From an uncultured Geobacteraceae bacterium (lineage in GTDB: Bacteria > Desulfobacterota > Desulfuromonadia > Geobacterales > Pseudopelobacteraceae), in the NCBI GenBank assembly GCA_903925005.1, contig CAIYDX010000402.1:1-64000 (forward strand): 64,000 bases of DNA. The letters run 5' to 3'. The position numbers and the translations under genes are program-made. Below are positions 1 to 64,000 of this stretch, piece by piece. Position 1 is the first letter of the stretch, and every line of letters begins with the position of its first letter. The notes under the pieces are model-generated. The model saw only the letters and a list, made by a program, of their open reading frames with translations, ran no database searches and had not been told where the DNA came from.

Positions 1-2
1 AA

Positions 3-482
3 GCCCGTGTTGAAGATGCACTTCACGCAACCCGTGCTGCTGTTGACGAGGGCATCGTCCCTGGCGGCGGCGTAGCATACATCCGCGCTCTGTGCGCTCT
101 GGACGGCTTCAGCCTGTCCACCGAGCAGCAGTTCGGCGTAAACGTGATCAAAGCTTCCCTCGAAGCTCCGATCCGTCAGATTGCAGAAAACGCAGGGATC
201 GATGCTTCGATCGTAGTTGACAAGGTCAAGAACGGCAAAGATGCCTTTGGATACGACGCAGCCAATGATGAATATGTCGACATGATCGCAGCCGGCATTA
301 TCGACCCGACCAAAGTTTCCCGCAGCGCTCTTCAGAATGCTGCTTCCATCGCCGGCCTGATGCTGACGACCGAAGCACTGATCGCCGAAAAACCTAAGGA
401 TGACTCTGCAGGCGGCGGCATGGGCGGCGGTATGCCTGGCGGCATGGGCGGCATGGGTGGCATGGGCGGCGGAATGTACTAA
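3..482 (+). CDS. groEL: 60 kDa chaperonin GroEL, C-terminal part (5' truncated by window edge)
   Basis: In-frame [30 protein letters not shown]... through to the (GGM)n tail typical of GroEL. Confidence 0.97.
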
Positions 483-531
483 GCAGCACGCCGGCACCTG
501 TAGCATCCAATTAGATTAATGCTAAACGCAT

Positions 532-567
532 GGGCGGAAAACTTCGGTTTTCCGCCTTTGTTTTTTT
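532..567 (+). terminator. Rho-independent terminator after groEL
   Basis: GGCGGAAAAC-TTCG-GTTTTCCGCC hairpin followed by a T-rich run. Confidence 0.85.
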
Positions 568-627
568 CTGCCGATGCGCTAGTATGGCGACCACTGTAAT
601 AATCGTCTGGTAAGATCGGAGTTAGTC

Positions 628-945
628 ATGGAATTAATCGGAAAAGCATTAACATTGAGTGAGCTTGTTTCATATCAAGAAGGCTCGGTAGTAAGTAAGA
701 CACTCATTGACAAGAAAATCGGGACGGTAACGATGTTTTCGTTCGGCGCCGGACAAGGATTGAGCGAGCACATCGTACCATATGACGCGTTTGTGCAGAT
801 TGTTGATGGCGAAGCGGAAGTGGTTATTAATGGTGAGACGCACACGGTCAGCGCCGGACAGATGATTATCATGCCGGCCAGTATTCCCCATGAATTGAAA
901 GCGGTGAAGCCGTTCAAGATGCTGCTCGTCATGATAAGGACCTGA
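628..945 (+). CDS. Small cupin-domain protein
   Basis: 105 aa; cupin-like motifs EHIVPYDAFVQIVDGEAEV and GQMIIMPASIPHEL. Confidence 0.85.
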   Translation: MELIGKALTLSELVSYQEGSVVSKTLIDKKIGTVTMFSFGAGQGLSEHIVPYDAFVQIVDGEAEVVINGETHTVSAGQMIIMPASIPHELKAVKPFKMLLVMIRT

Positions 946-948
946 GAA

Positions 949-1908
949 ATGGCTGATAAAACCGCCGTGCTGCTGCTCCAGATGGGTGGGCCCGATTCAT
1001 TGGCCGCCATCGAACCGTTTCTGTATAATCTTTTTTCCGACCGGGATATCATCCGCATCGGCCCTGCGTTTCTGCAGCCGGTCATTGCCCGTTTCATAGC
1101 GCGGCGCCGTTCGAAAAAAGTCATGGAATATTACAAGAAGATCGGCGGCAAATCACCGATCCGTGAGCTGACCGAACAGCAGGCTTCGGAGCTGGGAATG
1201 TTTCTCGGCCCGGATTACCGCTGTTTCGTGGCGATGCGCTACTCAAAACCGGATACCGCCGAAGCTTTGGCCGCAATCTCACGCGAAGGCTTCACCAAAA
1301 TCATCGCCCTCTCGCTCTATCCTCATTATTCGCGCGCCACGGTCGGCTCCAGCATCAATGAACTGGAGCGCGGACTAAAAAAGAGCACTGTCCCATTCAA
1401 CCTCACCTATATTCGCCAGTTTTATGACCACCCTTCCTACATAGGGGCACTCGCGGAAAAAGTCGAGAAAGGGCTGGCCGGTTTTCCGGATCGCTCCAAT
1501 GTCCAGCTGGTCTTCTCGGCCCACGGCCTGCCCCAATCGTTCATAGATTCCGGCGACCCCTATCTTGAACATATTCAGACAACCGTACGCCTGACCATGG
1601 AACATTTCGGCGGCGTTTCTCATCATCTGGCGTTCCAGTCGCGCGCCGGTCCGGTCAAATGGCTGGAGCCATCCACCGAAGCGAAGATTGTAGAACTGGC
1701 CGCCGCCGGCTGCAAGCAGCTGTTGATGGTGCCGATCTCGTTCGTTTCCGATCATATCGAGACGCTCTATGAAATCGACATCCAGTACAAGGATGAGGCA
1801 ATGACGCTCGGCATCACTGATTTCCGGCGCACCGAAGCGCTCAACAGCTCTCCCGCCTTCATTGCCTGCCTGGCCGAGCTGATACGAGGCTCTGCCGACC
1901 GGGATTGA
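949..1908 (+). CDS. hemH: Ferrochelatase
   Basis: 319 aa; [11 protein letters not shown]-terminus, VFSAHGLP and [16 protein letters not shown] motifs. Confidence 0.95.
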
Positions 1909-1964
1909 TTTTATCTGCCAACTGTCGTATTGTGCGGAACATAAATAATTTTGGAGGAAAGACT

Positions 1965-2537
1965 ATGTTTAGAAAAATGCTGAGCGCTGTTGCACTGATC
2001 TGCCTTGTTGCCGGAATCGCATCCGCGGAAGGAAAGAAGAACCCGGTTGTCATGATCGAGACCAACCTGGGAAACATCAAGGCCGAGCTTTTTGAAAAAG
2101 AGGCTCCCATCAGTGTCAAAAACTTCCTGGAATATACAAAAAGCGGCTTTTATAGCGATACCATCTTCCATCGTGTCATTGCCAACTTCATGATTCAGGG
2201 GGGAGGGTTTACGGTTGATTTCAAGCAGAAACCGACCAAAGCGCCGATCAAAAACGAAGCCTACAATGGGCTTAAAAACCAGCGAGGAACATTGGCCATG
2301 GCGCGAACCGGTGTTGTGGATTCCGCAACGGCACAATTTTTTATAAATGCCGTCGATAACGATTTCCTTAATTATCGCGACAAGAGCCAGCAAGGCTATG
2401 GCTACGCGGTATTCGGAAAAGTAATTGAAGGCATGGACGTGGTTGACAAAATTGCCGCAACCAAGACCGTAACGCGCGGCTTTCCCGATGTCCCCCAAAC
2501 AGCTGTCGTGATCAAGTCCGTTAAAGTAGTGAAGTAG
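1965..2537 (+). CDS. Cyclophilin-type peptidyl-prolyl isomerase with signal peptide
   Basis: ATG at 1965 preceded by [23 protein letters not shown] and FFINAVDN motifs. The ORF-track start at 1905 lies upstream of this RBS. Confidence 0.93.
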
Positions 2538-2546
2538 GAGAGTCTC

Positions 2547-3200
2547 ATGGGAATGACTGAGGATCTAAACAACTGGACTCACGAACAGAAGTGCCGGAAA
2601 GCGGTGGCGTCGCTGGAGAAGAACGGCTTCACCGCCCGGTACTGCGCTGCCCCGCAGGACGCGGCGGAATACATCATTACAGGGGCAGCCGATGCCGTCA
2701 CTGTCGGATTCGGCGGGTCAATGTCGGTAGTATCTCTGGGAGTGGAACAGTTACTGCGAGAGCAGGGGAAAGAGATTCTCAATCATGCCCCCTCTACCCT
2801 CTCACGCGACGAAAAACTGGAGATCATGCGCCGCCAGCTTACCTGCGACCTGTTTTTGTCGGGCAGCAACGCCGTTACACTGAACGGCGAACTGGTTAAT
2901 ATCGATGCCACCGGCAACCGGGTCGGAGCGATGCTCTTCGGTCCGCGCAAGGTAATTGTTGTCGCCGGGCGCAACAAACTCGTTGACGGCACACTTCCCG
3001 ATGCGATCAAAAGGGTCAAGGAATGGGCGACTCCCCCCAATGCAAAACGCCTCAATTTCAAAACGCCCTGTTCCTCAACCGGTTTTTGCAGCGACTGCAA
3101 CTCTCCGGACCGGCTCTGCCGGGTTACCGCCGTCATCGATCGCAAACCACGCTTTACCGACCTTCATGTACTGGTAGTCAACGCCGAACTGGGTTTTTAA
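2547..3200 (+). CDS. LUD-domain (LutC/YkgG-like) protein
   Basis: 217 aa; VGFGGSMSV, FLSGSNAVTLNGELVNIDATGNRVGAM and a C-terminal Cys cluster. Confidence 0.85.
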   Translation: MGMTEDLNNWTHEQKCRKAVASLEKNGFTARYCAAPQDAAEYIITGAADAVTVGFGGSMSVVSLGVEQLLREQGKEILNHAPSTLSRDEKLEIMRRQLTCDLFLSGSNAVTLNGELVNIDATGNRVGAMLFGPRKVIVVAGRNKLVDGTLPDAIKRVKEWATPPNAKRLNFKTPCSSTGFCSDCNSPDRLCRVTAVIDRKPRFTDLHVLVVNAELGF

Positions 3201-3944
3201 ATGGCCAGGGAGGCGCCTGCATTCAAGCGTTTCTTCAATGCGCTGCTTGATATCGTTCTGCCGCCAACTTGCCACCTCTGCCATTCATTCATCCCGGATG
3301 CCGGAAAGCTCCACATCTGCCCAACCTGTCATGACAGTTTGCCGCTGGTATCGTCCCCGCTCTGCTCAATCTGCGGAATCCCCTTTATCGGGGCGGGGAA
3401 CGATCACCGCTGCGGCGCATGCCTGGCTCATCCCCCCAGCTTTGATATAGCCAGGGCGTATTTCCTCTATGAAGGCCCAATACGCGACCTGATCCACTCC
3501 TTCAAGTACAACCAGCGCACACACCTGCGGAAACCATTGGCGCTCCTGACTCTGGAATGGCTGCGCGAATACCTGTCTGATCAAGGTCCGCATCTGATCG
3601 TTCCGGTACCGCTGCATCGTTCGCGCCTTCGGCAGCGTGGTTTTAACCAGGCCGCACTCCTTGGCAGGGTGCTGTCTCGGCACCTCTCTCTCCCGATTCT
3701 GCCCGACGCGCTGATCAGAACCAGGCCGACCGAACCGCAGATCAAGCTTTCGTCGACGGAACGCCGGGTGAATGTAAAAGGTGCCTTTAACGTTAAAAAA
3801 CCTGACCGTATAGCCGGCAAGCGGATACTGTTGCTCGACGATGTCATGACGACCGGAAGCACAATAAACGAATGTGCCGGAGTGTTGAAGAAGGCAGGGG
3901 CAGATCGGGTGATTGCGGCAACTATCGCCCGCACCGCCAGATAA
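3201..3944 (+). CDS. ComF-family phosphoribosyltransferase-like protein
   Basis: N-terminal CxxC zinc-finger pattern; VPVPLHRSRLRQRGFNQA and LLLDDVMTTGST PRPP motif. Confidence 0.92.
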   Translation: MAREAPAFKRFFNALLDIVLPPTCHLCHSFIPDAGKLHICPTCHDSLPLVSSPLCSICGIPFIGAGNDHRCGACLAHPPSFDIARAYFLYEGPIRDLIHSFKYNQRTHLRKPLALLTLEWLREYLSDQGPHLIVPVPLHRSRLRQRGFNQAALLGRVLSRHLSLPILPDALIRTRPTEPQIKLSSTERRVNVKGAFNVKKPDRIAGKRILLLDDVMTTGSTINECAGVLKKAGADRVIAATIARTAR

Positions 3945-3997
3945 TTTATTTTAACAATTTATCTCAACGAGCTATACTTGCCCGACAGTTTATTTTC

Positions 3998-4026
3998 TTG
4001 ACAACTACGGTCTGCTTCCGTAATGA
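3998..4026 (+). promoter_or_regulatory. Putative sigma70 promoter for the Rrf2-family regulator
   Basis: TTGACA - 17 nt - TAATGA, 36 nt before ATG 4062. Confidence 0.5.
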
Positions 4027-4061
4027 TTTCCCGCATTTCATTCTACACGGAGTATCTAAAT

Positions 4062-4538
4062 ATGCGTTTATCAACTAAGAGCAGATACGGCTTGAGAGCC
4101 ATGTTCGATATAGCTTACAACTGCGGCGCCGATCCTGTCCAGATTCAGGACATCTCGCGTCGGCAGCAGATTTCTCCCCGCTACCTCGAACAGATCTTCC
4201 AGAACCTGAAACGCGCCGGCCTTCTGAAAAGCAAGCGCGGGCCGCAAGGGGGATATGCGCTGTCGCGCAAACCGGATGAAATCACAGTCCTTGAGATCCT
4301 GAATGCCACCGAACAGGACGTGTTGCTGGTTGACTGCGCCGGGGCCACGCCAAAGAAACTCCGCCGCAAGTCGGAGTGCCCTTTCGAGGGGCACTGCGTC
4401 ACCCAGACAGTCTGGTCGGAGGCAAACGCGCTCCTTGACACTCTTTTTGGCGGAATGACCCTGCAAACGCTCTGTCAGCGTGCCCATGACATGGGGATCA
4501 AAAATGAGGCCGATAACCGCATCATGTATTTTATCTGA
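4062..4538 (+). CDS. Rrf2/IscR-family transcriptional regulator
   Basis: MRLSTKSRYGLRAMFDIA ... ISPRYLEQIFQNLKRAGLLKSKRGPQGGYALSR wHTH; ORF track starts further upstream at 4023. Confidence 0.93.
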   Translation: MRLSTKSRYGLRAMFDIAYNCGADPVQIQDISRRQQISPRYLEQIFQNLKRAGLLKSKRGPQGGYALSRKPDEITVLEILNATEQDVLLVDCAGATPKKLRRKSECPFEGHCVTQTVWSEANALLDTLFGGMTLQTLCQRAHDMGIKNEADNRIMYFI

Positions 4539-4573
4539 TTTCTCGGTTTGGAAGAAAACTACTGGCGGGACGA

Positions 4574-4696
4574 TTCCCTCTCCATGAGGGAGAGGGTTAG
4601 GGTGAGGGGGCAGAGTTTGATTATGCGGCACTGTTGCACCCCTCATCCGGCCTTCGGCCACCTTCTCCCTTAGGGAGAAGGAACGAGAGGGAGAAG
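4574..4696. repeat. Intergenic palindromic repeat (CCCTCTCC...GGAGAGGG...CTTCTCCCTTAGGGAGAAGG)
   Basis: Two adjacent palindromes plus CATCCGGCCTTCGGCCA hairpin between convergent genes. Confidence 0.6.
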
Positions 4697-4716
4697 TATT
4701 TCCTCAGCTAAAAAAA

Positions 4717-4746
4717 ACAGGGCGGCTTTTAAGGCCGCCCTGTCGC
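4717..4746. terminator. Bidirectional terminator between convergent genes
   Basis: AAAAAACAGGGCGGC-TTTTAAG-GCCGCCCTGT. Confidence 0.8.
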
Positions 4747-4749
4747 GTT

Positions 4750-5199
4750 TCATAGATCCAGAATCATCGCGTTTTCGTCGCAGTCCGGAAACTTCGCGCA
4801 TTTAATACAGTCGCCCCAGACCTTATGCGGCAGTTCGGCTTTATCCACCAGGCGGAAGCCATGCTTGGCAAAGAAATCCGGTTTATAGGTCAGGCAGAAT
4901 ATCCGTTTTAACCCTAATTCGCGCGCCTCGACGATACATGACTGTACCAGGCGACTGCCGATTCCCTTGCGACCGGCATCCTCCGTCACGGCAACAGAGC
5001 GCACCTCGGCAAGATCGTCCCAGACGATATGCAGCGCCGCAGCGCCCAGAAGCACGCCATCTTCTTCAAATACGTAAAAATCGCGCAACGACTCATACAG
5101 TTCCGACAACGAACGGGAAAGCATGTCTCCCCGATTGGCAAAGGTCATCAGCAGTTTCTGGATATCTTTTACATCTGCAATTTGTGCTTTTCTAATCAT
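4750..5199 (-). CDS. Short N-acetylglutamate synthase-like GNAT acetyltransferase
   Basis: 149 aa GNAT fold; AEVRSVAVTEDAGRKGIGSRLV acetyl-CoA motif; C-terminal Cys-containing KVWGDCIKCAKFPDCDE typical of short ArgA-like proteins. Confidence 0.8.
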   Translation of the reverse strand: MIRKAQIADVKDIQKLLMTFANRGDMLSRSLSELYESLRDFYVFEEDGVLLGAAALHIVWDDLAEVRSVAVTEDAGRKGIGSRLVQSCIVEARELGLKRIFCLTYKPDFFAKHGFRLVDKAELPHKVWGDCIKCAKFPDCDENAMILDL

Positions 5200-5225
5200 G
5201 AAATATTCCTTTCCCTCATCTTCAA

Positions 5226-5711
5226 TTATCGGATACCGACAGTTACCAGTCGCGGCTTCAGTACCCTGACAAGTTCCGCCGGCGCCATGCCGACCAGATA
5301 ACCCCGCTTCCCGCCGTTGATATAAATCTTCGGCAGCGTGGCGATGTTCTCTTCCATATACACCGGCATCCGGTTGCGGGTTCCGAACGGCGAGGTGCCG
5401 CCGACCAGATAACCGCTCTGCTTTTGTGCCGTGTCCGCACTGCAGGGCGACACCGTCTTTACGCCGATCACGCGCGCCAGCTCTTTCGTGGAAACCTGCA
5501 GATCGCCATGCATCAGGACAATCAGCGGCTTACGGCAATCATCCTCCATCACCAATGTCTTTATGACTGCATGCTCGTCAACGCCCAGTTCGCGCGAAGA
5601 TACCGCAGTCCCCCCCTTATCCTCATAACTGTAGGGGTGGTCACTAAAGTCAACCTTTTCGGCACGCAGCATGCGTACCGCAGCGGTTACCGGAGTTTTT
5701 TCCTTCGCCAT
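5226..5711 (-). CDS. ybaK: YbaK/EbsC family Cys-tRNA(Pro) deacylase
   Basis: MAKEKTPVTAAVRMLRAEK..., VSTKELARVIGVKTVSPCS, YLVGGTSPFGTR. Confidence 0.92.
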   Translation of the reverse strand: MAKEKTPVTAAVRMLRAEKVDFSDHPYSYEDKGGTAVSSRELGVDEHAVIKTLVMEDDCRKPLIVLMHGDLQVSTKELARVIGVKTVSPCSADTAQKQSGYLVGGTSPFGTRNRMPVYMEENIATLPKIYINGGKRGYLVGMAPAELVRVLKPRLVTVGIR

Positions 5712-5712
5712 C

Positions 5713-6726
5713 CTAGCAGATCCTCGGCAGCTGTTCCCCGGAAAGCATGTCGACCGAGCGCATGCCCCCAATTACCGTCTCCATCTGTACCCGTCCGGCC
5801 GCTCCGGCTTCAACCGTGCCGATGATGGCGGCGGCGGCTCCGAGCGGATGTTTCCTGATAGCGGCCAGCGCCACGTCCGCGGCATCGGCGGCCACAAAGG
5901 CCAGCAGTTTCCCCTCGTTCGCCACAAACAGCGGATCAAGCCCCAGAATCGAGCAGACGCCCCGCACTGCTGACTTTACCGGCAGCGCCTCTTCCCGCAG
6001 CGTAATGGCGACGCCGGACTGCTGGGCAATCTCTTTAATCGTGGTTGCCACGCCGCCCCGAGTCGGATCGCGCAGCACATGAAGAGCAGCGCCAATTTCC
6101 TCAACAAGAGCGGAGGTCAGGCCATTCAGGGCCGCCGAATCGCTCTTGATTTCCGTGCTGACCTCAAGCCCTTCGCGTCCGGCCATAACGGCGATGCCGT
6201 GATCGCCGATCGTGCCGTTGATTATGATGACATCTCCCGGCTGCGCGTTCGCGCCATGAATCGGCAGGTTGTGTTCGACCGCGCCAACGCCAGAAGTCGT
6301 GATAAATATCTTGTCGGCCTTGCCGCGCGGCACGACCTTGGTATCTCCGGTGACGATTTTAACGCCGGCCGCATCGGCCGCCGAGCGCATATCTTCAAGT
6401 ATGATTTTCAGATCGGCCTTACTGAACCCCTCTTCGATGATCAATCCGACACTCAGCCAAAGCGGCCGGGCGCCCATCATTGCCAGGTCGTTGACGGTGC
6501 CATGCACGGCCAGGCTGCCGATGGTGCCACCGGGGAAAAATATCGGGTCAACGACAAAGGAGTCGGTCGTATAGGCTATCCGTCCGGCAACACCCTCCAG
6601 CAGCGCGGCATCATTTTGTCCCGCAGAGGGAATTCCGCTGACGATCGGAATGATCAGTTCATCGAGCAACTGGTGCGAAAGTCGGCCGCCGCTGCCATGG
6701 CCGAGGAGAATCAGGTCATTATTCAT
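5713..6726 (-). CDS. hypE: Hydrogenase expression/formation protein HypE
   Basis: 337 aa; ILLGHGSGGRLS, RDPTRGGVATTIKEIA and the C-terminal PRIC tail used for carbamoyl/cyano transfer. Confidence 0.96.
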   Translation of the reverse strand: MNNDLILLGHGSGGRLSHQLLDELIIPIVSGIPSAGQNDAALLEGVAGRIAYTTDSFVVDPIFFPGGTIGSLAVHGTVNDLAMMGARPLWLSVGLIIEEGFSKADLKIILEDMRSAADAAGVKIVTGDTKVVPRGKADKIFITTSGVGAVEHNLPIHGANAQPGDVIIINGTIGDHGIAVMAGREGLEVSTEIKSDSAALNGLTSALVEEIGAALHVLRDPTRGGVATTIKEIAQQSGVAITLREEALPVKSAVRGVCSILGLDPLFVANEGKLLAFVAADAADVALAAIRKHPLGAAAAIIGTVEAGAAGRVQMETVIGGMRSVDMLSGEQLPRIC

Positions 6727-6817
6727 GTAATAGGCCCCCCGAATATTTGTTTCACAATAGCACGAAATTAATCAATATGTCACGGCAGGTTTTTAATGTT
6801 GAAGCATGTAATCTTCT

Positions 6818-6846
6818 TTGACAATGAATATACGCAGGATTATATT
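6818..6846 (+). promoter_or_regulatory. Putative sigma70 promoter
   Basis: TTGACA - 17 nt - TATATT, about 70 nt upstream of ATG 6917. Confidence 0.65.
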
Positions 6847-6916
6847 GCGCGTTAATGAATTTAGGTCTAATCGGGCCGTATTTCAGGTGTAGTCAAAACA
6901 TGAAGGAGCCCCAGAA

Positions 6917-7897
6917 ATGAGGATTGCCCCTATAATTGCAATATTGCTTTTGTTCTACGGAATTGGAGTATGCGCTGAATCACAACCACCAACCCCAAGT
7001 TTCAGGATAATCATTCAAGAAGAACATGCAGGCACCAAACAAACCACACAAAATCGAGCAAAAGAACAACCCGGCATTGAGTCAAACTCTTTTGTTGTAA
7101 AAAGCATTCCCAATCAAGAGAGCAAAGACGATGCAGATTACAAGAAATACGAGCATCACGAGAAACCGACGCTTGATAGATATATGACATGGGGCACTGT
7201 ATCACTTGCCGTTTTTACATTCCTCTTATTTTGTTTCACCGCCGCTCTTTGGTGGGTAACCTATCGATTGAGCAAAGACGCCAGGATAACTTCCGAACGG
7301 CAAGCCGCAGAAATGGCGGCATCTATTTCTGAAGCTGCTAAAGCTGCCTCTGCTATGGAACGCGTCTCCACTCACATGGAAATCAGCGCCAAAGCAGCGT
7401 CTGAAAGTGTCGCTACTCTCAAAGAGCGAACAGCTCAACAAATGCGGGCTTATTTGACTGTGACCATAAACAACGGGATATTTCAAGAACGAACAAGGAA
7501 TCTTAAATTTGACGTCAGACCGACATTAAGTAATTCTGGCAATACCCCTGCTCACAAAATCACCTATTGGGCAAATGCTGATATTCTGCCGTATCCATTA
7601 CCAGATGACTTCCAATTACCACCAGCTAAAAACAAAATCCAAAGTTCATATGTACTCGGTCCGCATCAAAATGTTGTGTTGAACGCTATTGTAGATGATT
7701 TTGTTCCAGATGAAGACGTCAAGAATATCAAGCTTGGAAAAGAACGACGGGCTTATATTTGGGGCGAAGTTTCATACATTGATGCTTTTGGTGATAGCCA
7801 CCGCACTAAATTTAGTCATAGCATTTATTGGCTGGGTGAAGAAGAAAAAGAGATGATTTTCGGTAATTATGACAGCATATACAATGAAGCTGATTAA
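6917..7897 (+). CDS. Hypothetical membrane-anchored protein
   Basis: 326 aa with RBS (AAGGAGC) and promoter; N-terminal signal, TM at VSLAVFTFLLFCFTAALWWVTY, coiled-coil, then a beta-rich domain. Confidence 0.8.
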   Translation: MRIAPIIAILLLFYGIGVCAESQPPTPSFRIIIQEEHAGTKQTTQNRAKEQPGIESNSFVVKSIPNQESKDDADYKKYEHHEKPTLDRYMTWGTVSLAVFTFLLFCFTAALWWVTYRLSKDARITSERQAAEMAASISEAAKAASAMERVSTHMEISAKAASESVATLKERTAQQMRAYLTVTINNGIFQERTRNLKFDVRPTLSNSGNTPAHKITYWANADILPYPLPDDFQLPPAKNKIQSSYVLGPHQNVVLNAIVDDFVPDEDVKNIKLGKERRAYIWGEVSYIDAFGDSHRTKFSHSIYWLGEEEKEMIFGNYDSIYNEAD

Positions 7898-7921
7898 ATT
7901 AGCTTCCTAACCTATTGCGAA

Positions 7922-7975
7922 GTTCGGGGGACACCTTATTTAATTCAAACGAGATAAGTATGGTGTCGCCCGAAC
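7922..7975. repeat. Imperfect inverted repeat, REP-like hairpin
   Basis: GTTCGGGGGACACC...GGTGTCGCCCGAAC arms around an AT-rich loop. Confidence 0.75.
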
Positions 7976-8005
7976 ATACATCCCAGGAAACAAACCAAGT
8001 AGGAG

Positions 8006-8466
8006 TTGGGCCACACTAATGACCATTACGATTTTAAGAACTATTGCTTTGCTTGTCGCGCTTGCCATGTCAGTTCGCGCAAACGCAGCGGACTTCACGA
8101 GAAATGTCACTTTTACTCAGGGAAAAGCATCTACCGCCATCCAAGGCGACGTCATAAGAGGAGATAGAGACAATTACCTCCTCAGGGTCCGCGCCGGACA
8201 AGTCATGTCGGTTGAGGTTACGGCACAGGAAAACAATGCGGCCTTTTCTATTTTTGAACCGAAGGCCGATGAACCAATTCCTGGCACAGAGTCGGAGCAC
8301 GACCGTACGAAGTGGAGCGGTGTCTTAGCTAAGAGTGGCATATATCGGATAGAAGTTGGGAGCACCAGAGGAAATGCACAATACACATTGCGCGTTTCAG
8401 TCAAATAATGTGGCCCAGCCCATCCATCGAGAGGGACCGCTTATCGGCGGCCTCTCATGTCAGACG
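8006..8466 (+). mobile_element. Putative integron gene cassette (single cassette with its attC)
   Basis: Left boundary GTTGGGC (GTTRRRY) at 8005-8011; ORF starts 8 nt later; attC-like site follows the stop; no integrase seen in window. Confidence 0.62.
8019..8408 (+). CDS. Secreted 129-aa protein, PliG-like (g-type lysozyme inhibitor) / PPC-like domain
   Basis: Signal peptide ending ANAAD; VTFTQGKASTAIQGDVIRGDRDNYLLRVRAGQVMSVEV and SGIYRIEVGSTR resemble PliG sequence motifs from memory. Confidence 0.6.
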   Translation: MTITILRTIALLVALAMSVRANAADFTRNVTFTQGKASTAIQGDVIRGDRDNYLLRVRAGQVMSVEVTAQENNAAFSIFEPKADEPIPGTESEHDRTKWSGVLAKSGIYRIEVGSTRGNAQYTLRVSVK

Positions 8467-8472
8467 TTGAAT
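8413..8472 (+). other. attC-like recombination site (60 bp)
   Basis: R'' GCCCAGC ... GAGAGG-GA-CCGC-TTATCG-GCGG-CCTCTC ... R' GTTGAAT; R'' flank TGTGGCCCAGC is complementary to the cassette left end GTTGGGCCACA in 10/11 positions. Confidence 0.65.
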
Positions 8473-8522
8473 AGCTGAGCCTTGTAGTTGACCAAATCAA
8501 GAGTACATTATAGGACTCTAAA

Positions 8523-9731
8523 ATGATTTACGACTTTATTGTAATTGGTGCCGGAATAATCGGGATGTCAACAGCCCGGCAGTTGCAGCAAGCTTTTCCA
8601 GGGAAGTCTGTACTGGTGCTGGAAAAGGAGATTGGCCCGGCCTGCCATCAGACCGGCCGTAACTCCGGGGTAATCCATGCCGGGTTTTACTATGCGCCGG
8701 GGAGCTTGAAAGCACAATTCTGCCGGGAAGGAAATGTCGCCACCAAGGCGTTCTGTGCCGAGCACGGCATCAGGTTTGAAGAGTGCGGCAAACTTCTGGT
8801 GGCGACCAACGCTCTCGAACTGGAGCGAATGTCCGGACTGGTCACCCGCTGCGCAGAAAACCAAATTCCTTTCGAGGTCTTGTCAGCGCAGCAGTTGAAA
8901 GAGGCGGAGCCGAATATTACCGGGGTCGGAGCCATTCTGGTGCCATCCACAGGCATCGTCAACTACGCCGAAATCACCCGCAAGATGGTTGAACTGGTCA
9001 TGCAAAGTGGTGGAGAAGTCCTGTTTAACAGTAACGTCGTGGCGCTTGCCGAACAGCCTGACAGGATGTCGGTCCGGACCGACAAAGCGTGTTTTGAGGG
9101 GCGCTATCTCGTGGCCTGCGCCGGGGTGATGGCTGACCGCGTGGTCGCGATGACCGGGGTCAAGCCGGAGTTCAAGATTATTCCGTTCCGCGGCGATTAC
9201 TTTCTGCTGGGCGTAGAGCATAACCGCATCGTAAATCACCTGATTTATCCGATCCCTGATCCGGAATTGCCTTTTCTCGGGGTACATCTGACAAAGATGA
9301 TCGACGGCACGGTTACCGTCGGCCCCAACGCTGTACTGGCCTTCAAGCGCGAAGGGTATGCCAGACTCGACTTCAGCCTGGCCGACAGTTTCGAAATGCT
9401 GACCTATCCGGGGCTGCTCAAAGTCCTGCGTGACAACTTCAAAGTCAGTATGCTGGAGCTGAAAAACAGCCTTTTCAAAGCGGGCTACCTGGAACTGGTG
9501 CGCAAATACTGCCCGAGCCTGACCGTGCAGGACCTGCACGATTATCCGGCTGGAATCCGTGCGCAGGCGGTCACCCCGGAAGGTTTACTGGTTCATGACT
9601 TCCTTTTTGTAAATACGGACAGGGCACTGTTCGTATGCAATGCGCCGTCCCCGGCGGCAACTTCCGCTATTCCCATAGGTAAGCATATCGTGGAGAAAAT
9701 GCAGACATTAACTAAGACCAAAGAGGGGTAG
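8523..9731 (+). CDS. lhgO: L-2-hydroxyglutarate oxidase
   Basis: FAD motif DFIVIGAGIIGMSTARQL; TGRNSGVIHAGFYYAPGSLKA; PFRGDYFLL. Confidence 0.92.
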   Translation: MIYDFIVIGAGIIGMSTARQLQQAFPGKSVLVLEKEIGPACHQTGRNSGVIHAGFYYAPGSLKAQFCREGNVATKAFCAEHGIRFEECGKLLVATNALELERMSGLVTRCAENQIPFEVLSAQQLKEAEPNITGVGAILVPSTGIVNYAEITRKMVELVMQSGGEVLFNSNVVALAEQPDRMSVRTDKACFEGRYLVACAGVMADRVVAMTGVKPEFKIIPFRGDYFLLGVEHNRIVNHLIYPIPDPELPFLGVHLTKMIDGTVTVGPNAVLAFKREGYARLDFSLADSFEMLTYPGLLKVLRDNFKVSMLELKNSLFKAGYLELVRKYCPSLTVQDLHDYPAGIRAQAVTPEGLLVHDFLFVNTDRALFVCNAPSPAATSAIPIGKHIVEKMQTLTKTKEG

Positions 9732-9741
9732 TACTCTGATT

Positions 9742-10542
9742 ATGACCACTCACCTCAACACTCATACTCCCCTGATGCCGGTCCTCTTCGTGGGGCACGG
9801 CAGCCCGATGAACGCCATCGAGGAAACCGCCTTTGTAGCCGCCTGGCGCGAGACAGCGGCACAAATCACTCGCCCGACGGCCATTCTCTGTATTTCTGCC
9901 CACTGGGAGACGGAGGGAAGCTTCGTCACGTCCATGGCACACCCCAAAACGATCCACGACTTCTACGGTTTCCCCGATGAGCTGTTTAAGGTGCAATATC
10001 CGGCCCCCGGTTCACCCGAACTTGCCAAGCGGGTGCAGAAGCTGATCGGTTCCACGGCGGTACGTATGGATGAAGACCATCCCTGGGGACTGGATCATGG
10101 AACCTGGTCGGTGCTCCGCCGCATGTATCCCGAGGCCGATATCCCGGTGGTTCAGCTGAGTCTGGACCGCACCAAACCTCCCCGTTTCCACTATGACCTC
10201 GCCGCCGAACTCTTTCCCCTGCGGCAAGAGGGGGTGCTGGTAATCGGGAGCGGCAACCTGGTCCACAATCTGCGGCTGATTGATTGGGGCACGGACGGCC
10301 CCTATCCCTGGGCTGCGGAGTTCGACAGCCTGGCTGCGGAATTCATTCTGGCGGGGGAGCACAACCGGCTGGTGGACTACCCGCCCCTGGGGGAAGCGGC
10401 CCGACTCTCGATCCCAACCAACGAACACTACCTGCCGCTTTTGTACGCCCTGGCGCTGCAGCAACCGGGGGAAAAAGTCGCCTTCTTCACCGAGGGGGTG
10501 GTATATGGCACCATCTCCATGCGCTCCCTGCGGATCGGCTGA
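9742..10542 (+). CDS. ygiD: Class III extradiol dioxygenase (4,5-DOPA dioxygenase, YgiD-like)
   Basis: PVLFVGHGSPMNAIE, SAHWETEG, IHDFYGFPDELF, GLDHGTWSVL. Confidence 0.92.
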   Translation: MTTHLNTHTPLMPVLFVGHGSPMNAIEETAFVAAWRETAAQITRPTAILCISAHWETEGSFVTSMAHPKTIHDFYGFPDELFKVQYPAPGSPELAKRVQKLIGSTAVRMDEDHPWGLDHGTWSVLRRMYPEADIPVVQLSLDRTKPPRFHYDLAAELFPLRQEGVLVIGSGNLVHNLRLIDWGTDGPYPWAAEFDSLAAEFILAGEHNRLVDYPPLGEAARLSIPTNEHYLPLLYALALQQPGEKVAFFTEGVVYGTISMRSLRIG

Positions 10543-10594
10543 CAAAAGCCAACAGCCATAATGGAAATATTGAAACAAAAAGGAAACGCACTCT

Positions 10595-12214
10595 ATGAAA
10601 GTCGGATGGTTTGTTCACGGAGATATTGACGGATTCTTCGGGCTGTTCGTCGACAATCTGCTGCAGCTGATGTTGATCGCGGTCCTCTGCGGCAACGTCT
10701 GCGGCATGCCGCAAGAGCTTGTTTACGGGAGGATTCTTCCCGGCGCGGCGCTGTCGATCCTCTTTGGCAACGTCTTCTATGCGTGGCAGGCACGGAGACT
10801 GGCTATCAGTACGGGCCGATTCGATGTCACTGCGCTGCCGTACGGAATCAACACCGTCAGCCTGATCGCCTTCATCTTCCTGATCATTGCTCCGATTTAT
10901 TTTGAAACTAAGGATCCGAACCTTGCCTGGCAGGCCGGCCTGTTTGCGTGCCTCGTCAGCGCTGTCCTTGAGTGTGTCGGGGCGTTTGTCGGCGACTGGC
11001 TCCGCAGGCACACTCCCCGGGCCGCGCTGCTGTCATCGCTGGCCGGGATTGCCCTCACCTTCATCTCCATGGGTTTCGTGTTCCAGATCTTCGCCATGCC
11101 GGCCATAGCGATTGTACCAGCGCTGTTCGTGATTATCGTCTATGGAGGACAGATCAAACTACCACTTGGCCTGCCGGGCGGTTTCATCGCGGTGGTGCTG
11201 GGGGTGGCGATGGGATGGCTGCTCAGATGGGCCGGCTACCCCTTTTTCCAGCCGCTCCAGGAGCCGTATCACTTTGCCGTCCACTTCCCTCGGCCCGCTT
11301 TTGCCGACATGCTCGTTTTCCTGACTAACGGTCAGGGATGGAAGTACTTCTCGGTTATCTTCCCGATGGCGCTTTTCAACGTAATCGGATCTCTCCAAAA
11401 CCTGGAAAGCGCGGAAGCTGCCGGCGACCGGTACGATACGAGGTCGTCCCTGCTGGTCAATGGGTTCGGCTCGATCGTGGCGGCGTGCCTTGGCAACCCG
11501 TTCCCGACCACGATCTACATCGGCCACCCCGGCTGGAAAGCGATGGGAGCTAGGTGGGGCTATTCGATATTGAACGGTGCCGTGATTACGGTCCTCTGCC
11601 TGATTGGAGGAGTCACCTTGGTGCTCAAGGTGGTGCCGATGGAAGCGATGATCGGCATTCTGCTCTGGGTCGGACTCATAATCACGGCCCAGGCATTCAA
11701 GGAAGTGCCCAAGAAACACAGCGTGGCGGTGGCACTCGGACTGATGCCGGCGCTCGCGGCGTGGGCGCTGCTGCTCATCGAGACGACCCTGCGCAAGGCG
11801 GGCGCCAGCCTGTATGATGTTGCCCCGAAATTCGGCGGCGACCTTTATGTGTACGGCGTCATCGCCCTTAGCCAGGGTTTCATGCTCTCGGGCATGATTC
11901 TGTCGGCAATGATGGTGTTTGTCGTCGAGAGGAAGTTTCTCAAGGCGGCGCTCTGGACGGCAACCGCCGCACTGCTCTCCTTTTTCGGGGTTATCCATGC
12001 TTATGTACTGACTCCGGCGGGCGTGCAGAACACGTTCGGTTACGGCGCCGCCAAAGGGTATGCACTGGCTTACCTGGGCACAACCCTGCTGCTGGTCGCT
12101 ATCTACTACTATAAACGCGGCAAATTGTACTCACGTGCGGATATTTATAAACACTACCGTGTTCCTGCCGTAGAGTTGCAGACAAAGCCAGAGGATCAGA
12201 CCGGAGAAACATGA
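10595..12214 (+). CDS. NCS2-like (xanthine/uracil-type) permease
   Basis: 539 aa polytopic; FGNVFYAWQARRLA, NPFPTTIYIGHPGWKAMGAR. Confidence 0.8.
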   Translation: MKVGWFVHGDIDGFFGLFVDNLLQLMLIAVLCGNVCGMPQELVYGRILPGAALSILFGNVFYAWQARRLAISTGRFDVTALPYGINTVSLIAFIFLIIAPIYFETKDPNLAWQAGLFACLVSAVLECVGAFVGDWLRRHTPRAALLSSLAGIALTFISMGFVFQIFAMPAIAIVPALFVIIVYGGQIKLPLGLPGGFIAVVLGVAMGWLLRWAGYPFFQPLQEPYHFAVHFPRPAFADMLVFLTNGQGWKYFSVIFPMALFNVIGSLQNLESAEAAGDRYDTRSSLLVNGFGSIVAACLGNPFPTTIYIGHPGWKAMGARWGYSILNGAVITVLCLIGGVTLVLKVVPMEAMIGILLWVGLIITAQAFKEVPKKHSVAVALGLMPALAAWALLLIETTLRKAGASLYDVAPKFGGDLYVYGVIALSQGFMLSGMILSAMMVFVVERKFLKAALWTATAALLSFFGVIHAYVLTPAGVQNTFGYGAAKGYALAYLGTTLLLVAIYYYKRGKLYSRADIYKHYRVPAVELQTKPEDQTGET

Positions 12215-12215
12215 T

Positions 12216-13325
12216 ATGGAAAGAGTATCGTTTGTGATAGATGACGCCGTGGCTTCGATAATCCGGGCGCCGCTGGTTACCCCGTTCCGGATTGCCACCG
12301 GACAGCACGACGAACTGGAGAATGTCTTCTTCCGGCTCCGGACCAGTGACGGCATATGCGGTTACGGTGAGGCGGCCGTTGCCACCCACATCACCGGCGA
12401 AACCGTGGCCGCGACGCTGACCAATCTGCAGGCCGCGGCCGCTGCACTGAAAGGGCGCAAGATAGACGTTCCAGAGGAGGTCTGCCGGGAATTTTCTCCC
12501 ACATTTGCAGGCAACCATGCTGGCCTGGCAGCCTTTGAAATGGCTCTGCTGGATCTGGCCTCCCGCGTGAAGGGGATTCCGTTTTACAAGCTCTTCACAC
12601 CGGTTGCGTCAAAAGAGCCGCTGCTGGCGTTTAACACCGACATCACCATCGTGATCGGCTCCCTCGATGAAGCCCGGGCAGCCGCGCGGCAATATGCGGA
12701 ACAAGGATTCAAAGCCTTCAAGATCAAAATCGGCAAGGACGAGGAGCTGGACCTGAACCGTGTTCTAGCGGTGCGGGAGATCGCGCCTGACAGTGAACTG
12801 ATTCTGGACGCAAACATGGGATTTAACACCAGCCGGATGCTGGCGTTCCTGGAACAACTCGACAGGAAAGGGGTGCGCCCGGTGCTGTTAGAGCAACCTG
12901 TTCCCAAGCATGACTGGGATGCCCTGGCAGCGATCACAGCGGCGCTGGCCGGGAGCGGCACACTGGTCTGCGCCGACGAAAGTGTCGGCTCGTTGGCCGA
13001 TGCCCGGCGGGCCATCGACAGCAACGCAGTCAGCGCCATAAACATCAAGTTCATGAAAAGCGGCATCCTGGAAAGCGCGGAAATAGCCCGGCTTGCCAGT
13101 TCGCTTGGGATACCGCTGATGCTGGGAGCGATGATGGAGAGCGCGCTGGCGATTACCGCGTCGGCCCATTTTGCCGCCGGACTGGGCTGTTTTGACTTCA
13201 TGGATATTGATACGACGTTTTTCATCAAGGGGGAGCTGGCACACTCCCCGTACCTTGATGACAGCGGCAGATTCGACCTGCATAACGCAGGGGTCGGAAT
13301 CGGAGTCGAGCTGCACTTTGAATGA
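12216..13325 (+). CDS. Dipeptide (L-Ala-D/L-Glu) epimerase, enolase superfamily
   Basis: FKIKIGKD (KxK), LDANMGF, LEQPVPKHDW, ADESVGS motifs. Confidence 0.88.
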   Translation: MERVSFVIDDAVASIIRAPLVTPFRIATGQHDELENVFFRLRTSDGICGYGEAAVATHITGETVAATLTNLQAAAAALKGRKIDVPEEVCREFSPTFAGNHAGLAAFEMALLDLASRVKGIPFYKLFTPVASKEPLLAFNTDITIVIGSLDEARAAARQYAEQGFKAFKIKIGKDEELDLNRVLAVREIAPDSELILDANMGFNTSRMLAFLEQLDRKGVRPVLLEQPVPKHDWDALAAITAALAGSGTLVCADESVGSLADARRAIDSNAVSAINIKFMKSGILESAEIARLASSLGIPLMLGAMMESALAITASAHFAAGLGCFDFMDIDTTFFIKGELAHSPYLDDSGRFDLHNAGVGIGVELHFE

Positions 13326-13436
13326 GTCTTAACCTCATACTCAACATCCTAAGGCAATGGGACGCAGATCAAATCTGATGAGACAACTAAGTGCCTGTAA
13401 GCTGCAAAATGCGCAGCAACAGTCACTAATGATTTG

Positions 13437-13545
13437 AGCGGATTACACGGATATAAAATACATACTCAAAAGATTAAAATCTGCGTAAATCCGCTAAATC
13501 TGCTAAATCCGAGTCATCCGCGTTCTATTGCAGTTGAAGTTTGCT
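13437..13545. repeat. Intergenic repeat of 'rCGGATTACACGGAT / aatCCGCtaaatCTGCtaaatCCG' type
   Basis: Multiple near copies of GCGGATTTA / TAAATCCGC in both orientations. Confidence 0.5.
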
Positions 13546-13589
13546 GTTTAATTTGAACTGAACTTCTAAAAAAACAAGGTAACATTGCA

Positions 13590-14900
13590 ATGCCTATTGA
13601 AATAACCTCCACGCTCGGCTGGGGCCTCCTGGGGCTGGCGCCGCTCTTGATCTACATCGTGCTGGTATTTCGCGATGTGGACATCCTGGCGGCCACAGCC
13701 ATATGCGTGGTGATCGGCGCAGTTCTGAGCCACCAGACCCTCGTTTCCTTCGGCGCCGCTCTGTCAAACAGCATGTCTTCGTTTCTGGCGCTGGTCGGAC
13801 TGATCATCATGCTGGGACGCGGGCTCGGGGAGGTGCTGAACGCAACGAAGGTGTCGCATACCATCGTGTACCGGATCATCCACGGCATCGGCGTCGATAC
13901 GGAAAAGAAGGCTATGCTCGGCATCATGGCGGCCTGCCTGGTGATCGTCGGGCTGCTCGGCACCATGGCCGGGGGGAATGCCATCATCGCTCCGATCGTA
14001 CTGCCGGTGGCCGCCGCGGTCGGTCTGTCGCGGAGCACGGTCAGCGTTATTTTTCAGGCGGTCGGTGAAGAGGCGCTGATCCTGGGACCGTTCACTCCCC
14101 CCGTGATTACGCTGCTGGGGCTGACCAAGCTCGGCTACGGCGAGATGCTGCTTTATGTTTCCGGACCGGTCGCGCTGATTACGCTGGCGGTGACATGGCA
14201 GATGATCCAGCGGATTCAGCAAAACACCAGGGAGAGCAACCGCTATCAGCAACCGGAGCAGACGGAACAGTTCGAGCCGAGCCCACGGAGCAGACGAGCC
14301 ACTCTGGTCTTTGCCATATCTTTTCTGGCGGCAGTTGTCTACGGCATCGCCGTGAAGGCGCCCACCTCGTTCGTCATCGTGATCATGCTCGGATTGTCGG
14401 TCATCACCGGGCTGGTAGGGGGGCTGAAGTTCGAGGAAATTCTTAGGCTGGTCATCAAAGGGATGGCGGGCAATGTCGGGCTGTTTCTGCTCTTTCTGCT
14501 GCTGGACCCGTTCATCTTTTTTGTCGACAAGGCGGGGGGCTTTGCGGCTTTGACCGCGTTGATCAAACCGATGATGGAGATCGGAGGCAAGCCGGCCATT
14601 GTCATTACCGGCGGGTTTCTGGGCGCGTTCGGGATCAGTGGCGCCACGGTGGCAACCATCAAGCTGCTGCACGAGATGTTCAGCCCGCTGCTCGCCCGGC
14701 ACGGCGTCTCGATGCTTGCCTGGGCACTGGCCCTGGTGGTCGCGACAAGAGTAAACAATTTCGTCTTCCCCGGTGCGAACATGGTCAGTTCCCTCGGCTT
14801 TGCCGAGTCCGTGGATATGAAGTCGATGCTCAGAAACGGCTGGGTAGTTGCCGCGTGTCAGCTCACTTTCCTGATAGCATTCAGCCTGCTTTTTGCCTGA
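13590..14900 (+). CDS. Polytopic ion/organic-acid transporter (NhaC/GntP-like)
   Basis: 436 aa, about 11 hydrophobic segments; LGTMAGGNAIIAPIVLPVAAAVGLS. Confidence 0.7.
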   Translation: MPIEITSTLGWGLLGLAPLLIYIVLVFRDVDILAATAICVVIGAVLSHQTLVSFGAALSNSMSSFLALVGLIIMLGRGLGEVLNATKVSHTIVYRIIHGIGVDTEKKAMLGIMAACLVIVGLLGTMAGGNAIIAPIVLPVAAAVGLSRSTVSVIFQAVGEEALILGPFTPPVITLLGLTKLGYGEMLLYVSGPVALITLAVTWQMIQRIQQNTRESNRYQQPEQTEQFEPSPRSRRATLVFAISFLAAVVYGIAVKAPTSFVIVIMLGLSVITGLVGGLKFEEILRLVIKGMAGNVGLFLLFLLLDPFIFFVDKAGGFAALTALIKPMMEIGGKPAIVITGGFLGAFGISGATVATIKLLHEMFSPLLARHGVSMLAWALALVVATRVNNFVFPGANMVSSLGFAESVDMKSMLRNGWVVAACQLTFLIAFSLLFA

Positions 14901-15031
14901 TACCAATTTCACCCCACCACAAAGCCCCTCACCATTAATTACTTCCGAATAATAACGGCAGCTTTTTATGTTCACATGACGGGGCAATATATGCTAAATA
15001 AGAAGCTTATTTTATCTACTTTGGGGGTTTC

Positions 15032-16360
15032 ATGACGGAATACAGACCACTGCAACAGCTGCCCGATCCGGCCGGCTACAAGGCCGGCGACGTGCTGGTG
15101 TTGGTTGGGGAGCTATTTGGACGCGGCTATGCCAACGGCCTGGTTGACGAGGCCAAACGGGTCGGCATGACCGTAATCGGCACTACGGTCGGACGCAGGG
15201 ATAGCGAAGGGACACTGAGGCCGCTTACTGCCGAAGAGTTGGCTGATGCAGAAGCGCTCCTTGGCGGAGTTATCATCAATATTCCACTGGAGGCCGGTTT
15301 TGATATGGAGAGCGGCGACGGTTTCCCCTCCGTGGCTGAACAGCTGAAAAAAGCTCGTCCCGATGATTTTGCCACTATCAGCTTTATCGAAGAGAGTGTC
15401 GAAAAAGCGTGTGCCGCCGGGACCGCCCGGTTTCGCGCCAATCTCGCGCTGCTTGAAACCGAACTGCTCAAGCGGATACCGGCTGGCGTCAATATCCTTG
15501 TGGCTCATTCGATGGCGGGCGGCATTCCGCGTGCCAGGGTTTTCATGCCGCTACTGAACCGGATTTTCAAAGGGACCGGCGACAAATACATGGCCTCGGA
15601 AGTCTTCTGGGACAGCCCGCTTGGCCGGCTCTGCGACAGCAGTTTCAACGAAGTGACTGCGGACACCTTCCGCTATCTGATTGAAGGCACCGCCACCCTG
15701 CGCGAGAGAAACTCCGGCGCCGGAAGCAAAGTCTGTTACTCGGCATACGGCTACCACGGCACCGAAGTATTGGTAAACGGCAAGTATCGTTGGCAATCCT
15801 ATACACCGTATGTACAAGGTTTCGCCAAGATGCGGCTTGAAGAGATCGCCTCTGAGGCTGCCGCCAAAGGCATCCCGGCAACCGTTTTCAACTGCCCGGA
15901 AATCCAGACCAATTCCAGCGCGCTTTTCCTGGGGGTTGAGATTTCGCTTTACCCGCTTCTGAGCGCTATTCGCAATGAAGTCGATGCAGAAACCACCGAT
16001 ACTCTTGAGGCCCGTTGCCAAGCCATGCTGAAAGAGGGAGAAACCGTTGCCAACCTGCTGGAGCGCGCCGACCGCTATCTCTCCTCCCCTATCCTGGAAC
16101 GGATCGTGGATTTTGCCACTTGGCCGCAGCACAATACCCGTGAACAGGCCGAATTGATGCTGGCCGCTTCCGCCGAGCTGATGGAACTGCATGCGGATCA
16201 GAAGCAGCTGGTCTGTGCCGAACTATCCAGAATTGTCTTCCTGACCACCGGCCGACTGATGCTGCACAGCTCCTGGAACCCGCCGGCATCCACCGTATGG
16301 CTTAATCATGATATAATCAGCCGTCTGTTGGCCGACCAAAGCGGCGCCGGAATTATTTAA
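15032..16360 (+). CDS. FabMG-like enoyl-ACP reductase family protein (family name from memory)
   Basis: 442 aa; GDVLVLVGELFGRGYANGLVDEAKRVGMTVIGTTVGRRD; NILVAHSMAGGIPRARVFMPLLNRIFKGTGDKY. Confidence 0.55.
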   Translation: MTEYRPLQQLPDPAGYKAGDVLVLVGELFGRGYANGLVDEAKRVGMTVIGTTVGRRDSEGTLRPLTAEELADAEALLGGVIINIPLEAGFDMESGDGFPSVAEQLKKARPDDFATISFIEESVEKACAAGTARFRANLALLETELLKRIPAGVNILVAHSMAGGIPRARVFMPLLNRIFKGTGDKYMASEVFWDSPLGRLCDSSFNEVTADTFRYLIEGTATLRERNSGAGSKVCYSAYGYHGTEVLVNGKYRWQSYTPYVQGFAKMRLEEIASEAAAKGIPATVFNCPEIQTNSSALFLGVEISLYPLLSAIRNEVDAETTDTLEARCQAMLKEGETVANLLERADRYLSSPILERIVDFATWPQHNTREQAELMLAASAELMELHADQKQLVCAELSRIVFLTTGRLMLHSSWNPPASTVWLNHDIISRLLADQSGAGII

Positions 16361-16386
16361 CTGATATTGTTTCAAAAAGGATACGT

Positions 16387-17133
16387 ATGAATTCAGCCGC
16401 AAAATTGATCGCCTCGTTCATCCTCGCTTCCGCGCTGCTGCAGGGGTGTTCCACCACACAGGTAAACAAGCCTGCCGATGTGCTTTATAAAGAGGGGGAA
16501 CAGTTCTTCAAAGACGGAAAATATGAAGATGCCATCGCCCAGTGGAAAAAGGTCAAGGAGACGTATCAGTCAGCGGAACTTACCACAAAGTCCGAGCTGA
16601 ATATCGCCGACGCCTACTTCCTGAACAAAGACTATATCGAAGCTGCCGCCGGTTATGAAGATTTCCGAAAACTGCACCCAAAACACCCGCAAGCGGATTT
16701 TGCCCTGTATCGTCAGGGGTTGAGCTATTTCAACGAAATCCACAGCATCGACACAGACCAGACTCCGGTAAAGAATGCGCAGATGACTTTTGATTCCTAC
16801 CTGAAGCTTTACCCAACCGGTGCCCAGTTGGCCGAGGTAAAAGCAAAACGGATGGAATGCCGTGACAAGCAGCTGCAGTACGAACTGTATGTCGGGCGGT
16901 TTTACTTGAAGACAGATGCCTATAAAGCCGCAATCGCACGTTTCGAAGAATCGCTTAAAATGTTTACCGACTTGGCAAGGCGGGACGAAGTACTGTATTA
17001 TCTGGGCAAAGCCTATCTTGAAGATAGCCAGAAAGCAAAAGGGATTGAGGTTTTTGCCCGGCTAGCCCGGGAATATCCCGGCAGCGCCTTCCTCCAGGAA
17101 GCCTACAAGGCTATGAATTCCTTACCCAAATGA
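16387..17133 (+). CDS. BamD-like TPR lipoprotein
   Basis: Lipobox LLQGC; TPR repeats (YKEGEQFFKDGKYEDAIAQW...). Confidence 0.85.
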   Translation: MNSAAKLIASFILASALLQGCSTTQVNKPADVLYKEGEQFFKDGKYEDAIAQWKKVKETYQSAELTTKSELNIADAYFLNKDYIEAAAGYEDFRKLHPKHPQADFALYRQGLSYFNEIHSIDTDQTPVKNAQMTFDSYLKLYPTGAQLAEVKAKRMECRDKQLQYELYVGRFYLKTDAYKAAIARFEESLKMFTDLARRDEVLYYLGKAYLEDSQKAKGIEVFARLAREYPGSAFLQEAYKAMNSLPK

Positions 17134-17139
17134 GAACTT

Positions 17140-17733
17140 ATGCCAGGTAATTACCAGCTGTTTATCGCCATTGGGGCAGCATACCTGATCGGGTCCATCC
17201 CGACCGGGCTTCTGCTCGGAAAAGCGTACGGAATAGATGTCCGGAAGGAGGGGAGCGGCAATATCGGCGCGACCAACCTGTACCGGACCGTCGGTCGCAA
17301 GGTCGGTGTCATAACACTGATCGGCGACTGCCTGAAAGGGCTGCTTCCGGTGGTTCTCGTAAAATTCAGCGCACTCCCGCCTGAATCTGCCGCATGGGTC
17401 GGGCTGGCCGCTTTTTGCGGTCATGTATTTTCGGTTTTTCTCAAATTCAAGGGGGGGAAGGGTGTCGCTACAGCGTTGGGAGTTTTTCTGGCGCTTGCTC
17501 CCCTCGCGGTTGGAATTGCAGTGGCACTGTTTGCCCTGTTGATGTTTCTCTGGCGCTACGTTTCACTCGGGTCAATCTCCGCAGCAGCCGTAATGCCTCT
17601 GGCGGTCTATTATCTGGGAGGGAGCAGAAGCGTGATCATTGTAACCTTTGTGATTGCCGCAATTGTCATTATCCGCCATCATGAAAATATCAAGCGGCTT
17701 ATCTCCGGCAGCGAAAACAAATTCAAAGCTTAA
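17140..17733 (+). CDS. plsY: Acyl-phosphate glycerol-3-phosphate acyltransferase
   Basis: AYLIGSIPTGLLLGKAYGIDVRKEGSGNIGATN, FKGGKGVATALG. Confidence 0.96.
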   Translation: MPGNYQLFIAIGAAYLIGSIPTGLLLGKAYGIDVRKEGSGNIGATNLYRTVGRKVGVITLIGDCLKGLLPVVLVKFSALPPESAAWVGLAAFCGHVFSVFLKFKGGKGVATALGVFLALAPLAVGIAVALFALLMFLWRYVSLGSISAAAVMPLAVYYLGGSRSVIIVTFVIAAIVIIRHHENIKRLISGSENKFKA

Positions 17734-17745
17734 CCGAACCATTTT

Positions 17746-17858
17746 CACACAAAGGCACGGAGACACGAAGAATGTCAAAAATAAAAGTCTACATAGTTCA
17801 GCCCGATGACTTCAAATCATTCAATCCTGGTTTTCTTCGTGCCTTTGTGCCTCCGTGA
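17746..17858. repeat. Inverted repeat CACAAAGGCACGGAGACACGAAGAA ... TTCTTCGTGCCTTTGTGCCTCCGTGAG
   Basis: Arms of about 26 nt around a 60-nt centre. Confidence 0.7.
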
Positions 17859-17917
17859 GAGATGCTTTTGATTCATTTTCTGACCTGTGCAGTTACCAAA
17901 AACCATTGAGACCGAAG

Positions 17918-18412
17918 TCAGTGTCCCTGCACCGCCCCCCTCATAGCTCCTTCCGGCCTGATAAACGCCAGGAACCGCTCCTGCAACAGCTCAGCCGCTG
18001 AGATATTCCCCGAAAGACGCAGTACCTCAATGACACATTCGGCCGTGCACAAACCGGATTCCTTCTGATTTTTCCTGAGGTTGTACACCGATTTTTCACC
18101 CGTAGTCAGCCCGATGCGGCGAATTTTCTGAAGGTACGGACTTCGCTGATGGATTTTGCGGGCCTCATGCCACGTGCCGTCTATTACCACGAACTGCGTG
18201 ATGCCGCTCAGATCGCCTTCATTCCCATCCGCGGCGCCGGGATAGACCAGCGCCACGCCGCCCGCTTCAATATCCTCGATCAGCCGGGCAGGAGGATTCA
18301 TCCTGTCCCAGCGCACCTGCTCGGCAGCACTCCCCAAGACATCAACCACCAAACGCCCGGTATTGGAGCGTTTCTCAAACTCTTTAAAATGTGTCAACAG
18401 TGTTATTTTCAT
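17918..18412 (-). CDS. DTW-domain tRNA-uridine aminocarboxypropyltransferase-like protein
   Basis: VVIDGTWHEARK (DGTW), GLCTAECVIEVL. Confidence 0.85.
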   Translation of the reverse strand: MKITLLTHFKEFEKRSNTGRLVVDVLGSAAEQVRWDRMNPPARLIEDIEAGGVALVYPGAADGNEGDLSGITQFVVIDGTWHEARKIHQRSPYLQKIRRIGLTTGEKSVYNLRKNQKESGLCTAECVIEVLRLSGNISAAELLQERFLAFIRPEGAMRGAVQGH

Positions 18413-18428
18413 ATAAGAGCCATCTTGT

Positions 18429-18908
18429 TCAACAGACCGCGACTATAGTGAACGACGCGGCGGCATTGTTACCGCCCTGCACTTCATCGCCGCTCCGCAG
18501 GCCAAGCAGCCGCCGCCCCAAGGGAGAACCGGGGGTAATAACGACAATCTCGCCGTCACCATCGGCAATTTTCATCCCGCCGGCTTGAGGGCCGAGAAAG
18601 AACCGCCTTACGCTCCCCTCCCCCTCTTCCATCGTAACCAGTGCCGTCAGCCGGATCGGCGTGTCGTCGTCAAAGCTGTGCAGCGTCAGGGAGCGGTAAC
18701 TCTCCAGCGCAATCCGGATCTCCTGGGCGCGATTGGCCTGTCCCTGGGCGATGTAGGAGGCTTCCAGCGCGGTGGTGTCATACTTGTTGTCGGGAAGGCA
18801 CTCCGAGTGGGTAGCCGCCGCGTGGGCCGCCTTTGCGGCGGTGGACAGCACCGCCAGGTCGGCGGAAAGCGCCGTGATTATTTCCTGAATTATCTGTTCT
18901 TTGGTCAT
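18429..18908 (-). CDS. GreA/GreB-family transcription elongation factor-like protein
   Basis: N-terminal coiled coil plus C-terminal IVVITPGSPLGRRLLGLRSGDEV. Confidence 0.8.
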   Translation of the reverse strand: MTKEQIIQEIITALSADLAVLSTAAKAAHAAATHSECLPDNKYDTTALEASYIAQGQANRAQEIRIALESYRSLTLHSFDDDTPIRLTALVTMEEGEGSVRRFFLGPQAGGMKIADGDGEIVVITPGSPLGRRLLGLRSGDEVQGGNNAAASFTIVAVC

Positions 18909-18910
18909 TC

Positions 18911-21589
18911 CTACTGTGCCATCCTCTTCAGAACCAGCTCCAGCTTGCGCAGCTCCTCCCCGTAACCGGCCCAGTTACCCTGCCGCTGCAGGGTCGTCGC
19001 CTTTTCATAGATGCCCATCGCTTCCTTGGCCAGAGTGGCTGACGATGCTTTCGAATCTGTCGTGACCGCTTTGGTTACGGCAACCGCAGCTTTTTTGCCG
19101 CCGAAGAGGCGTTGCAGGGCAAGCTCCAGGTTCTCCTCCATCACCACCTCATCGTTAAAGGCAACAATTACCCGCTTCAGTTCGGGGAGTGCGGATTTAT
19201 CGGCGGCAAGAAAGAGCGGCTGGACATAAAGCAGCGACTTTTCAATCGGGATCACCAGCATGCTCCCCCGGATAACCTCGGAGCCGCGCTGATTCCAGAG
19301 CGTCAACTGCTGCGAGATGAAGGAATCTTGGTTGATGCGGGCGTCGATCTGTTTCGGGCCATAAATCAACCGGTCGCGCGGAAAGGTGTAAGCGCGGACC
19401 TTGCCGTAGTTGGGCTCGTCGCAACGAGCCGTAAGCCAGGCCGCCAGGTTGTCCCGCTTGGAGGGGGTAAACGGCAGCAGCAGGACGAACTCTTCCACCT
19501 TTTCACCCGGCAGCTTCATGATCGTGTAGTTCGGCTCCATCGGCTTTTCGCCCAGTGCCGGGACCTGCCAGAGATTTTCCTTGTTGTAGAAGACCTTCGG
19601 ATCGGTCATGTGGTAAGCGGCAAATATGGCGGCCTGCAGCTGAAGGAACTGATGCGGATAGCGAACGTGTTTGCGCAGATCATCAGGCATCGCCGACATC
19701 TGCTTGAAAAGTCCCGGAAACATCCGGTCATAGACCTTTGCCATAACATCTTGCGGATCGCTGATGTAGAAGCTGACCGTACCGTCATAAGCATCGACAA
19801 CCGCCTTGACGGAGTTTCTCATATAGTTGATCCCCCCCTGGAGCGGTTTTGAATAAGGGAGACGATCCGAATAGGTGTAGGCATCGATGATCCATGTGAG
19901 CCTGCCATCTTTCCTGACGACCATGTAGGGATCGCCATCGAAACGGAGAAAGGGCGCAATCGCTTTGACCCGCTCATTGATGTTGCGGTTGAAGAGAATC
20001 CGGCTCTCCTGCGTGATATCCGAAGAAAGCAGTATTTTTTCCGTCTTGAATCTGGTTGCAAACAACGCTTTTTTAAGCAGCGAATCGATCGGCACCCCAC
20101 CCTTGCCGGCGTAGGTCGTGTTGATGTTGCCGGTGGCGGTAGGATAGCTGAATTCGGGGACCTTGGTCTTGACGACCACATAGTCGTTGGAGAGTTCGCC
20201 GAAATATATTTCCGGCCTGGTCACCTTGATGTCGGCCAAGCTGACGGTCGGGATGTCCTTGACAAAAAATTCCGGCAATCCCTCCTTGCTGATCCGGCTG
20301 ACCGGCCCGAAGGTAATACCGTTGCCGTGGGTGAAAATCAACCGCTCGTTGATCCAGTTTTTACTCGGAAGGTCGGCGTAGGAAAGTTCGCGCGGAGAGA
20401 GCATTACCTGGGTGTATTGCCCGTTCACAAGATAGCGGTCATTATCCACGTCAAAGAATTTGTAATAGGTCCTGATCTGCTGCAGCTGGCTGTAAGTCTT
20501 GAGCAGCGGGGCATGGTCCCAGAGGCGGATGTTTTTGATCGTTGCGTCGTTATTGGCTATATCGGCGGCGGAAAGCTTCGTATCGACATCGAACGGTACG
20601 GTTTCAATCTTTTCCAGATCGTAGCCGAAGCGAGTGAATTTGAGATTATTCTCTATGTAGGGGGTCTCAAGCGCCAATTCGTTGGGGGCAACCTTGAACT
20701 TCTGCAGCAGCCCCGGATAGACGCTGATTCCAACTCCGTACACGACGATCAGAATAATCGGCGGCAGCAGCGCCATGCGCCATTTCCCTTTCCAGATGCC
20801 GACGACGAGCATGCCGCCTGCCAAAGGTGCCAGGAAGGTGAGTACCCGCAAGGTCAGCAGCCTGGCGTGTACATCGGCATAGCCTGCGCCAAAAAAAGTG
20901 CCGCTGCCGGAAAGCAGCAGCCTGAAACCGTCGAAATAATATCCGGCGGCAACGGTGAGAGAAAAAATTCCGGCCAGAACCGCAAGATGCCGGCGAACCT
21001 TTTCGTCAATCATTACTCCACGCTCTGTAAGCACGACGCCGCCGCGCACAAAATAGACCGCTCCGGCCAAAACGGCAGATGCAAACAGCATGAAGCTGCA
21101 AAAACTCTTGAGCAGCTCCATGAGCGGCAGAGTGAACAGGTAAAAACCGATATCCTTGCCGATAACCGGATCGACCATCCCAACAGTCACTCTGTTCGTG
21201 AAAAGCAGCAGTTCCTCCCACTGCTGAGCACCCCAGTTGCCGGCCAGGAGCGCCAGGAGCAGACTGAAAAGCACGCCAAGCGGCTTGACGAACCGAACAA
21301 GTTCGTCTCTGTTAAAGCGAAAGTTACCAGCGCTCAAGATAAAAATTTCCGAATGAGGAAATGACGCTCTGTTTGCAAGAAGCAGGTTGGCCAGCGCAAA
21401 AACAAACAGGATAACGCCGAAAAACAGGCCGGCGCAGGTTTTGGCATACAGAGTCGTGGTAAACACGGACGAGAATCCGGTCTCGACAAAAAAGAGCCAA
21501 TCCGTGTAAAATGCAACAAGCGACGTCATGAAAGGCAGGACTACGGCGACAGCGATAAGAATGAGAATGATGCTGTTTTTCTTGAACAC
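18911..21589 (-). CDS. UPF0182 family large membrane protein
   Basis: 892 aa; N-terminal TM segments; YTDWLFFVETGFSSVF; PNYTIMKLPGEKVEEFVLLLPFTPSKRDNLAAWL; QQWEELL. Confidence 0.9.
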   Translation of the reverse strand: MFKKNSIILILIAVAVVLPFMTSLVAFYTDWLFFVETGFSSVFTTTLYAKTCAGLFFGVILFVFALANLLLANRASFPHSEIFILSAGNFRFNRDELVRFVKPLGVLFSLLLALLAGNWGAQQWEELLLFTNRVTVGMVDPVIGKDIGFYLFTLPLMELLKSFCSFMLFASAVLAGAVYFVRGGVVLTERGVMIDEKVRRHLAVLAGIFSLTVAAGYYFDGFRLLLSGSGTFFGAGYADVHARLLTLRVLTFLAPLAGGMLVVGIWKGKWRMALLPPIILIVVYGVGISVYPGLLQKFKVAPNELALETPYIENNLKFTRFGYDLEKIETVPFDVDTKLSAADIANNDATIKNIRLWDHAPLLKTYSQLQQIRTYYKFFDVDNDRYLVNGQYTQVMLSPRELSYADLPSKNWINERLIFTHGNGITFGPVSRISKEGLPEFFVKDIPTVSLADIKVTRPEIYFGELSNDYVVVKTKVPEFSYPTATGNINTTYAGKGGVPIDSLLKKALFATRFKTEKILLSSDITQESRILFNRNINERVKAIAPFLRFDGDPYMVVRKDGRLTWIIDAYTYSDRLPYSKPLQGGINYMRNSVKAVVDAYDGTVSFYISDPQDVMAKVYDRMFPGLFKQMSAMPDDLRKHVRYPHQFLQLQAAIFAAYHMTDPKVFYNKENLWQVPALGEKPMEPNYTIMKLPGEKVEEFVLLLPFTPSKRDNLAAWLTARCDEPNYGKVRAYTFPRDRLIYGPKQIDARINQDSFISQQLTLWNQRGSEVIRGSMLVIPIEKSLLYVQPLFLAADKSALPELKRVIVAFNDEVVMEENLELALQRLFGGKKAAVAVTKAVTTDSKASSATLAKEAMGIYEKATTLQRQGNWAGYGEELRKLELVLKRMAQ

Positions 21590-21685
21590 GATGCGGCTCC
21601 CCTCTGTTTTTTTCCCAGTATATCATCAAAATAGAAGCGCAGGATTTTTAAACCAAGTTTTTTTTGAAAGCGTTTCATCCATGTC

Positions 21686-21714
21686 TTGACAAAACAGCGT
21701 TTGCGTCTTAATGA
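21686..21714 (+). promoter_or_regulatory. Putative sigma70 promoter for the PAS kinase operon
   Basis: TTGACA - 17 nt - TAATGA. Confidence 0.5.
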
Positions 21715-21758
21715 TAATCTGACATCTCATTTCCCGATTGCTTCTATAAGGATCCTCG

Positions 21759-23081
21759 ATGCGGAAAACGGTGAATAACAGTCAGGTTATTAACGGATCA
21801 CCGATACCCACCTTCGCTATCGACCGCAAGCACCGTATTACACACTGGAATAAAGCCTGCGAGGCGCTGACCGGCAAGTCGGCCGAGGGGTTGATCGGCA
21901 CCAACTTTCAGTGGAGCGCCTTCGATGTCAAACAGCGCTCCGTGCTGGCCGATCTTATCGTTGATAAAGCTGCCGAGAGCGAAATACAGTCCTTCTACAA
22001 AGGGAGAGGACGCAAATCGCAGCTGGTTGAAGGGGCATACGAGGCAGAGGGTTTTTATCCGATCCTTGGCGATGGGGGCAAGTGGCTGTTTTTCACCGCC
22101 GCACCGCTGCGCGATTTTCTGGGCAGGATCGTCGGAGCTATCGAGACGATTCAGGACATCACCGACCTGAAGATTGCGGAAGAGAAGGAGCACGCCCTCA
22201 ACCAGAGGCTGACCCAGTCGGTAGCGGAACTGCAGTATTCTCTGGAACTGCTGCGCAAGACTCAGCATCAACTGGTTCAGTCGGAAAAGATGGCGGCGCT
22301 CGGCGGGCTGGTTGCCGGTGTTGCCCATGAAATCAATACGCCGGTCGGCATAGGTGTTACCGCGGCATCATTGCTTGAAGAGAGAACCAGAGAGTGCGCC
22401 CAGCTTTTCGACAGCCAATCCATGAAACGCTCCGATCTCGATGCCTATTTCCGGCTCGCAACAGAATCCACAAAGATGATTCTATCCAACCTTGTTCGAG
22501 CCTCCGATCTGATTCACAGTTTCAAGCAGGTAGCCGTTGATCAGTCCTGCGAAGAGCCGCACAGCTTCAATCTCAAGGAGTGCCTGGATAATATCGCTAT
22601 GACTTTCAGGCCGAAGCTGCGCAAGAGATCCCATTCGGTAAGCGTAAAATGCAGCGGCGATCTTGTGCTTCAAAGCTATGCCGGCGCGATGGGGCAGGTT
22701 GTGTCCAATCTCATCATGAACTCCCTTATCCATGGCTTCGAAGAGATGGAGAGCGGAAAAATTATGATCATGGTTCACGATCATGCGGATGAAGTAGAAA
22801 TTATATACAGCGATAACGGCAAGGGGATATCAAAAGAGTATCTTGAAAGGATTTTTGAACCTTTTTTTACAACCAAGCGAAACAGGGGGGGAACAGGTCT
22901 CGGGCTGCATATACTGTACAACCTTGTTACGCAGACTCTAGGCGGTCGAATCGAATGCAAGAGTGAGCCGGGTCAAGGTTCCTCGTTCCTGTTCATGTTC
23001 CCACGTGTAGCACCTTCCGGAAGAGAAGCTTTTTTTAGCGCTCACCAAACATCGGAAAAGGAGAAAGAATATCGTGGATAG
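21759..23081 (+). CDS. PAS-domain sensor histidine kinase
   Basis: PAS (IPTFAIDRKHRITHWNKACEALTGKSAEGLIG), HisKA EKMAALGGLVAGVAHEINTPVGIG, HATPase NGKGISKEYLERIFEPFFTTKRNRGGTGLGL. Confidence 0.95.
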   Translation: MRKTVNNSQVINGSPIPTFAIDRKHRITHWNKACEALTGKSAEGLIGTNFQWSAFDVKQRSVLADLIVDKAAESEIQSFYKGRGRKSQLVEGAYEAEGFYPILGDGGKWLFFTAAPLRDFLGRIVGAIETIQDITDLKIAEEKEHALNQRLTQSVAELQYSLELLRKTQHQLVQSEKMAALGGLVAGVAHEINTPVGIGVTAASLLEERTRECAQLFDSQSMKRSDLDAYFRLATESTKMILSNLVRASDLIHSFKQVAVDQSCEEPHSFNLKECLDNIAMTFRPKLRKRSHSVSVKCSGDLVLQSYAGAMGQVVSNLIMNSLIHGFEEMESGKIMIMVHDHADEVEIIYSDNGKGISKEYLERIFEPFFTTKRNRGGTGLGLHILYNLVTQTLGGRIECKSEPGQGSSFLFMFPRVAPSGREAFFSAHQTSEKEKEYRG

Positions 23082-24639
23082 CGAAATTTTATTGGGAGAA
23101 GATCTTATTTTCGCGGAAGAGATTGCCACGGAGTTCCGGCCTGAACGCGAGGGTTGGAAACTCTTGATCGTCGATGACGAAGAGGAAATTCACACCATCA
23201 CGAGAATGGCGATGCAGGATTTCATTTTCGAGGAGCGCAGCCTGACTTTTATCAGCGCCTATTCCGGCGCGGAGGCCAAAGCCGTCCTTGAGGATCATCC
23301 GGATACCGCAATAATGCTCCTCGATGTGGTTATGGAATCTGACCATGCCGGGCTGGAGGTTGCCCGCTATGTCCGTGAAACTCTGGGCAACACTTTTGTA
23401 AGGATAATCCTCCGCACAGGACGTCCCGGCCAGGCTCCGGAACGGAAGGTGATCTCGGAGTACGATATCAACGACTACAAGGAAAAAACCGAACTGACGG
23501 TCCAAAAGCTCACAACCACCATCATCTCCGCCCTTCGCTCGTATCGGGATCTGCACATCATCGACCGAAACCGCAGGGGCCTCATGAAAATCATCAATGC
23601 TTCGGCCCATCTTTTCGAAATTCAATCCCTGCGACAATTTGCCAATGGCGTCCTGACACAGCTGCTATCCATTCTCAACCTCGACGAAAGTTCATTGTAT
23701 CTGCATGATGCCGGGTTTTCGGTTTCGAGCCTCGATAACGACTTTCTGATCCTTGCGGCGACCGGCAGGTTCGAGCCGTTTGTCGACAAGAGGGCAACCA
23801 ATGTCATGCCGGCCGAGATCAACGATCGGCTCGCGCAGGTCATAGGCGCCAAGTGCAGCCTTTTCTTCCCCGATGCGTATGTCGGATATTTTCCGACCGG
23901 GAGCGGACGGACCGGAATTTTGTATCTGACCGGTTATGTGCAGAAGATGGCGGATCTGGATCGCGATCTTCTGCGGTTGTTTTCAACTAACGTATCCATC
24001 GCCTTCAAGAACCTCGATCTGAACAGTGAAATCATCGAAACTCAAAAGGAGGTAATCCTCACCCTTGGCGAGGTCGTAGAGTCCCGTTCTCTCGAAATGG
24101 CGAACCATGTCAAGCGTGTAGCCGAGGTTTCGCATCTGCTGGCCATGAAAGCCGGCCTGGGGGAAGATCGTTCCGAGATCTTGAGACTCGCATCGCCGAT
24201 GCACGATGTCGGCAAGGTGGGGGTGCCGGATGCCATTCTGTTCAAGCCGAGCAGGCCGACACCTGAGGAATTCGATCAAATAAGACCGCATGCCGCTATC
24301 GGATACGAGATCCTGAGGAAATCACGCAGGGAAATCATGGAAGCCGCCGCGGTAATTGCCCACCAGCATCATGAGCATTGGGACGGCACCGGATACCCGG
24401 CCGGACTTGCCGGTGAAAACATCCACATATACGCCCGCATAACCGGACTGGCGGATGTGTTTGACGCCTTGAGCCATCAGCGCGTCTACAAGGAGGCGTG
24501 GAACATCGAGGATGTATTGGAATATGTCCGCAATGAGAGAGGAAAACACTTCGATCCGACTCTCGTGGACATATTTCTGAATGACTTTGACGAGTTCCTC
24601 GCCATAAACGAAAAACATCCTGTTCAAAAAGCCGGTTAA
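23074..24639 (+). CDS. Response regulator with HD-GYP output domain (DUF3369-like middle region)
   Basis: REC LLIVDDEEEIHTITR; HDVGKVGVPD and HHEHWDGTGYP intact; overlaps the kinase gene by 8 nt. Confidence 0.93.
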   Translation: MDSEILLGEDLIFAEEIATEFRPEREGWKLLIVDDEEEIHTITRMAMQDFIFEERSLTFISAYSGAEAKAVLEDHPDTAIMLLDVVMESDHAGLEVARYVRETLGNTFVRIILRTGRPGQAPERKVISEYDINDYKEKTELTVQKLTTTIISALRSYRDLHIIDRNRRGLMKIINASAHLFEIQSLRQFANGVLTQLLSILNLDESSLYLHDAGFSVSSLDNDFLILAATGRFEPFVDKRATNVMPAEINDRLAQVIGAKCSLFFPDAYVGYFPTGSGRTGILYLTGYVQKMADLDRDLLRLFSTNVSIAFKNLDLNSEIIETQKEVILTLGEVVESRSLEMANHVKRVAEVSHLLAMKAGLGEDRSEILRLASPMHDVGKVGVPDAILFKPSRPTPEEFDQIRPHAAIGYEILRKSRREIMEAAAVIAHQHHEHWDGTGYPAGLAGENIHIYARITGLADVFDALSHQRVYKEAWNIEDVLEYVRNERGKHFDPTLVDIFLNDFDEFLAINEKHPVQKAG

Positions 24640-24663
24640 TACCTGGAGTTCAGGCCGTAATCA

Positions 24664-25443
24664 CTACGGAATCCGGCAAGATGTAGTAGGGACCCAGATG
24701 CCCGCCCCCATGGTCATGCCGATGTCGCGGCAGCCCAGATAGTCGCTGTGAAGACGCAGGCTGTTATCGGCTATCGACATGCCCACCTCAACTTTATGGA
24801 AAGCCTCGTTGCGACTGTGATCTGCGACCAGCAACACGGTCGAATTTATCTGCCTGAGTTTAAGGTATAGTTCAGAGATATTTCTGAGATTATCGGGAAA
24901 GAAGTCCTCGACCGGATCAAGGACAATCAGCTTGCATTTGAAATATTCGCTGAACTGGTGCAGATAGGTGTAGGTCTTGGTCATGCTGCCGGAAACATCG
25001 ATCAGATGCGGCGACACACCAAAACACTCGTCAAACAGGGAAATATGGGTAAAATTGTCCAGGTTTTCGTCTATGCGCGCTGAAAAATCCGGCACGCAGG
25101 TCCACTCCCTGACCAACCGTTTAAAGCGGCGATGGCTGTCTTCGTCAGTGTCCCGGGCGTTGATGTAAAGCACCTTGCCCGGCTGCAGACAGGCAAAACG
25201 GTCAAGAAACGACAGGCCAAAGGCCACCGACATCGCCAACTGGGTTGCCAACGTAGTCTTGCCGAAGACGGTACTGGCCTGCAGCGACACCAGAGCATCG
25301 GCCGGAATCAGTTCGGCTATCAGGTACTCTTCCGGATTCGGCGGAACGAATGGGCGCTTCTGCCACTCCTTTACACCCAAATTCTGGGCGAAGGGGTTTT
25401 CTTCGATCTTTAAATTGGCTGTGAGAGACATGGATTTTGACAC
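24664..25443 (-). CDS. RecA-like AAA ATPase (RepA/AAA_25-like), unknown role
   Basis: P-loop ASTVFGKT ([AG]x4GK[ST]); Walker B CKLIVLDPVEDF; VLLVADHSRNE. Confidence 0.7.
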   Translation of the reverse strand: MSKSMSLTANLKIEENPFAQNLGVKEWQKRPFVPPNPEEYLIAELIPADALVSLQASTVFGKTTLATQLAMSVAFGLSFLDRFACLQPGKVLYINARDTDEDSHRRFKRLVREWTCVPDFSARIDENLDNFTHISLFDECFGVSPHLIDVSGSMTKTYTYLHQFSEYFKCKLIVLDPVEDFFPDNLRNISELYLKLRQINSTVLLVADHSRNEAFHKVEVGMSIADNSLRLHSDYLGCRDIGMTMGAGIWVPTTSCRIP

Positions 25444-25519
25444 CTCCGGAAACGCGGACGGTAGTGGCTAAAAATATTGACGTTTCTCATATCGTTACTC
25501 CATCTCCACTCCGCCAGGT

Positions 25520-26860
25520 TCACGTTAACGCTCGGCGGGTACGACCGGATGATTTGCGCCGGAGGCTTTTGCCGTTTTTCTTACTGTAGTGGCGATGCGC
25601 CTTGTAATGCGATTCAGATACCGCCGCCACCAATCTTATTCCGCGCGAGGAGACCGGAATGCCCCGTGTTGCCGTCCGTCGCGGATCTGCGGTTATCCTG
25701 GTGATCTCCGGGGCAGCCGCCTGCGTCAGGATGTCGCCCGGCTTACCGAACTCTGCTGCGGCAAGAGTGGAGATGTCACTGCGCAACTGGTTGAACACCC
25801 CGATGTCCCGGTAGTTCAAACGGTTTGTCAGCAGAACCACGAACAGATCCTGTTTAGGATCTATCCAGATTGAAGAGCCGCTGTATCCGGTGTGACCGAA
25901 GGAAGCGTCCGAGAACAATCTCCCCTTCGGCGACGAAAAGCGGGAATTCATGTCCCATCCCAGGCCGCGCACCACGGTGTCGTTACTGCAGAGAAACGGA
26001 GAGGTCATCTGTTTCACAACCTGCTCCGACAGGATGCGTCTGCCATCAAGCACACCGCCATCAAGCATCAGACGGGCAAACCGGGCGAGATCCTGTGCGG
26101 AGCTGAAAAGACCGGCATGACCCGCAACGCTGCCAAGACGGCGAGAATTCCGGTCCTGAACGGTTCCGCCGTCAATTCCCAGCGTCGGGGCGATACGATC
26201 CTTCATGTTAAGCGTCGGCAGAAACATGGTCTCCGGAGTGACAAGCGGCGCAAAGAGTTCTTCGCGACAGTAAGCGTCCAATGTCTTGCCGGAAACCCGA
26301 TGAACGAGCTCTCCCAAAAGTATGAAATTGATATCGGCATAGCTGAAACTGCTGCCGGGACTTTCCCGGTATTTCTCCGCCGCGGCCCTGTTTATGGCGG
26401 TCTGCATTACCTGTTCCTTACTCATGTCAAAGTCGGCAAGTCCGGAAGTGTGAGTCAGCAGATGGAGGATTGTGGTGTTTTCGCGCTCTGTGCCCTTGAA
26501 TTCGGGAAACCAGCGGGTCAACGGATCCTGCAGGGAGATCCGCCCCTCATCCAGCAGCTTCATCACCGCCGGCGCGGTTGCAATCACCTTGGTCAGGGAG
26601 GCGAGATCGAAGATGGTCTGTTCGCCAAGCAGCGGCGCATCCGGTCTGGCAGACAGCCGCCCATGGGCGGTGCTGGCAAGTATACCGGCATGATTACCGA
26701 TCACGACAACTCCGCCGGCGATCAGATTGTTCGAGATGGCCCGTTCCACCAGATAGTCAATAGTGGCAACGCGGCTGTAATCCAGCACTTTATCCGAAGC
26801 CGACAGGATCGAAGTGGAAAAAAACAGGCAAAATGAGATAAAACTGCAGAGAATACGCAC
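25520..26860 (-). CDS. Serine beta-lactamase-like hydrolase (class C / AmpC-like fold), secreted
   Basis: FDLASLTKVIATAPAVM (SxxK), YADINF (YxN), HTGYSGSSIW; start uncertain (ORF open to 27055, GTG at 26860 precedes a signal peptide). Confidence 0.88.
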   Translation of the reverse strand: MRILCSFISFCLFFSTSILSASDKVLDYSRVATIDYLVERAISNNLIAGGVVVIGNHAGILASTAHGRLSARPDAPLLGEQTIFDLASLTKVIATAPAVMKLLDEGRISLQDPLTRWFPEFKGTERENTTILHLLTHTSGLADFDMSKEQVMQTAINRAAAEKYRESPGSSFSYADINFILLGELVHRVSGKTLDAYCREELFAPLVTPETMFLPTLNMKDRIAPTLGIDGGTVQDRNSRRLGSVAGHAGLFSSAQDLARFARLMLDGGVLDGRRILSEQVVKQMTSPFLCSNDTVVRGLGWDMNSRFSSPKGRLFSDASFGHTGYSGSSIWIDPKQDLFVVLLTNRLNYRDIGVFNQLRSDISTLAAAEFGKPGDILTQAAAPEITRITADPRRTATRGIPVSSRGIRLVAAVSESHYKAHRHYSKKNGKSLRRKSSGRTRRALT

Positions 26861-26947
26861 GGCAGGCCTTTGACGAATGCAGGTTGTTGAGCGGGTGCGG
26901 CCCGGACTGTCCGCCGCATCTGGGTATTTCAGTTTGTACCATAGCAT

Positions 26948-26981
26948 GACAGCCGATAACATATATATGTTATCGGCTGTC
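26948..26981. repeat. 34-bp perfect palindrome
   Basis: GACAGCCGATAACATATATATGTTATCGGCTGTC. Confidence 0.95.
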
Positions 26982-27065
26982 ACCGGAATAACGTTAGACC
27001 TGATTCCTGATCCTGTATTCCTCAGAAAGGCAGAATTATGAATTAAATACTTCATCCTTCATAAT

Positions 27066-29030
27066 TCACTCTTCATCCTCCTCCCCACCCGCTTCAGTAT
27101 CCCCCCCATGCTTGGGGCAGTACTCGTCCGGTTCGGTCCCGGAGATATAATATTCATCACGGCGCGTCGGGCAATCGGGGGTCGCCAGGAAGCCTGTTGT
27201 CGGGTCGATCTCGACAGCAACTACCGTATCCGGTCTGGCAAAATCAACGGCCGGTTTCGATGCCACGGCCTTACGCATGAACCGCTCCCAGATCGGGGCG
27301 GCAACAGCGCCTCCGGTAAAGCCCTTCCCCCCGGGGCGAGGCTTGTCATATCCGACCCAAACGCCGGTTATTACCTGCGGGGTATAGCCGACGAACCAGG
27401 CATCCCGATAATCATCGGTGGTACCGGTCTTCCCGGCGGCCGGATATGCTTTGCTGAATTTTTTGAGGCTCTTGGCGGTGCCGTAGGTCAGGACATCTTT
27501 CAGCATCTCGGTGGTAACAAAGGCGACAGCCGGGTCAAGTACCTGAGTGACTACCGGTGGATTCTCGGTCCAGATTCTGCGGGCGCTGTCATAAATGCGG
27601 ATTATGACCCTCGCTTCGGCGCGCATACCTCCGGTGGCCAGGGTGGTGTAGGCCTGAACCAACTCGTTCAGCGTGACTTCATCGGTTCCTAGCGCCAGGG
27701 AGAGACCATTTTCCCTCCGAAGCGACAAACCCATCTTTCCGGCAAAATCGGCAAAATACGGCACACCGACAGCTTCCAGCAGCTTTACCGCGATGACATT
27801 ATTGGAATAGGCCAGGGCCTGCCTGAGGCTCAAATCCCCGTAGAGTTCGCGGCCATAGTTCAGCGGTTTCCAGATTTCATTATTTCCCTTATTGTAAGTT
27901 GCCGGGGTATCATTCCAGATGCTGCCGGCAGTGAGCCCCTTTTCCAGGGCAGCGGCATAAATCAACGGCTTGATGGCGGATCCGGGCTGACGTTTGGCAA
28001 AAAAGGCACGATTAAAGGCGTTCTGAGCGGCGTTTACCCCCCCAACCGCCGCCAAAACATTCCCGGTGGCAGGGTCCAGACAGACCAATGCTCCTTGCAA
28101 CTCGGGAGAAATTCGCTTGACCCCGTCGCTCAGCGCCTGCTCTGCCTGTTTCTGCAGGTTCAGATCCAGGGCCGCCGTCACCTCCAGCCCCCCCTGCTCG
28201 ATGATCTCGGCTCCGTACCTCTCTATCAGCTTGTTCCGGATATGCGCCAGATACTGCGGCGCCTCCCCCGGTTTGACCACCGATGCCGGTTTGGCCCGCA
28301 GCGCCTGCCTTTGCCGGGGGGTGATCATTTCCAGATCCACCATCCGCTTGAGCACCATATCCCGCCGTCCCGTGACGTGGGCCGGTTTCCCGAGCGGATT
28401 GTAACGGGCCGGATTTTTTTGCACGCCGGCCAACTGGGCACATTCCGCCTCGGTCAGCTCCTCCGGATTTTTGTCGAAATAGAGCCGCGCCGCCTGGGCA
28501 ATGCCCCAGGCTCCGTTCCCGTAATATATTTCGTTGAAATACATCTCCAGAATCTGTTTTTTGCTGTATTTCTGTTCAAACTCAATAGCCATGCGGACTT
28601 CATCGAACTTTCGTTCGATGGTTTTTTCGCTGGACAGATACCTGTTTTTGATCAACTGCTGGGTGATGGTTGACCCCCCCTCGGCCAGCCTCCTCTTGAC
28701 CACATCTTTCACAATGGCCCGGGCGATCCCGCGAAAATCGATGCCGCTATGTTCATAAAAGCGGGCGTCCTCAACGGCCACCACCGCTTTTTGCAGAAAC
28801 GTGGGGATGCGGTCGATTGAGACCCAGTAACGTTTCTCCGGCAAGATCCGGCCGACAAACCGCCTCTGGTTGTCAAAAACCTTGATTGAGTTATAACCTG
28901 TAGCCAAGGTGGGATAAGTGGCAAAATTGTCCTGAGCCAAGAGCGCCGGGGCAAGGGTCAAGACCAGAATAATGCCTGATGCGATGATATATAGTGTCTT
29001 TATTAAATGGGTTGTTTGATGCCGAAACAA
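27066..29030 (-). CDS. Penicillin-binding protein 1A (bifunctional transglycosylase/transpeptidase)
   Basis: EDARFYEHSGIDFRGIARA, GGSTITQQLIKN, KRQPGSAIKPLIY, AGKTGTTDDYRDAWFVGYTP. Confidence 0.95.
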   Translation of the reverse strand: MFRHQTTHLIKTLYIIASGIILVLTLAPALLAQDNFATYPTLATGYNSIKVFDNQRRFVGRILPEKRYWVSIDRIPTFLQKAVVAVEDARFYEHSGIDFRGIARAIVKDVVKRRLAEGGSTITQQLIKNRYLSSEKTIERKFDEVRMAIEFEQKYSKKQILEMYFNEIYYGNGAWGIAQAARLYFDKNPEELTEAECAQLAGVQKNPARYNPLGKPAHVTGRRDMVLKRMVDLEMITPRQRQALRAKPASVVKPGEAPQYLAHIRNKLIERYGAEIIEQGGLEVTAALDLNLQKQAEQALSDGVKRISPELQGALVCLDPATGNVLAAVGGVNAAQNAFNRAFFAKRQPGSAIKPLIYAAALEKGLTAGSIWNDTPATYNKGNNEIWKPLNYGRELYGDLSLRQALAYSNNVIAVKLLEAVGVPYFADFAGKMGLSLRRENGLSLALGTDEVTLNELVQAYTTLATGGMRAEARVIIRIYDSARRIWTENPPVVTQVLDPAVAFVTTEMLKDVLTYGTAKSLKKFSKAYPAAGKTGTTDDYRDAWFVGYTPQVITGVWVGYDKPRPGGKGFTGGAVAAPIWERFMRKAVASKPAVDFARPDTVVAVEIDPTTGFLATPDCPTRRDEYYISGTEPDEYCPKHGGDTEAGGEEDEE

Positions 29031-29080
29031 AGTATTTTTACTCCTTTGTGATATACTTGCATTGTAAGTGGGGGTGTTCC

Positions 29081-29383
29081 ATGCCCGAAGGAACTATTAT
29101 CTGCATACTGTTTGCTTTGGTGCTGTCGTCAGCGGTTGGAATGGTTGTGTACTGCCTGCGGCTGGCCCGCAAATTCAGAAGAATCGAAGCCGACATGAAC
29201 TGTATCTACGATGGCACGATGCATCATGTTGTCGATATCATTTACGACCCTGACTGGTTCCTGCGCAAGGTGCGGCTTCACACCGATGTTTATCCCTATG
29301 TCGTCGATGTGTTGATTTCAGAGGTCCAAACCACTCAACAACAATCCTGGTTCCACAACTCAAAATCCCACCCTCAGACCTAG
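29081..29383 (+). CDS. Hypothetical small membrane protein
   Basis: ATG at 29081; 100 aa; single N-terminal TM. Confidence 0.55.
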   Translation: MPEGTIICILFALVLSSAVGMVVYCLRLARKFRRIEADMNCIYDGTMHHVVDIIYDPDWFLRKVRLHTDVYPYVVDVLISEVQTTQQQSWFHNSKSHPQT

Positions 29384-30049
29384 AACGGCGCTGTGATTGA
29401 GGTAATCCATAGCAAATACATGGCCGTTTACTTCAGTGAATTTTGGCCTGGCGCTGCTGAAAAAGCGATAGCCGAAATCGAGACTCAGGCGTTCAGTCAG
29501 CGCGATATCAACTCCAGCCCCCATCTGATAAGCAAAGACAACAGCCGAGCCGCTGCTCATCGGCTGACCGGTCACCTTCAAATCGGCAGCCTCGATACGG
29601 GCAGCGCCGATGCCGACACCGATATACGGCGCCCAACGACCGGTGTCTCGGGGAACGCCAAAAAAGTTCAGTAGCAGACTGTCCGCCGTTACGTTGCCCC
29701 CGGCTGCGAAGCTCCCTTTAGTAAACTTAACCTGGTCGAGCGGGTTGCTGCGGTGACTGAATTCAAGCTCGACCCGCCCCTCGCCGACAGGGTTGCCCTT
29801 TTCAAAGTCCCAGCCAAGGACAACACTCCCCAGCGGGGCCGGATTAAACTCAAGCCCGAAATCCCCCACATCGTCGGAGCCTTTGGCGCTCATCAGCGCA
29901 TTTCCGCCAATGAAAGCGCCGATATAGGGACCCGAGTGCTGCTGTGCCATGGCCTGGCTGCAGATGAGAAGCGTCAGACAGAGGGCGGTAAGTATCAGGC
30001 TGGTTCGTTTCATGTAATCCCTTCCTGGTTTAGGTTCGTACAATTTCAA
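29360..30049 (-). CDS. Outer-membrane beta-barrel protein
   Basis: Signal peptide (AMAQQHSGPYIGAFIGGNALM), repeated amphipathic strands, terminal LGLRVGF. Confidence 0.85.
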   Translation of the reverse strand: MKLYEPKPGRDYMKRTSLILTALCLTLLICSQAMAQQHSGPYIGAFIGGNALMSAKGSDDVGDFGLEFNPAPLGSVVLGWDFEKGNPVGEGRVELEFSHRSNPLDQVKFTKGSFAAGGNVTADSLLLNFFGVPRDTGRWAPYIGVGIGAARIEAADLKVTGQPMSSGSAVVFAYQMGAGVDIALTERLSLDFGYRFFSSARPKFTEVNGHVFAMDYLNHSAVLGLRVGF

Positions 30050-30060
30050 ACCGTAACGTC

Positions 30061-31794
30061 CTACGACACCGTAATCTTGGCGGTTTGAGTCTTGCCGCCG
30101 AAACTGACCGTCAGCGTAGCAGAGCCGGAATCGACCCCCACGACCTGTCCCGGTTGATTAAGACTGTCGGCCAGGATCGCGATGTTCGATGAGTCGATAT
30201 TCCAGGACGCATCCGCGGTTACATCCCTGGTGGTGCCATCGCCGTAGTTTGCCGTTACCGAGAGCGAAACCTGGTTACCGGCAACCACGCTGGTAGAACC
30301 CGTGATTGTCAGACTCTGGAGAGCCGGCGTTCTGACCGTAACGGCGGCTGGGACCGGAGCCGTTTTGCCGCCATACGTGGCACTGATCGTGGTAGTGCCT
30401 GTGGCGACTCCGGTAACGCGGCCAACGGCAAGTCCGCCGGTTCCGATCGTGGCGACGGATGTATTACTGGATTGAAGGGTGCTGAGAGTAGTCACATCCT
30501 GGGTCGTGCCGCCTACAAAGGTGGCGGTCACGGTGAAAGGGCTGCTGGTTTTGGCAAGCAGTTCCCAGGTAGTCGGGGAGATCGCAATAGAAGACAGCGC
30601 CGGGGACGTAACCGTGAGTGTCAAAGGGGTTGCGGCAGACAGAGTCCCGGAAGGAGATGGAGATGGAGCTGCAGCTGCAATCGTGGTCGACGACGTCACC
30701 GCGAGAGGGTTCAGAAACGCCAGGTTGCCTCCCGAAGTCGTAACCGTTGCAAATGATGTATTGGCCGGAGTCCAGGTAGTCGCACCGGTAATGTCCCGTG
30801 AGCTGCCATTGCTGAAAGTTCCGGTGGCGGTTATGCGACCGACGGTATCTTTGACCAGCGTAATGGCGGCCGGAGAGATGGAAATCGCGGTCAAATTGCC
30901 CCCTGTCGCTTTGAGGCTGGTTGTTGCACTGACACCGCCAAGAGTGGCGCCGATTGTGGTCGTCCCCTGCGTAAGCGCAGTTGCCGTTCCGCTGTTGCTG
31001 ACGATAGTGGCGCAAGTAGGATTCGATGAACTCCAGGCAACACGTGATGTGATATCGGCAGTAGTATTGTTGGAATAGGTGCCGGTGGCGGTAAAACCCT
31101 GGGAAGACAGGGTCAGGAGCGTTGGATTGACAGGAGAGAGCGCAATTGTTTGCAGTACCGGAGCCGTAACAGTCATCAGCGTAGTAGCACTGATAGTAGG
31201 AGAAAAGGTTGCCGTAATTGTCGCCGTCCCGACCGAGACGGCTGCCGCCAGCCCCTTGCTGGCGGCAGCATTGCTGACACTCCCCATTCCGGGTGCACTC
31301 GAAGCCCAGGTGACGTCGAATGTCAGATCCTGGGTTGTTGAGTCGGACAATGTGCCGTTTGCCGCAAATTGGGTATTCAAACCTACGGCAACGGATGGAG
31401 CGGCAGGGGTGATCGTCAGTCCTGTGACAGAGGCCGAACTTACCGTCAGTTTAAAAGTTGACGACACGTTCCCGACGGTCGCGGTCAGAGTAGCAGTTCC
31501 CGGAGCTGAGCCGAAAACACGGCTGGGGATTGCCGTAGTAAATCCGGCCACGGCCGGCGTGTCGCTGGACCAGACCACCTGATCGGTGATGTCGTCGGTA
31601 AACAGACCGGAATAGTTGCCATTTGCCGTTAGCTTGGTGGACGTATTTGCAGCAATGGTCGAGGAAACCGCACTGATCTCGATTGAGGTCAGCGGAGTGA
31701 AAACATTCTTCCGGGTCGGCGTTCCATTCCAGCCGCAGCCGGATAACAGCATCATAAAAATAAAACCCGACCATAACAGGTTAGCCATGCACAC
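30061..31794 (-). CDS. Lipoprotein with about six tandem bacterial Ig-like (Big_2) repeats
   Basis: Lipobox LLSGC; six repeats of the form 'sitisPa...l..g....tAtgtysdgttqDvT...tWsSsn..vatv'. Confidence 0.88.
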   Translation of the reverse strand: MCMANLLWSGFIFMMLLSGCGWNGTPTRKNVFTPLTSIEISAVSSTIAANTSTKLTANGNYSGLFTDDITDQVVWSSDTPAVAGFTTAIPSRVFGSAPGTATLTATVGNVSSTFKLTVSSASVTGLTITPAAPSVAVGLNTQFAANGTLSDSTTQDLTFDVTWASSAPGMGSVSNAAASKGLAAAVSVGTATITATFSPTISATTLMTVTAPVLQTIALSPVNPTLLTLSSQGFTATGTYSNNTTADITSRVAWSSSNPTCATIVSNSGTATALTQGTTTIGATLGGVSATTSLKATGGNLTAISISPAAITLVKDTVGRITATGTFSNGSSRDITGATTWTPANTSFATVTTSGGNLAFLNPLAVTSSTTIAAAAPSPSPSGTLSAATPLTLTVTSPALSSIAISPTTWELLAKTSSPFTVTATFVGGTTQDVTTLSTLQSSNTSVATIGTGGLAVGRVTGVATGTTTISATYGGKTAPVPAAVTVRTPALQSLTITGSTSVVAGNQVSLSVTANYGDGTTRDVTADASWNIDSSNIAILADSLNQPGQVVGVDSGSATLTVSFGGKTQTAKITVS

Positions 31795-32009
31795 CCCCAG
31801 AAAAAGCTAGTGGACCGTTTGAGAAGAATATTTCCTGCCGTCCGCTTGAGAATTAGTAGCACCCGGCATGGAGTGCCGTCAATATACATATTAATTGTGT
31901 ATCGCGCAATCATACCACGGCACTCCCCCCTTAACGTAAAGGCATAGTAAATTTGATACATATATGGCTTTTATTTTACCTAAAAAGAATTTATGTAAAC
32001 ATTTTGCCA

Positions 32010-32038
32010 TTGACAGTATGATACCATTGAATTATACG
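32010..32038 (+). promoter_or_regulatory. Putative sigma70 promoter in long AT-rich leader of the MCP gene
   Basis: TTGACA - 17 nt - TATACG, about 235 nt upstream of the MCP start. Confidence 0.4.
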
Positions 32039-32273
32039 TTAAAAAGAGACAGTTAAATACGATATGGCCGTAACAGCGCGGCTATTTTAATAATTTAATA
32101 AAAATAAAACTACTTCTTCTTTCTGCTGTTTTTTTCATGAAACTGTTAATTACCGCTGAAACTCTATGGTGGATACGATAAAGAGGAAGTAAGCATGAAA
32201 CATTCAGGCGAGATGTAAATTAATTACAAATGGGGGAAGGGTTTTACTTCTCTCTTTTTTGTTTGGAGACCTC

Positions 32274-34742
32274 ATGAGAATCAGGAACAAACTATCAGTC
32301 AACTCCTTCATTATTCTTGTATTAATGGCTGTGATCAGCATTACCGCGGTCATCGGCATCAAGTTTATTCAGAAAAACATTTTTGCTCTTACCCAGAAAT
32401 CCACCCCTTACCAGATAAAGACCCTCAACCACCAACGGGCGCTTCAGGCCCACGCCTCCAATCTGCTGAAAGTTGCCGGATCGGACTCTATCAACGACTT
32501 CAAGCAGAATTCTGCCAATGGCAACGCATCCCTTGCCGAAGAGATCAATTCAGCCGAGGAGCTGCTCAAGCTCGGCTCAACATCCGATTATGCTACCGAT
32601 ACAATCAGCGACAATACCAGGTCCATCATCGCAATAACGGAAAAAAGGCTGAATTTGCAGAATGAAACCCAGTCTGCAATTAAAACGATGCGGGAGCGAT
32701 TGGAAGACGCTTCGAAAAGACTTAACGCGCTTGATGGCTCCATAAGAAAGCTGCAACAAGGTTCAGCCGGAAACATGGTGACCAATATCGATGCGACTTC
32801 GTCGGTAAACCAGCAGGCCAATCATCTTTCCACCATCAGGGACGGTCTGAAGGATTTGAACCTCATTGCGAACCGTATTCCGGTAATTCCGGACAAGCGT
32901 ACGATAGCCGGCGTAAAGAGCAGCGTCGAAGCGACAGCTGTTACCATTGTCCAGGCGGCTAAAGCCGTCAACTGGTCCGACAGGAAGTCCGGCGATGAAT
33001 TGGCTGGTAAATTCAAGTCACTGGGGACGAACCTTGCCGAAGCGGCAACTCTGCGCTTGAAGTTTATCAACGACGAAGACGAGGCGCTTAATGCCAAGTC
33101 TCAGAAGATCACCAAGGATATGGAATATGAAATCTCCTATATCCTTCCCGGTATAATCAAGGAGCTGGAAAAATCCAGTTCGGCCCTTAAGGTCAGTACC
33201 GGAGAGATGTCGAAAAGCATCTCCGCATTCTCCGAAACTAATACCATTTTGATCCAGTCGTCCGCGATCTTGCTGCTCAGCGCCTTTATCGACTCACAGA
33301 TAAATTACAGCCTGTCGATCAAGAACGTGCCCGATTTCAACAAGGCTGTTTCCGCCATTGAGCAGGCTTTCAGACAGATAGACGGAACTGCCCAGAAGCT
33401 CAAAGTGGTACTTGCCAAGCCTAAATTCAAAAGCGAATCCAGGCTGTTGAACGATTCTCTCGCCGCTTTATCAACGGTGCGGCAAGGATTCCTGGCCAAG
33501 GACGGCGCGACCGACAAGATCCGGGCGTCCCTCGGGAACATCGATGAAGTATCGAAGCTCAACCAGAAGATGAAAGATTTGGTTACAAGCCAGATGGAAC
33601 AGAGCGGCAAAGATGTGGCCGTAGCCCAGAAAAGCCAGGAAGGGGCGGTAACTTCGGTCAAGGCGGCGGTAAACACGACCGTCATGCTCATTTTCATCAT
33701 CTCAGGCATCGCCGTGCTCGCCTCCATACTCCTCAGCAAATGGATAACGACCTCCATCACAGCGCCGATAAATGAGCTTACCACGGTTGCCGAAGGATTC
33801 GGCAACGGCGATTTCAGCATCAGGATGGATGAAAGCAGAAAGGATGAATTCGGCACTCTTGCGTCGCATTTTAACCTGGCTACCACAAAACTGGGGGAGA
33901 TTACGACTCAGCTGAAAGGTTCAATAGACAGACTTGCTTCAAATTCTCAAATTCTCTCTACAACAGCCGAAAATTTGTACAAAGGAGCCAGGGAACAGGC
34001 GACACAGACAGAGCAATCCGTCACCGCGATGACCGAGATAAGCCAGACCATCATGGATGTCGCCAGAAATGCGCGTGACGCGGCGGCCGCTTCCAAGGAT
34101 GCCCTGGACATGGCTACCAGCGGCAATTCAGTGATCACCAAGACAGTTCGCGGCATGTACGAAATCGCGGATTCGGTAAAAGGGGCCGCCACAACGGTCG
34201 GCAAGCTCAGCGAAAACTCCGACAAGATCGGCGATATCGTCAACACGATAAACGACATAGCAGACCAGACCAACCTGTTGGCGCTTAATGCCGCGATCGA
34301 AGCGGCCAGGGCCGGCGATCAGGGACGCGGGTTCTCGGTTGTCGCCGACGAGGTCAGAAAACTTGCCCAGCGCACGGGAGAGGCAACCCACGAAATAGCC
34401 GGCATCATCAACGAGATCCAGACGGACACCGGAAAATCGGTTTCGGCAATGAATGCCGGACAGACACGGGTTTCTGAAGGTGTACAGCTTACCAATGAAG
34501 CAAGCCAGTCGCTTGAGGCAATTGTGAAGGCATCTCAACTTGGCGTGGACATGGCCCAGATGATAGCGACCGCCACCGATGACCAGTCAACCGCTTCAGC
34601 TGAGGTTTCGCACGGAATGGAGAGGATCGCAAACATTACGCATGAACTGAACAAATCTACTGAAGAGATCAAACAGGCTTCGCAGGAACTTTCGACCCTT
34701 GCAATCGACCTGAACCGCATGGCCTCATGGTTTAAAATATAA
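32274..34742 (+). CDS. Methyl-accepting chemotaxis protein with long periplasmic helical region
   Basis: Two TM segments; HAMP after [15 protein letters not shown]; signalling hairpin [39 protein letters not shown] 32274 with GGAGACC RBS. Confidence 0.95.
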
Positions 34743-34846
34743 ATCCTAAGGAGGGTGAATTAACAGAGCTAATATTCAAAACAGATGGGTGCCTTTGTCT
34801 GGAAATCCAACCATAACCGGCGAAACTCGCCAAGGAGGGCTCGAAC

Positions 34847-36121
34847 ATGAAAAAGATCAGGGGATGTCTCGTTTTTCTCATAACGTTATTATGTGCCAAC
34901 GCCACAGTTTTTACTGTTTCCGGTGGTTCCGCCGCCGCTGAGGAGACGGTCAAGATCGGCCTGAACTATCCTGAAACCGGCCCGTATGCCAAGGAAGGGC
35001 TTAATCAGCGGAGATCGGCTGACCTTGCCGCGGAAGAGATCAATGCCGCCGGCGGGATTCTTGGAAAAAAGGTGCAGCTGGTATACAGGGACACCAAGGC
35101 CAACGCCAAGGTTGGCAAAGAGACCGCCATAGAGCTTTTCGACAAGGAAGGGGTGCAGATGATTTTTGGCGGGGTATCCAGCGGCGTAGCCATCGCCGTA
35201 GGAAAAGTTGCCAAACAGAAAAACAAACTCTTTTTCGGCACGGTCACCGGCTCGACCGAGCTCACCGCGGAGGAAGGGGTCAAGACTACCTTCAGGGAGT
35301 GGTATGATTCATATATGGCAGCCAACGCTTTGGCGAGCTACCTGAACAGCCACTTTGCCGGCAAGAAAACCTTTTATATTACATCCGATTATTCGTGGGG
35401 CTGGACCACGGAAGACGCATTCCGGAATTTCACCAAAACTACGGACAAAAATGAACATAAAGCGTTATTGACCAAGCTGGGGTCCCCCGACTTCAAACAG
35501 GTCCTGGCTGTTGCCAAAGACAGCCAACCGACCGTTCTGGTTCTGATCCTGTTCGGACGGGATCTTGAGATCGCCTTGAAACAGGCATCCGAGATGGGAA
35601 TTAAAGCAAATACCCAGATAGTTATCCCGCACATCACTCTTGATGTTGCGATGGAAGTCGGCCCCGAGGTAATGGAGGGGATTGTCGGCACAACGTATTG
35701 GGATTGGAGTGTACCATTCAAATACGATTATCCGAAAGGGAAGGCTTATGTCGAGAACTTTGCAAAGAAATACAGCAGATATCCGACCATGACCGGTGCC
35801 CCCGCTTATGTAATTCTTCATCAATACAAGGATGCTGTTGAAAGGGCAAAGTCCTTTGATACCGCTGCAGTCATAAAGGCGCTGGAAGGGCACAAATACA
35901 CGGGTGTCAAGGATGAAGAGCAGTGGCGGGATTTCGACCACCAATCACTGGGAACCGTGTACGCGGTAAAAGGGAAACCTGCTGCCGAAGTCAACAAAGA
36001 CAAATTCAAGCAGGATTTCTTTGAAATCATCAGCACCATGAAGGGTGATGTCGCTGCCGTCGGCAAAGATGACTGGGTTAAAAACAGGGCGAAGGTCGGT
36101 ATGCCGGCAGCACTGGAATAG
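34847..36121 (+). CDS. Branched-chain amino-acid/amide-type ABC substrate-binding protein (Peripla_BP_6)
   Basis: Signal peptide; VKIGLNYPETGPYAKEGLNQRRSADLAAEEINAAGGILGKKVQLVYRD; RBS AAGGAGGG. Confidence 0.93.
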   Translation: MKKIRGCLVFLITLLCANATVFTVSGGSAAAEETVKIGLNYPETGPYAKEGLNQRRSADLAAEEINAAGGILGKKVQLVYRDTKANAKVGKETAIELFDKEGVQMIFGGVSSGVAIAVGKVAKQKNKLFFGTVTGSTELTAEEGVKTTFREWYDSYMAANALASYLNSHFAGKKTFYITSDYSWGWTTEDAFRNFTKTTDKNEHKALLTKLGSPDFKQVLAVAKDSQPTVLVLILFGRDLEIALKQASEMGIKANTQIVIPHITLDVAMEVGPEVMEGIVGTTYWDWSVPFKYDYPKGKAYVENFAKKYSRYPTMTGAPAYVILHQYKDAVERAKSFDTAAVIKALEGHKYTGVKDEEQWRDFDHQSLGTVYAVKGKPAAEVNKDKFKQDFFEIISTMKGDVAAVGKDDWVKNRAKVGMPAALE

Positions 36122-36158
36122 CGGAATAAATTTTTCTTGAAAATATATGTCATACGGA

Positions 36159-36186
36159 GGAGGATGGGGCAACCCATCCTCTTTTG
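36159..36186 (+). terminator. Terminator-like hairpin between the two SBP genes
   Basis: GAGGATGGGG-CAA-CCCATCCTC-TTTTG. Confidence 0.7.
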
Positions 36187-36237
36187 TCGTTTTAAATATA
36201 ATTTTTCCTCTAACCAACGCTATTCGAGGAGCCCGCC

Positions 36238-37509
36238 ATGAACAAGATCAAGGATCGTCTTATTTGTCTGGCAATGTCGCTAATAACAAGCGGAATCATG
36301 TTATCACCCTTCCCCGCCCTTGCCGCCGATGAATCTGTAAAAATCGGTTTCAACTACCCGGAAACAGGGCCCTATGCCAAACAGGGACTTGACCAGCGAA
36401 GGGCGGCGGAGCTTGCTGCCGGCGAGATAAACGCCTCGGGCGGCATCCTCGGCAAGAAGGTGCAACTGCTGTTCAAGGATTCCCAGTCGAACACAAAAAC
36501 AGCGAAACAGAATGCCATTGACCTCTTCGACAAGGATGGCGTGGCAATGCTGTTCGGAGGCGTTTCCAGCGGCGAAGCGATTGCCAACGGCAAGGTTGCC
36601 AAACAAAAGAACAAACTCTTTTTCGGCACACTCGGATCCTCAACCGAGATTACCGGTGAAGAAGGGCATAAGTTCATCTTCAGGGATTACTTCGATTCGT
36701 ACATGTCGGCCAAGGTATTATCGAACTATTTGAATAAAAATTTTGCCGGCAAGAAATTTTTCTATATAGCCTCCGACTATTCATGGGGGTGGACCACCGA
36801 AGATGTATTCCGAAAATTCACCAATACTACGGACAAGAACGAGCATAAGGGGCTCCTGACGAAGCTTGGCTCCACCGATTATAAGGAAGCTCTGCAAGTT
36901 GCCAAAGAGAGTAATGCGGCGGTGCTGGTCATGGTCCTGTTCGGGCGTGACATGGAGATCGCCTTGAAACAGGCCGATGAGATGGGACTCAAGAAAACAA
37001 TGCAGCTGGTTTTTCCCTCAATAACCCTGGATGCGGTTGAAGGCGTGGGGGCCGAGGTTGCCGAAGGGATCGTTGGAGCAAAATACTGGACATGGCAAGT
37101 GCCGTACCAGTTCAATTATCCAAAGGGAAAAGCTTTTGTAGAAAATTTCGGCGAAAAATACCATAAACGGCCATCAATGGCGGCAGCCCCGGCTTATGTG
37201 ATACTGCATCAGTACAAAGAGGCCGTGGAGTTGGCAAAGTCGTTTGACACCAATGCTGTTATAAAGGCGCTCGAAGGGCACAAATACACGGGCCTCAAGG
37301 ATGAGCAGCAGTGGCGGGCGTGGGATCATCAGTCGATCGGAACGGTGTATGCGGTAAAGTGCAAGCCAGCCGCTGAAGTCAGGAAAGATAAATTTAAACA
37401 GGATTTCTTTGAGATCATAACTTCCATGAAAGGGGAAGATGCGGCCATCAACTTCAAGGAGTGGAGCGAAAACAGAGCGAAAGTCGGCATGCCGGCGACA
37501 CTGGAATAA
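36238..37509 (+). CDS. Paralogous ABC substrate-binding protein (Peripla_BP_6)
   Basis: Closely similar to the preceding SBP along its length, e.g. DYSWGWTTEDVFRKFTNTTDKNEHKGLLTKLGS. Confidence 0.93.
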   Translation: MNKIKDRLICLAMSLITSGIMLSPFPALAADESVKIGFNYPETGPYAKQGLDQRRAAELAAGEINASGGILGKKVQLLFKDSQSNTKTAKQNAIDLFDKDGVAMLFGGVSSGEAIANGKVAKQKNKLFFGTLGSSTEITGEEGHKFIFRDYFDSYMSAKVLSNYLNKNFAGKKFFYIASDYSWGWTTEDVFRKFTNTTDKNEHKGLLTKLGSTDYKEALQVAKESNAAVLVMVLFGRDMEIALKQADEMGLKKTMQLVFPSITLDAVEGVGAEVAEGIVGAKYWTWQVPYQFNYPKGKAFVENFGEKYHKRPSMAAAPAYVILHQYKEAVELAKSFDTNAVIKALEGHKYTGLKDEQQWRAWDHQSIGTVYAVKCKPAAEVRKDKFKQDFFEIITSMKGEDAAINFKEWSENRAKVGMPATLE

Positions 37510-37539
37510 CTTCTAACACAGCAGCAATTACAAAAGTGC

Positions 37540-37564
37540 AAGGCGGCCGATTGGCCGCCTTTAT
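37540..37564 (+). terminator. Rho-independent terminator
   Basis: AAGGCGGCC-GATT-GGCCGCCTTTAT. Confidence 0.85.
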
Positions 37565-37789
37565 CTAAACCTAACAGTCTAATAATATTACATACCGTCA
37601 TATATAGCAGTTATATGTTAAACTTGACGGGTTACGCAGAAATCTTCTTCATCCCCCTCAATGCTTCATTCCATTTAATCCCACACAATTAACCGTTACC
37701 CATCCCCGTTTTCTGGAACCATCTTCGGCACGTTAGTTGCGAGTATAGCGTCAGAATGAGAAGTGATTTCAGATAATGGGAGAACAAAC

Positions 37790-37876
37790 ATGAGCCACGA
37801 CAAAGGTCATCACGTAGAACACGCCCCAAGCAAAGAGTACTCCAAAGATCACGTCCATGACAAATCTGTTCAATAG
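37790..37876 (+). CDS. 28-aa His-rich micro-ORF MSHDKGHHVEHAPSKEYSKDHVHDKSVQ
   Basis: ATG preceded by GGGAGAACAAAC; 6 His in 28 aa; ends a few nt before the downstream hybrid kinase gene. Confidence 0.5.
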   Translation: MSHDKGHHVEHAPSKEYSKDHVHDKSVQ

Positions 37877-37882
37877 GAATTG

Positions 37883-40765
37883 ATGATGAAAAATAAACCT
37901 GTGATTTTAGTTGTCGATGACCAACCCCAAAACATTGAACTTCTTGAAGCATTTCTAATAAAGCAGGACTATACAATTATCCAGGCGGGAAGCGGCGAAG
38001 AAGCGCTGGGAAAACTTTCCAGTAATCAAGTCGATCTGGTGCTATTGGACGCAATCATGCCAGGGATGTCTGGCTTCGATGTGCTGACTGAAATACGTGT
38101 AAATATAAAGACACTGCGTATCCCGGTAGTTATTATCACGGCATATAATGAGAATGAAGCCAGGTTGAAAGCTTTCGAGTCAGGATGCGATGATTTTATC
38201 TCCAAGCCTTTTGATCGATATGAACTTTTAGCTCGGGTAAAGTCGCTTCTTAGAATAAAGTTTCTGAATGACGAAATAGATGAAGCCCGCGAATTCGCCG
38301 AGAACGTCATCAACACAGTGCGTGAACCCTTAATTTCACTGGACCACGACCTCCGGGTGGTCACCGCCAGCCGTTCCTTCTATGAATTCTTCATGGTAAA
38401 ACCTGAAGAGACTGTAGGTCAGCTTATTTATGACCTGGGCAATAAACAGTGGGATATCCCCAAGCTTCGGGAGCTGCTGGAAACCATTCTTCCCCAAAAA
38501 ACCACCTTTGACAACTATGAGGTTGAACACAAATTTGCCACTATCGGCAGGCGCATCATGCTACTGAATGCGCGGCAGATTCAAAGAGCATTTGGAAGTG
38601 AGCGGATCATCCTACTGGCCATTGAGGACATTACCGAACGCAAGCAATTGGAAGATTTATTGAAAGATTCTGAAATGCGTTACAGGCGTATTTATGAGAC
38701 AGCAAGCGACGGGATTGTACTTCTCGAAAAAAGCGAAGGGCATATAATCCATGCTAATCCGGCTGCAGAGAAAATGCTGGGGTATTCCAAAGAGGAATAC
38801 GTCGGGAAAATGCTGCAAGATATTGGTGTACCGCTTGACATGAGTGATTTCCCTTCGATAATGCAAGCTTTGGACAAGAGCGGTATTATTAATTACGATA
38901 ATATTGAGGTAATACCCAAAGCCGGTAACTCTATAAACGCGGATATATACATGGTCGACAAATCATTGCTGGCACAATGTAATATTCGCGATGTCACTGA
39001 ACGGAAGCAAGCCGAGTCCTACCGGGATATGGAGCGGGAAGTCTTGCAGACACTAAACGAACCAGAGATTTTTCAGGATTCCATCCAAAACGTCCTCGAA
39101 ACATTGAAAACACATATGTTATTCGATGCCGTGGCCATTAGTCTGCAGGACGGAGATGATGTTCCCTATTTTGCTCAGATAGGCTTCTCCAGGGATTTTG
39201 TACTGGGTGAAAACCCAATCATTGACTATACAGATAATGGCAATGCATTTCAGGACAAAGACGTCTGCACCACCATGCAATGTGCTTGTGGTCTGGATAT
39301 ATCCGGCAAGACCGATCCGAAACATCCGCTTTACACACCTGGAGGAACTTTCTGGACAAACGACTCACCCGTGGCTTTGGACATCCTGACGGAAGCGGAT
39401 CCCCAACAGCATCCGCGAAATGCATGCATACATCAATGTTATGCCTCCTTTGCCTTGGTGCCCATACAGAACAAAGACCGAATCGTTGGCCAGATTCAAT
39501 TCTACGACCGGGACAAAGGACGCTTTTCTCGAGATTTAGTTGAAATCCTCGAAGGAATAGCTACGGACATCGGTGCGGCTCTGCTGCGCAAAAAAGCTGA
39601 AGCCGAGAAATTCAAGCTTGAAACCCAGCTTCTACAAGCTCAGAAAATGGAATCAATTGGCCTATTAGCTGGCGGCGTGGCACATGATTTCAATAATATG
39701 TTAAGTATTATCGTGCGATATGCGCAATTGGGCCTCATGGGATTGGATCCTTCCAATAAACTTCACGCCTATCTTACGGAAATAAGCAATGCCGCTGACC
39801 GGTCCGCCGACCTCACACGACAACTGTTGGCATTTGCCCGCAAACAAACCATCGCACCCAAAGTGCTTAACCTTAACGAAACCGTGACCAGCATGTTCAA
39901 AATGCTGCAGAGGCTTATCGGCGAGAACATCCAGCTCAATTGGGAACCTGGGGCCAATCTCTTGGCCGTTAATATGGATCCTTCACAGATCGATCAAATT
40001 TTAGCCAACATGTGCGTGAATGCCCAGAATGCAATTTCCGGAGTTGGCACTATAACCATTAAAACGAGAAATGAATGCTTGGACGAAGACTATTGCTCTC
40101 AACATGTGGGTTTTGTTCCTGGGGAGTATGTACTGCTTACGATTAGCGATGATGGTTGTGGTATGGACAAGGAAACACTTGCTCATATCTTTGAACCGTT
40201 TTTTACAACCAAGGGCGTCGGTGAAGGCACCGGGCTCGGATTAGCCACGGTTTATGGCATTGTCAAACAGAACAACGGATTCATCAATGCTTACAGCGAG
40301 CCAGGGTCCGGAACAATTTTCACGATCTATCTACCAAGGCATGTGGGTACGTCCGATCAAGTGAAGGCAGAAACGTCAGCGGTGTTAGCCCCACACGGAA
40401 CCGAGACCATCCTATTGGTGGAAGACGAGCCGCATATTCTGACAGTTACAACGATAATTCTCGAAAAATTGGGTTATACGGTTTTACCGGCCAACTCACC
40501 AACTGAAGCCTTTAATCAGATAAAGGACCATGCCAGCGAGATACAGCTTCTCATGACCGATGTAGTTATGCCTGAAATGAACGGCCGGGACCTGGCTAAA
40601 CACCTGATGTCACTCTATCCACAACTGAAATGTCTTTTCACGTCTGGATATACGGCAAATGTGATTGCCCATAACGGTGTACTCGATGAGGGGCTGCACT
40701 TTATCCATAAGCCTTTTTCGCTGTTTGGCATAGCAACAAAGTTACGGGAGGTGCTGGATAGTTGA
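37883..40765 (+). CDS. REC-PAS-PAS-GAF-HisKA-HATPase-REC hybrid sensor kinase
   Basis: ILVVDDQPQNIELLEAF; KMESIGLLAGGVAHDFNNML; FEPFFTTKGVGEGTGLGLATVYG; ILLVEDEPHIL...LMTDVVMP. Confidence 0.94.
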   Translation: MMKNKPVILVVDDQPQNIELLEAFLIKQDYTIIQAGSGEEALGKLSSNQVDLVLLDAIMPGMSGFDVLTEIRVNIKTLRIPVVIITAYNENEARLKAFESGCDDFISKPFDRYELLARVKSLLRIKFLNDEIDEAREFAENVINTVREPLISLDHDLRVVTASRSFYEFFMVKPEETVGQLIYDLGNKQWDIPKLRELLETILPQKTTFDNYEVEHKFATIGRRIMLLNARQIQRAFGSERIILLAIEDITERKQLEDLLKDSEMRYRRIYETASDGIVLLEKSEGHIIHANPAAEKMLGYSKEEYVGKMLQDIGVPLDMSDFPSIMQALDKSGIINYDNIEVIPKAGNSINADIYMVDKSLLAQCNIRDVTERKQAESYRDMEREVLQTLNEPEIFQDSIQNVLETLKTHMLFDAVAISLQDGDDVPYFAQIGFSRDFVLGENPIIDYTDNGNAFQDKDVCTTMQCACGLDISGKTDPKHPLYTPGGTFWTNDSPVALDILTEADPQQHPRNACIHQCYASFALVPIQNKDRIVGQIQFYDRDKGRFSRDLVEILEGIATDIGAALLRKKAEAEKFKLETQLLQAQKMESIGLLAGGVAHDFNNMLSIIVRYAQLGLMGLDPSNKLHAYLTEISNAADRSADLTRQLLAFARKQTIAPKVLNLNETVTSMFKMLQRLIGENIQLNWEPGANLLAVNMDPSQIDQILANMCVNAQNAISGVGTITIKTRNECLDEDYCSQHVGFVPGEYVLLTISDDGCGMDKETLAHIFEPFFTTKGVGEGTGLGLATVYGIVKQNNGFINAYSEPGSGTIFTIYLPRHVGTSDQVKAETSAVLAPHGTETILLVEDEPHILTVTTIILEKLGYTVLPANSPTEAFNQIKDHASEIQLLMTDVVMPEMNGRDLAKHLMSLYPQLKCLFTSGYTANVIAHNGVLDEGLHFIHKPFSLFGIATKLREVLDS

Positions 40766-40822
40766 ACCATTCACAAAAAGCCGCTAAAAATCAAAAATAT
40801 AAATCCAAGACATATATTCTCT

Positions 40823-43702
40823 TTATACTTCTATGCCAGCATTCCGGATACCAGCATTGAGGGCATCTAGCGCTTTGACAAAGTCATAGTTGTCTATCCT
40901 GGACTTGATATCCTGATACTGCTCACCAAATGTGGCATTAAGCAGATCTGTATGAGTCTCGAACACGTCGACTGCCTCAGAGTCGCTATCTGCCAGCAAT
41001 AATTTCAGACGACGGCAGACCTCTCCGAGTAACTTTGTATCTACCGTGCACTGGACATTTTCGCTGGTTTCAAGAACCGGTAGCTGTGTTTCCAATGATC
41101 CTATTAGTTCAGCCAGAACTTCTTCAAAAAGGGTGAGAGACGCCTTAAGTTCATCAGGAGCTCTCTTCAATTTTATTGCTGACTCCAAATCCACTGATTT
41201 TTCATGCAACCGCATCGCACCCAATCCAGCCGAAACACCTTTGAGCGTATGAGCCAATCTTTCCGCCGTGGCAAGATCATCAGCTTCCAGTGCCATACGG
41301 ATATTATCGGCGCTGTCCTTTTGCCCACTCATGAATTTACGTAGAAGTGATAGATAAAGGTTCTTGTTGCCCAGTACTCGCCGCATTCCGACTTCCGCGT
41401 CAAAACCGTTAATCCCATAAGGAATGGACTCCGCTGAAGTCGGCTTAATATCAAGTGAGGGGACAGGCTCCTGTACCGAAGTCCGTGGAGATATCCACGT
41501 TACCAGGGCCTTCCAAAGGTTTTTAGGTTCAATCGGCTTGGCCAGATAGTCATTCATGCCACAGTCAAAACACATTTTGCGGTCACTTTCCATGGCATTG
41601 GCGGTCATCGCTACGATCCGGATATCAGCCCCCGATTCCAACATACGAATTGCTTTGGTTGCCGTATATCCATCCATAATCGGCATCTGAACGTCCATCA
41701 GAACCAGGTCGTAGCGCTTTTCTTGGACTTTTCTGACAGCAATTTCACCATTCTCTGCAATATCGACAGTGCATCCCGCCAATGCGAGTAACTCAGTCGC
41801 TACATCCTGATTGTAGTCATTATCTTCGACCAGCAAGATATGGGAACCTCTAATTTGATCGAGCTGCTCAGTGCTTATCTCAGACGAATCCCTCTTCGAA
41901 ATATGACAGCGTTTTTCCTGGCTAAAATTCTGCATGATAGTGTCAAAGAGCAGCGACGGACTGACTGGCTTAATCAACATGGCATTGATACCGACGTTCT
42001 CGGCCTGACATATCACTTCCTCCCGGCCGAAGGCGGACACCATGATGGTTACCGGAAACTTCTCGAGTTTTAGATCATTGCGCATTTTACGTACCGTCTC
42101 AATGCCGTCCATCTTAGGCATCTGCCAATCTATCAGTACCAGTTCGTATGGTTTTACTCTCGATGCTTCTTCGAGGGCAATGATAGCTAATTGGCCGGAT
42201 TCAACAGCATCAACTTCGAATCTGAAACTGGCAAGTAGTTCAACCAAAACGTCGCGAGCCATCTGGTTATCGTCAACCACCAACACTTTCAAACCGGTCA
42301 GATTGGTTGGTACTTTGTGCTGGTGAGTTTCTATTAAATGATCATTTAAACCGAAACAGGCAAAAAAACTGAAACTGCTGCCAATTCCTGGATAACTTTC
42401 CACCTCGATACTCCCGCCCATCATTTCTATCAAACTTTTGGAGATTGTCAGGCCAAGACCGGTGCCGCCAAACTTGCGAGTTACAGACGAATCAGCCTGA
42501 TTAAAGGCCACGAAGAGTCGGGATAACTGTTCCTCACTCATACCTAGACCAGTGTCGCTAACCGTGAATCGCAATTTACACTGATTATCCACTTTTTCCA
42601 TCAGTTCCGTTTTGATAAGTATGTTGCCAATTTGTGTGAACTTGACGGCATTGCTGGCAAGATTCAGTAGTACCTGACCCAAGCGCAGTGGATCTCCTAT
42701 CAGATTTAATGGGATTTCAGGATCAATGGAGCTGACAAGTTCCAGTCCTTTTTCGGAAGCCTTTGCCGCTACCATGCTTGTTATATTGTTGATTATGTCT
42801 TCAAATCTAAAATCAATATGCTCTATCGCAAGTTTGCCGGCTTCGATTTTGGAAGAATCAAGAATATCGTTGATTACCCCGAGGAGAGAGAGAGCTGAAG
42901 TTTCTATCTTGGAAAGGTATTCACGTTGCCTGTTATTCAGGTCAGTTTTCTGGCACAGTCCGCTGAATCCAATTATAGCGTTCATGGGAGTCCGTATTTC
43001 GTGGCTCATATTTGCCAAAAACTCGCTTTTGACTCGTGTTGCTGTCTCGGCCAGTTTTTGAGCTTTATGCAGATCAATATTTTGCTCAACAAGATTATTA
43101 ATTGCGACGCGGCGGGCCCGGTCGAAAACTGTAGCAATGAAATACTGGATCAGTATCAGGCCAAAGATGCAAATAATGCTAAAAAAGGTAGTGAACTCTG
43201 GATGAAATTCCTTTGGGAACTGGACACCCTGCAAACTGGCCCGACCTAACGCAAGAGTTACCACACAACAGAGAATCATCCAGATTAACGTATCTATACA
43301 AGATCCAATCAGCAACACTCCGGCAATTGGAATCAGTGAAAACCATGGGAATACACTCGAATGAAGGCCACCGGTAAAAAGGCTACAGCCAAGGACAGCA
43401 ACAAAAAAACAACACGCGAGGTATAGGTTGACACACAATCGAAACAATCCAGTGGCCTGAAAGAGGAACAAGATTGCATAAAACATGAAAAAATTAGTCA
43501 TCATCAGAATTACGCCGGTGTTAAACCCGATTACATATGATACGCCAACATAGAGCAGAGAGAATATCGAAGTAATCAGGCAGAAGTTCACCAACAGACT
43601 ATTAGCTGCTTGTTGACTCTCGTCAAGCGCGGAACATACCGGAGTAAACCAGGTTGTAATTTTGTTCAGTTGGGATAATGACGTATTTGGGGAGCTACTC
43701 AT
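40823..43702 (-). CDS. Membrane hybrid histidine kinase with two REC and an HPt domain
   Basis: His[20 protein letters not shown]; two REC domains; HPt [17 protein letters not shown]; start set at ATG 43702 (TTGGAG RBS), not 43882, which would overlap the upstream gene. Confidence 0.92.
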
Positions 43703-43799
43703 AACGGGGTACTCCAAATTGTTGAATGAGAATCTGCCAACATGTCCAATAAACAGCCGGTTATCTGGTTTTGTCAATTCAATCTTACTGGCTGGAAAA

Positions 43800-44891
43800 T
43801 CATTGACCATCGGTCCATAGCGCAGCAATACGCTTGAGATCTGTTTGTATCGCCATAAACGCCTCGACCACTTGCGGGTCAAAATGTGTGCCTCCCCCTT
43901 CCGTTATAATGGCAACCGCCTGTTCGAATGTCATGGCGGCTTTGTAAGGTCGACTGGTCGTCAGAGCATCAAAAACATCTGCCACAGCCATGATGCGAGC
44001 AGACAGTGGTATTCGTTCGCCTTTCAAACCATTAGGGTAGCCAGTGCCATCCCATTTTTCATGGTGACAATGGGAAATATCCATGGCCATTGTAAGGAAA
44101 TCGCCTTTTTCGCCCATATAGCCGCCCGCTGTTCGCAACATATCATGACCGCGTGACGCATGAGTTTTTATGACATCGAATTCATCCTGCGTAAGTTTAC
44201 CAGCTTTGAGGAGAATTTGATCGGGAATGGCAATTTTACCGATGTCGTGTAGCGGTGCCGATTTGGAAATAAGTTCAATTTGTGGCACAGACAGATACCC
44301 CGCGTGTTTGGGAGACAGCGCCAGTTGCTCAGCTAGCACACGTGTATATCCCTGGGTACGTCGGATATGATTACCGGTACACGCGTCACGAAATTCTGCT
44401 AATGAAACCATGACCAGAATGGACGATTCCTGCAAACGGCTAACCTCGGAAAGGCGACGCTCCACTTCCTCTTTTAGCCATGCATTCTGATCCTGTAGAA
44501 AATCCTGCCAGGCTTTGATCTGCAGTTGGGTTTTGATACGGGCAAGCACAATTGACGGGCTAAAGGGCTTATGAATAAAGTCCACAGCCCCCATCAACAA
44601 CCCCTCTTCTTCATCTTCCATGGAAGTCTTAGCGGTAAGAAAAATGACCGGTATGCGCATCGTCAACGGGTCAGATTTCAAAATACGACAGACTTCAAAA
44701 CCGTCCATTTCCGGCATCATGATATCCAGCAAGATCTGATCGGGTGGCGCTCCATTCGCCAGTTCCAGAGCACGGGCGCCATTATTGGAAACTTTGACTT
44801 GGTATTGATCCTTCAGCAAGTTTGACATCGTACTCAAGTTGTGTGGTGTGTCGTCAACTACCAAGATCGATGGTCTGTCTTTAGCTATCAT
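43800..44891 (-). CDS. Response regulator with HD-GYP phosphodiesterase-type domain
   Basis: [46 protein letters not shown]. Confidence 0.95.
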
Positions 44892-45127
44892 GCTTCCACG
44901 CTCCGAATTACGGGGTTTACTTTTAATCTCTGCGGGACAAATTCCTCGCAGCTTGCTGCGGGGTTGTTCATTTCTGTTAATGCTCCGGTGATTATCCCTT
45001 CGCTTTCCCCGATAGCCTCGAAGGCTATGCCATCAATGCCGGCACTCCCTTTGTTGGCTCGAACAAGACGAAGTTCACACAGATCTGATTGTAGCTTTAA
45101 AAAGAAGAGGTCTGTGATTGTATAATC
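44888..45127 (-). pseudogene. Remnant of a group II intron-type reverse transcriptase N-terminus
   Basis: Minus-strand frame reads ...LCELRLVRANKGSAGIDGIAFEAIGESEGIITG..., similar to the NKGxxGxDG motif of group II intron RTs; no start codon or downstream RT domains. Confidence 0.5.
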
Positions 45128-45442
45128 ATATTGCTAGTTCAACACACTAAGCCGTAACATTAATAAAATTAAAATATATAGTAAAACTCCAGGATTATCT
45201 ATTGTAGGAAACACCTACTAAACGATGATTATAACGGATGATTACGTCGGTTTGGAAAGCTGAGATTGTTTTTTTTGGCGGCAGTAATAGTGAATGGAGC
45301 TTTTGCAGGATGGATCGTGCTTCGCTGCTACATCTTTTCGGATGTCGCGATTAACCACTTACGTACTCCGGCAAAGGCAAGAGTAGCCTGACAGGAGTAT
45401 ATTTGTGCTACAATGAAGTTGTAGCCGCCATGAGGTTTTACC

Positions 45443-45694
45443 ATGTGCCTGATCGTCTTTGCCTATGACTGCCATCCCGTCTACCACCTGATCCTGGGCG
45501 CAAACCGAGATGAGTTCCGCGATCGCCCTACCGTCTCGTCCCGGTTCTGGAGTGATGCTCCGCACCTCCTGGCCGGGCGTGACAAGGTTGCCGCAGGTAC
45601 TTGGCTAACGTTCGTCGAGCGTACCTTTAACCGTTCCAGGATGACATCGTCCACGGTGCGCCACAGCTTCCTGATCCGCCCACCAATCCTATGA
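45443..45694 (+). pseudogene. Internally deleted NRDE/TANGO2-family gene
   Basis: N-terminus MCLIVFAYDCHPVYHLILGANRDEFRDRP...AGTWL joined directly to C-terminal-like TFVERTFN; 83 aa instead of the usual size of about 250 aa. Confidence 0.6.
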
Positions 45695-46275
45695 ACTTTC
45701 TCTTCCACATGCTGCTCTCAGGCGCAGACGAACAGATTCTGGTCGGCAACTTCATGGGCGATTTTGTCAAGGGTCCGCTGGCCGACCGGTTCCCCGAGCG
45801 AATCGAGCTGGGGATCAACCTGCACCGCAGGATAGACTCTTTCGCCAGCCGCGACGACCTGTTCCAGCAGAGCAGACGGCGTCTTGACCACCGCTACGGA
45901 CTGTATCGCGGAGTGCTGGTTGATCTGTTCTACGATCATTTTCTGGTGATGGAGTGGCACAAATGGTCGGATGAACCGCTTGACCGGTATCTTGCCAGAA
46001 CCAGATCAATCATCGAACAGCAGTACGGCGAATTGCCCGAACGTCTCCAAAAGGTAATGCCGGTAATTTTCGAAGAGCTTCTCCCCTCCTATGGCGAGGT
46101 GAGCGGCATCGGCAGCGCATTGGAGAGGATGTCGCGAAGAGTTGTCCGGAAGAACCCGCTGGCTGGCGGCGAGGCAGAGCTGGAGCGGAACTACGATGGT
46201 TTGCGCTATGATTTTGGCAGATTCATGCCGGGCATACGGCGCTATGCGCTGGAATTTATTGCGGCGAGTTCCTGA
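45691..46275 (+). CDS. acpH: Acyl carrier protein phosphodiesterase
   Basis: MNFLFHMLLSG...ILVGNFMGDFVKG, HRRIDSFA, LVDLFYDHFL. Confidence 0.9.
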   Translation: MNFLFHMLLSGADEQILVGNFMGDFVKGPLADRFPERIELGINLHRRIDSFASRDDLFQQSRRRLDHRYGLYRGVLVDLFYDHFLVMEWHKWSDEPLDRYLARTRSIIEQQYGELPERLQKVMPVIFEELLPSYGEVSGIGSALERMSRRVVRKNPLAGGEAELERNYDGLRYDFGRFMPGIRRYALEFIAASS

Positions 46276-46305
46276 ATGAATCGGGTTTGCTCAATTTTAA
46301 GGGCG

Positions 46306-46521
46306 CTACCGGCGAGGCGCATGCAACAGCGGCAGAAGAAATTTATCAAAGACAACCCTCTGCTTAGCGGACAGCAGATCGATGTCACCTTCGTTATCGA
46401 GCAAAAAGGTGCCGACACCGATGACTGTTCTTGCCAGATAGCCGGTCCCGGCAACACTCTTTTCAATTTCATCGTTTCGTTTGTGAATCAGGTTTTTCAG
46501 CAAGGGTAAGTCTACGTTCAT
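46306..46521 (-). CDS. Hypothetical 71-aa protein
   Basis: Open frame MNVDLPLLKNLIHKRNDEIEKSVAGTGYLARTVIGVGTFLLDNEGDIDLLSAKQR; plausible soluble composition. Confidence 0.5.
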   Translation of the reverse strand: MNVDLPLLKNLIHKRNDEIEKSVAGTGYLARTVIGVGTFLLDNEGDIDLLSAKQRVVFDKFLLPLLHAPRR

Positions 46522-46746
46522 ATATAGTCTCCATCGGTTAATGTACGCTCCTCGCGTTAAAGATACTTTCCGCGCAGGGCCAGAGACTATTTATATACAC
46601 TATCATGCCCGGAACATCCACCTACAATCGGCCGATATTTGATCGTTTTGCCAGTATTTAACTTGAATTCTTCACAAAGCATTTTTTCGATGACGGTGTA
46701 TAATAAATGCAGTGCACCAAATTACGGAAGAAAAGGAGATCGTATC

Positions 46747-47121
46747 ATGGCAAATCCATTTGTACATGTTGAGCTGATGACCACCGACATTGCCAAAGCA
46801 AAGGAGTTTTATACAGGGCTGTTCGATTGGAAACTTGAAGATATTCCAGGGATGGACTACACCTTGATTAATGTGGGCGAAGGAACCGGCGGCGGCATGA
46901 TGAAAACCGTTCAACCCGATTCACCATCCTACTGGATGGCCTATGTTTATGTGGAAAATGCGGCTGTCGCCACCGAGAAGGCCCGGACTCTCGGCGCGAC
47001 GATCTGCAAGGAGGTCACCGAGATTCCGGGCGTCGGCTGGTTCAGTGTCATCACAGACCCGACCGGAGCTACATTGGCACTATGGCAGGTGAATCCGGCC
47101 TGTCAAAAACCCGCAGAATAA
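46747..47121 (+). CDS. VOC-family (glyoxalase/bleomycin resistance-like) protein
   Basis: ATG 46747 with GGAGAT RBS; PFVHVELMTTDIAKAKEFYTGLFDWKLEDIPGMDYTLI. Confidence 0.9.
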   Translation: MANPFVHVELMTTDIAKAKEFYTGLFDWKLEDIPGMDYTLINVGEGTGGGMMKTVQPDSPSYWMAYVYVENAAVATEKARTLGATICKEVTEIPGVGWFSVITDPTGATLALWQVNPACQKPAE

Positions 47122-47125
47122 GCTG

Positions 47126-47554
47126 TTACTGCTGAAAAAACCGCCGGATCTCCTCCATGCGCCTGCGGTTTTTTCCCATATCCCAATAGCCGATACGGGC
47201 AGCGGAGCGAATGTGAATGACGCCGGCGGAGGTATCCAGAGCCAGTAGACCGTCATCTACAAAGCCGAGAAAGGTCCTGAATTCGACCTGAATGGCCGAG
47301 GCGGTGGCAGCAACGATCCGGGTGTCGGGGCGACCGGCCAGGATAGTGCGCAGGCGGGCAAAGGCAGCCTCGGCGGCACCGGTAAAACGCAGCGGTTCGA
47401 TAAAATGACTGTCTGCGGCAAGACTTGAGACGCAATTGGGCGACAAGGGACAGGAAGGAAGTAACGGTTGCGAAGCTGCCGTAACGTTTGATACCATAGC
47501 TACCACCAGAGTTAATAATATAAATTTCGTAAAAGGGGGCTTTTGCAGCTTCAT
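47126..47554 (-). CDS. DUF1499-like secreted protein
   Basis: CPLSPNCVSSLA, AFARLRTILAGRPDTRIV, VEFRTFLGFVDDGLLALD. Confidence 0.82.
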   Translation of the reverse strand: MKLQKPPFTKFILLTLVVAMVSNVTAASQPLLPSCPLSPNCVSSLAADSHFIEPLRFTGAAEAAFARLRTILAGRPDTRIVAATASAIQVEFRTFLGFVDDGLLALDTSAGVIHIRSAARIGYWDMGKNRRRMEEIRRFFQQ

Positions 47555-47570
47555 ACCGGCCCCCTTGTTA

Positions 47571-47696
47571 TACCAATTTCAAATCAAAGATGAAATCAAG
47601 GCGGCGAGGATTGAGGCGCCGAGGCGTACTAATCAGTACGTTGAGGTGCCGAAGACGAGCCAACGATGATAGCGCTTTGATTTGGAATTGGAATTA
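47571..47696. repeat. MITE-like palindromic element (copy 1)
   Basis: Terminal IR ACCAATTTCAAATCAAAG / CTTTGATTTGGAATTGG; central CGTACTAATCAGTACG; internal direct repeats TTGAGGYGCCGA. Confidence 0.75.
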
Positions 47697-47950
47697 GTCA
47701 CTGATTTATACTTCAGGCAAGCATCCCCCCACACAAGATTATACACCTTTGCCCCGCATCTCTCAACAATCTTGCACGTTGTGCGTAACTGCGGCTGATT
47801 CCTCCCTGAAACAAGGTCCATCAATGGGTTGAGACATTCCGGTCGACATTGTTAAAGGTAATTGAGTTGACATGGTCGACAGTTGACTGGTAAAAACAGG
47901 CTGTTTTTATGCAATGATAAAGGGGGAATACTGAAAACGGAGTATTCTGC

Positions 47951-48502
47951 TTGTTTACAAAAAAAATCAACCGACGGACATTTCTTCAATTGGCAGTGGC
48001 AGGTGCAGCGACCTTTAGCGGGAGCAGGACATCATTCGCAAAATCACTTTTTTACGACACCGGGGCACTTACACTTTTCAACTTCCACACAAACGACAGG
48101 CTCTCCGTTAAATTCCGGAGACCGGGTGGATCGTATGATCTTGATGCCCTGCATGCAATAAACTGGATCATGCGGTGCCATTACACCAACCAGATAACCA
48201 TCATGGATATCAATGCAATCGAATATCTCAACCTTGTCGACAAGAAGCTTGGGGGAGGAAACGAGATTCATATAATCTCCGGTTACCGTTCTCCTTCCTA
48301 CAACTCGTTTCTGGTGCAAAACGGCCGGCATGTAGCCAGACACAGCCTCCACCGCCTCGGTCAGGCTATTGACATCGCCATCCCCGGCGTCCCTCTCGAC
48401 AAGGTCAGGCATACAGCCATCGCCCTGCAGTTGGGGGGAGTCGGTTACTATCCGGGTGCCGGCTTTGTCCACATCGACTCTGGAAAGATTAGAACCTGGT
48501 GA
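47951..48502 (+). CDS. DUF882/YcbK-like peptidase (M15-like) with Tat signal
   Basis: INRRTFLQLAVAGAATFSG twin-arginine signal; EIHIISGYRSPSYNSFL; HRLGQAIDIAIPG; likely TTG start. Confidence 0.88.
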   Translation: MFTKKINRRTFLQLAVAGAATFSGSRTSFAKSLFYDTGALTLFNFHTNDRLSVKFRRPGGSYDLDALHAINWIMRCHYTNQITIMDINAIEYLNLVDKKLGGGNEIHIISGYRSPSYNSFLVQNGRHVARHSLHRLGQAIDIAIPGVPLDKVRHTAIALQLGGVGYYPGAGFVHIDSGKIRTW

Positions 48503-48508
48503 AATAGA

Positions 48509-49300
48509 ATGCCGACCCTCCGAATCATCTCACTTTTCTTGATCCTCACTGCCATGTCCCCGATAACAGCTCGGGGAGAATCGCGAAAGATATCTAATGT
48601 TTGCAGCATCGTCCATCCGAGCGATGCGGGCATTGCCTGGGATTGCCGCAAGATCAAAAAGGGGGAAACGGCGGAGATGCTCTTTGGCGACCGCTGGCTG
48701 GACGTGCTCCGCTTCAACCGGATCGACCGGCGCCATCTGACCGCCGGGGTTTCCATCAAGGTCCCCAGAAACTTGGATGACATCGAAGAGTATTCCCCAC
48801 TTCCCGACACCTACCCCAAAGCCGCCCAGGAAGAGAAATTCATCCTGGTGGATATGTTCGAACAGTTCCTCGGTGCCTACGAAAATGGCGAGATGGTCTT
48901 CTCTTTTCCTATTGCCTCCGGCGACCATGTGCACCGGACCCCCATCGGCGATTTTCGGATCGACGGTTTCAGCAGCCGACACCGGTCATCGCTTTACAAG
49001 ATCGAAAAGACCGACACCTTTTACCCAATGCACTATGCGCTGCGCTTTTTCATCAACGACCACGGAGTAGATTTCTGGCTTCATGGCCGAGACCTGCCCG
49101 GTTTCCCTGCATCGCACGGCTGCGTCGGCCTCTACGATGAGGAGATGCAGCAGAAATACTACCAGTTCTCCCGGCAGCCCCAGCTCCAGGATGCCCGCAC
49201 TCTTTACGAATGGGTTGTTGGAACAAAGAAGGACAGCGGTAAATTCACCTGGCTGAAGAACGGCCCCCGGGTGCGGATCATCGGCGAGTCGCCACTCTGA
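48509..49300 (+). CDS. L,D-transpeptidase (YkuD) family protein
   Basis: SHGCVGLYDEEM catalytic motif; HRTPIGDFRID; IDRRHLTAGVSIKVPRN LysM-like region. Confidence 0.9.
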   Translation: MPTLRIISLFLILTAMSPITARGESRKISNVCSIVHPSDAGIAWDCRKIKKGETAEMLFGDRWLDVLRFNRIDRRHLTAGVSIKVPRNLDDIEEYSPLPDTYPKAAQEEKFILVDMFEQFLGAYENGEMVFSFPIASGDHVHRTPIGDFRIDGFSSRHRSSLYKIEKTDTFYPMHYALRFFINDHGVDFWLHGRDLPGFPASHGCVGLYDEEMQQKYYQFSRQPQLQDARTLYEWVVGTKKDSGKFTWLKNGPRVRIIGESPL

Positions 49301-49354
49301 TAGAGAAAGTCAACGGGACCGTTTACTTTCTTGATACTCGATTTCTTCAGTTCC

Positions 49355-50209
49355 CTATTCCTCGTTGCCAATTCTCCGTAATTCAGCAGAGCTACTGTTC
49401 GCGAAAGGGACCTTTCCTTTCCGGACAAATGCCAGATCCAGCATGGCTGCGGCATCATGCCAGCGGTTGCTGGTATGCAGCATGACCAGAAGTACGCGCG
49501 TCCCCTCCCGTTCCGCCAGGGCAACGAGACATCCTCCCGCACCAGGGGTGTAACCGGTCTTGACCCCGGCTGTTCCGGGGTAGCGGCCAAGCAGATGATT
49601 CCTGTTCCGGATATTGAAGCGCCGTTTTCCGTCCACGGTCCTGATCTGCTGTTGCTGCCGGGAGACCAGCTCTCTGAAGGTCCGGTTTGCGAGCGCGGTC
49701 TCGGCAAGGATGGCCAGGTCATGAGCGGTGGAATAGTGGCGTGGCTCGTCATGTCCGCAGGGATTGCTGAAGTGGCTGTCGTTAAGCCCCAGTTTTTTAG
49801 CCCGTGCATTCATTAGGGTGGCGAATCGCTCCTTGTCGCCCCCCACATGATCGGCCAGGGCGCGGCAGGCATCGTTGGCCGAGAAGATCAGCGTGGCGGC
49901 GAGCAGATTACCAACCGTCATTTTGTCACCCTTGTGCAGTCCGATGCGCGATCTGCTCTCCGTAGCAGCTCCGCTGCTCACTGTCACCACCCTGTCCAGA
50001 GGCACCCGCTCCAGGACCAGCAGCGCGGTCATGATCTTGGTAAGGCTTGCGGGGGCGAGCCGCCGCTCCGGGCGATGAGTCCAAACGGTTTCTCCGTCGA
50101 TTTTGAGGAGATAGGATGAAGCAGCCGCCGGGAAGGGATCGTCAGTCGCGGCGCCTGCTGCAGTGATTGCAGTCAGCAGGATGGATAGAATGAATAGGAT
50201 GCGCCACAT
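49355..50209 (-). CDS. D-alanyl-D-alanine carboxypeptidase (PBP5/6 type, S11)
   Basis: APASLTKIMTALL (SxxK), SANDACRALADHV (SxN), VKTGYTPGAGGCLV (KTG). Confidence 0.93.
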   Translation of the reverse strand: MWRILFILSILLTAITAAGAATDDPFPAAASSYLLKIDGETVWTHRPERRLAPASLTKIMTALLVLERVPLDRVVTVSSGAATESRSRIGLHKGDKMTVGNLLAATLIFSANDACRALADHVGGDKERFATLMNARAKKLGLNDSHFSNPCGHDEPRHYSTAHDLAILAETALANRTFRELVSRQQQQIRTVDGKRRFNIRNRNHLLGRYPGTAGVKTGYTPGAGGCLVALAEREGTRVLLVMLHTSNRWHDAAAMLDLAFVRKGKVPFANSSSAELRRIGNEE

Positions 50210-50568
50210 GATGCCCGCTCCTTTGACACAGAAAACCTCCATATCACTTTCTGCTATTATATCAAGTTCTGCACGTACTGCGGAGAGTATTGTTATTCCT
50301 GTTGACAAAGCGATGTCGACATGAAAAACCTAGCGAAACAAAAGCAACCTATTCCCTATCATCTCTCAATAACTGCCGCAAAATCAATCACCCGCAACGT
50401 CAACATGCATATTTTGCAGGCTCCGAAAACGACATCCAGTCGTGGCACCGGCGCTCAAATCCCGTAGTTACTGCATTCAGAGCAAGTTATTAATTTTGGT
50501 ATTGTTTATGCGATAACACCAATCAAAGACTTTTTGTCCTATATATCGTCTTCAGATTGGAGGTCACC

Positions 50569-50688
50569 ATGGACGCATCGAATCCGTTGTGGAAAGGTTT
50601 TATGGATCTGGTACGGAGCATCTTCGTAATAGAGGTCGGAGTCTACCTCTATTACAGCCTGATCATGACCGGAGAAATGCTCCCCTAA
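50569..50688 (+). CDS. 39-aa single-TM micro-ORF MDASNPLWKGFMDLVRSIFVIEVGVYLYYSLIMTGEMLP
   Basis: Strong RBS GGAGGTCACC-ATG; TM segment; followed by a terminator; below the ORF-track length cutoff. Confidence 0.65.
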   Translation: MDASNPLWKGFMDLVRSIFVIEVGVYLYYSLIMTGEMLP

Positions 50689-50776
50689 GCATCAGTTGCC
50701 ATATCCCCCCAAGTAAGCCAAGATCCTCACCAGATGAGGAAACGGGTAGGGTCGCATCATTCGGGTTACAACAGTA

Positions 50777-50804
50777 TAAAGGGCGGCCAATCGGCCGCCC
50801 TTTA
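50777..50804. terminator. Perfect terminator-like palindrome
   Basis: TAAAGGGCGGCC-AATC-GGCCGCCCTTTA. Confidence 0.8.
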
Positions 50805-50873
50805 TACCAAGTATGGTGCCCCCGGAATTCCGCCCGGAGAACCAATATTCTCATTCATCTTTCCTGGTTCATA

Positions 50874-51326
50874 CTACTCTACGGTTATCTTTTTCTTAGC
50901 CCTTTTCTTCACCTTTTTCTTAATCTTTACCTTGATTTTCTGCTTTAGCATTTCATTCTCTTTTTTTAGGAGTTCGATTTCGTTCTTCAATAGTTCAGCG
51001 GTCTTATCTGTATTATTGGTAACTCCCACCTTTTTTTCTCCCTTCGATAACACATACTGAGTACCGATGCATGTGCAACCAAAGTTAATGCCGCCACCGC
51101 TCCACCACTCCTCTTTTATAATTTCTTTAGGAGTTTTTAAGACAACTATCCACCCTTCTGACAGCAGATTTTGAAGTCCGCAGTCCCCACATTTCGCAGC
51201 ACAATCAGGTTCATATTGGGCATATTTATAAGTTTGAGCACAGAATACCGTCTTTTGCTCGGTTGCATTTGCTTCCAAAGAAATATCCATGGCAAATAGC
51301 AACACAACTGCTATCAGATATTTCAT
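50874..51326 (-). CDS. Hypothetical secreted Cys-containing protein with C-terminal Lys-rich coiled coil
   Basis: Signal peptide; CAAKCGDCGLQNLL; KNEIELLKKENEMLKQKIKVKIKKKVKKRAKKK tail. Confidence 0.7.
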   Translation of the reverse strand: MKYLIAVVLLFAMDISLEANATEQKTVFCAQTYKYAQYEPDCAAKCGDCGLQNLLSEGWIVVLKTPKEIIKEEWWSGGGINFGCTCIGTQYVLSKGEKKVGVTNNTDKTAELLKNEIELLKKENEMLKQKIKVKIKKKVKKRAKKKITVE

Positions 51327-51456
51327 TTTTAAATCCTCTCTTGATGCACGGCTCTCACTTTATTGTCTTATATTCATTTGGCCTTGTAATGCTGACTTAA
51401 CACCCATTTATATTACTTAAATACTTGATAGTGTCAATGTTTAAGAAGCACAGTCA

Positions 51457-51485
51457 AAAGGCCACAGAGACCCTGCGGCCTTTTT
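51457..51485. terminator. Terminator-like hairpin
   Basis: AAAAGGCC-ACAGAGACCCTGC-GGCCTTTTTA. Confidence 0.65.
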
Positions 51486-51712
51486 ATTTGGTATTTTCAA
51501 CTTGGATGTGCAAAATACCTTCAGCCGGAAAAACAAAACCGTTATATGACAAATGTTGCCGAACAGCTTACAAATGAACAGCATGCAACAAACTTCCAGA
51601 GAGATGTTGCACCGAACCGTCCGAAAATGTTACATAGAAGAATAACCCTCTTCACGTTGCCCTGATGGGGTCGGAGAATGCGGGGTCATATCAAATTTGT
51701 GAGGTTGATAGA

Positions 51713-53032
51713 ATGACAATGAAACACTTTGGTCCGACCAAACTGGACGCAACACTCATCCCGAAAATAGCAGATCAGTGGGGAACACCCGTATATCTGC
51801 ATGATCAGGAATACATAGAAAACAGCTGTGAACAGCTGCTGAACATGCCGAATGCGTTCGGCCTGCATGTTCGATACGCCATGAAGGCGAACTCGGATCG
51901 TACGGTATTGCGTGTCGTCACCAATAAAGGACTGGATCTGGATTGCTCGTCACTTAATGAAGCGGCCCGTGCTTTTGCCGCCGGGGTGCCGTATGCCCGG
52001 ATGATGCTGACGACCCAGGAGGTTCCATCCGGAGAGGAACGCACGGAAGTGGAGGAGATGATCAAAGCGGGCCTCAAGTACAACGTCTGCTCCATGACGC
52101 AGTTTCAACTGATTGCCGACTTTGCCAAAAGCATCAAACTGGACCTGTCCATCAGGGTCCATCCGGGAGCCACCGGCGGCGGTGAAAGCGCCACCCGCGA
52201 TACCGGCAGCGAATATTCCTGCTTCGGCGTACACTTAAACGACGTCCCCACGGTAAAGGACCTGGCTGACAAACTGGGGCTACGCTTCACCCAGGTTCAT
52301 GTCCATATCGGCTCGGGCGGCGACCCTGAAAAATGGCGCCAGAACATCGACCGTGAACTGGGCTTTGTGCGTACCTATTTCCCGGATGCCACCACAGTAA
52401 GCTTCGGCGGGGGGCTCAAGGTCGCCAGGATGCCGGGAGAAAAACAGGCCGACATCACGTCTCTGGGAGCCTATGCTGCGCAGCGGATAACGGAGTTCAA
52501 GGAGGCAACCGGCCGCGAACTGCAGATGGAAGTCGAGCCGGGAACCTATGTGGTGGCCAACTCAGGCCATATCATCACCAAAATTATCGACAAAAAGCTG
52601 ACCAACGAGCTGAACTTCCTGATCGTTGACGGCGGCATGGAACTGCTGACGCGCCCGCTGCTGTACGGTTCCGAACATCCCATCGCCATTGTGCGTCAGG
52701 ACGGTACGCTGCTTTCCAGCGAGTATGACAGCAAGCCAACGGCCGCGTTAAAGTCGTTCGGAATCGTGGGGCGCTGCTGCGAAAGCGGTGATTCGGTGCG
52801 CCTGGACGGCGACGGCAACATCGTGCCGGTGCTGATTGCCGAACCGGAAATCGGTGACTATGTCGTGATCGGCGGCACGGGAGCCTACTCCGAGAGTATG
52901 TCGCCGGAAAACTACAACTCACACCGCAAGCCGCCAGCCGTAATGAGAACGCGCAGTTCCGAGCTGGTTCTGATCAGAAAGAAGCAGCTTCGTGAGCAGA
53001 TTGTCGAGAATGAGCTGGATGTGAAACTGTAA
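51713..53032 (+). CDS. lysA: Diaminopimelate decarboxylase family protein (PLP fold III)
   Basis: VRYAMKANSD PLP-Lys motif; VHVHIGSGG; SFGGGLKV; MEVEPGTYVVANSG; ORF extends to 51665 but M(T)MKHFGPTKLD is the likely start. Confidence 0.8.
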   Translation: MTMKHFGPTKLDATLIPKIADQWGTPVYLHDQEYIENSCEQLLNMPNAFGLHVRYAMKANSDRTVLRVVTNKGLDLDCSSLNEAARAFAAGVPYARMMLTTQEVPSGEERTEVEEMIKAGLKYNVCSMTQFQLIADFAKSIKLDLSIRVHPGATGGGESATRDTGSEYSCFGVHLNDVPTVKDLADKLGLRFTQVHVHIGSGGDPEKWRQNIDRELGFVRTYFPDATTVSFGGGLKVARMPGEKQADITSLGAYAAQRITEFKEATGRELQMEVEPGTYVVANSGHIITKIIDKKLTNELNFLIVDGGMELLTRPLLYGSEHPIAIVRQDGTLLSSEYDSKPTAALKSFGIVGRCCESGDSVRLDGDGNIVPVLIAEPEIGDYVVIGGTGAYSESMSPENYNSHRKPPAVMRTRSSELVLIRKKQLREQIVENELDVKL

Positions 53033-53058
53033 TTGATCAATAATCTCACGTAGACAGA

Positions 53059-53095
53059 AGAGGCCAAGGGGTATGCGTCCCTTGGCCTCTTTTTA
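53059..53095. terminator. Terminator between convergent genes
   Basis: AGAGGCCAAGGG-GTATGCGT-CCCTTGGCCTCTTTTTA. Confidence 0.88.
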
Positions 53096-53115
53096 CTTGA
53101 GACAGGCTGCCTCGC

Positions 53116-54075
53116 TTAGCAGAGCCAGTGCAGAGCGGCTTCGAACGCTCGCACAGTTTTGGCCCGCCGCAGCTCCTTGAGCAGTTTTGCCAGCTCCGGA
53201 TCATCCAGGTACGCGATAATCTCCTTGATCTTATTCAGCACCTGCGTATCGCCGCAGAACAGCTGGCCGTAACGGATCAGCATCTCCCTCAGATAGTGGT
53301 CAAGCTCTCCTCTTCGCTCTTCCCGGCCTGGCTCGGGGTTCACCAATCCGCGCAGGCGTAGGAACAGCCGCGGATCGGCAATCGCCCCCCGCCCCAGCAT
53401 CAGCCCGGCAGCGCCGGTTTCGCTCAGCACCCGTCCGCCATCGGCAGCGCTCCGGATATCCCCGTTGGCAATCACCGGCAGCCGGGTCTCCCGCACCACC
53501 CGGGCGGTCGCCCCATGGTCGGCTACTCCGTTGTACTTCTGAACCACGGTTCTAGGGTGCAGCACCAGGAAATCCACCCCGCTCGATTCAAAGAGCGGCA
53601 GCAGCGACAGGATCTGGTCCGGATCATCGTACCCGGTCCGGATCTTGACGGAGAAAGAACCGGAGATAACCTCCCGCAGGGCGGGGATGACCTCCGCAAG
53701 ATTGTCCGGACAGCGGAGCATCCCCCCACCGGTCAGGCCGCCCCCCATCCGGCCATAGGGGCATCCCATATTGAGGTTGATATGTGCAGCACCGGCCTCC
53801 TGCGCGACCCGGACCGCCAAGACCAGCGCCTCCCGCTCATGCCCCACCAACTGCACCACCAGCGGCACCCCGTCCTGCTCAGAGGCGACATCCCGCAGGT
53901 CAACAGCGGTAAGCCCCGCTCCCGCCGGTGCAGTATTGACGCGCATGAACTCGGTAAAGATGACGTCGGGCCGGACATGTTCGATAAAATAAGCGCGCAA
54001 GGCCCGGTTGGTCAGCCCCTGCATCGGCGCCAGCATCAGAGGTGTGGTTCCAGTTTGCCACGGGAGTACCGTCAT
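53116..54075 (-). CDS. tRNA-dihydrouridine synthase family protein
   Basis: LAPMQGLTNRALRAYF, INLNMGCPYGRMGGGLTGGGML, LPVIANGDI, GLMLGRGAI. Confidence 0.92.
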   Translation of the reverse strand: MTVLPWQTGTTPLMLAPMQGLTNRALRAYFIEHVRPDVIFTEFMRVNTAPAGAGLTAVDLRDVASEQDGVPLVVQLVGHEREALVLAVRVAQEAGAAHINLNMGCPYGRMGGGLTGGGMLRCPDNLAEVIPALREVISGSFSVKIRTGYDDPDQILSLLPLFESSGVDFLVLHPRTVVQKYNGVADHGATARVVRETRLPVIANGDIRSAADGGRVLSETGAAGLMLGRGAIADPRLFLRLRGLVNPEPGREERRGELDHYLREMLIRYGQLFCGDTQVLNKIKEIIAYLDDPELAKLLKELRRAKTVRAFEAALHWLC

Positions 54076-54205
54076 GCCGCGTTTGCCGTTTCCGGCGGTT
54101 TCTGAACGGAGCAGCGGACGGTCGTGTCGTTATGGGAGGAAAGAATGTTCATGTTCGTATTGTTGCTCAACTGGTAGGGAAATTACAAGCATGGAAAGAG
54201 CAAAG

Positions 54206-54232
54206 GCGGCCTTGTCGGCCGCCTTTCATCAA
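54206..54232 (-). terminator. Terminator downstream of dapL
   Basis: AAAGGCGGCC-TTGTC-GGCCGCCTTT. Confidence 0.85.
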
Positions 54233-54234
54233 TC

Positions 54235-55467
54235 CTACTTGAGATTTTTCTTGATGCGTTCCACCGCCTCAATCACATTCTCGCGATGGCCGAAGGCCGA
54301 CAACCGGAAGTACCCTTCCCCGCTCGGACCGAAACCGGAACCGGGCGTTCCGACCACGTTGCATTCGGTCAGCAGCTTGTCAAAGAACTCCCAACTGGTC
54401 AGGTTGCCCGGCGTCTTGAGCCAGATGTATGGGGCGTTAACGCCGCCGAAACAGGTAACACCGGCTTCCTTCAAACCTTCACGGATGATGCGGGCGTTCT
54501 CCATGTAATAATCGATGACCTCTTTGGTCTCTGCCCACCCTTCGTCGCTGTAGACCGCGGCAGCGGCACGCTGGACCGGGTAGGAAGCGCCGTTGAACTT
54601 GGTGGTGGTGCGGCGCAGCCAGAGCTTGTTAAAGCTGTATTTCTCGCCGCTGGTCGTGGTGCCCATTACCTCTTCAGGCACGACCACCAGGCCGCAGCGG
54701 ACGCCGGTGAAGCCGGCGGTCTTGGAGAACGAACGGAACTCGATGGCACACTTCTTGGCACCTTCGATCTCGTAAATTGAATGCGGGATTGCGGGATCGG
54801 TGATGAACGCCTCGTAGGCGGCGTCGAAGAAGATCACCGCGTCGTTGGCGTTAGCGTAATCAACCCATTTCTTCAGCTCGGCCTTGGAGGCCACCACGCC
54901 GGTCGGGTTGTTGGGGAAGCAGAGATAGATGATATCCACCTTCCCGGTCGGCAGCGCCGGGATGAAGCCGCTGGCTTCGTTGCACGGCATGTAGACGATC
55001 CCTTTGTAATACCCCTTGTCGTCGGCATCGCCGGTACGGCCGATCATCACGTTAGTGTCGTTGTAGACCGGATAGACCGGGTCGCCGATCGCGACGACGT
55101 TGTCCATCGCAAAGATGTCGAGGATGTTGGCGCAGTCGCACTTGGAACCGTCGGAGATGAACATCTCTTCTGTTTTCAGTGACACGCCCAGCGGTTTGTA
55201 GGATTTCTCGATAATGGCGTTGATCAGCCAGTCATACCCCTGCTCCGGGCCGTAGCCGGCGAACTTGTCGGTAGTAGCCAGATCGTCCACGGCGTCGTGG
55301 AAGGCTTTCAGTACAGCCGGAGCCAGCGGGCGGGTAACATCGCCGATGCCGAGACGGATGACCTTTGCGGTCGGATTGGCTTCGGCAAAGGCGCGCACGC
55401 GGCGGCCGATCTCGGGGAACAGGTAACCGGCTTTGAGTTTCAGATAGTTGTCGTTGATTTTTGCCAT
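54235..55467 (-). CDS. dapL: LL-diaminopimelate aminotransferase
   Basis: [66 protein letters not shown]. Confidence 0.96.
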
Positions 55468-55500
55468 TACTTACTTTTCTCCTTATTGCGTAATAAATTG

Positions 55501-55905
55501 CTATTTGATCAGAATAAATCCCATTGTCGAAAAATGACCATCAAAGGTAAAGGCTTGCTTCAGCTTTAAAGACTTCATCAAAGCAAATGAGGTGCAATCA
55601 GTAAAACTGAATGCTTGGTCTTCGAACTTTTTAAACAGTTCAAATGCTTTGGCAAAATGGGCATCATCAATGTCTTTAATTGTAACGACACCGCTTGCCA
55701 ATATTCTGTTACCAAAATCCATAGCAACAGTATGTCCCAGGTTATAGCGTAGCCAAGTTATTGTTTCGCTGATGACATAGGTAGATGTAACAAGGCGGGT
55801 ATTGACAGACTGAAATTGTTTCTGAATAGCAACTGCTTCTTGATGGTAGGTATCACGTCTGTCGGTGAGCGCTATCCAGGCACTTGTATCGACAAAGGTT
55901 GTCAC
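55501..55905 (-). CDS. PIN-domain protein (VapC-like toxin)
   Basis: TTFVDTSAWIALTDRRD, SETITWL, QAFSFTDCTSFALM acidic PIN residues; GTG start in a GTGA overlap with the upstream ORF stop. Confidence 0.82.
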   Translation of the reverse strand: MTTFVDTSAWIALTDRRDTYHQEAVAIQKQFQSVNTRLVTSTYVISETITWLRYNLGHTVAMDFGNRILASGVVTIKDIDDAHFAKAFELFKKFEDQAFSFTDCTSFALMKSLKLKQAFTFDGHFSTMGFILIK

Positions 55906-56168
55906 CGCCGGTGAACACCGTAAAGACACTGATCATGCTTTAATGAACCATCCCCGGAATTACTTTCACACATTCCGATAATCCCTAAAATAGAGTCATT
56001 ATCCCATTTTGCCCGTTTTTTTGTTTTTGAAGATGGAAGTATCTGCTCTTTAGCAATAACAATGACCTCATTTTTAAGTTTATGAACCCATTTATATAGT
56101 TCAGGCATAATTGAGTCGGGGCAAGAGTTTATCTCAGCAATTATTTTTTCACGATACGTAGTCGCCAT
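55902..56168 (-). CDS. Small partner ORF, putative antitoxin of the PIN toxin
   Basis: MATTYREKIIAEINSCPDSIMPELYKWVHKLKNE...; stop overlaps PIN start by 4 nt (GTGA). Confidence 0.6.
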   Translation of the reverse strand: MATTYREKIIAEINSCPDSIMPELYKWVHKLKNEVIVIAKEQILPSSKTKKRAKWDNDSILGIIGMCESNSGDGSLKHDQCLYGVHRR

Positions 56169-56189
56169 GCACACTTCCTCCTCTCAAAC

Positions 56190-56993
56190 CTACTTCAACC
56201 CCAACACATCCTGCATGTCATACAGCCCCGGCGTCTTGCCGACTACCCATTTCGCCGCACGCACGGAACCGCGCGAAAACATGTCGCGGGTCATGGCGCG
56301 GTGCGAAATTTCGATCCGCTCCCCCATGCCGATGAAGTAGACGGTGTGCTCGCCGACGATGTCGCCGCCCCGAACCGTCTGCATGCCGATTTCTTCCTTG
56401 GTCCGCTCGCCGCAGATCCCTTCGCGGTGGTAGTTGGCCACCTTGTTGTAGTCCCGCCCCAGCGCTTCAGCAACGACCTCGCCCATGCGCACGGCAGTTC
56501 CTGACGGTGAGTCTTTTTTCTTGTTGTGGTGCAGTTCGACGATCTCGACGTCAAAATCATCGCCGAGAGTTTTTGCGACATCTTTCAAAACCTTGAAGCA
56601 GACGTTGACCCCCACCGACATGTTGGGCGCCAGTACCGCCGGGATATCCTTGGCCAGTTCGGCTGCCAGCGCGCGCTCCTCGGGGGTGAAGCCGGTGGAA
56701 CCGATCACGATCGCCTTCTTCTGCAGGGCGCACACTTCCAGATTTTTAAGCGAAACTTTGGGTGATGTGAAATCGATCAGCACGTCACAGGCGGCGACAA
56801 CCGCATTCAAGCTGTCGGTGATCAGGACACCACTCTTGCCGCACCCGGCCAGAAGCCCGGCGTCCTCCCCGATCTGGGGATGCCCCGGACGTTCCAGAGC
56901 GGCACAGAATTCGACCCCTTCAGCTTCAATAATGGAAGTGATGATGCGCTGTCCCATCCGCCCCGCAGCGCCGCACACGGCTACTTTAATCAT
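56190..56993 (-). CDS. dapB: 4-hydroxy-tetrahydrodipicolinate reductase
   Basis: IKVAVCGAAGRMGQRII; ELHHNKKKDSPSGTA; HRAMTRDMFSRGSVRAAKW. Confidence 0.96.
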   Translation of the reverse strand: MIKVAVCGAAGRMGQRIITSIIEAEGVEFCAALERPGHPQIGEDAGLLAGCGKSGVLITDSLNAVVAACDVLIDFTSPKVSLKNLEVCALQKKAIVIGSTGFTPEERALAAELAKDIPAVLAPNMSVGVNVCFKVLKDVAKTLGDDFDVEIVELHHNKKKDSPSGTAVRMGEVVAEALGRDYNKVANYHREGICGERTKEEIGMQTVRGGDIVGEHTVYFIGMGERIEISHRAMTRDMFSRGSVRAAKWVVGKTPGLYDMQDVLGLK

Positions 56994-57026
56994 AGAGATT
57001 CTCCGTTTTTTTATATCACTACAGAT

Positions 57027-57144
57027 GGAAGTGCGATTTTTTTGTCATATCAAGGCGCCGAGGAAGAGCGCGGAGGCGTAGCAGCGCTACGCCGCACAAG
57101 CGATGACGAAGGCAACGCCGAGATGGCGAAAAAAGCGCGCTTCC
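57027..57144. repeat. MITE-like palindromic element (copy 2) between dapB and dapA
   Basis: Terminal IR GGAAGTGCGATTTTTTTG / CGAAAAAAGCGCGCTTCC; central GGCGTAGC-AGC-GCTACGCC; shares ATCAAGGCGNCGAGGA with copy 1. Confidence 0.7.
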
Positions 57145-58016
57145 TAGATCAGCTTGTACTCTTTCATAATGGCTGCCAGCTTCTCCTTGTTCCCCGCGCT
57201 CATTTCGCAGAGCGGCAAGCGCACCTCGTCGGAACACTTGCCCATCAGCCCGAGAGCGGTCTTGACCGGAATCGGGTTGGACTCCATGAACATGGCATTG
57301 CCGATCTTCAGGGTGCCCAGATGCAGCTCGCGGGCTTTTTCCAGATCACCGGCAAAGAAAGCGTCGGTCAAATCCCCGACCGCTTTGGGCATAATGTTGG
57401 CCAACACCGAGATGATCCCCTTGGCGCCGCAGGCCATCATCGGGAAAGTGATGAAGTCGTCACCGGAGAAAACGTCAATCTGGCTGCCGCAGAGCGCCAG
57501 GATTTCGGATGCCTGCTGCAGGGAGCCGGTCGCCTCCTTGATCGCGACGATATTTTTGTGCGGAGCCAGACGGGCCACGGTCTCGGGAAGCAGATTGACG
57601 CCGGTGCGTCCCGGTACGTTGTAGAGGATCTGGGGGATATCAACGGCATCGGCAATGGCGGTGTAGTGACGATACAACCCTTCCTGGGTCGGCTTGTTGT
57701 AGTAGGGGGTCACCAGCAGCACACCGGCCACGCCCATCTCTTTCGCTTCGCGGGTAAGGTTGATGGCTTCGGCGGTGGAGTTGGAACCGGTGCCGGCGAT
57801 AACCGGGACGCGTCCCTTAGCCTGCTCGAAAACAATCCGGATCACATCCATATGCTCTTCGTTATCCAGCGTGGAAGACTCGCCGGTGGTGCCGCAGGCA
57901 ACGATCGCGTCGGTGCCGTTCTCGATCTGGAAATCCACCAGTTCACGCAGCTTCTGCTCGTCAACCGCGCCGTTTTTAAATGGCGTCACTATTGCTACAA
58001 TACTTCCCTTGAACAT
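57144..58016 (-). CDS. dapA: 4-hydroxy-tetrahydrodipicolinate synthase
   Basis: FKGSIVAIVTPFKNGAVDEQKL; GTTGESSTL; YYNKPTQEGLYRHY; LYNVPGRTGVNL; IKEATGSL. Confidence 0.97.
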   Translation of the reverse strand: MFKGSIVAIVTPFKNGAVDEQKLRELVDFQIENGTDAIVACGTTGESSTLDNEEHMDVIRIVFEQAKGRVPVIAGTGSNSTAEAINLTREAKEMGVAGVLLVTPYYNKPTQEGLYRHYTAIADAVDIPQILYNVPGRTGVNLLPETVARLAPHKNIVAIKEATGSLQQASEILALCGSQIDVFSGDDFITFPMMACGAKGIISVLANIMPKAVGDLTDAFFAGDLEKARELHLGTLKIGNAMFMESNPIPVKTALGLMGKCSDEVRLPLCEMSAGNKEKLAAIMKEYKLI

Positions 58017-58231
58017 GACTGAATACCTCCTGGATTGATTCCCGATCTATTTTATTTTACAAGCCCTGACGAACAGGACAGCTAACAATAAAGTGTATAT
58101 TTGTAGCATAGGAGAGGGCTGGAAGTCAAAAAATAAGGTATATTATGAAGGATATTATTGCCCGCAGACATGATCGTCCGGTTGCGGAGATCAGGATTAC
58201 TCTATTTATATTGCTCCAATATCAGAACGTA

Positions 58232-59236
58232 TCAGTTGCAGACACCGTTTCGTCCAGCTGCTTTTGCACGATACAGGGCAATATCGGCGCGTTTCAGCAG
58301 CGTTTCATCGCTGTCTTTCCCCGTTACTTCGGCAACTCCGATCGATAGAGTCATTGTGAGCTTGGCGCCATCGAGATGAAAACGGCTTCCCCGCACCTCC
58401 TCGCACAGCTTCCAGGCGACTTCCGTTGCCGCAACGGCGTCGCTTTTAACAAGAATGAGGGCATATTCATCGCCACCGAAACGGGCAAAAAAATCACTTC
58501 CCCGGAGTGAAGCCTTGATTTTCAACGCAACCCCCTTCAAAATCCGGTCGCCGGCCAGATGGCCGTGCGTATCATTAACAACCTTGAAGTTATCAAGGTC
58601 GATCATCAATAAAGAAAACGGCTCGCCGTACCGTTTGTGTAATGCGATCATCTCATTCAGCTTTTCATCGAAATAGCTTCGATTTGCCAAATGTGTCAAA
58701 CCGTCAATCCTTACCGCCGTGCGCAGAGTCTCGATCTGGCGCTGCTGTTCCAGCAGTGCCTCACGAGATTTGGTCAGCTCTCCCTTCAAGGTATTGTTTC
58801 TTGAAATCACATGGTCAATCTCCTTCAACAAAAGAGAATGCGCCTCGCTCAAGTCAGCCGTTGGGTCTATACTGTTCACGGAACTTTTCACATCCCCAAG
58901 CACCAGCGAAGAATCGCTGGCCGCCTTGTCCGCCCGTTGAATGTGCATCGCCATAATCAAAAGGATACTTCTGATCGTTTGCGCGGAATCGTACAGATCC
59001 TGTTCGCGCTGATCAACCGCATGAAGCTGATCAGCCGTCTCATCCCCCTCCTCCTCCGGGCGCCCCTCGACACCTGACCGCTTGCTGCAAATCCGGGCCG
59101 CCAGTGAAAACAGTTGTCGTATTGACCCGATAATATCAAAACTTTCTCCGGAACTGATCTTTTGGGCGACATACAGAATCATCATACCGGCTATCAGTCC
59201 GGATCCAAAGACAAGAAGATACGTTGATATGCTCAC
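58232..59236 (-). CDS. GGDEF diguanylate cyclase, membrane anchored
   Basis: DGLTHLANRSYFDEKL; FARFGGDEYALIL; N-terminal TM. Confidence 0.92.
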   Translation of the reverse strand: MSISTYLLVFGSGLIAGMMILYVAQKISSGESFDIIGSIRQLFSLAARICSKRSGVEGRPEEEGDETADQLHAVDQREQDLYDSAQTIRSILLIMAMHIQRADKAASDSSLVLGDVKSSVNSIDPTADLSEAHSLLLKEIDHVISRNNTLKGELTKSREALLEQQRQIETLRTAVRIDGLTHLANRSYFDEKLNEMIALHKRYGEPFSLLMIDLDNFKVVNDTHGHLAGDRILKGVALKIKASLRGSDFFARFGGDEYALILVKSDAVAATEVAWKLCEEVRGSRFHLDGAKLTMTLSIGVAEVTGKDSDETLLKRADIALYRAKAAGRNGVCN

Positions 59237-59456
59237 TAAGAAATCCTCCTAAACATCAAATCAAGAAAGAGATATTGTAATCGATCCAGTCAGAGTATCA
59301 AGTACTTTGTTTAACACACGGTATCATCAATATACTTGTCTGCATGAGAACAGAGAGAAATCTGATGCATCCGGCACGGCATATGCCTGTGAAAAATCAC
59401 TCCCGCAGGCACGCAAGATATGTTACAGTTGCATAATTTTACACAAGGACCATTTC

Positions 59457-60071
59457 ATGCTGATCCCTAACACATCCCCCACCTTTCTCCCGTGGGAGGA
59501 TAATGATCCATCTCCGATTTGGAGCGGGATATTTGGCAACAACAACCCCCTGGCGCTGGAAATCGGCTGCGGCGTCGGTGATTTTGTCGTACAGATGGCG
59601 GTTCTGCACCCCGACCTTAATTTTATCGCCCTTGATTTCTACAACAAAGGGTGCATAAAAACCTGCAAACGGATCGACAAGGCCGGGCTGACTAATGTGC
59701 GTGTACTGAGGGCCGAAGCGCGCAGTTTCATCGAAGCCTGCATTCCGGCGGGAACACTGCGAATGGTAGTCATCAACTGCCCCGATCCCTGGCCCAAACT
59801 GCGCCACAGAAAGAGACGCCTGGTCAATTCCGATTTCGTCAGCTATCTGTCGAACTTTATGCGACCGGACGCCGATTTGTACTTCGCCACCGATTTTGTC
59901 GATTACGGCCTGGATGTCGCCGAGTTCATGGCGGTTCAAACCGGATTCGTCAATCAGCTTGCTCCGGATACATTCCGTCATAATCTGGAAGGGTATCCGG
60001 TTTCAAAATACATGCGCCGTTTTCTGGATATGGGACAGCCGATTTACTACGTTCACTACCGGAAGATATAA
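59457..60071 (+). CDS. trmB: tRNA (guanine-N7-)-methyltransferase (TrmB-like)
   Basis: ALEIGCGVGDFVVQMA; VINCPDPWPKLRHRKRRLVNSDFVSYL; start set to ATG 59457 rather than 59307. Confidence 0.88.
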   Translation: MLIPNTSPTFLPWEDNDPSPIWSGIFGNNNPLALEIGCGVGDFVVQMAVLHPDLNFIALDFYNKGCIKTCKRIDKAGLTNVRVLRAEARSFIEACIPAGTLRMVVINCPDPWPKLRHRKRRLVNSDFVSYLSNFMRPDADLYFATDFVDYGLDVAEFMAVQTGFVNQLAPDTFRHNLEGYPVSKYMRRFLDMGQPIYYVHYRKI

Positions 60072-60093
60072 GGATTATTGGTTGGGAGACATC

Positions 60094-60441
60094 ATGAATG
60101 AGACTTCTTCACATACCGATCCCAGCTTTTTCAGGCCGCGCGGCGCTTCAATGCGGGGCGAGGTTCGCGTCATCAAACTTGTCCTGTCGGGGTGGCTGAT
60201 AGCCATTGTCGGCTTTCAACTTTTTGCATATCTTCTGGAAGTCAACTATTCCGCACTGTTGCTCGAAGAGCTTACCTTTTTCAATCTGCCGATTCAGTTC
60301 TGGCTGAGTGGCCAGCTTCTGCCGCTCTGGTTCATCATTCTCTGCGGGCTATTCAACATCTGGATGGACCGCCACACGGAACCATCGCAGGAAGGCTCGC
60401 TCCGTTTTCGCATAAGACCGGCCGACGGGGAGGACGAATAA
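60094..60441 (+). CDS. Small membrane subunit (DUF4212-like) accompanying an SSS symporter
   Basis: Two TM segments; directly abuts the symporter gene; ATG 60094 with GGGAGA RBS. Confidence 0.65.
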   Translation: MNETSSHTDPSFFRPRGASMRGEVRVIKLVLSGWLIAIVGFQLFAYLLEVNYSALLLEELTFFNLPIQFWLSGQLLPLWFIILCGLFNIWMDRHTEPSQEGSLRFRIRPADGEDE

Positions 60442-61971
60442 ATGGCCTCCGGAATTGTACAGCTCGTGCCGTTAGCCATTGTAGCCGGCATGTTTGCACT
60501 TTTCATCCTTTCCGGGCTGCGCAGTCGCTCCAGACAGGCCTCAGAATACGATTTGAGCGGCAGCTATACCGGACGAATCGGCATCGGAGCGGGCATCGCC
60601 AGCAACTGGATGAGCTCCGCCAGCTTTCTCGGCGTGGCCGGCATGTTTTACCTGAAGGGCTATTTTGCCATGACTTACATAGTGGGATGGACCGGCGGAT
60701 ATGTTCTGCTGCTGGTGCTGATCGCCACGCAAATCAGACGTTTTGGTAAATTTACGGCACCGGATTTTGTCGGTTTCCGCTATGAGTCCGACGCAGCCCG
60801 CACCCTGGCGGCGCTGATTTCGATAATCATCATGATTATTTTCTGCGCCGCCCAATTTCGCGGCATCGCGCTGCTGGTCTCGTGGCTTTTCGGTATCGGC
60901 TATATCCCGGCGGTTGTAGTTGGAACCTCACTGTTTGTATCATTTGTCGTAGTTTCCGGGATAATGGGAACGGCCCGCAATCAGAAGCTGCAGTATTTCG
61001 TGCTGATCACCACATTCATCCTGCCGTTGATGCTGTTGACCCGCAAGCTGGGCTATTTCTGGATTTTGCCACAGTTCGGCTACGGAGCGGCCATCGGCGA
61101 ACTGCAGCAGCAGTTCGGCCTTAACTGGTCGGAACCATTTGCCGGAACGTCTCTCTTCGAATGGCTTGCACTCTGCTTTACTCTGATGTTCGGCACCGCC
61201 GGAATGCCGCACGTACTCTCCCGGTTCTACATGGCTCCCGGCATACGGGATGCACGCTGGGGGGTAGTCTGGGGACTGTTCTTTATCGCCCTGATCTACT
61301 GGTCGGCTCCGGCGTACGGCGTACTGGCAAGGCTATTTGAAGCTCGCAACGGCCTGACCGTCAACATGGGCAACATCGATGCCGCCGACATGATCGTACT
61401 CTCGGCAGCCGGCCTGGGTGGGCTGCCGCTCTGGGCGGTCGGTCTCCTGGCCGCCGGAGGCATGAGCGCCGCTTTTTCTACATCAGCCGGAGTGTTGATG
61501 ACCGGTTCCGCTTCATTCTCGTTTGATATTTACCCGCGCCTGATTCGTCCCGGCGCTTCAGAACAGGATAAAGTCCGTGCCGCCAAAGTTTTTTTTCTGG
61601 TTATGGCTGTTATTGTAATGGCCCTGACCTTTCAGCCATGGGGAATGATCGCCGAGATTGCCGCTTTTGCCTTTGCAGTGGCCGGCAACACCTTGTTCCC
61701 GACTTTCCTGCTCGGAATATGGTGGCCCAGGGCCAATGCCGCCGGCATCATCTGCGGCATGCTGACCGGACTGGTCATCAGCTTTGTTCCCCTGTTTGCC
61801 GGCAATTCAGTGCCATTCATATCGCACCTGCTGCCATTCACATCATCAGCTTTTATCGGTGCACCTTTGGTCATAATCGTGATGATCGTCTCCTCATTGC
61901 TGACCGCACCGCCATCACCGGCCATCAGGCTCTTTATAAGCCGTGATGTGCATGATTGCCCTGAAGAATAA
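60442..61971 (+). CDS. Sodium:solute symporter family protein
   Basis: 509 aa, about 13 TM; GAGIASNWMSSASFLGVAGMFYLKGY; GTAGMPHVLSRFY; AGGMSAAFSTSAGVLMTGSASFSFDIY. Confidence 0.93.
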   Translation: MASGIVQLVPLAIVAGMFALFILSGLRSRSRQASEYDLSGSYTGRIGIGAGIASNWMSSASFLGVAGMFYLKGYFAMTYIVGWTGGYVLLLVLIATQIRRFGKFTAPDFVGFRYESDAARTLAALISIIIMIIFCAAQFRGIALLVSWLFGIGYIPAVVVGTSLFVSFVVVSGIMGTARNQKLQYFVLITTFILPLMLLTRKLGYFWILPQFGYGAAIGELQQQFGLNWSEPFAGTSLFEWLALCFTLMFGTAGMPHVLSRFYMAPGIRDARWGVVWGLFFIALIYWSAPAYGVLARLFEARNGLTVNMGNIDAADMIVLSAAGLGGLPLWAVGLLAAGGMSAAFSTSAGVLMTGSASFSFDIYPRLIRPGASEQDKVRAAKVFFLVMAVIVMALTFQPWGMIAEIAAFAFAVAGNTLFPTFLLGIWWPRANAAGIICGMLTGLVISFVPLFAGNSVPFISHLLPFTSSAFIGAPLVIIVMIVSSLLTAPPSPAIRLFISRDVHDCPEE

Positions 61972-63206
61972 TGGCTCTCCTGCTCTCTTCAAATGGCGGT
62001 AGCGTAACCGCCTGGCGAACGGCTGAAGATTTTACCGCCGCGTATCGGCAGACGCTGCTGGAGATGGCGGCTTCCGATCATGACAACAGCTCTGAAGCGG
62101 TTTTTTCGGAGACCTGCGCAGCGCTTGAAACCGCCATCACCACCCATCAGGACCTCCTGATGCGTCTGAACGGCCTGATCGAGGAGGTGGTCGCCGCGAC
62201 GGCGTCAACCCGACTGAACGAGTTGACCGGCGCCTACTACGGTGATCTGTACCGCCATTTTGGCCGTTTTCGCTCAGCATCCGCATTTTACCAGATGAGC
62301 ATGACGTTTTTGCGACAGATAAGCGCCGTTATCATTGCGCAGACCACCGATAAACTCGGCATCAGCGCCGATGATCTTCCTGAGATGGCGCTGATCGCAA
62401 TCGGCCCGGCGGGGCGCTGCGAGTATTCACCCTACTGCCCGTTGCAGATCCTGCTCGTTCATGGCGAAGCCACAGCTTCACAAATCCGGAACATCACCCG
62501 GTTCTGCCAAACCCTTCATGCCGGCTTTGAAGATGCCGGGCTGGCAATTGATCCGGTTGTCACCCCATGCAATGCGAACTGGCGTGGAACCTTGTCGGAA
62601 TGGCAACAGCGCGGTGAAGAGGGGCTGCATTCGCTGACGGATAATAAACTGATCGATTTTTGCCGCCTTATTGACCAATATCCGCTTTACCCGGTTGAAG
62701 GTCTTGCCGGAGAGTTAAAACAGATAAGCAGCACGATACTGAGCGGCAACCGCCCGGCACTGGCTAATATGATTGTGCGGATGACTTCGCTTTCCAATGG
62801 TATTGGTTTCATGGGAAGATTGAAACTCGAACGAACCGGCAGTGAACGCGGAAAGTTTAGTCTTCTGAACCATGGGCTGCTGCCGCTCTCAGCCGCTTTG
62901 TCAACGCTGGCTCTGATCAAGAAAAGTGCCGCGACCAGCAATTGCGAACGGATTCATGAGTTGTTGAAACGTCGGGAGCTTGATGCCGGGCAGGCGGAAA
63001 TAATGCTGGAAACCTGGCGGGAGCTGCACACCCTCCGCCTGAGCCTGGAGGATGCCTCCCGGACCGATGCATCGCCCAACCGACCGATAGTTATAAATCC
63101 GAACGAATTGACGGCTGAGCAGTTGCAGTCACTGAAAAAAAACCTGGAATCGGTTGCCGTAATCCAGCGCCATGTCCTGATCACCTTCTCCGGAATGGGA
63201 GAGTAG
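61971..63206 (+). CDS. DUF294-type putative nucleotidyltransferase-like protein
   Basis: ATG overlaps the symporter stop; DLPEMALIAIGPAGRCEYSPYCPLQILLVHG resembles DUF294 GSxGRxE-like region; C-terminal substrate-binding helices. Confidence 0.7.
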   Translation: MALLLSSNGGSVTAWRTAEDFTAAYRQTLLEMAASDHDNSSEAVFSETCAALETAITTHQDLLMRLNGLIEEVVAATASTRLNELTGAYYGDLYRHFGRFRSASAFYQMSMTFLRQISAVIIAQTTDKLGISADDLPEMALIAIGPAGRCEYSPYCPLQILLVHGEATASQIRNITRFCQTLHAGFEDAGLAIDPVVTPCNANWRGTLSEWQQRGEEGLHSLTDNKLIDFCRLIDQYPLYPVEGLAGELKQISSTILSGNRPALANMIVRMTSLSNGIGFMGRLKLERTGSERGKFSLLNHGLLPLSAALSTLALIKKSAATSNCERIHELLKRRELDAGQAEIMLETWRELHTLRLSLEDASRTDASPNRPIVINPNELTAEQLQSLKKNLESVAVIQRHVLITFSGMGE

Positions 63207-63212
63207 TGCAGC

Positions 63213-64000
63213 ATGATATTATCGCTTTCAACCGGATGTCTCTTTACGCTGCCGCTGCAAAAAATATTCGAGCTGGCAGTGGAATCCGGATTCGACGGGG
63301 TTGAGCTTATCATCAACCGGAATTTTCAAGGAATCAACCCGGTCAAGCTCATAACATCGCTTCAGCAGATAACCACGATCCATTCCATCCATGCCCCGTT
63401 TATGGATCTGGATGGTTGGGGCGGGCCCATCGGTTCAATCAAGCGTTCCGTGGCTCTTGCAGCTGAATGCAACATTCCGCTGGTCAATTTCCACCCCCCA
63501 TCCTGGATGGAGCTGGAAATCGGATTCTGGAGATGGCTCTACAGTGTGCATGATTTCCAGAAAGAGTTCGGACTGAATGGGGAAGTGACCATTACCATGG
63601 AAAACATGCCATGGGTCGGAAAGTGGAAGATCAACCCGAATATTTTATCCAATACTGAGCGGATGGTTAATTTTATCCGGGATCACAATCTGTACATGAC
63701 ATTCGACTGTACTCATATGGGATCGGGAAAAACAAACTTCATCAATGATTTTTTTCTCTGTTACGATTCGGGGCGCATTCGTAATATCCATTTTTCCGAT
63801 TATGGCCATGGTCGCGAACACCTGCTTCCAGGGCATGGAATTCTGCCGCTCACCCGGTTTCTTAACCACCTGCGCGCCTCGGAGTATCAAAGCACGGTTA
63901 CGCTTGAACTTGACCCGAGGGAACTCCCCAAGGGGGAACAAAATATTCTGGAAAGGCTGAAAGAGATACTCTCCTTCCTGCGCGAGGAAACCGGTCCCCA
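63213..64000 (+). CDS. Sugar phosphate isomerase/epimerase (xylose isomerase-like TIM barrel), 3' truncated by window edge
   Basis: Open frame MILSLSTGCLFTLPLQKIFELAVESGFDGVELIIN...HSIHAPFMDLDGW...NFHPPSWMELE...TMENMPW...HFSDYGHGREHLLPGHGILPL; absent from the ORF track because it has no stop in the window. Confidence 0.85.
   Translation, partial: MILSLSTGCLFTLPLQKIFELAVESGFDGVELIINRNFQGINPVKLITSLQQITTIHSIHAPFMDLDGWGGPIGSIKRSVALAAECNIPLVNFHPPSWMELEIGFWRWLYSVHDFQKEFGLNGEVTITMENMPWVGKWKINPNILSNTERMVNFIRDHNLYMTFDCTHMGSGKTNFINDFFLCYDSGRIRNIHFSDYGHGREHLLPGHGILPLTRFLNHLRASEYQSTVTLELDPRELPKGEQNILERLKEILSFLREETGP

Follow-up and report, generated by a model that had tools for sequence, protein, structure and literature searches.

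An isolated integron gene cassette among ordinary chromosomal genes of a Geobacteraceae-type genome

Is a short open reading frame that is bounded by integron-type recombination boxes, and that lies among ordinary chromosomal genes, a complete gene cassette, and by which route did it come to stand there alone? This question is raised by positions 8006–8466 of the window (the whole stretch of DNA analysed, 64,000 nucleotides), which the initial annotation had read as a lone cassette with no integrase nearby. Its nature is treated below first, followed by its arrival, its cargo gene and its place among known systems.

Cassette boundaries and identity of the attC

Positions 8006–8466 form a genuine, complete and isolated integron gene cassette. 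The cassette (461 bp, plus strand) extends from the TT of the left box to the G of the right box and is defined by G|TT boundaries at both ends. In the left junction core GTTGGGC (8005–8011, plus strand) the G is assigned to the acceptor and TTGGGC to the cassette; in the right junction core GTTGAAT (8466–8472, plus strand) the G is assigned to the cassette and TTGAAT to the acceptor. A single short ORF (8019–8408, plus strand) lies between the left boundary and the attC in the same orientation, and the attC follows right after its stop codon, with TGTGGCCCAGC at 8409–8419 directly 3' of it. The attC (8413–8472, plus strand) consists of R'' (8413–8419), L'' (about 8425–8435), L' (about 8450–8458) and R' (8466–8472); hairpin letters are GAGAGG-GA-CCGC-TTATCG-GCGG-CCTCTC, and R'' to R' measures 60 bp. 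All of these letters, and the 60-bp spacing, had been placed correctly by the initial annotation, which was also right that the left boundary mirrors R'' in 10/11 positions. This complementarity joins the cassette start to R'' and its four upstream bases: 6/7 for the left core GTTGGGC against R'', and 4/4 for the next four bases (CACA/TGTG). A run of at least four beyond the core was found in 29% of 80 native cassettes versus 2% of reshuffled pairs, and the run of four seen here thus argues that start and attC belong together. When this geometry was searched for (GTTRRRY, a 10/11 reverse complement 200–1800 bp downstream, and GTTRRRY 45–150 bp further), it was found once in the window, versus an expected 0.025 times per shuffled strand.

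The boxes of an attC are an inverse core, RYYYAAC, and a core, GTTRRRY. The core GTTGAAT fits in 7/7 positions and the inverse core GCCCAGC in 6/7; one mismatch in R'' was also present in 45 of 150 array attCs, AGC in R'' in none of the 150. When its bottom strand folds, an attC forms an imperfect hairpin in which extrahelical bases, typically T and G, project from one side at a spacing of about 6 nt (PMC3053210); the folded bottom strand of the window attC has this arrangement, with unpaired TC, six paired bases and an unpaired G.

An Rfam scan of the window gave no match, and attC models of our own were made after it. Loci around relatives of a Geobacteraceae integron integrase gene (80 in total) were taken from GTDB genomes; covariance model R1 was made from 21 aligned attCs upstream of intI, and covariance model R2 from 150 attC sites. 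The structure pairs of R1 hold in 84% of cells, versus 71% in shuffles and 30–43% when slid. On 1 Mb of intI loci R1 gave 180 sites at E<0.01, all of them on the strand, and to the side of intI, where cassettes are expected, which in this internal test indicates that the model is specific. Each model gave one match in the window, at 8413–8472 (R1, 32.4 bits; R2, 39.9 bits, E=1.5e-5 in 386 kb), and in an R2 search of the whole 5.4-Mb genome the window attC ranks best (E=2e-4). The covariance-model check named by the initial annotation was thereby passed. R1 misses most host-lineage attCs, so that a lack of R1 or R2 matches does not prove native-type cassettes to be absent.

A blastn search against 72,556 plasmids gave one match (94.6% over 56 bases; 53/56, 8413–8468; E=1e-15), on pRHBSTW-00464_5 (NZ_CP056487.1), a mobilizable IncP plasmid of Klebsiella sp. 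from wastewater, in which the attC sits in a cassette array adjoining an integron integrase (TIGR02249, 411 bits). The aligned copies are identical through GACGTT and diverge immediately afterwards, exactly where the G|TT crossover was predicted; the plasmid reads GTTAGGC and the window GTTGAAT, and the right boundary at 8466 is the point where identity ends. As far as sequence can tell, this match is an independent confirmation of the identity of the attC; together with the attC models, it bears out the lone-cassette reading. The next most similar attCs belong to Gallionellaceae and Rhodocyclales integrons; no copy was found in phage, viral contigs or E. coli. The attCs of the host lineage are of other types, and for that reason the window cassette looks foreign.

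Insertion site and route of arrival

The cassette is flanked by an orphan ORF (6917–7897) and an lhgO-like gene (8523–9731); its contig measures 69 kb and carries host genes to either side of it. The hypE/lhgO interval of the initial annotation therefore stands in part: the lhgO-like gene adjoins, but the other neighbour is the orphan ORF, and hypE lies one gene further off. The orphan ORF, between hypE and the cassette, encodes 326 aa, is low in GC (42%) and matches no family above cut-off. An inverted repeat, GTTCGGGGGACACC...GGTGTCGCCCGAAC, lies just ahead of the cassette, at 7920–7978; similar copies in many family genomes and in another contig of the same genome (C269) mark it as a dispersed repeat. 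The cassette flanks are not conserved in 76 family genomes, among which neither an empty nor a second occupied site was found; in one relative (G010) the hypE–lhgO interval holds other sequence, in another (G027) an unrelated gene is upstream of lhgO.

It is likely that an integron integrase brought a single foreign cassette into the chromosome at a G|TT (a secondary site/attG); the cassette is now probably stranded. The cassette would have come from the freshwater/soil proteobacterial pool, its attC being of the type of betaproteobacterial and plasmid integrons. The integrase, supplied by the host's own integron or by a visiting plasmid, would have placed it between the orphan ORF and the lhgO-like gene, in an acceptor predicted to have read ...GTAGGAG|TTGAATAGC... 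before insertion. The insertion event itself we infer from the sequence, since no empty site was found among the 76 family genomes. Integron integrases act on minimal GNT sites outside integrons, and IntI1 uses GNT secondary sites (PMC4618277; PMC10127599), with a GNT/GWTMW consensus in PMC4618277; cassette insertion into genomes at attG sites is attributed to Loot et al. 2024 in the citing passages of PMC12901181 and PMC11023631. Against a single insertion speaks the right box: GTTGAAT fits GTTRRRY in full, which is more than a secondary site requires.

The host assembly, of Geobacteraceae type, is a draft in 419 contigs, with a completeness of 95% and a contamination of 6%. No integron-type integrase (TIGR02249) was matched on the contig of the cassette, and the window holds no intI with adjacent attI and thus does not qualify as an integron. 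In the whole genome no intact intI was found, merely a C-terminal remnant on contig C389 (23263–23502; 79 aa, of which 71 align at 79% identity with the C-terminus of a 477-aa integrase of the genus type). The earlier statement that no integrase is nearby is accordingly true of the contig; at the scale of the genome there are this remnant and, on contig C186, a cassette array, and hence a history of integrons. The remnant is accompanied by an attC-like site and, by our own reading, a BrnT/BrnA-like pair. The array lies at a contig end (C186, 1–4400), has no visible integrase and encodes small exported proteins; its host-lineage attC-like sites are on the minus strand, at 777–842, 1404–1472, 2022–2094, 2494–2558 and 2818–2890, and its attC type differs from that of the window.

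These genomic traces bear on an alternative in which the cassette is the last survivor of a larger array or integron eroded by deletion (a one-site CALIN). The C186 array, with no intI seen on its contig, and the C389 remnant indicate that erosion happens in this lineage, and the perfect GTTRRRY of the right-hand box would suit an array; no further attC was found in the 64 kb by R1 or R2, however, unrelated chromosomal sequence abuts both cassette ends, and the attC type is unlike that of the host's own arrays, so that erosion is judged unlikely. An assembly or binning chimera that joined the cassette to a chromosomal contig might be suspected in a draft of 419 contigs with 6% contamination, but is very improbable: the junctions fall exactly at both G|TT recombination points, and the cassette is internal to the 69-kb contig, between host genes. 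A chance palindrome beside an ordinary chromosomal gene, with which the unremarkable folding energy of the single strand alone (z=-1.7) and an R'' one base off consensus would agree, was rejected on the R2 score (E=1.5e-5 in 386 kb), the rarity of the geometry (0.025 per shuffled strand) and above all the 53/56 match (E=1e-15) to the plasmid-integron attC, by which it is refuted in practice.

Integrons are common in the host genus: integron integrases above the TIGR02249 cut-off are present in 18 of 39 genus genomes. Many carry an N-terminal extension of roughly 150 aa (e.g., a 477-aa integrase at L078:9559-10992), and these extended integrases adjoin attC families of their own, common to several species; multiple intI genes in Geobacter are on record (PMC2426708). 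Some genus genomes have clear betaproteobacterial-type attCs. In relative G003 such an attC (C23:65984-66073), with a decayed R' box GTAAGGC, lies inside a 149-kb contig and is possibly a second lone cassette.

Cargo gene and present mobility

The cassette gene (8019–8408) encodes a 129-aa protein with a signal-peptide-like N-terminus (our own reading of the sequence). By phmmer the protein matches PDB 4dzg, the PliG of Aeromonas (E=1.5e-7); its matches to other PliG chains are weak. Similarity to PliG (PDB 4dzg, 4dy3, 4dy5) spans residues 29–121 at about 28% identity. A single-sequence AlphaFold model (pLDDT 76) has 4dzg as its top Foldseek match (E=4.6e-6), with a TM of 0.44 that is low and taken as supportive only. 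No match was obtained in Pfam and NCBIfam. Distant homologues (32–36% identity) are present in Aeromonas, Comamonas and Sulfitobacter records; no relatives were found in the genome-contig and viral-contig collections, no copy in the fetched intI loci, and merely a weak 29% match in 98 relatives. The cargo is probably a PliG-like periplasmic inhibitor of g-type lysozyme, for which a useful function is plausible.

The AGGAG of the host flank (8001–8005, plus strand) abuts the junction and stands 13 nt before the ATG; it may serve the cassette gene as a host-derived ribosome-binding site. A search just upstream of the gene found no sigma-70-like site.

The joined attC of the circle, folded with the flanking four bases, would give -18.4 kcal/mol versus -9.5 for the integrated form, which is weaker because the GTTGAAT of the acceptor barely pairs with GCCCAGC. 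The cassette is now probably immobile, its attC being predicted to recombine poorly: R'' has AGC and not AAC, there is hardly any pairing between R'' and the new R', and searches of the genome found no intact intI.

Significance and comparison with known systems

The existence of such lone cassettes is not new, and the general understanding of integrons is unchanged. The window adds a well-bounded natural case of a cassette out of the integron system, settled among ordinary chromosomal genes; for Geobacteraceae we found little description of such cassettes. That a chromosomal attC is tied to a near-identical attC on a mobilizable IncP plasmid points to exchange between environmental bacteria and the integrons of plasmids. 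Tentatively, and with rather low confidence, the genus might routinely gain foreign-type cassettes singly, at G|TT sites dispersed over the chromosome, perhaps via its own N-terminally extended integrases (about 475 aa); this idea is based on R2 sites in 14 of the 39 genomes of the genus, in most of them a single site, and the weaker of these sites could be chance. If true, isolated cassettes rather than arrays would be a regular gene-gain route in the genus.

Compared with PliG, the cargo protein is alike in sequence similarity and in a beta-rich exported domain; it is unlike in its identity of about 28%, and its inhibitory function is putative. With a CALIN as defined in IntegronFinder 2.0 (PMC9024848) the window shares an attC without a nearby integrase, but it has one attC where the default needs two; single-attC cases can be true according to the same source. 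The integron of pRHBSTW-00464_5 differs in that its cassette lies in an array with intI, carries a different gene and has AAC in R'' where the window has AGC; the 60-bp attC, the cassette start TTGGGC and the extended complementarity of start and end are alike. Cassettes at secondary sites or attG, as far as they are described in the sources cited above, differ in that the acceptor box of the window is a full GTTRRRY and the insertion here is read from sequence; they are alike in that a single cassette stands at G|TT outside any integron.
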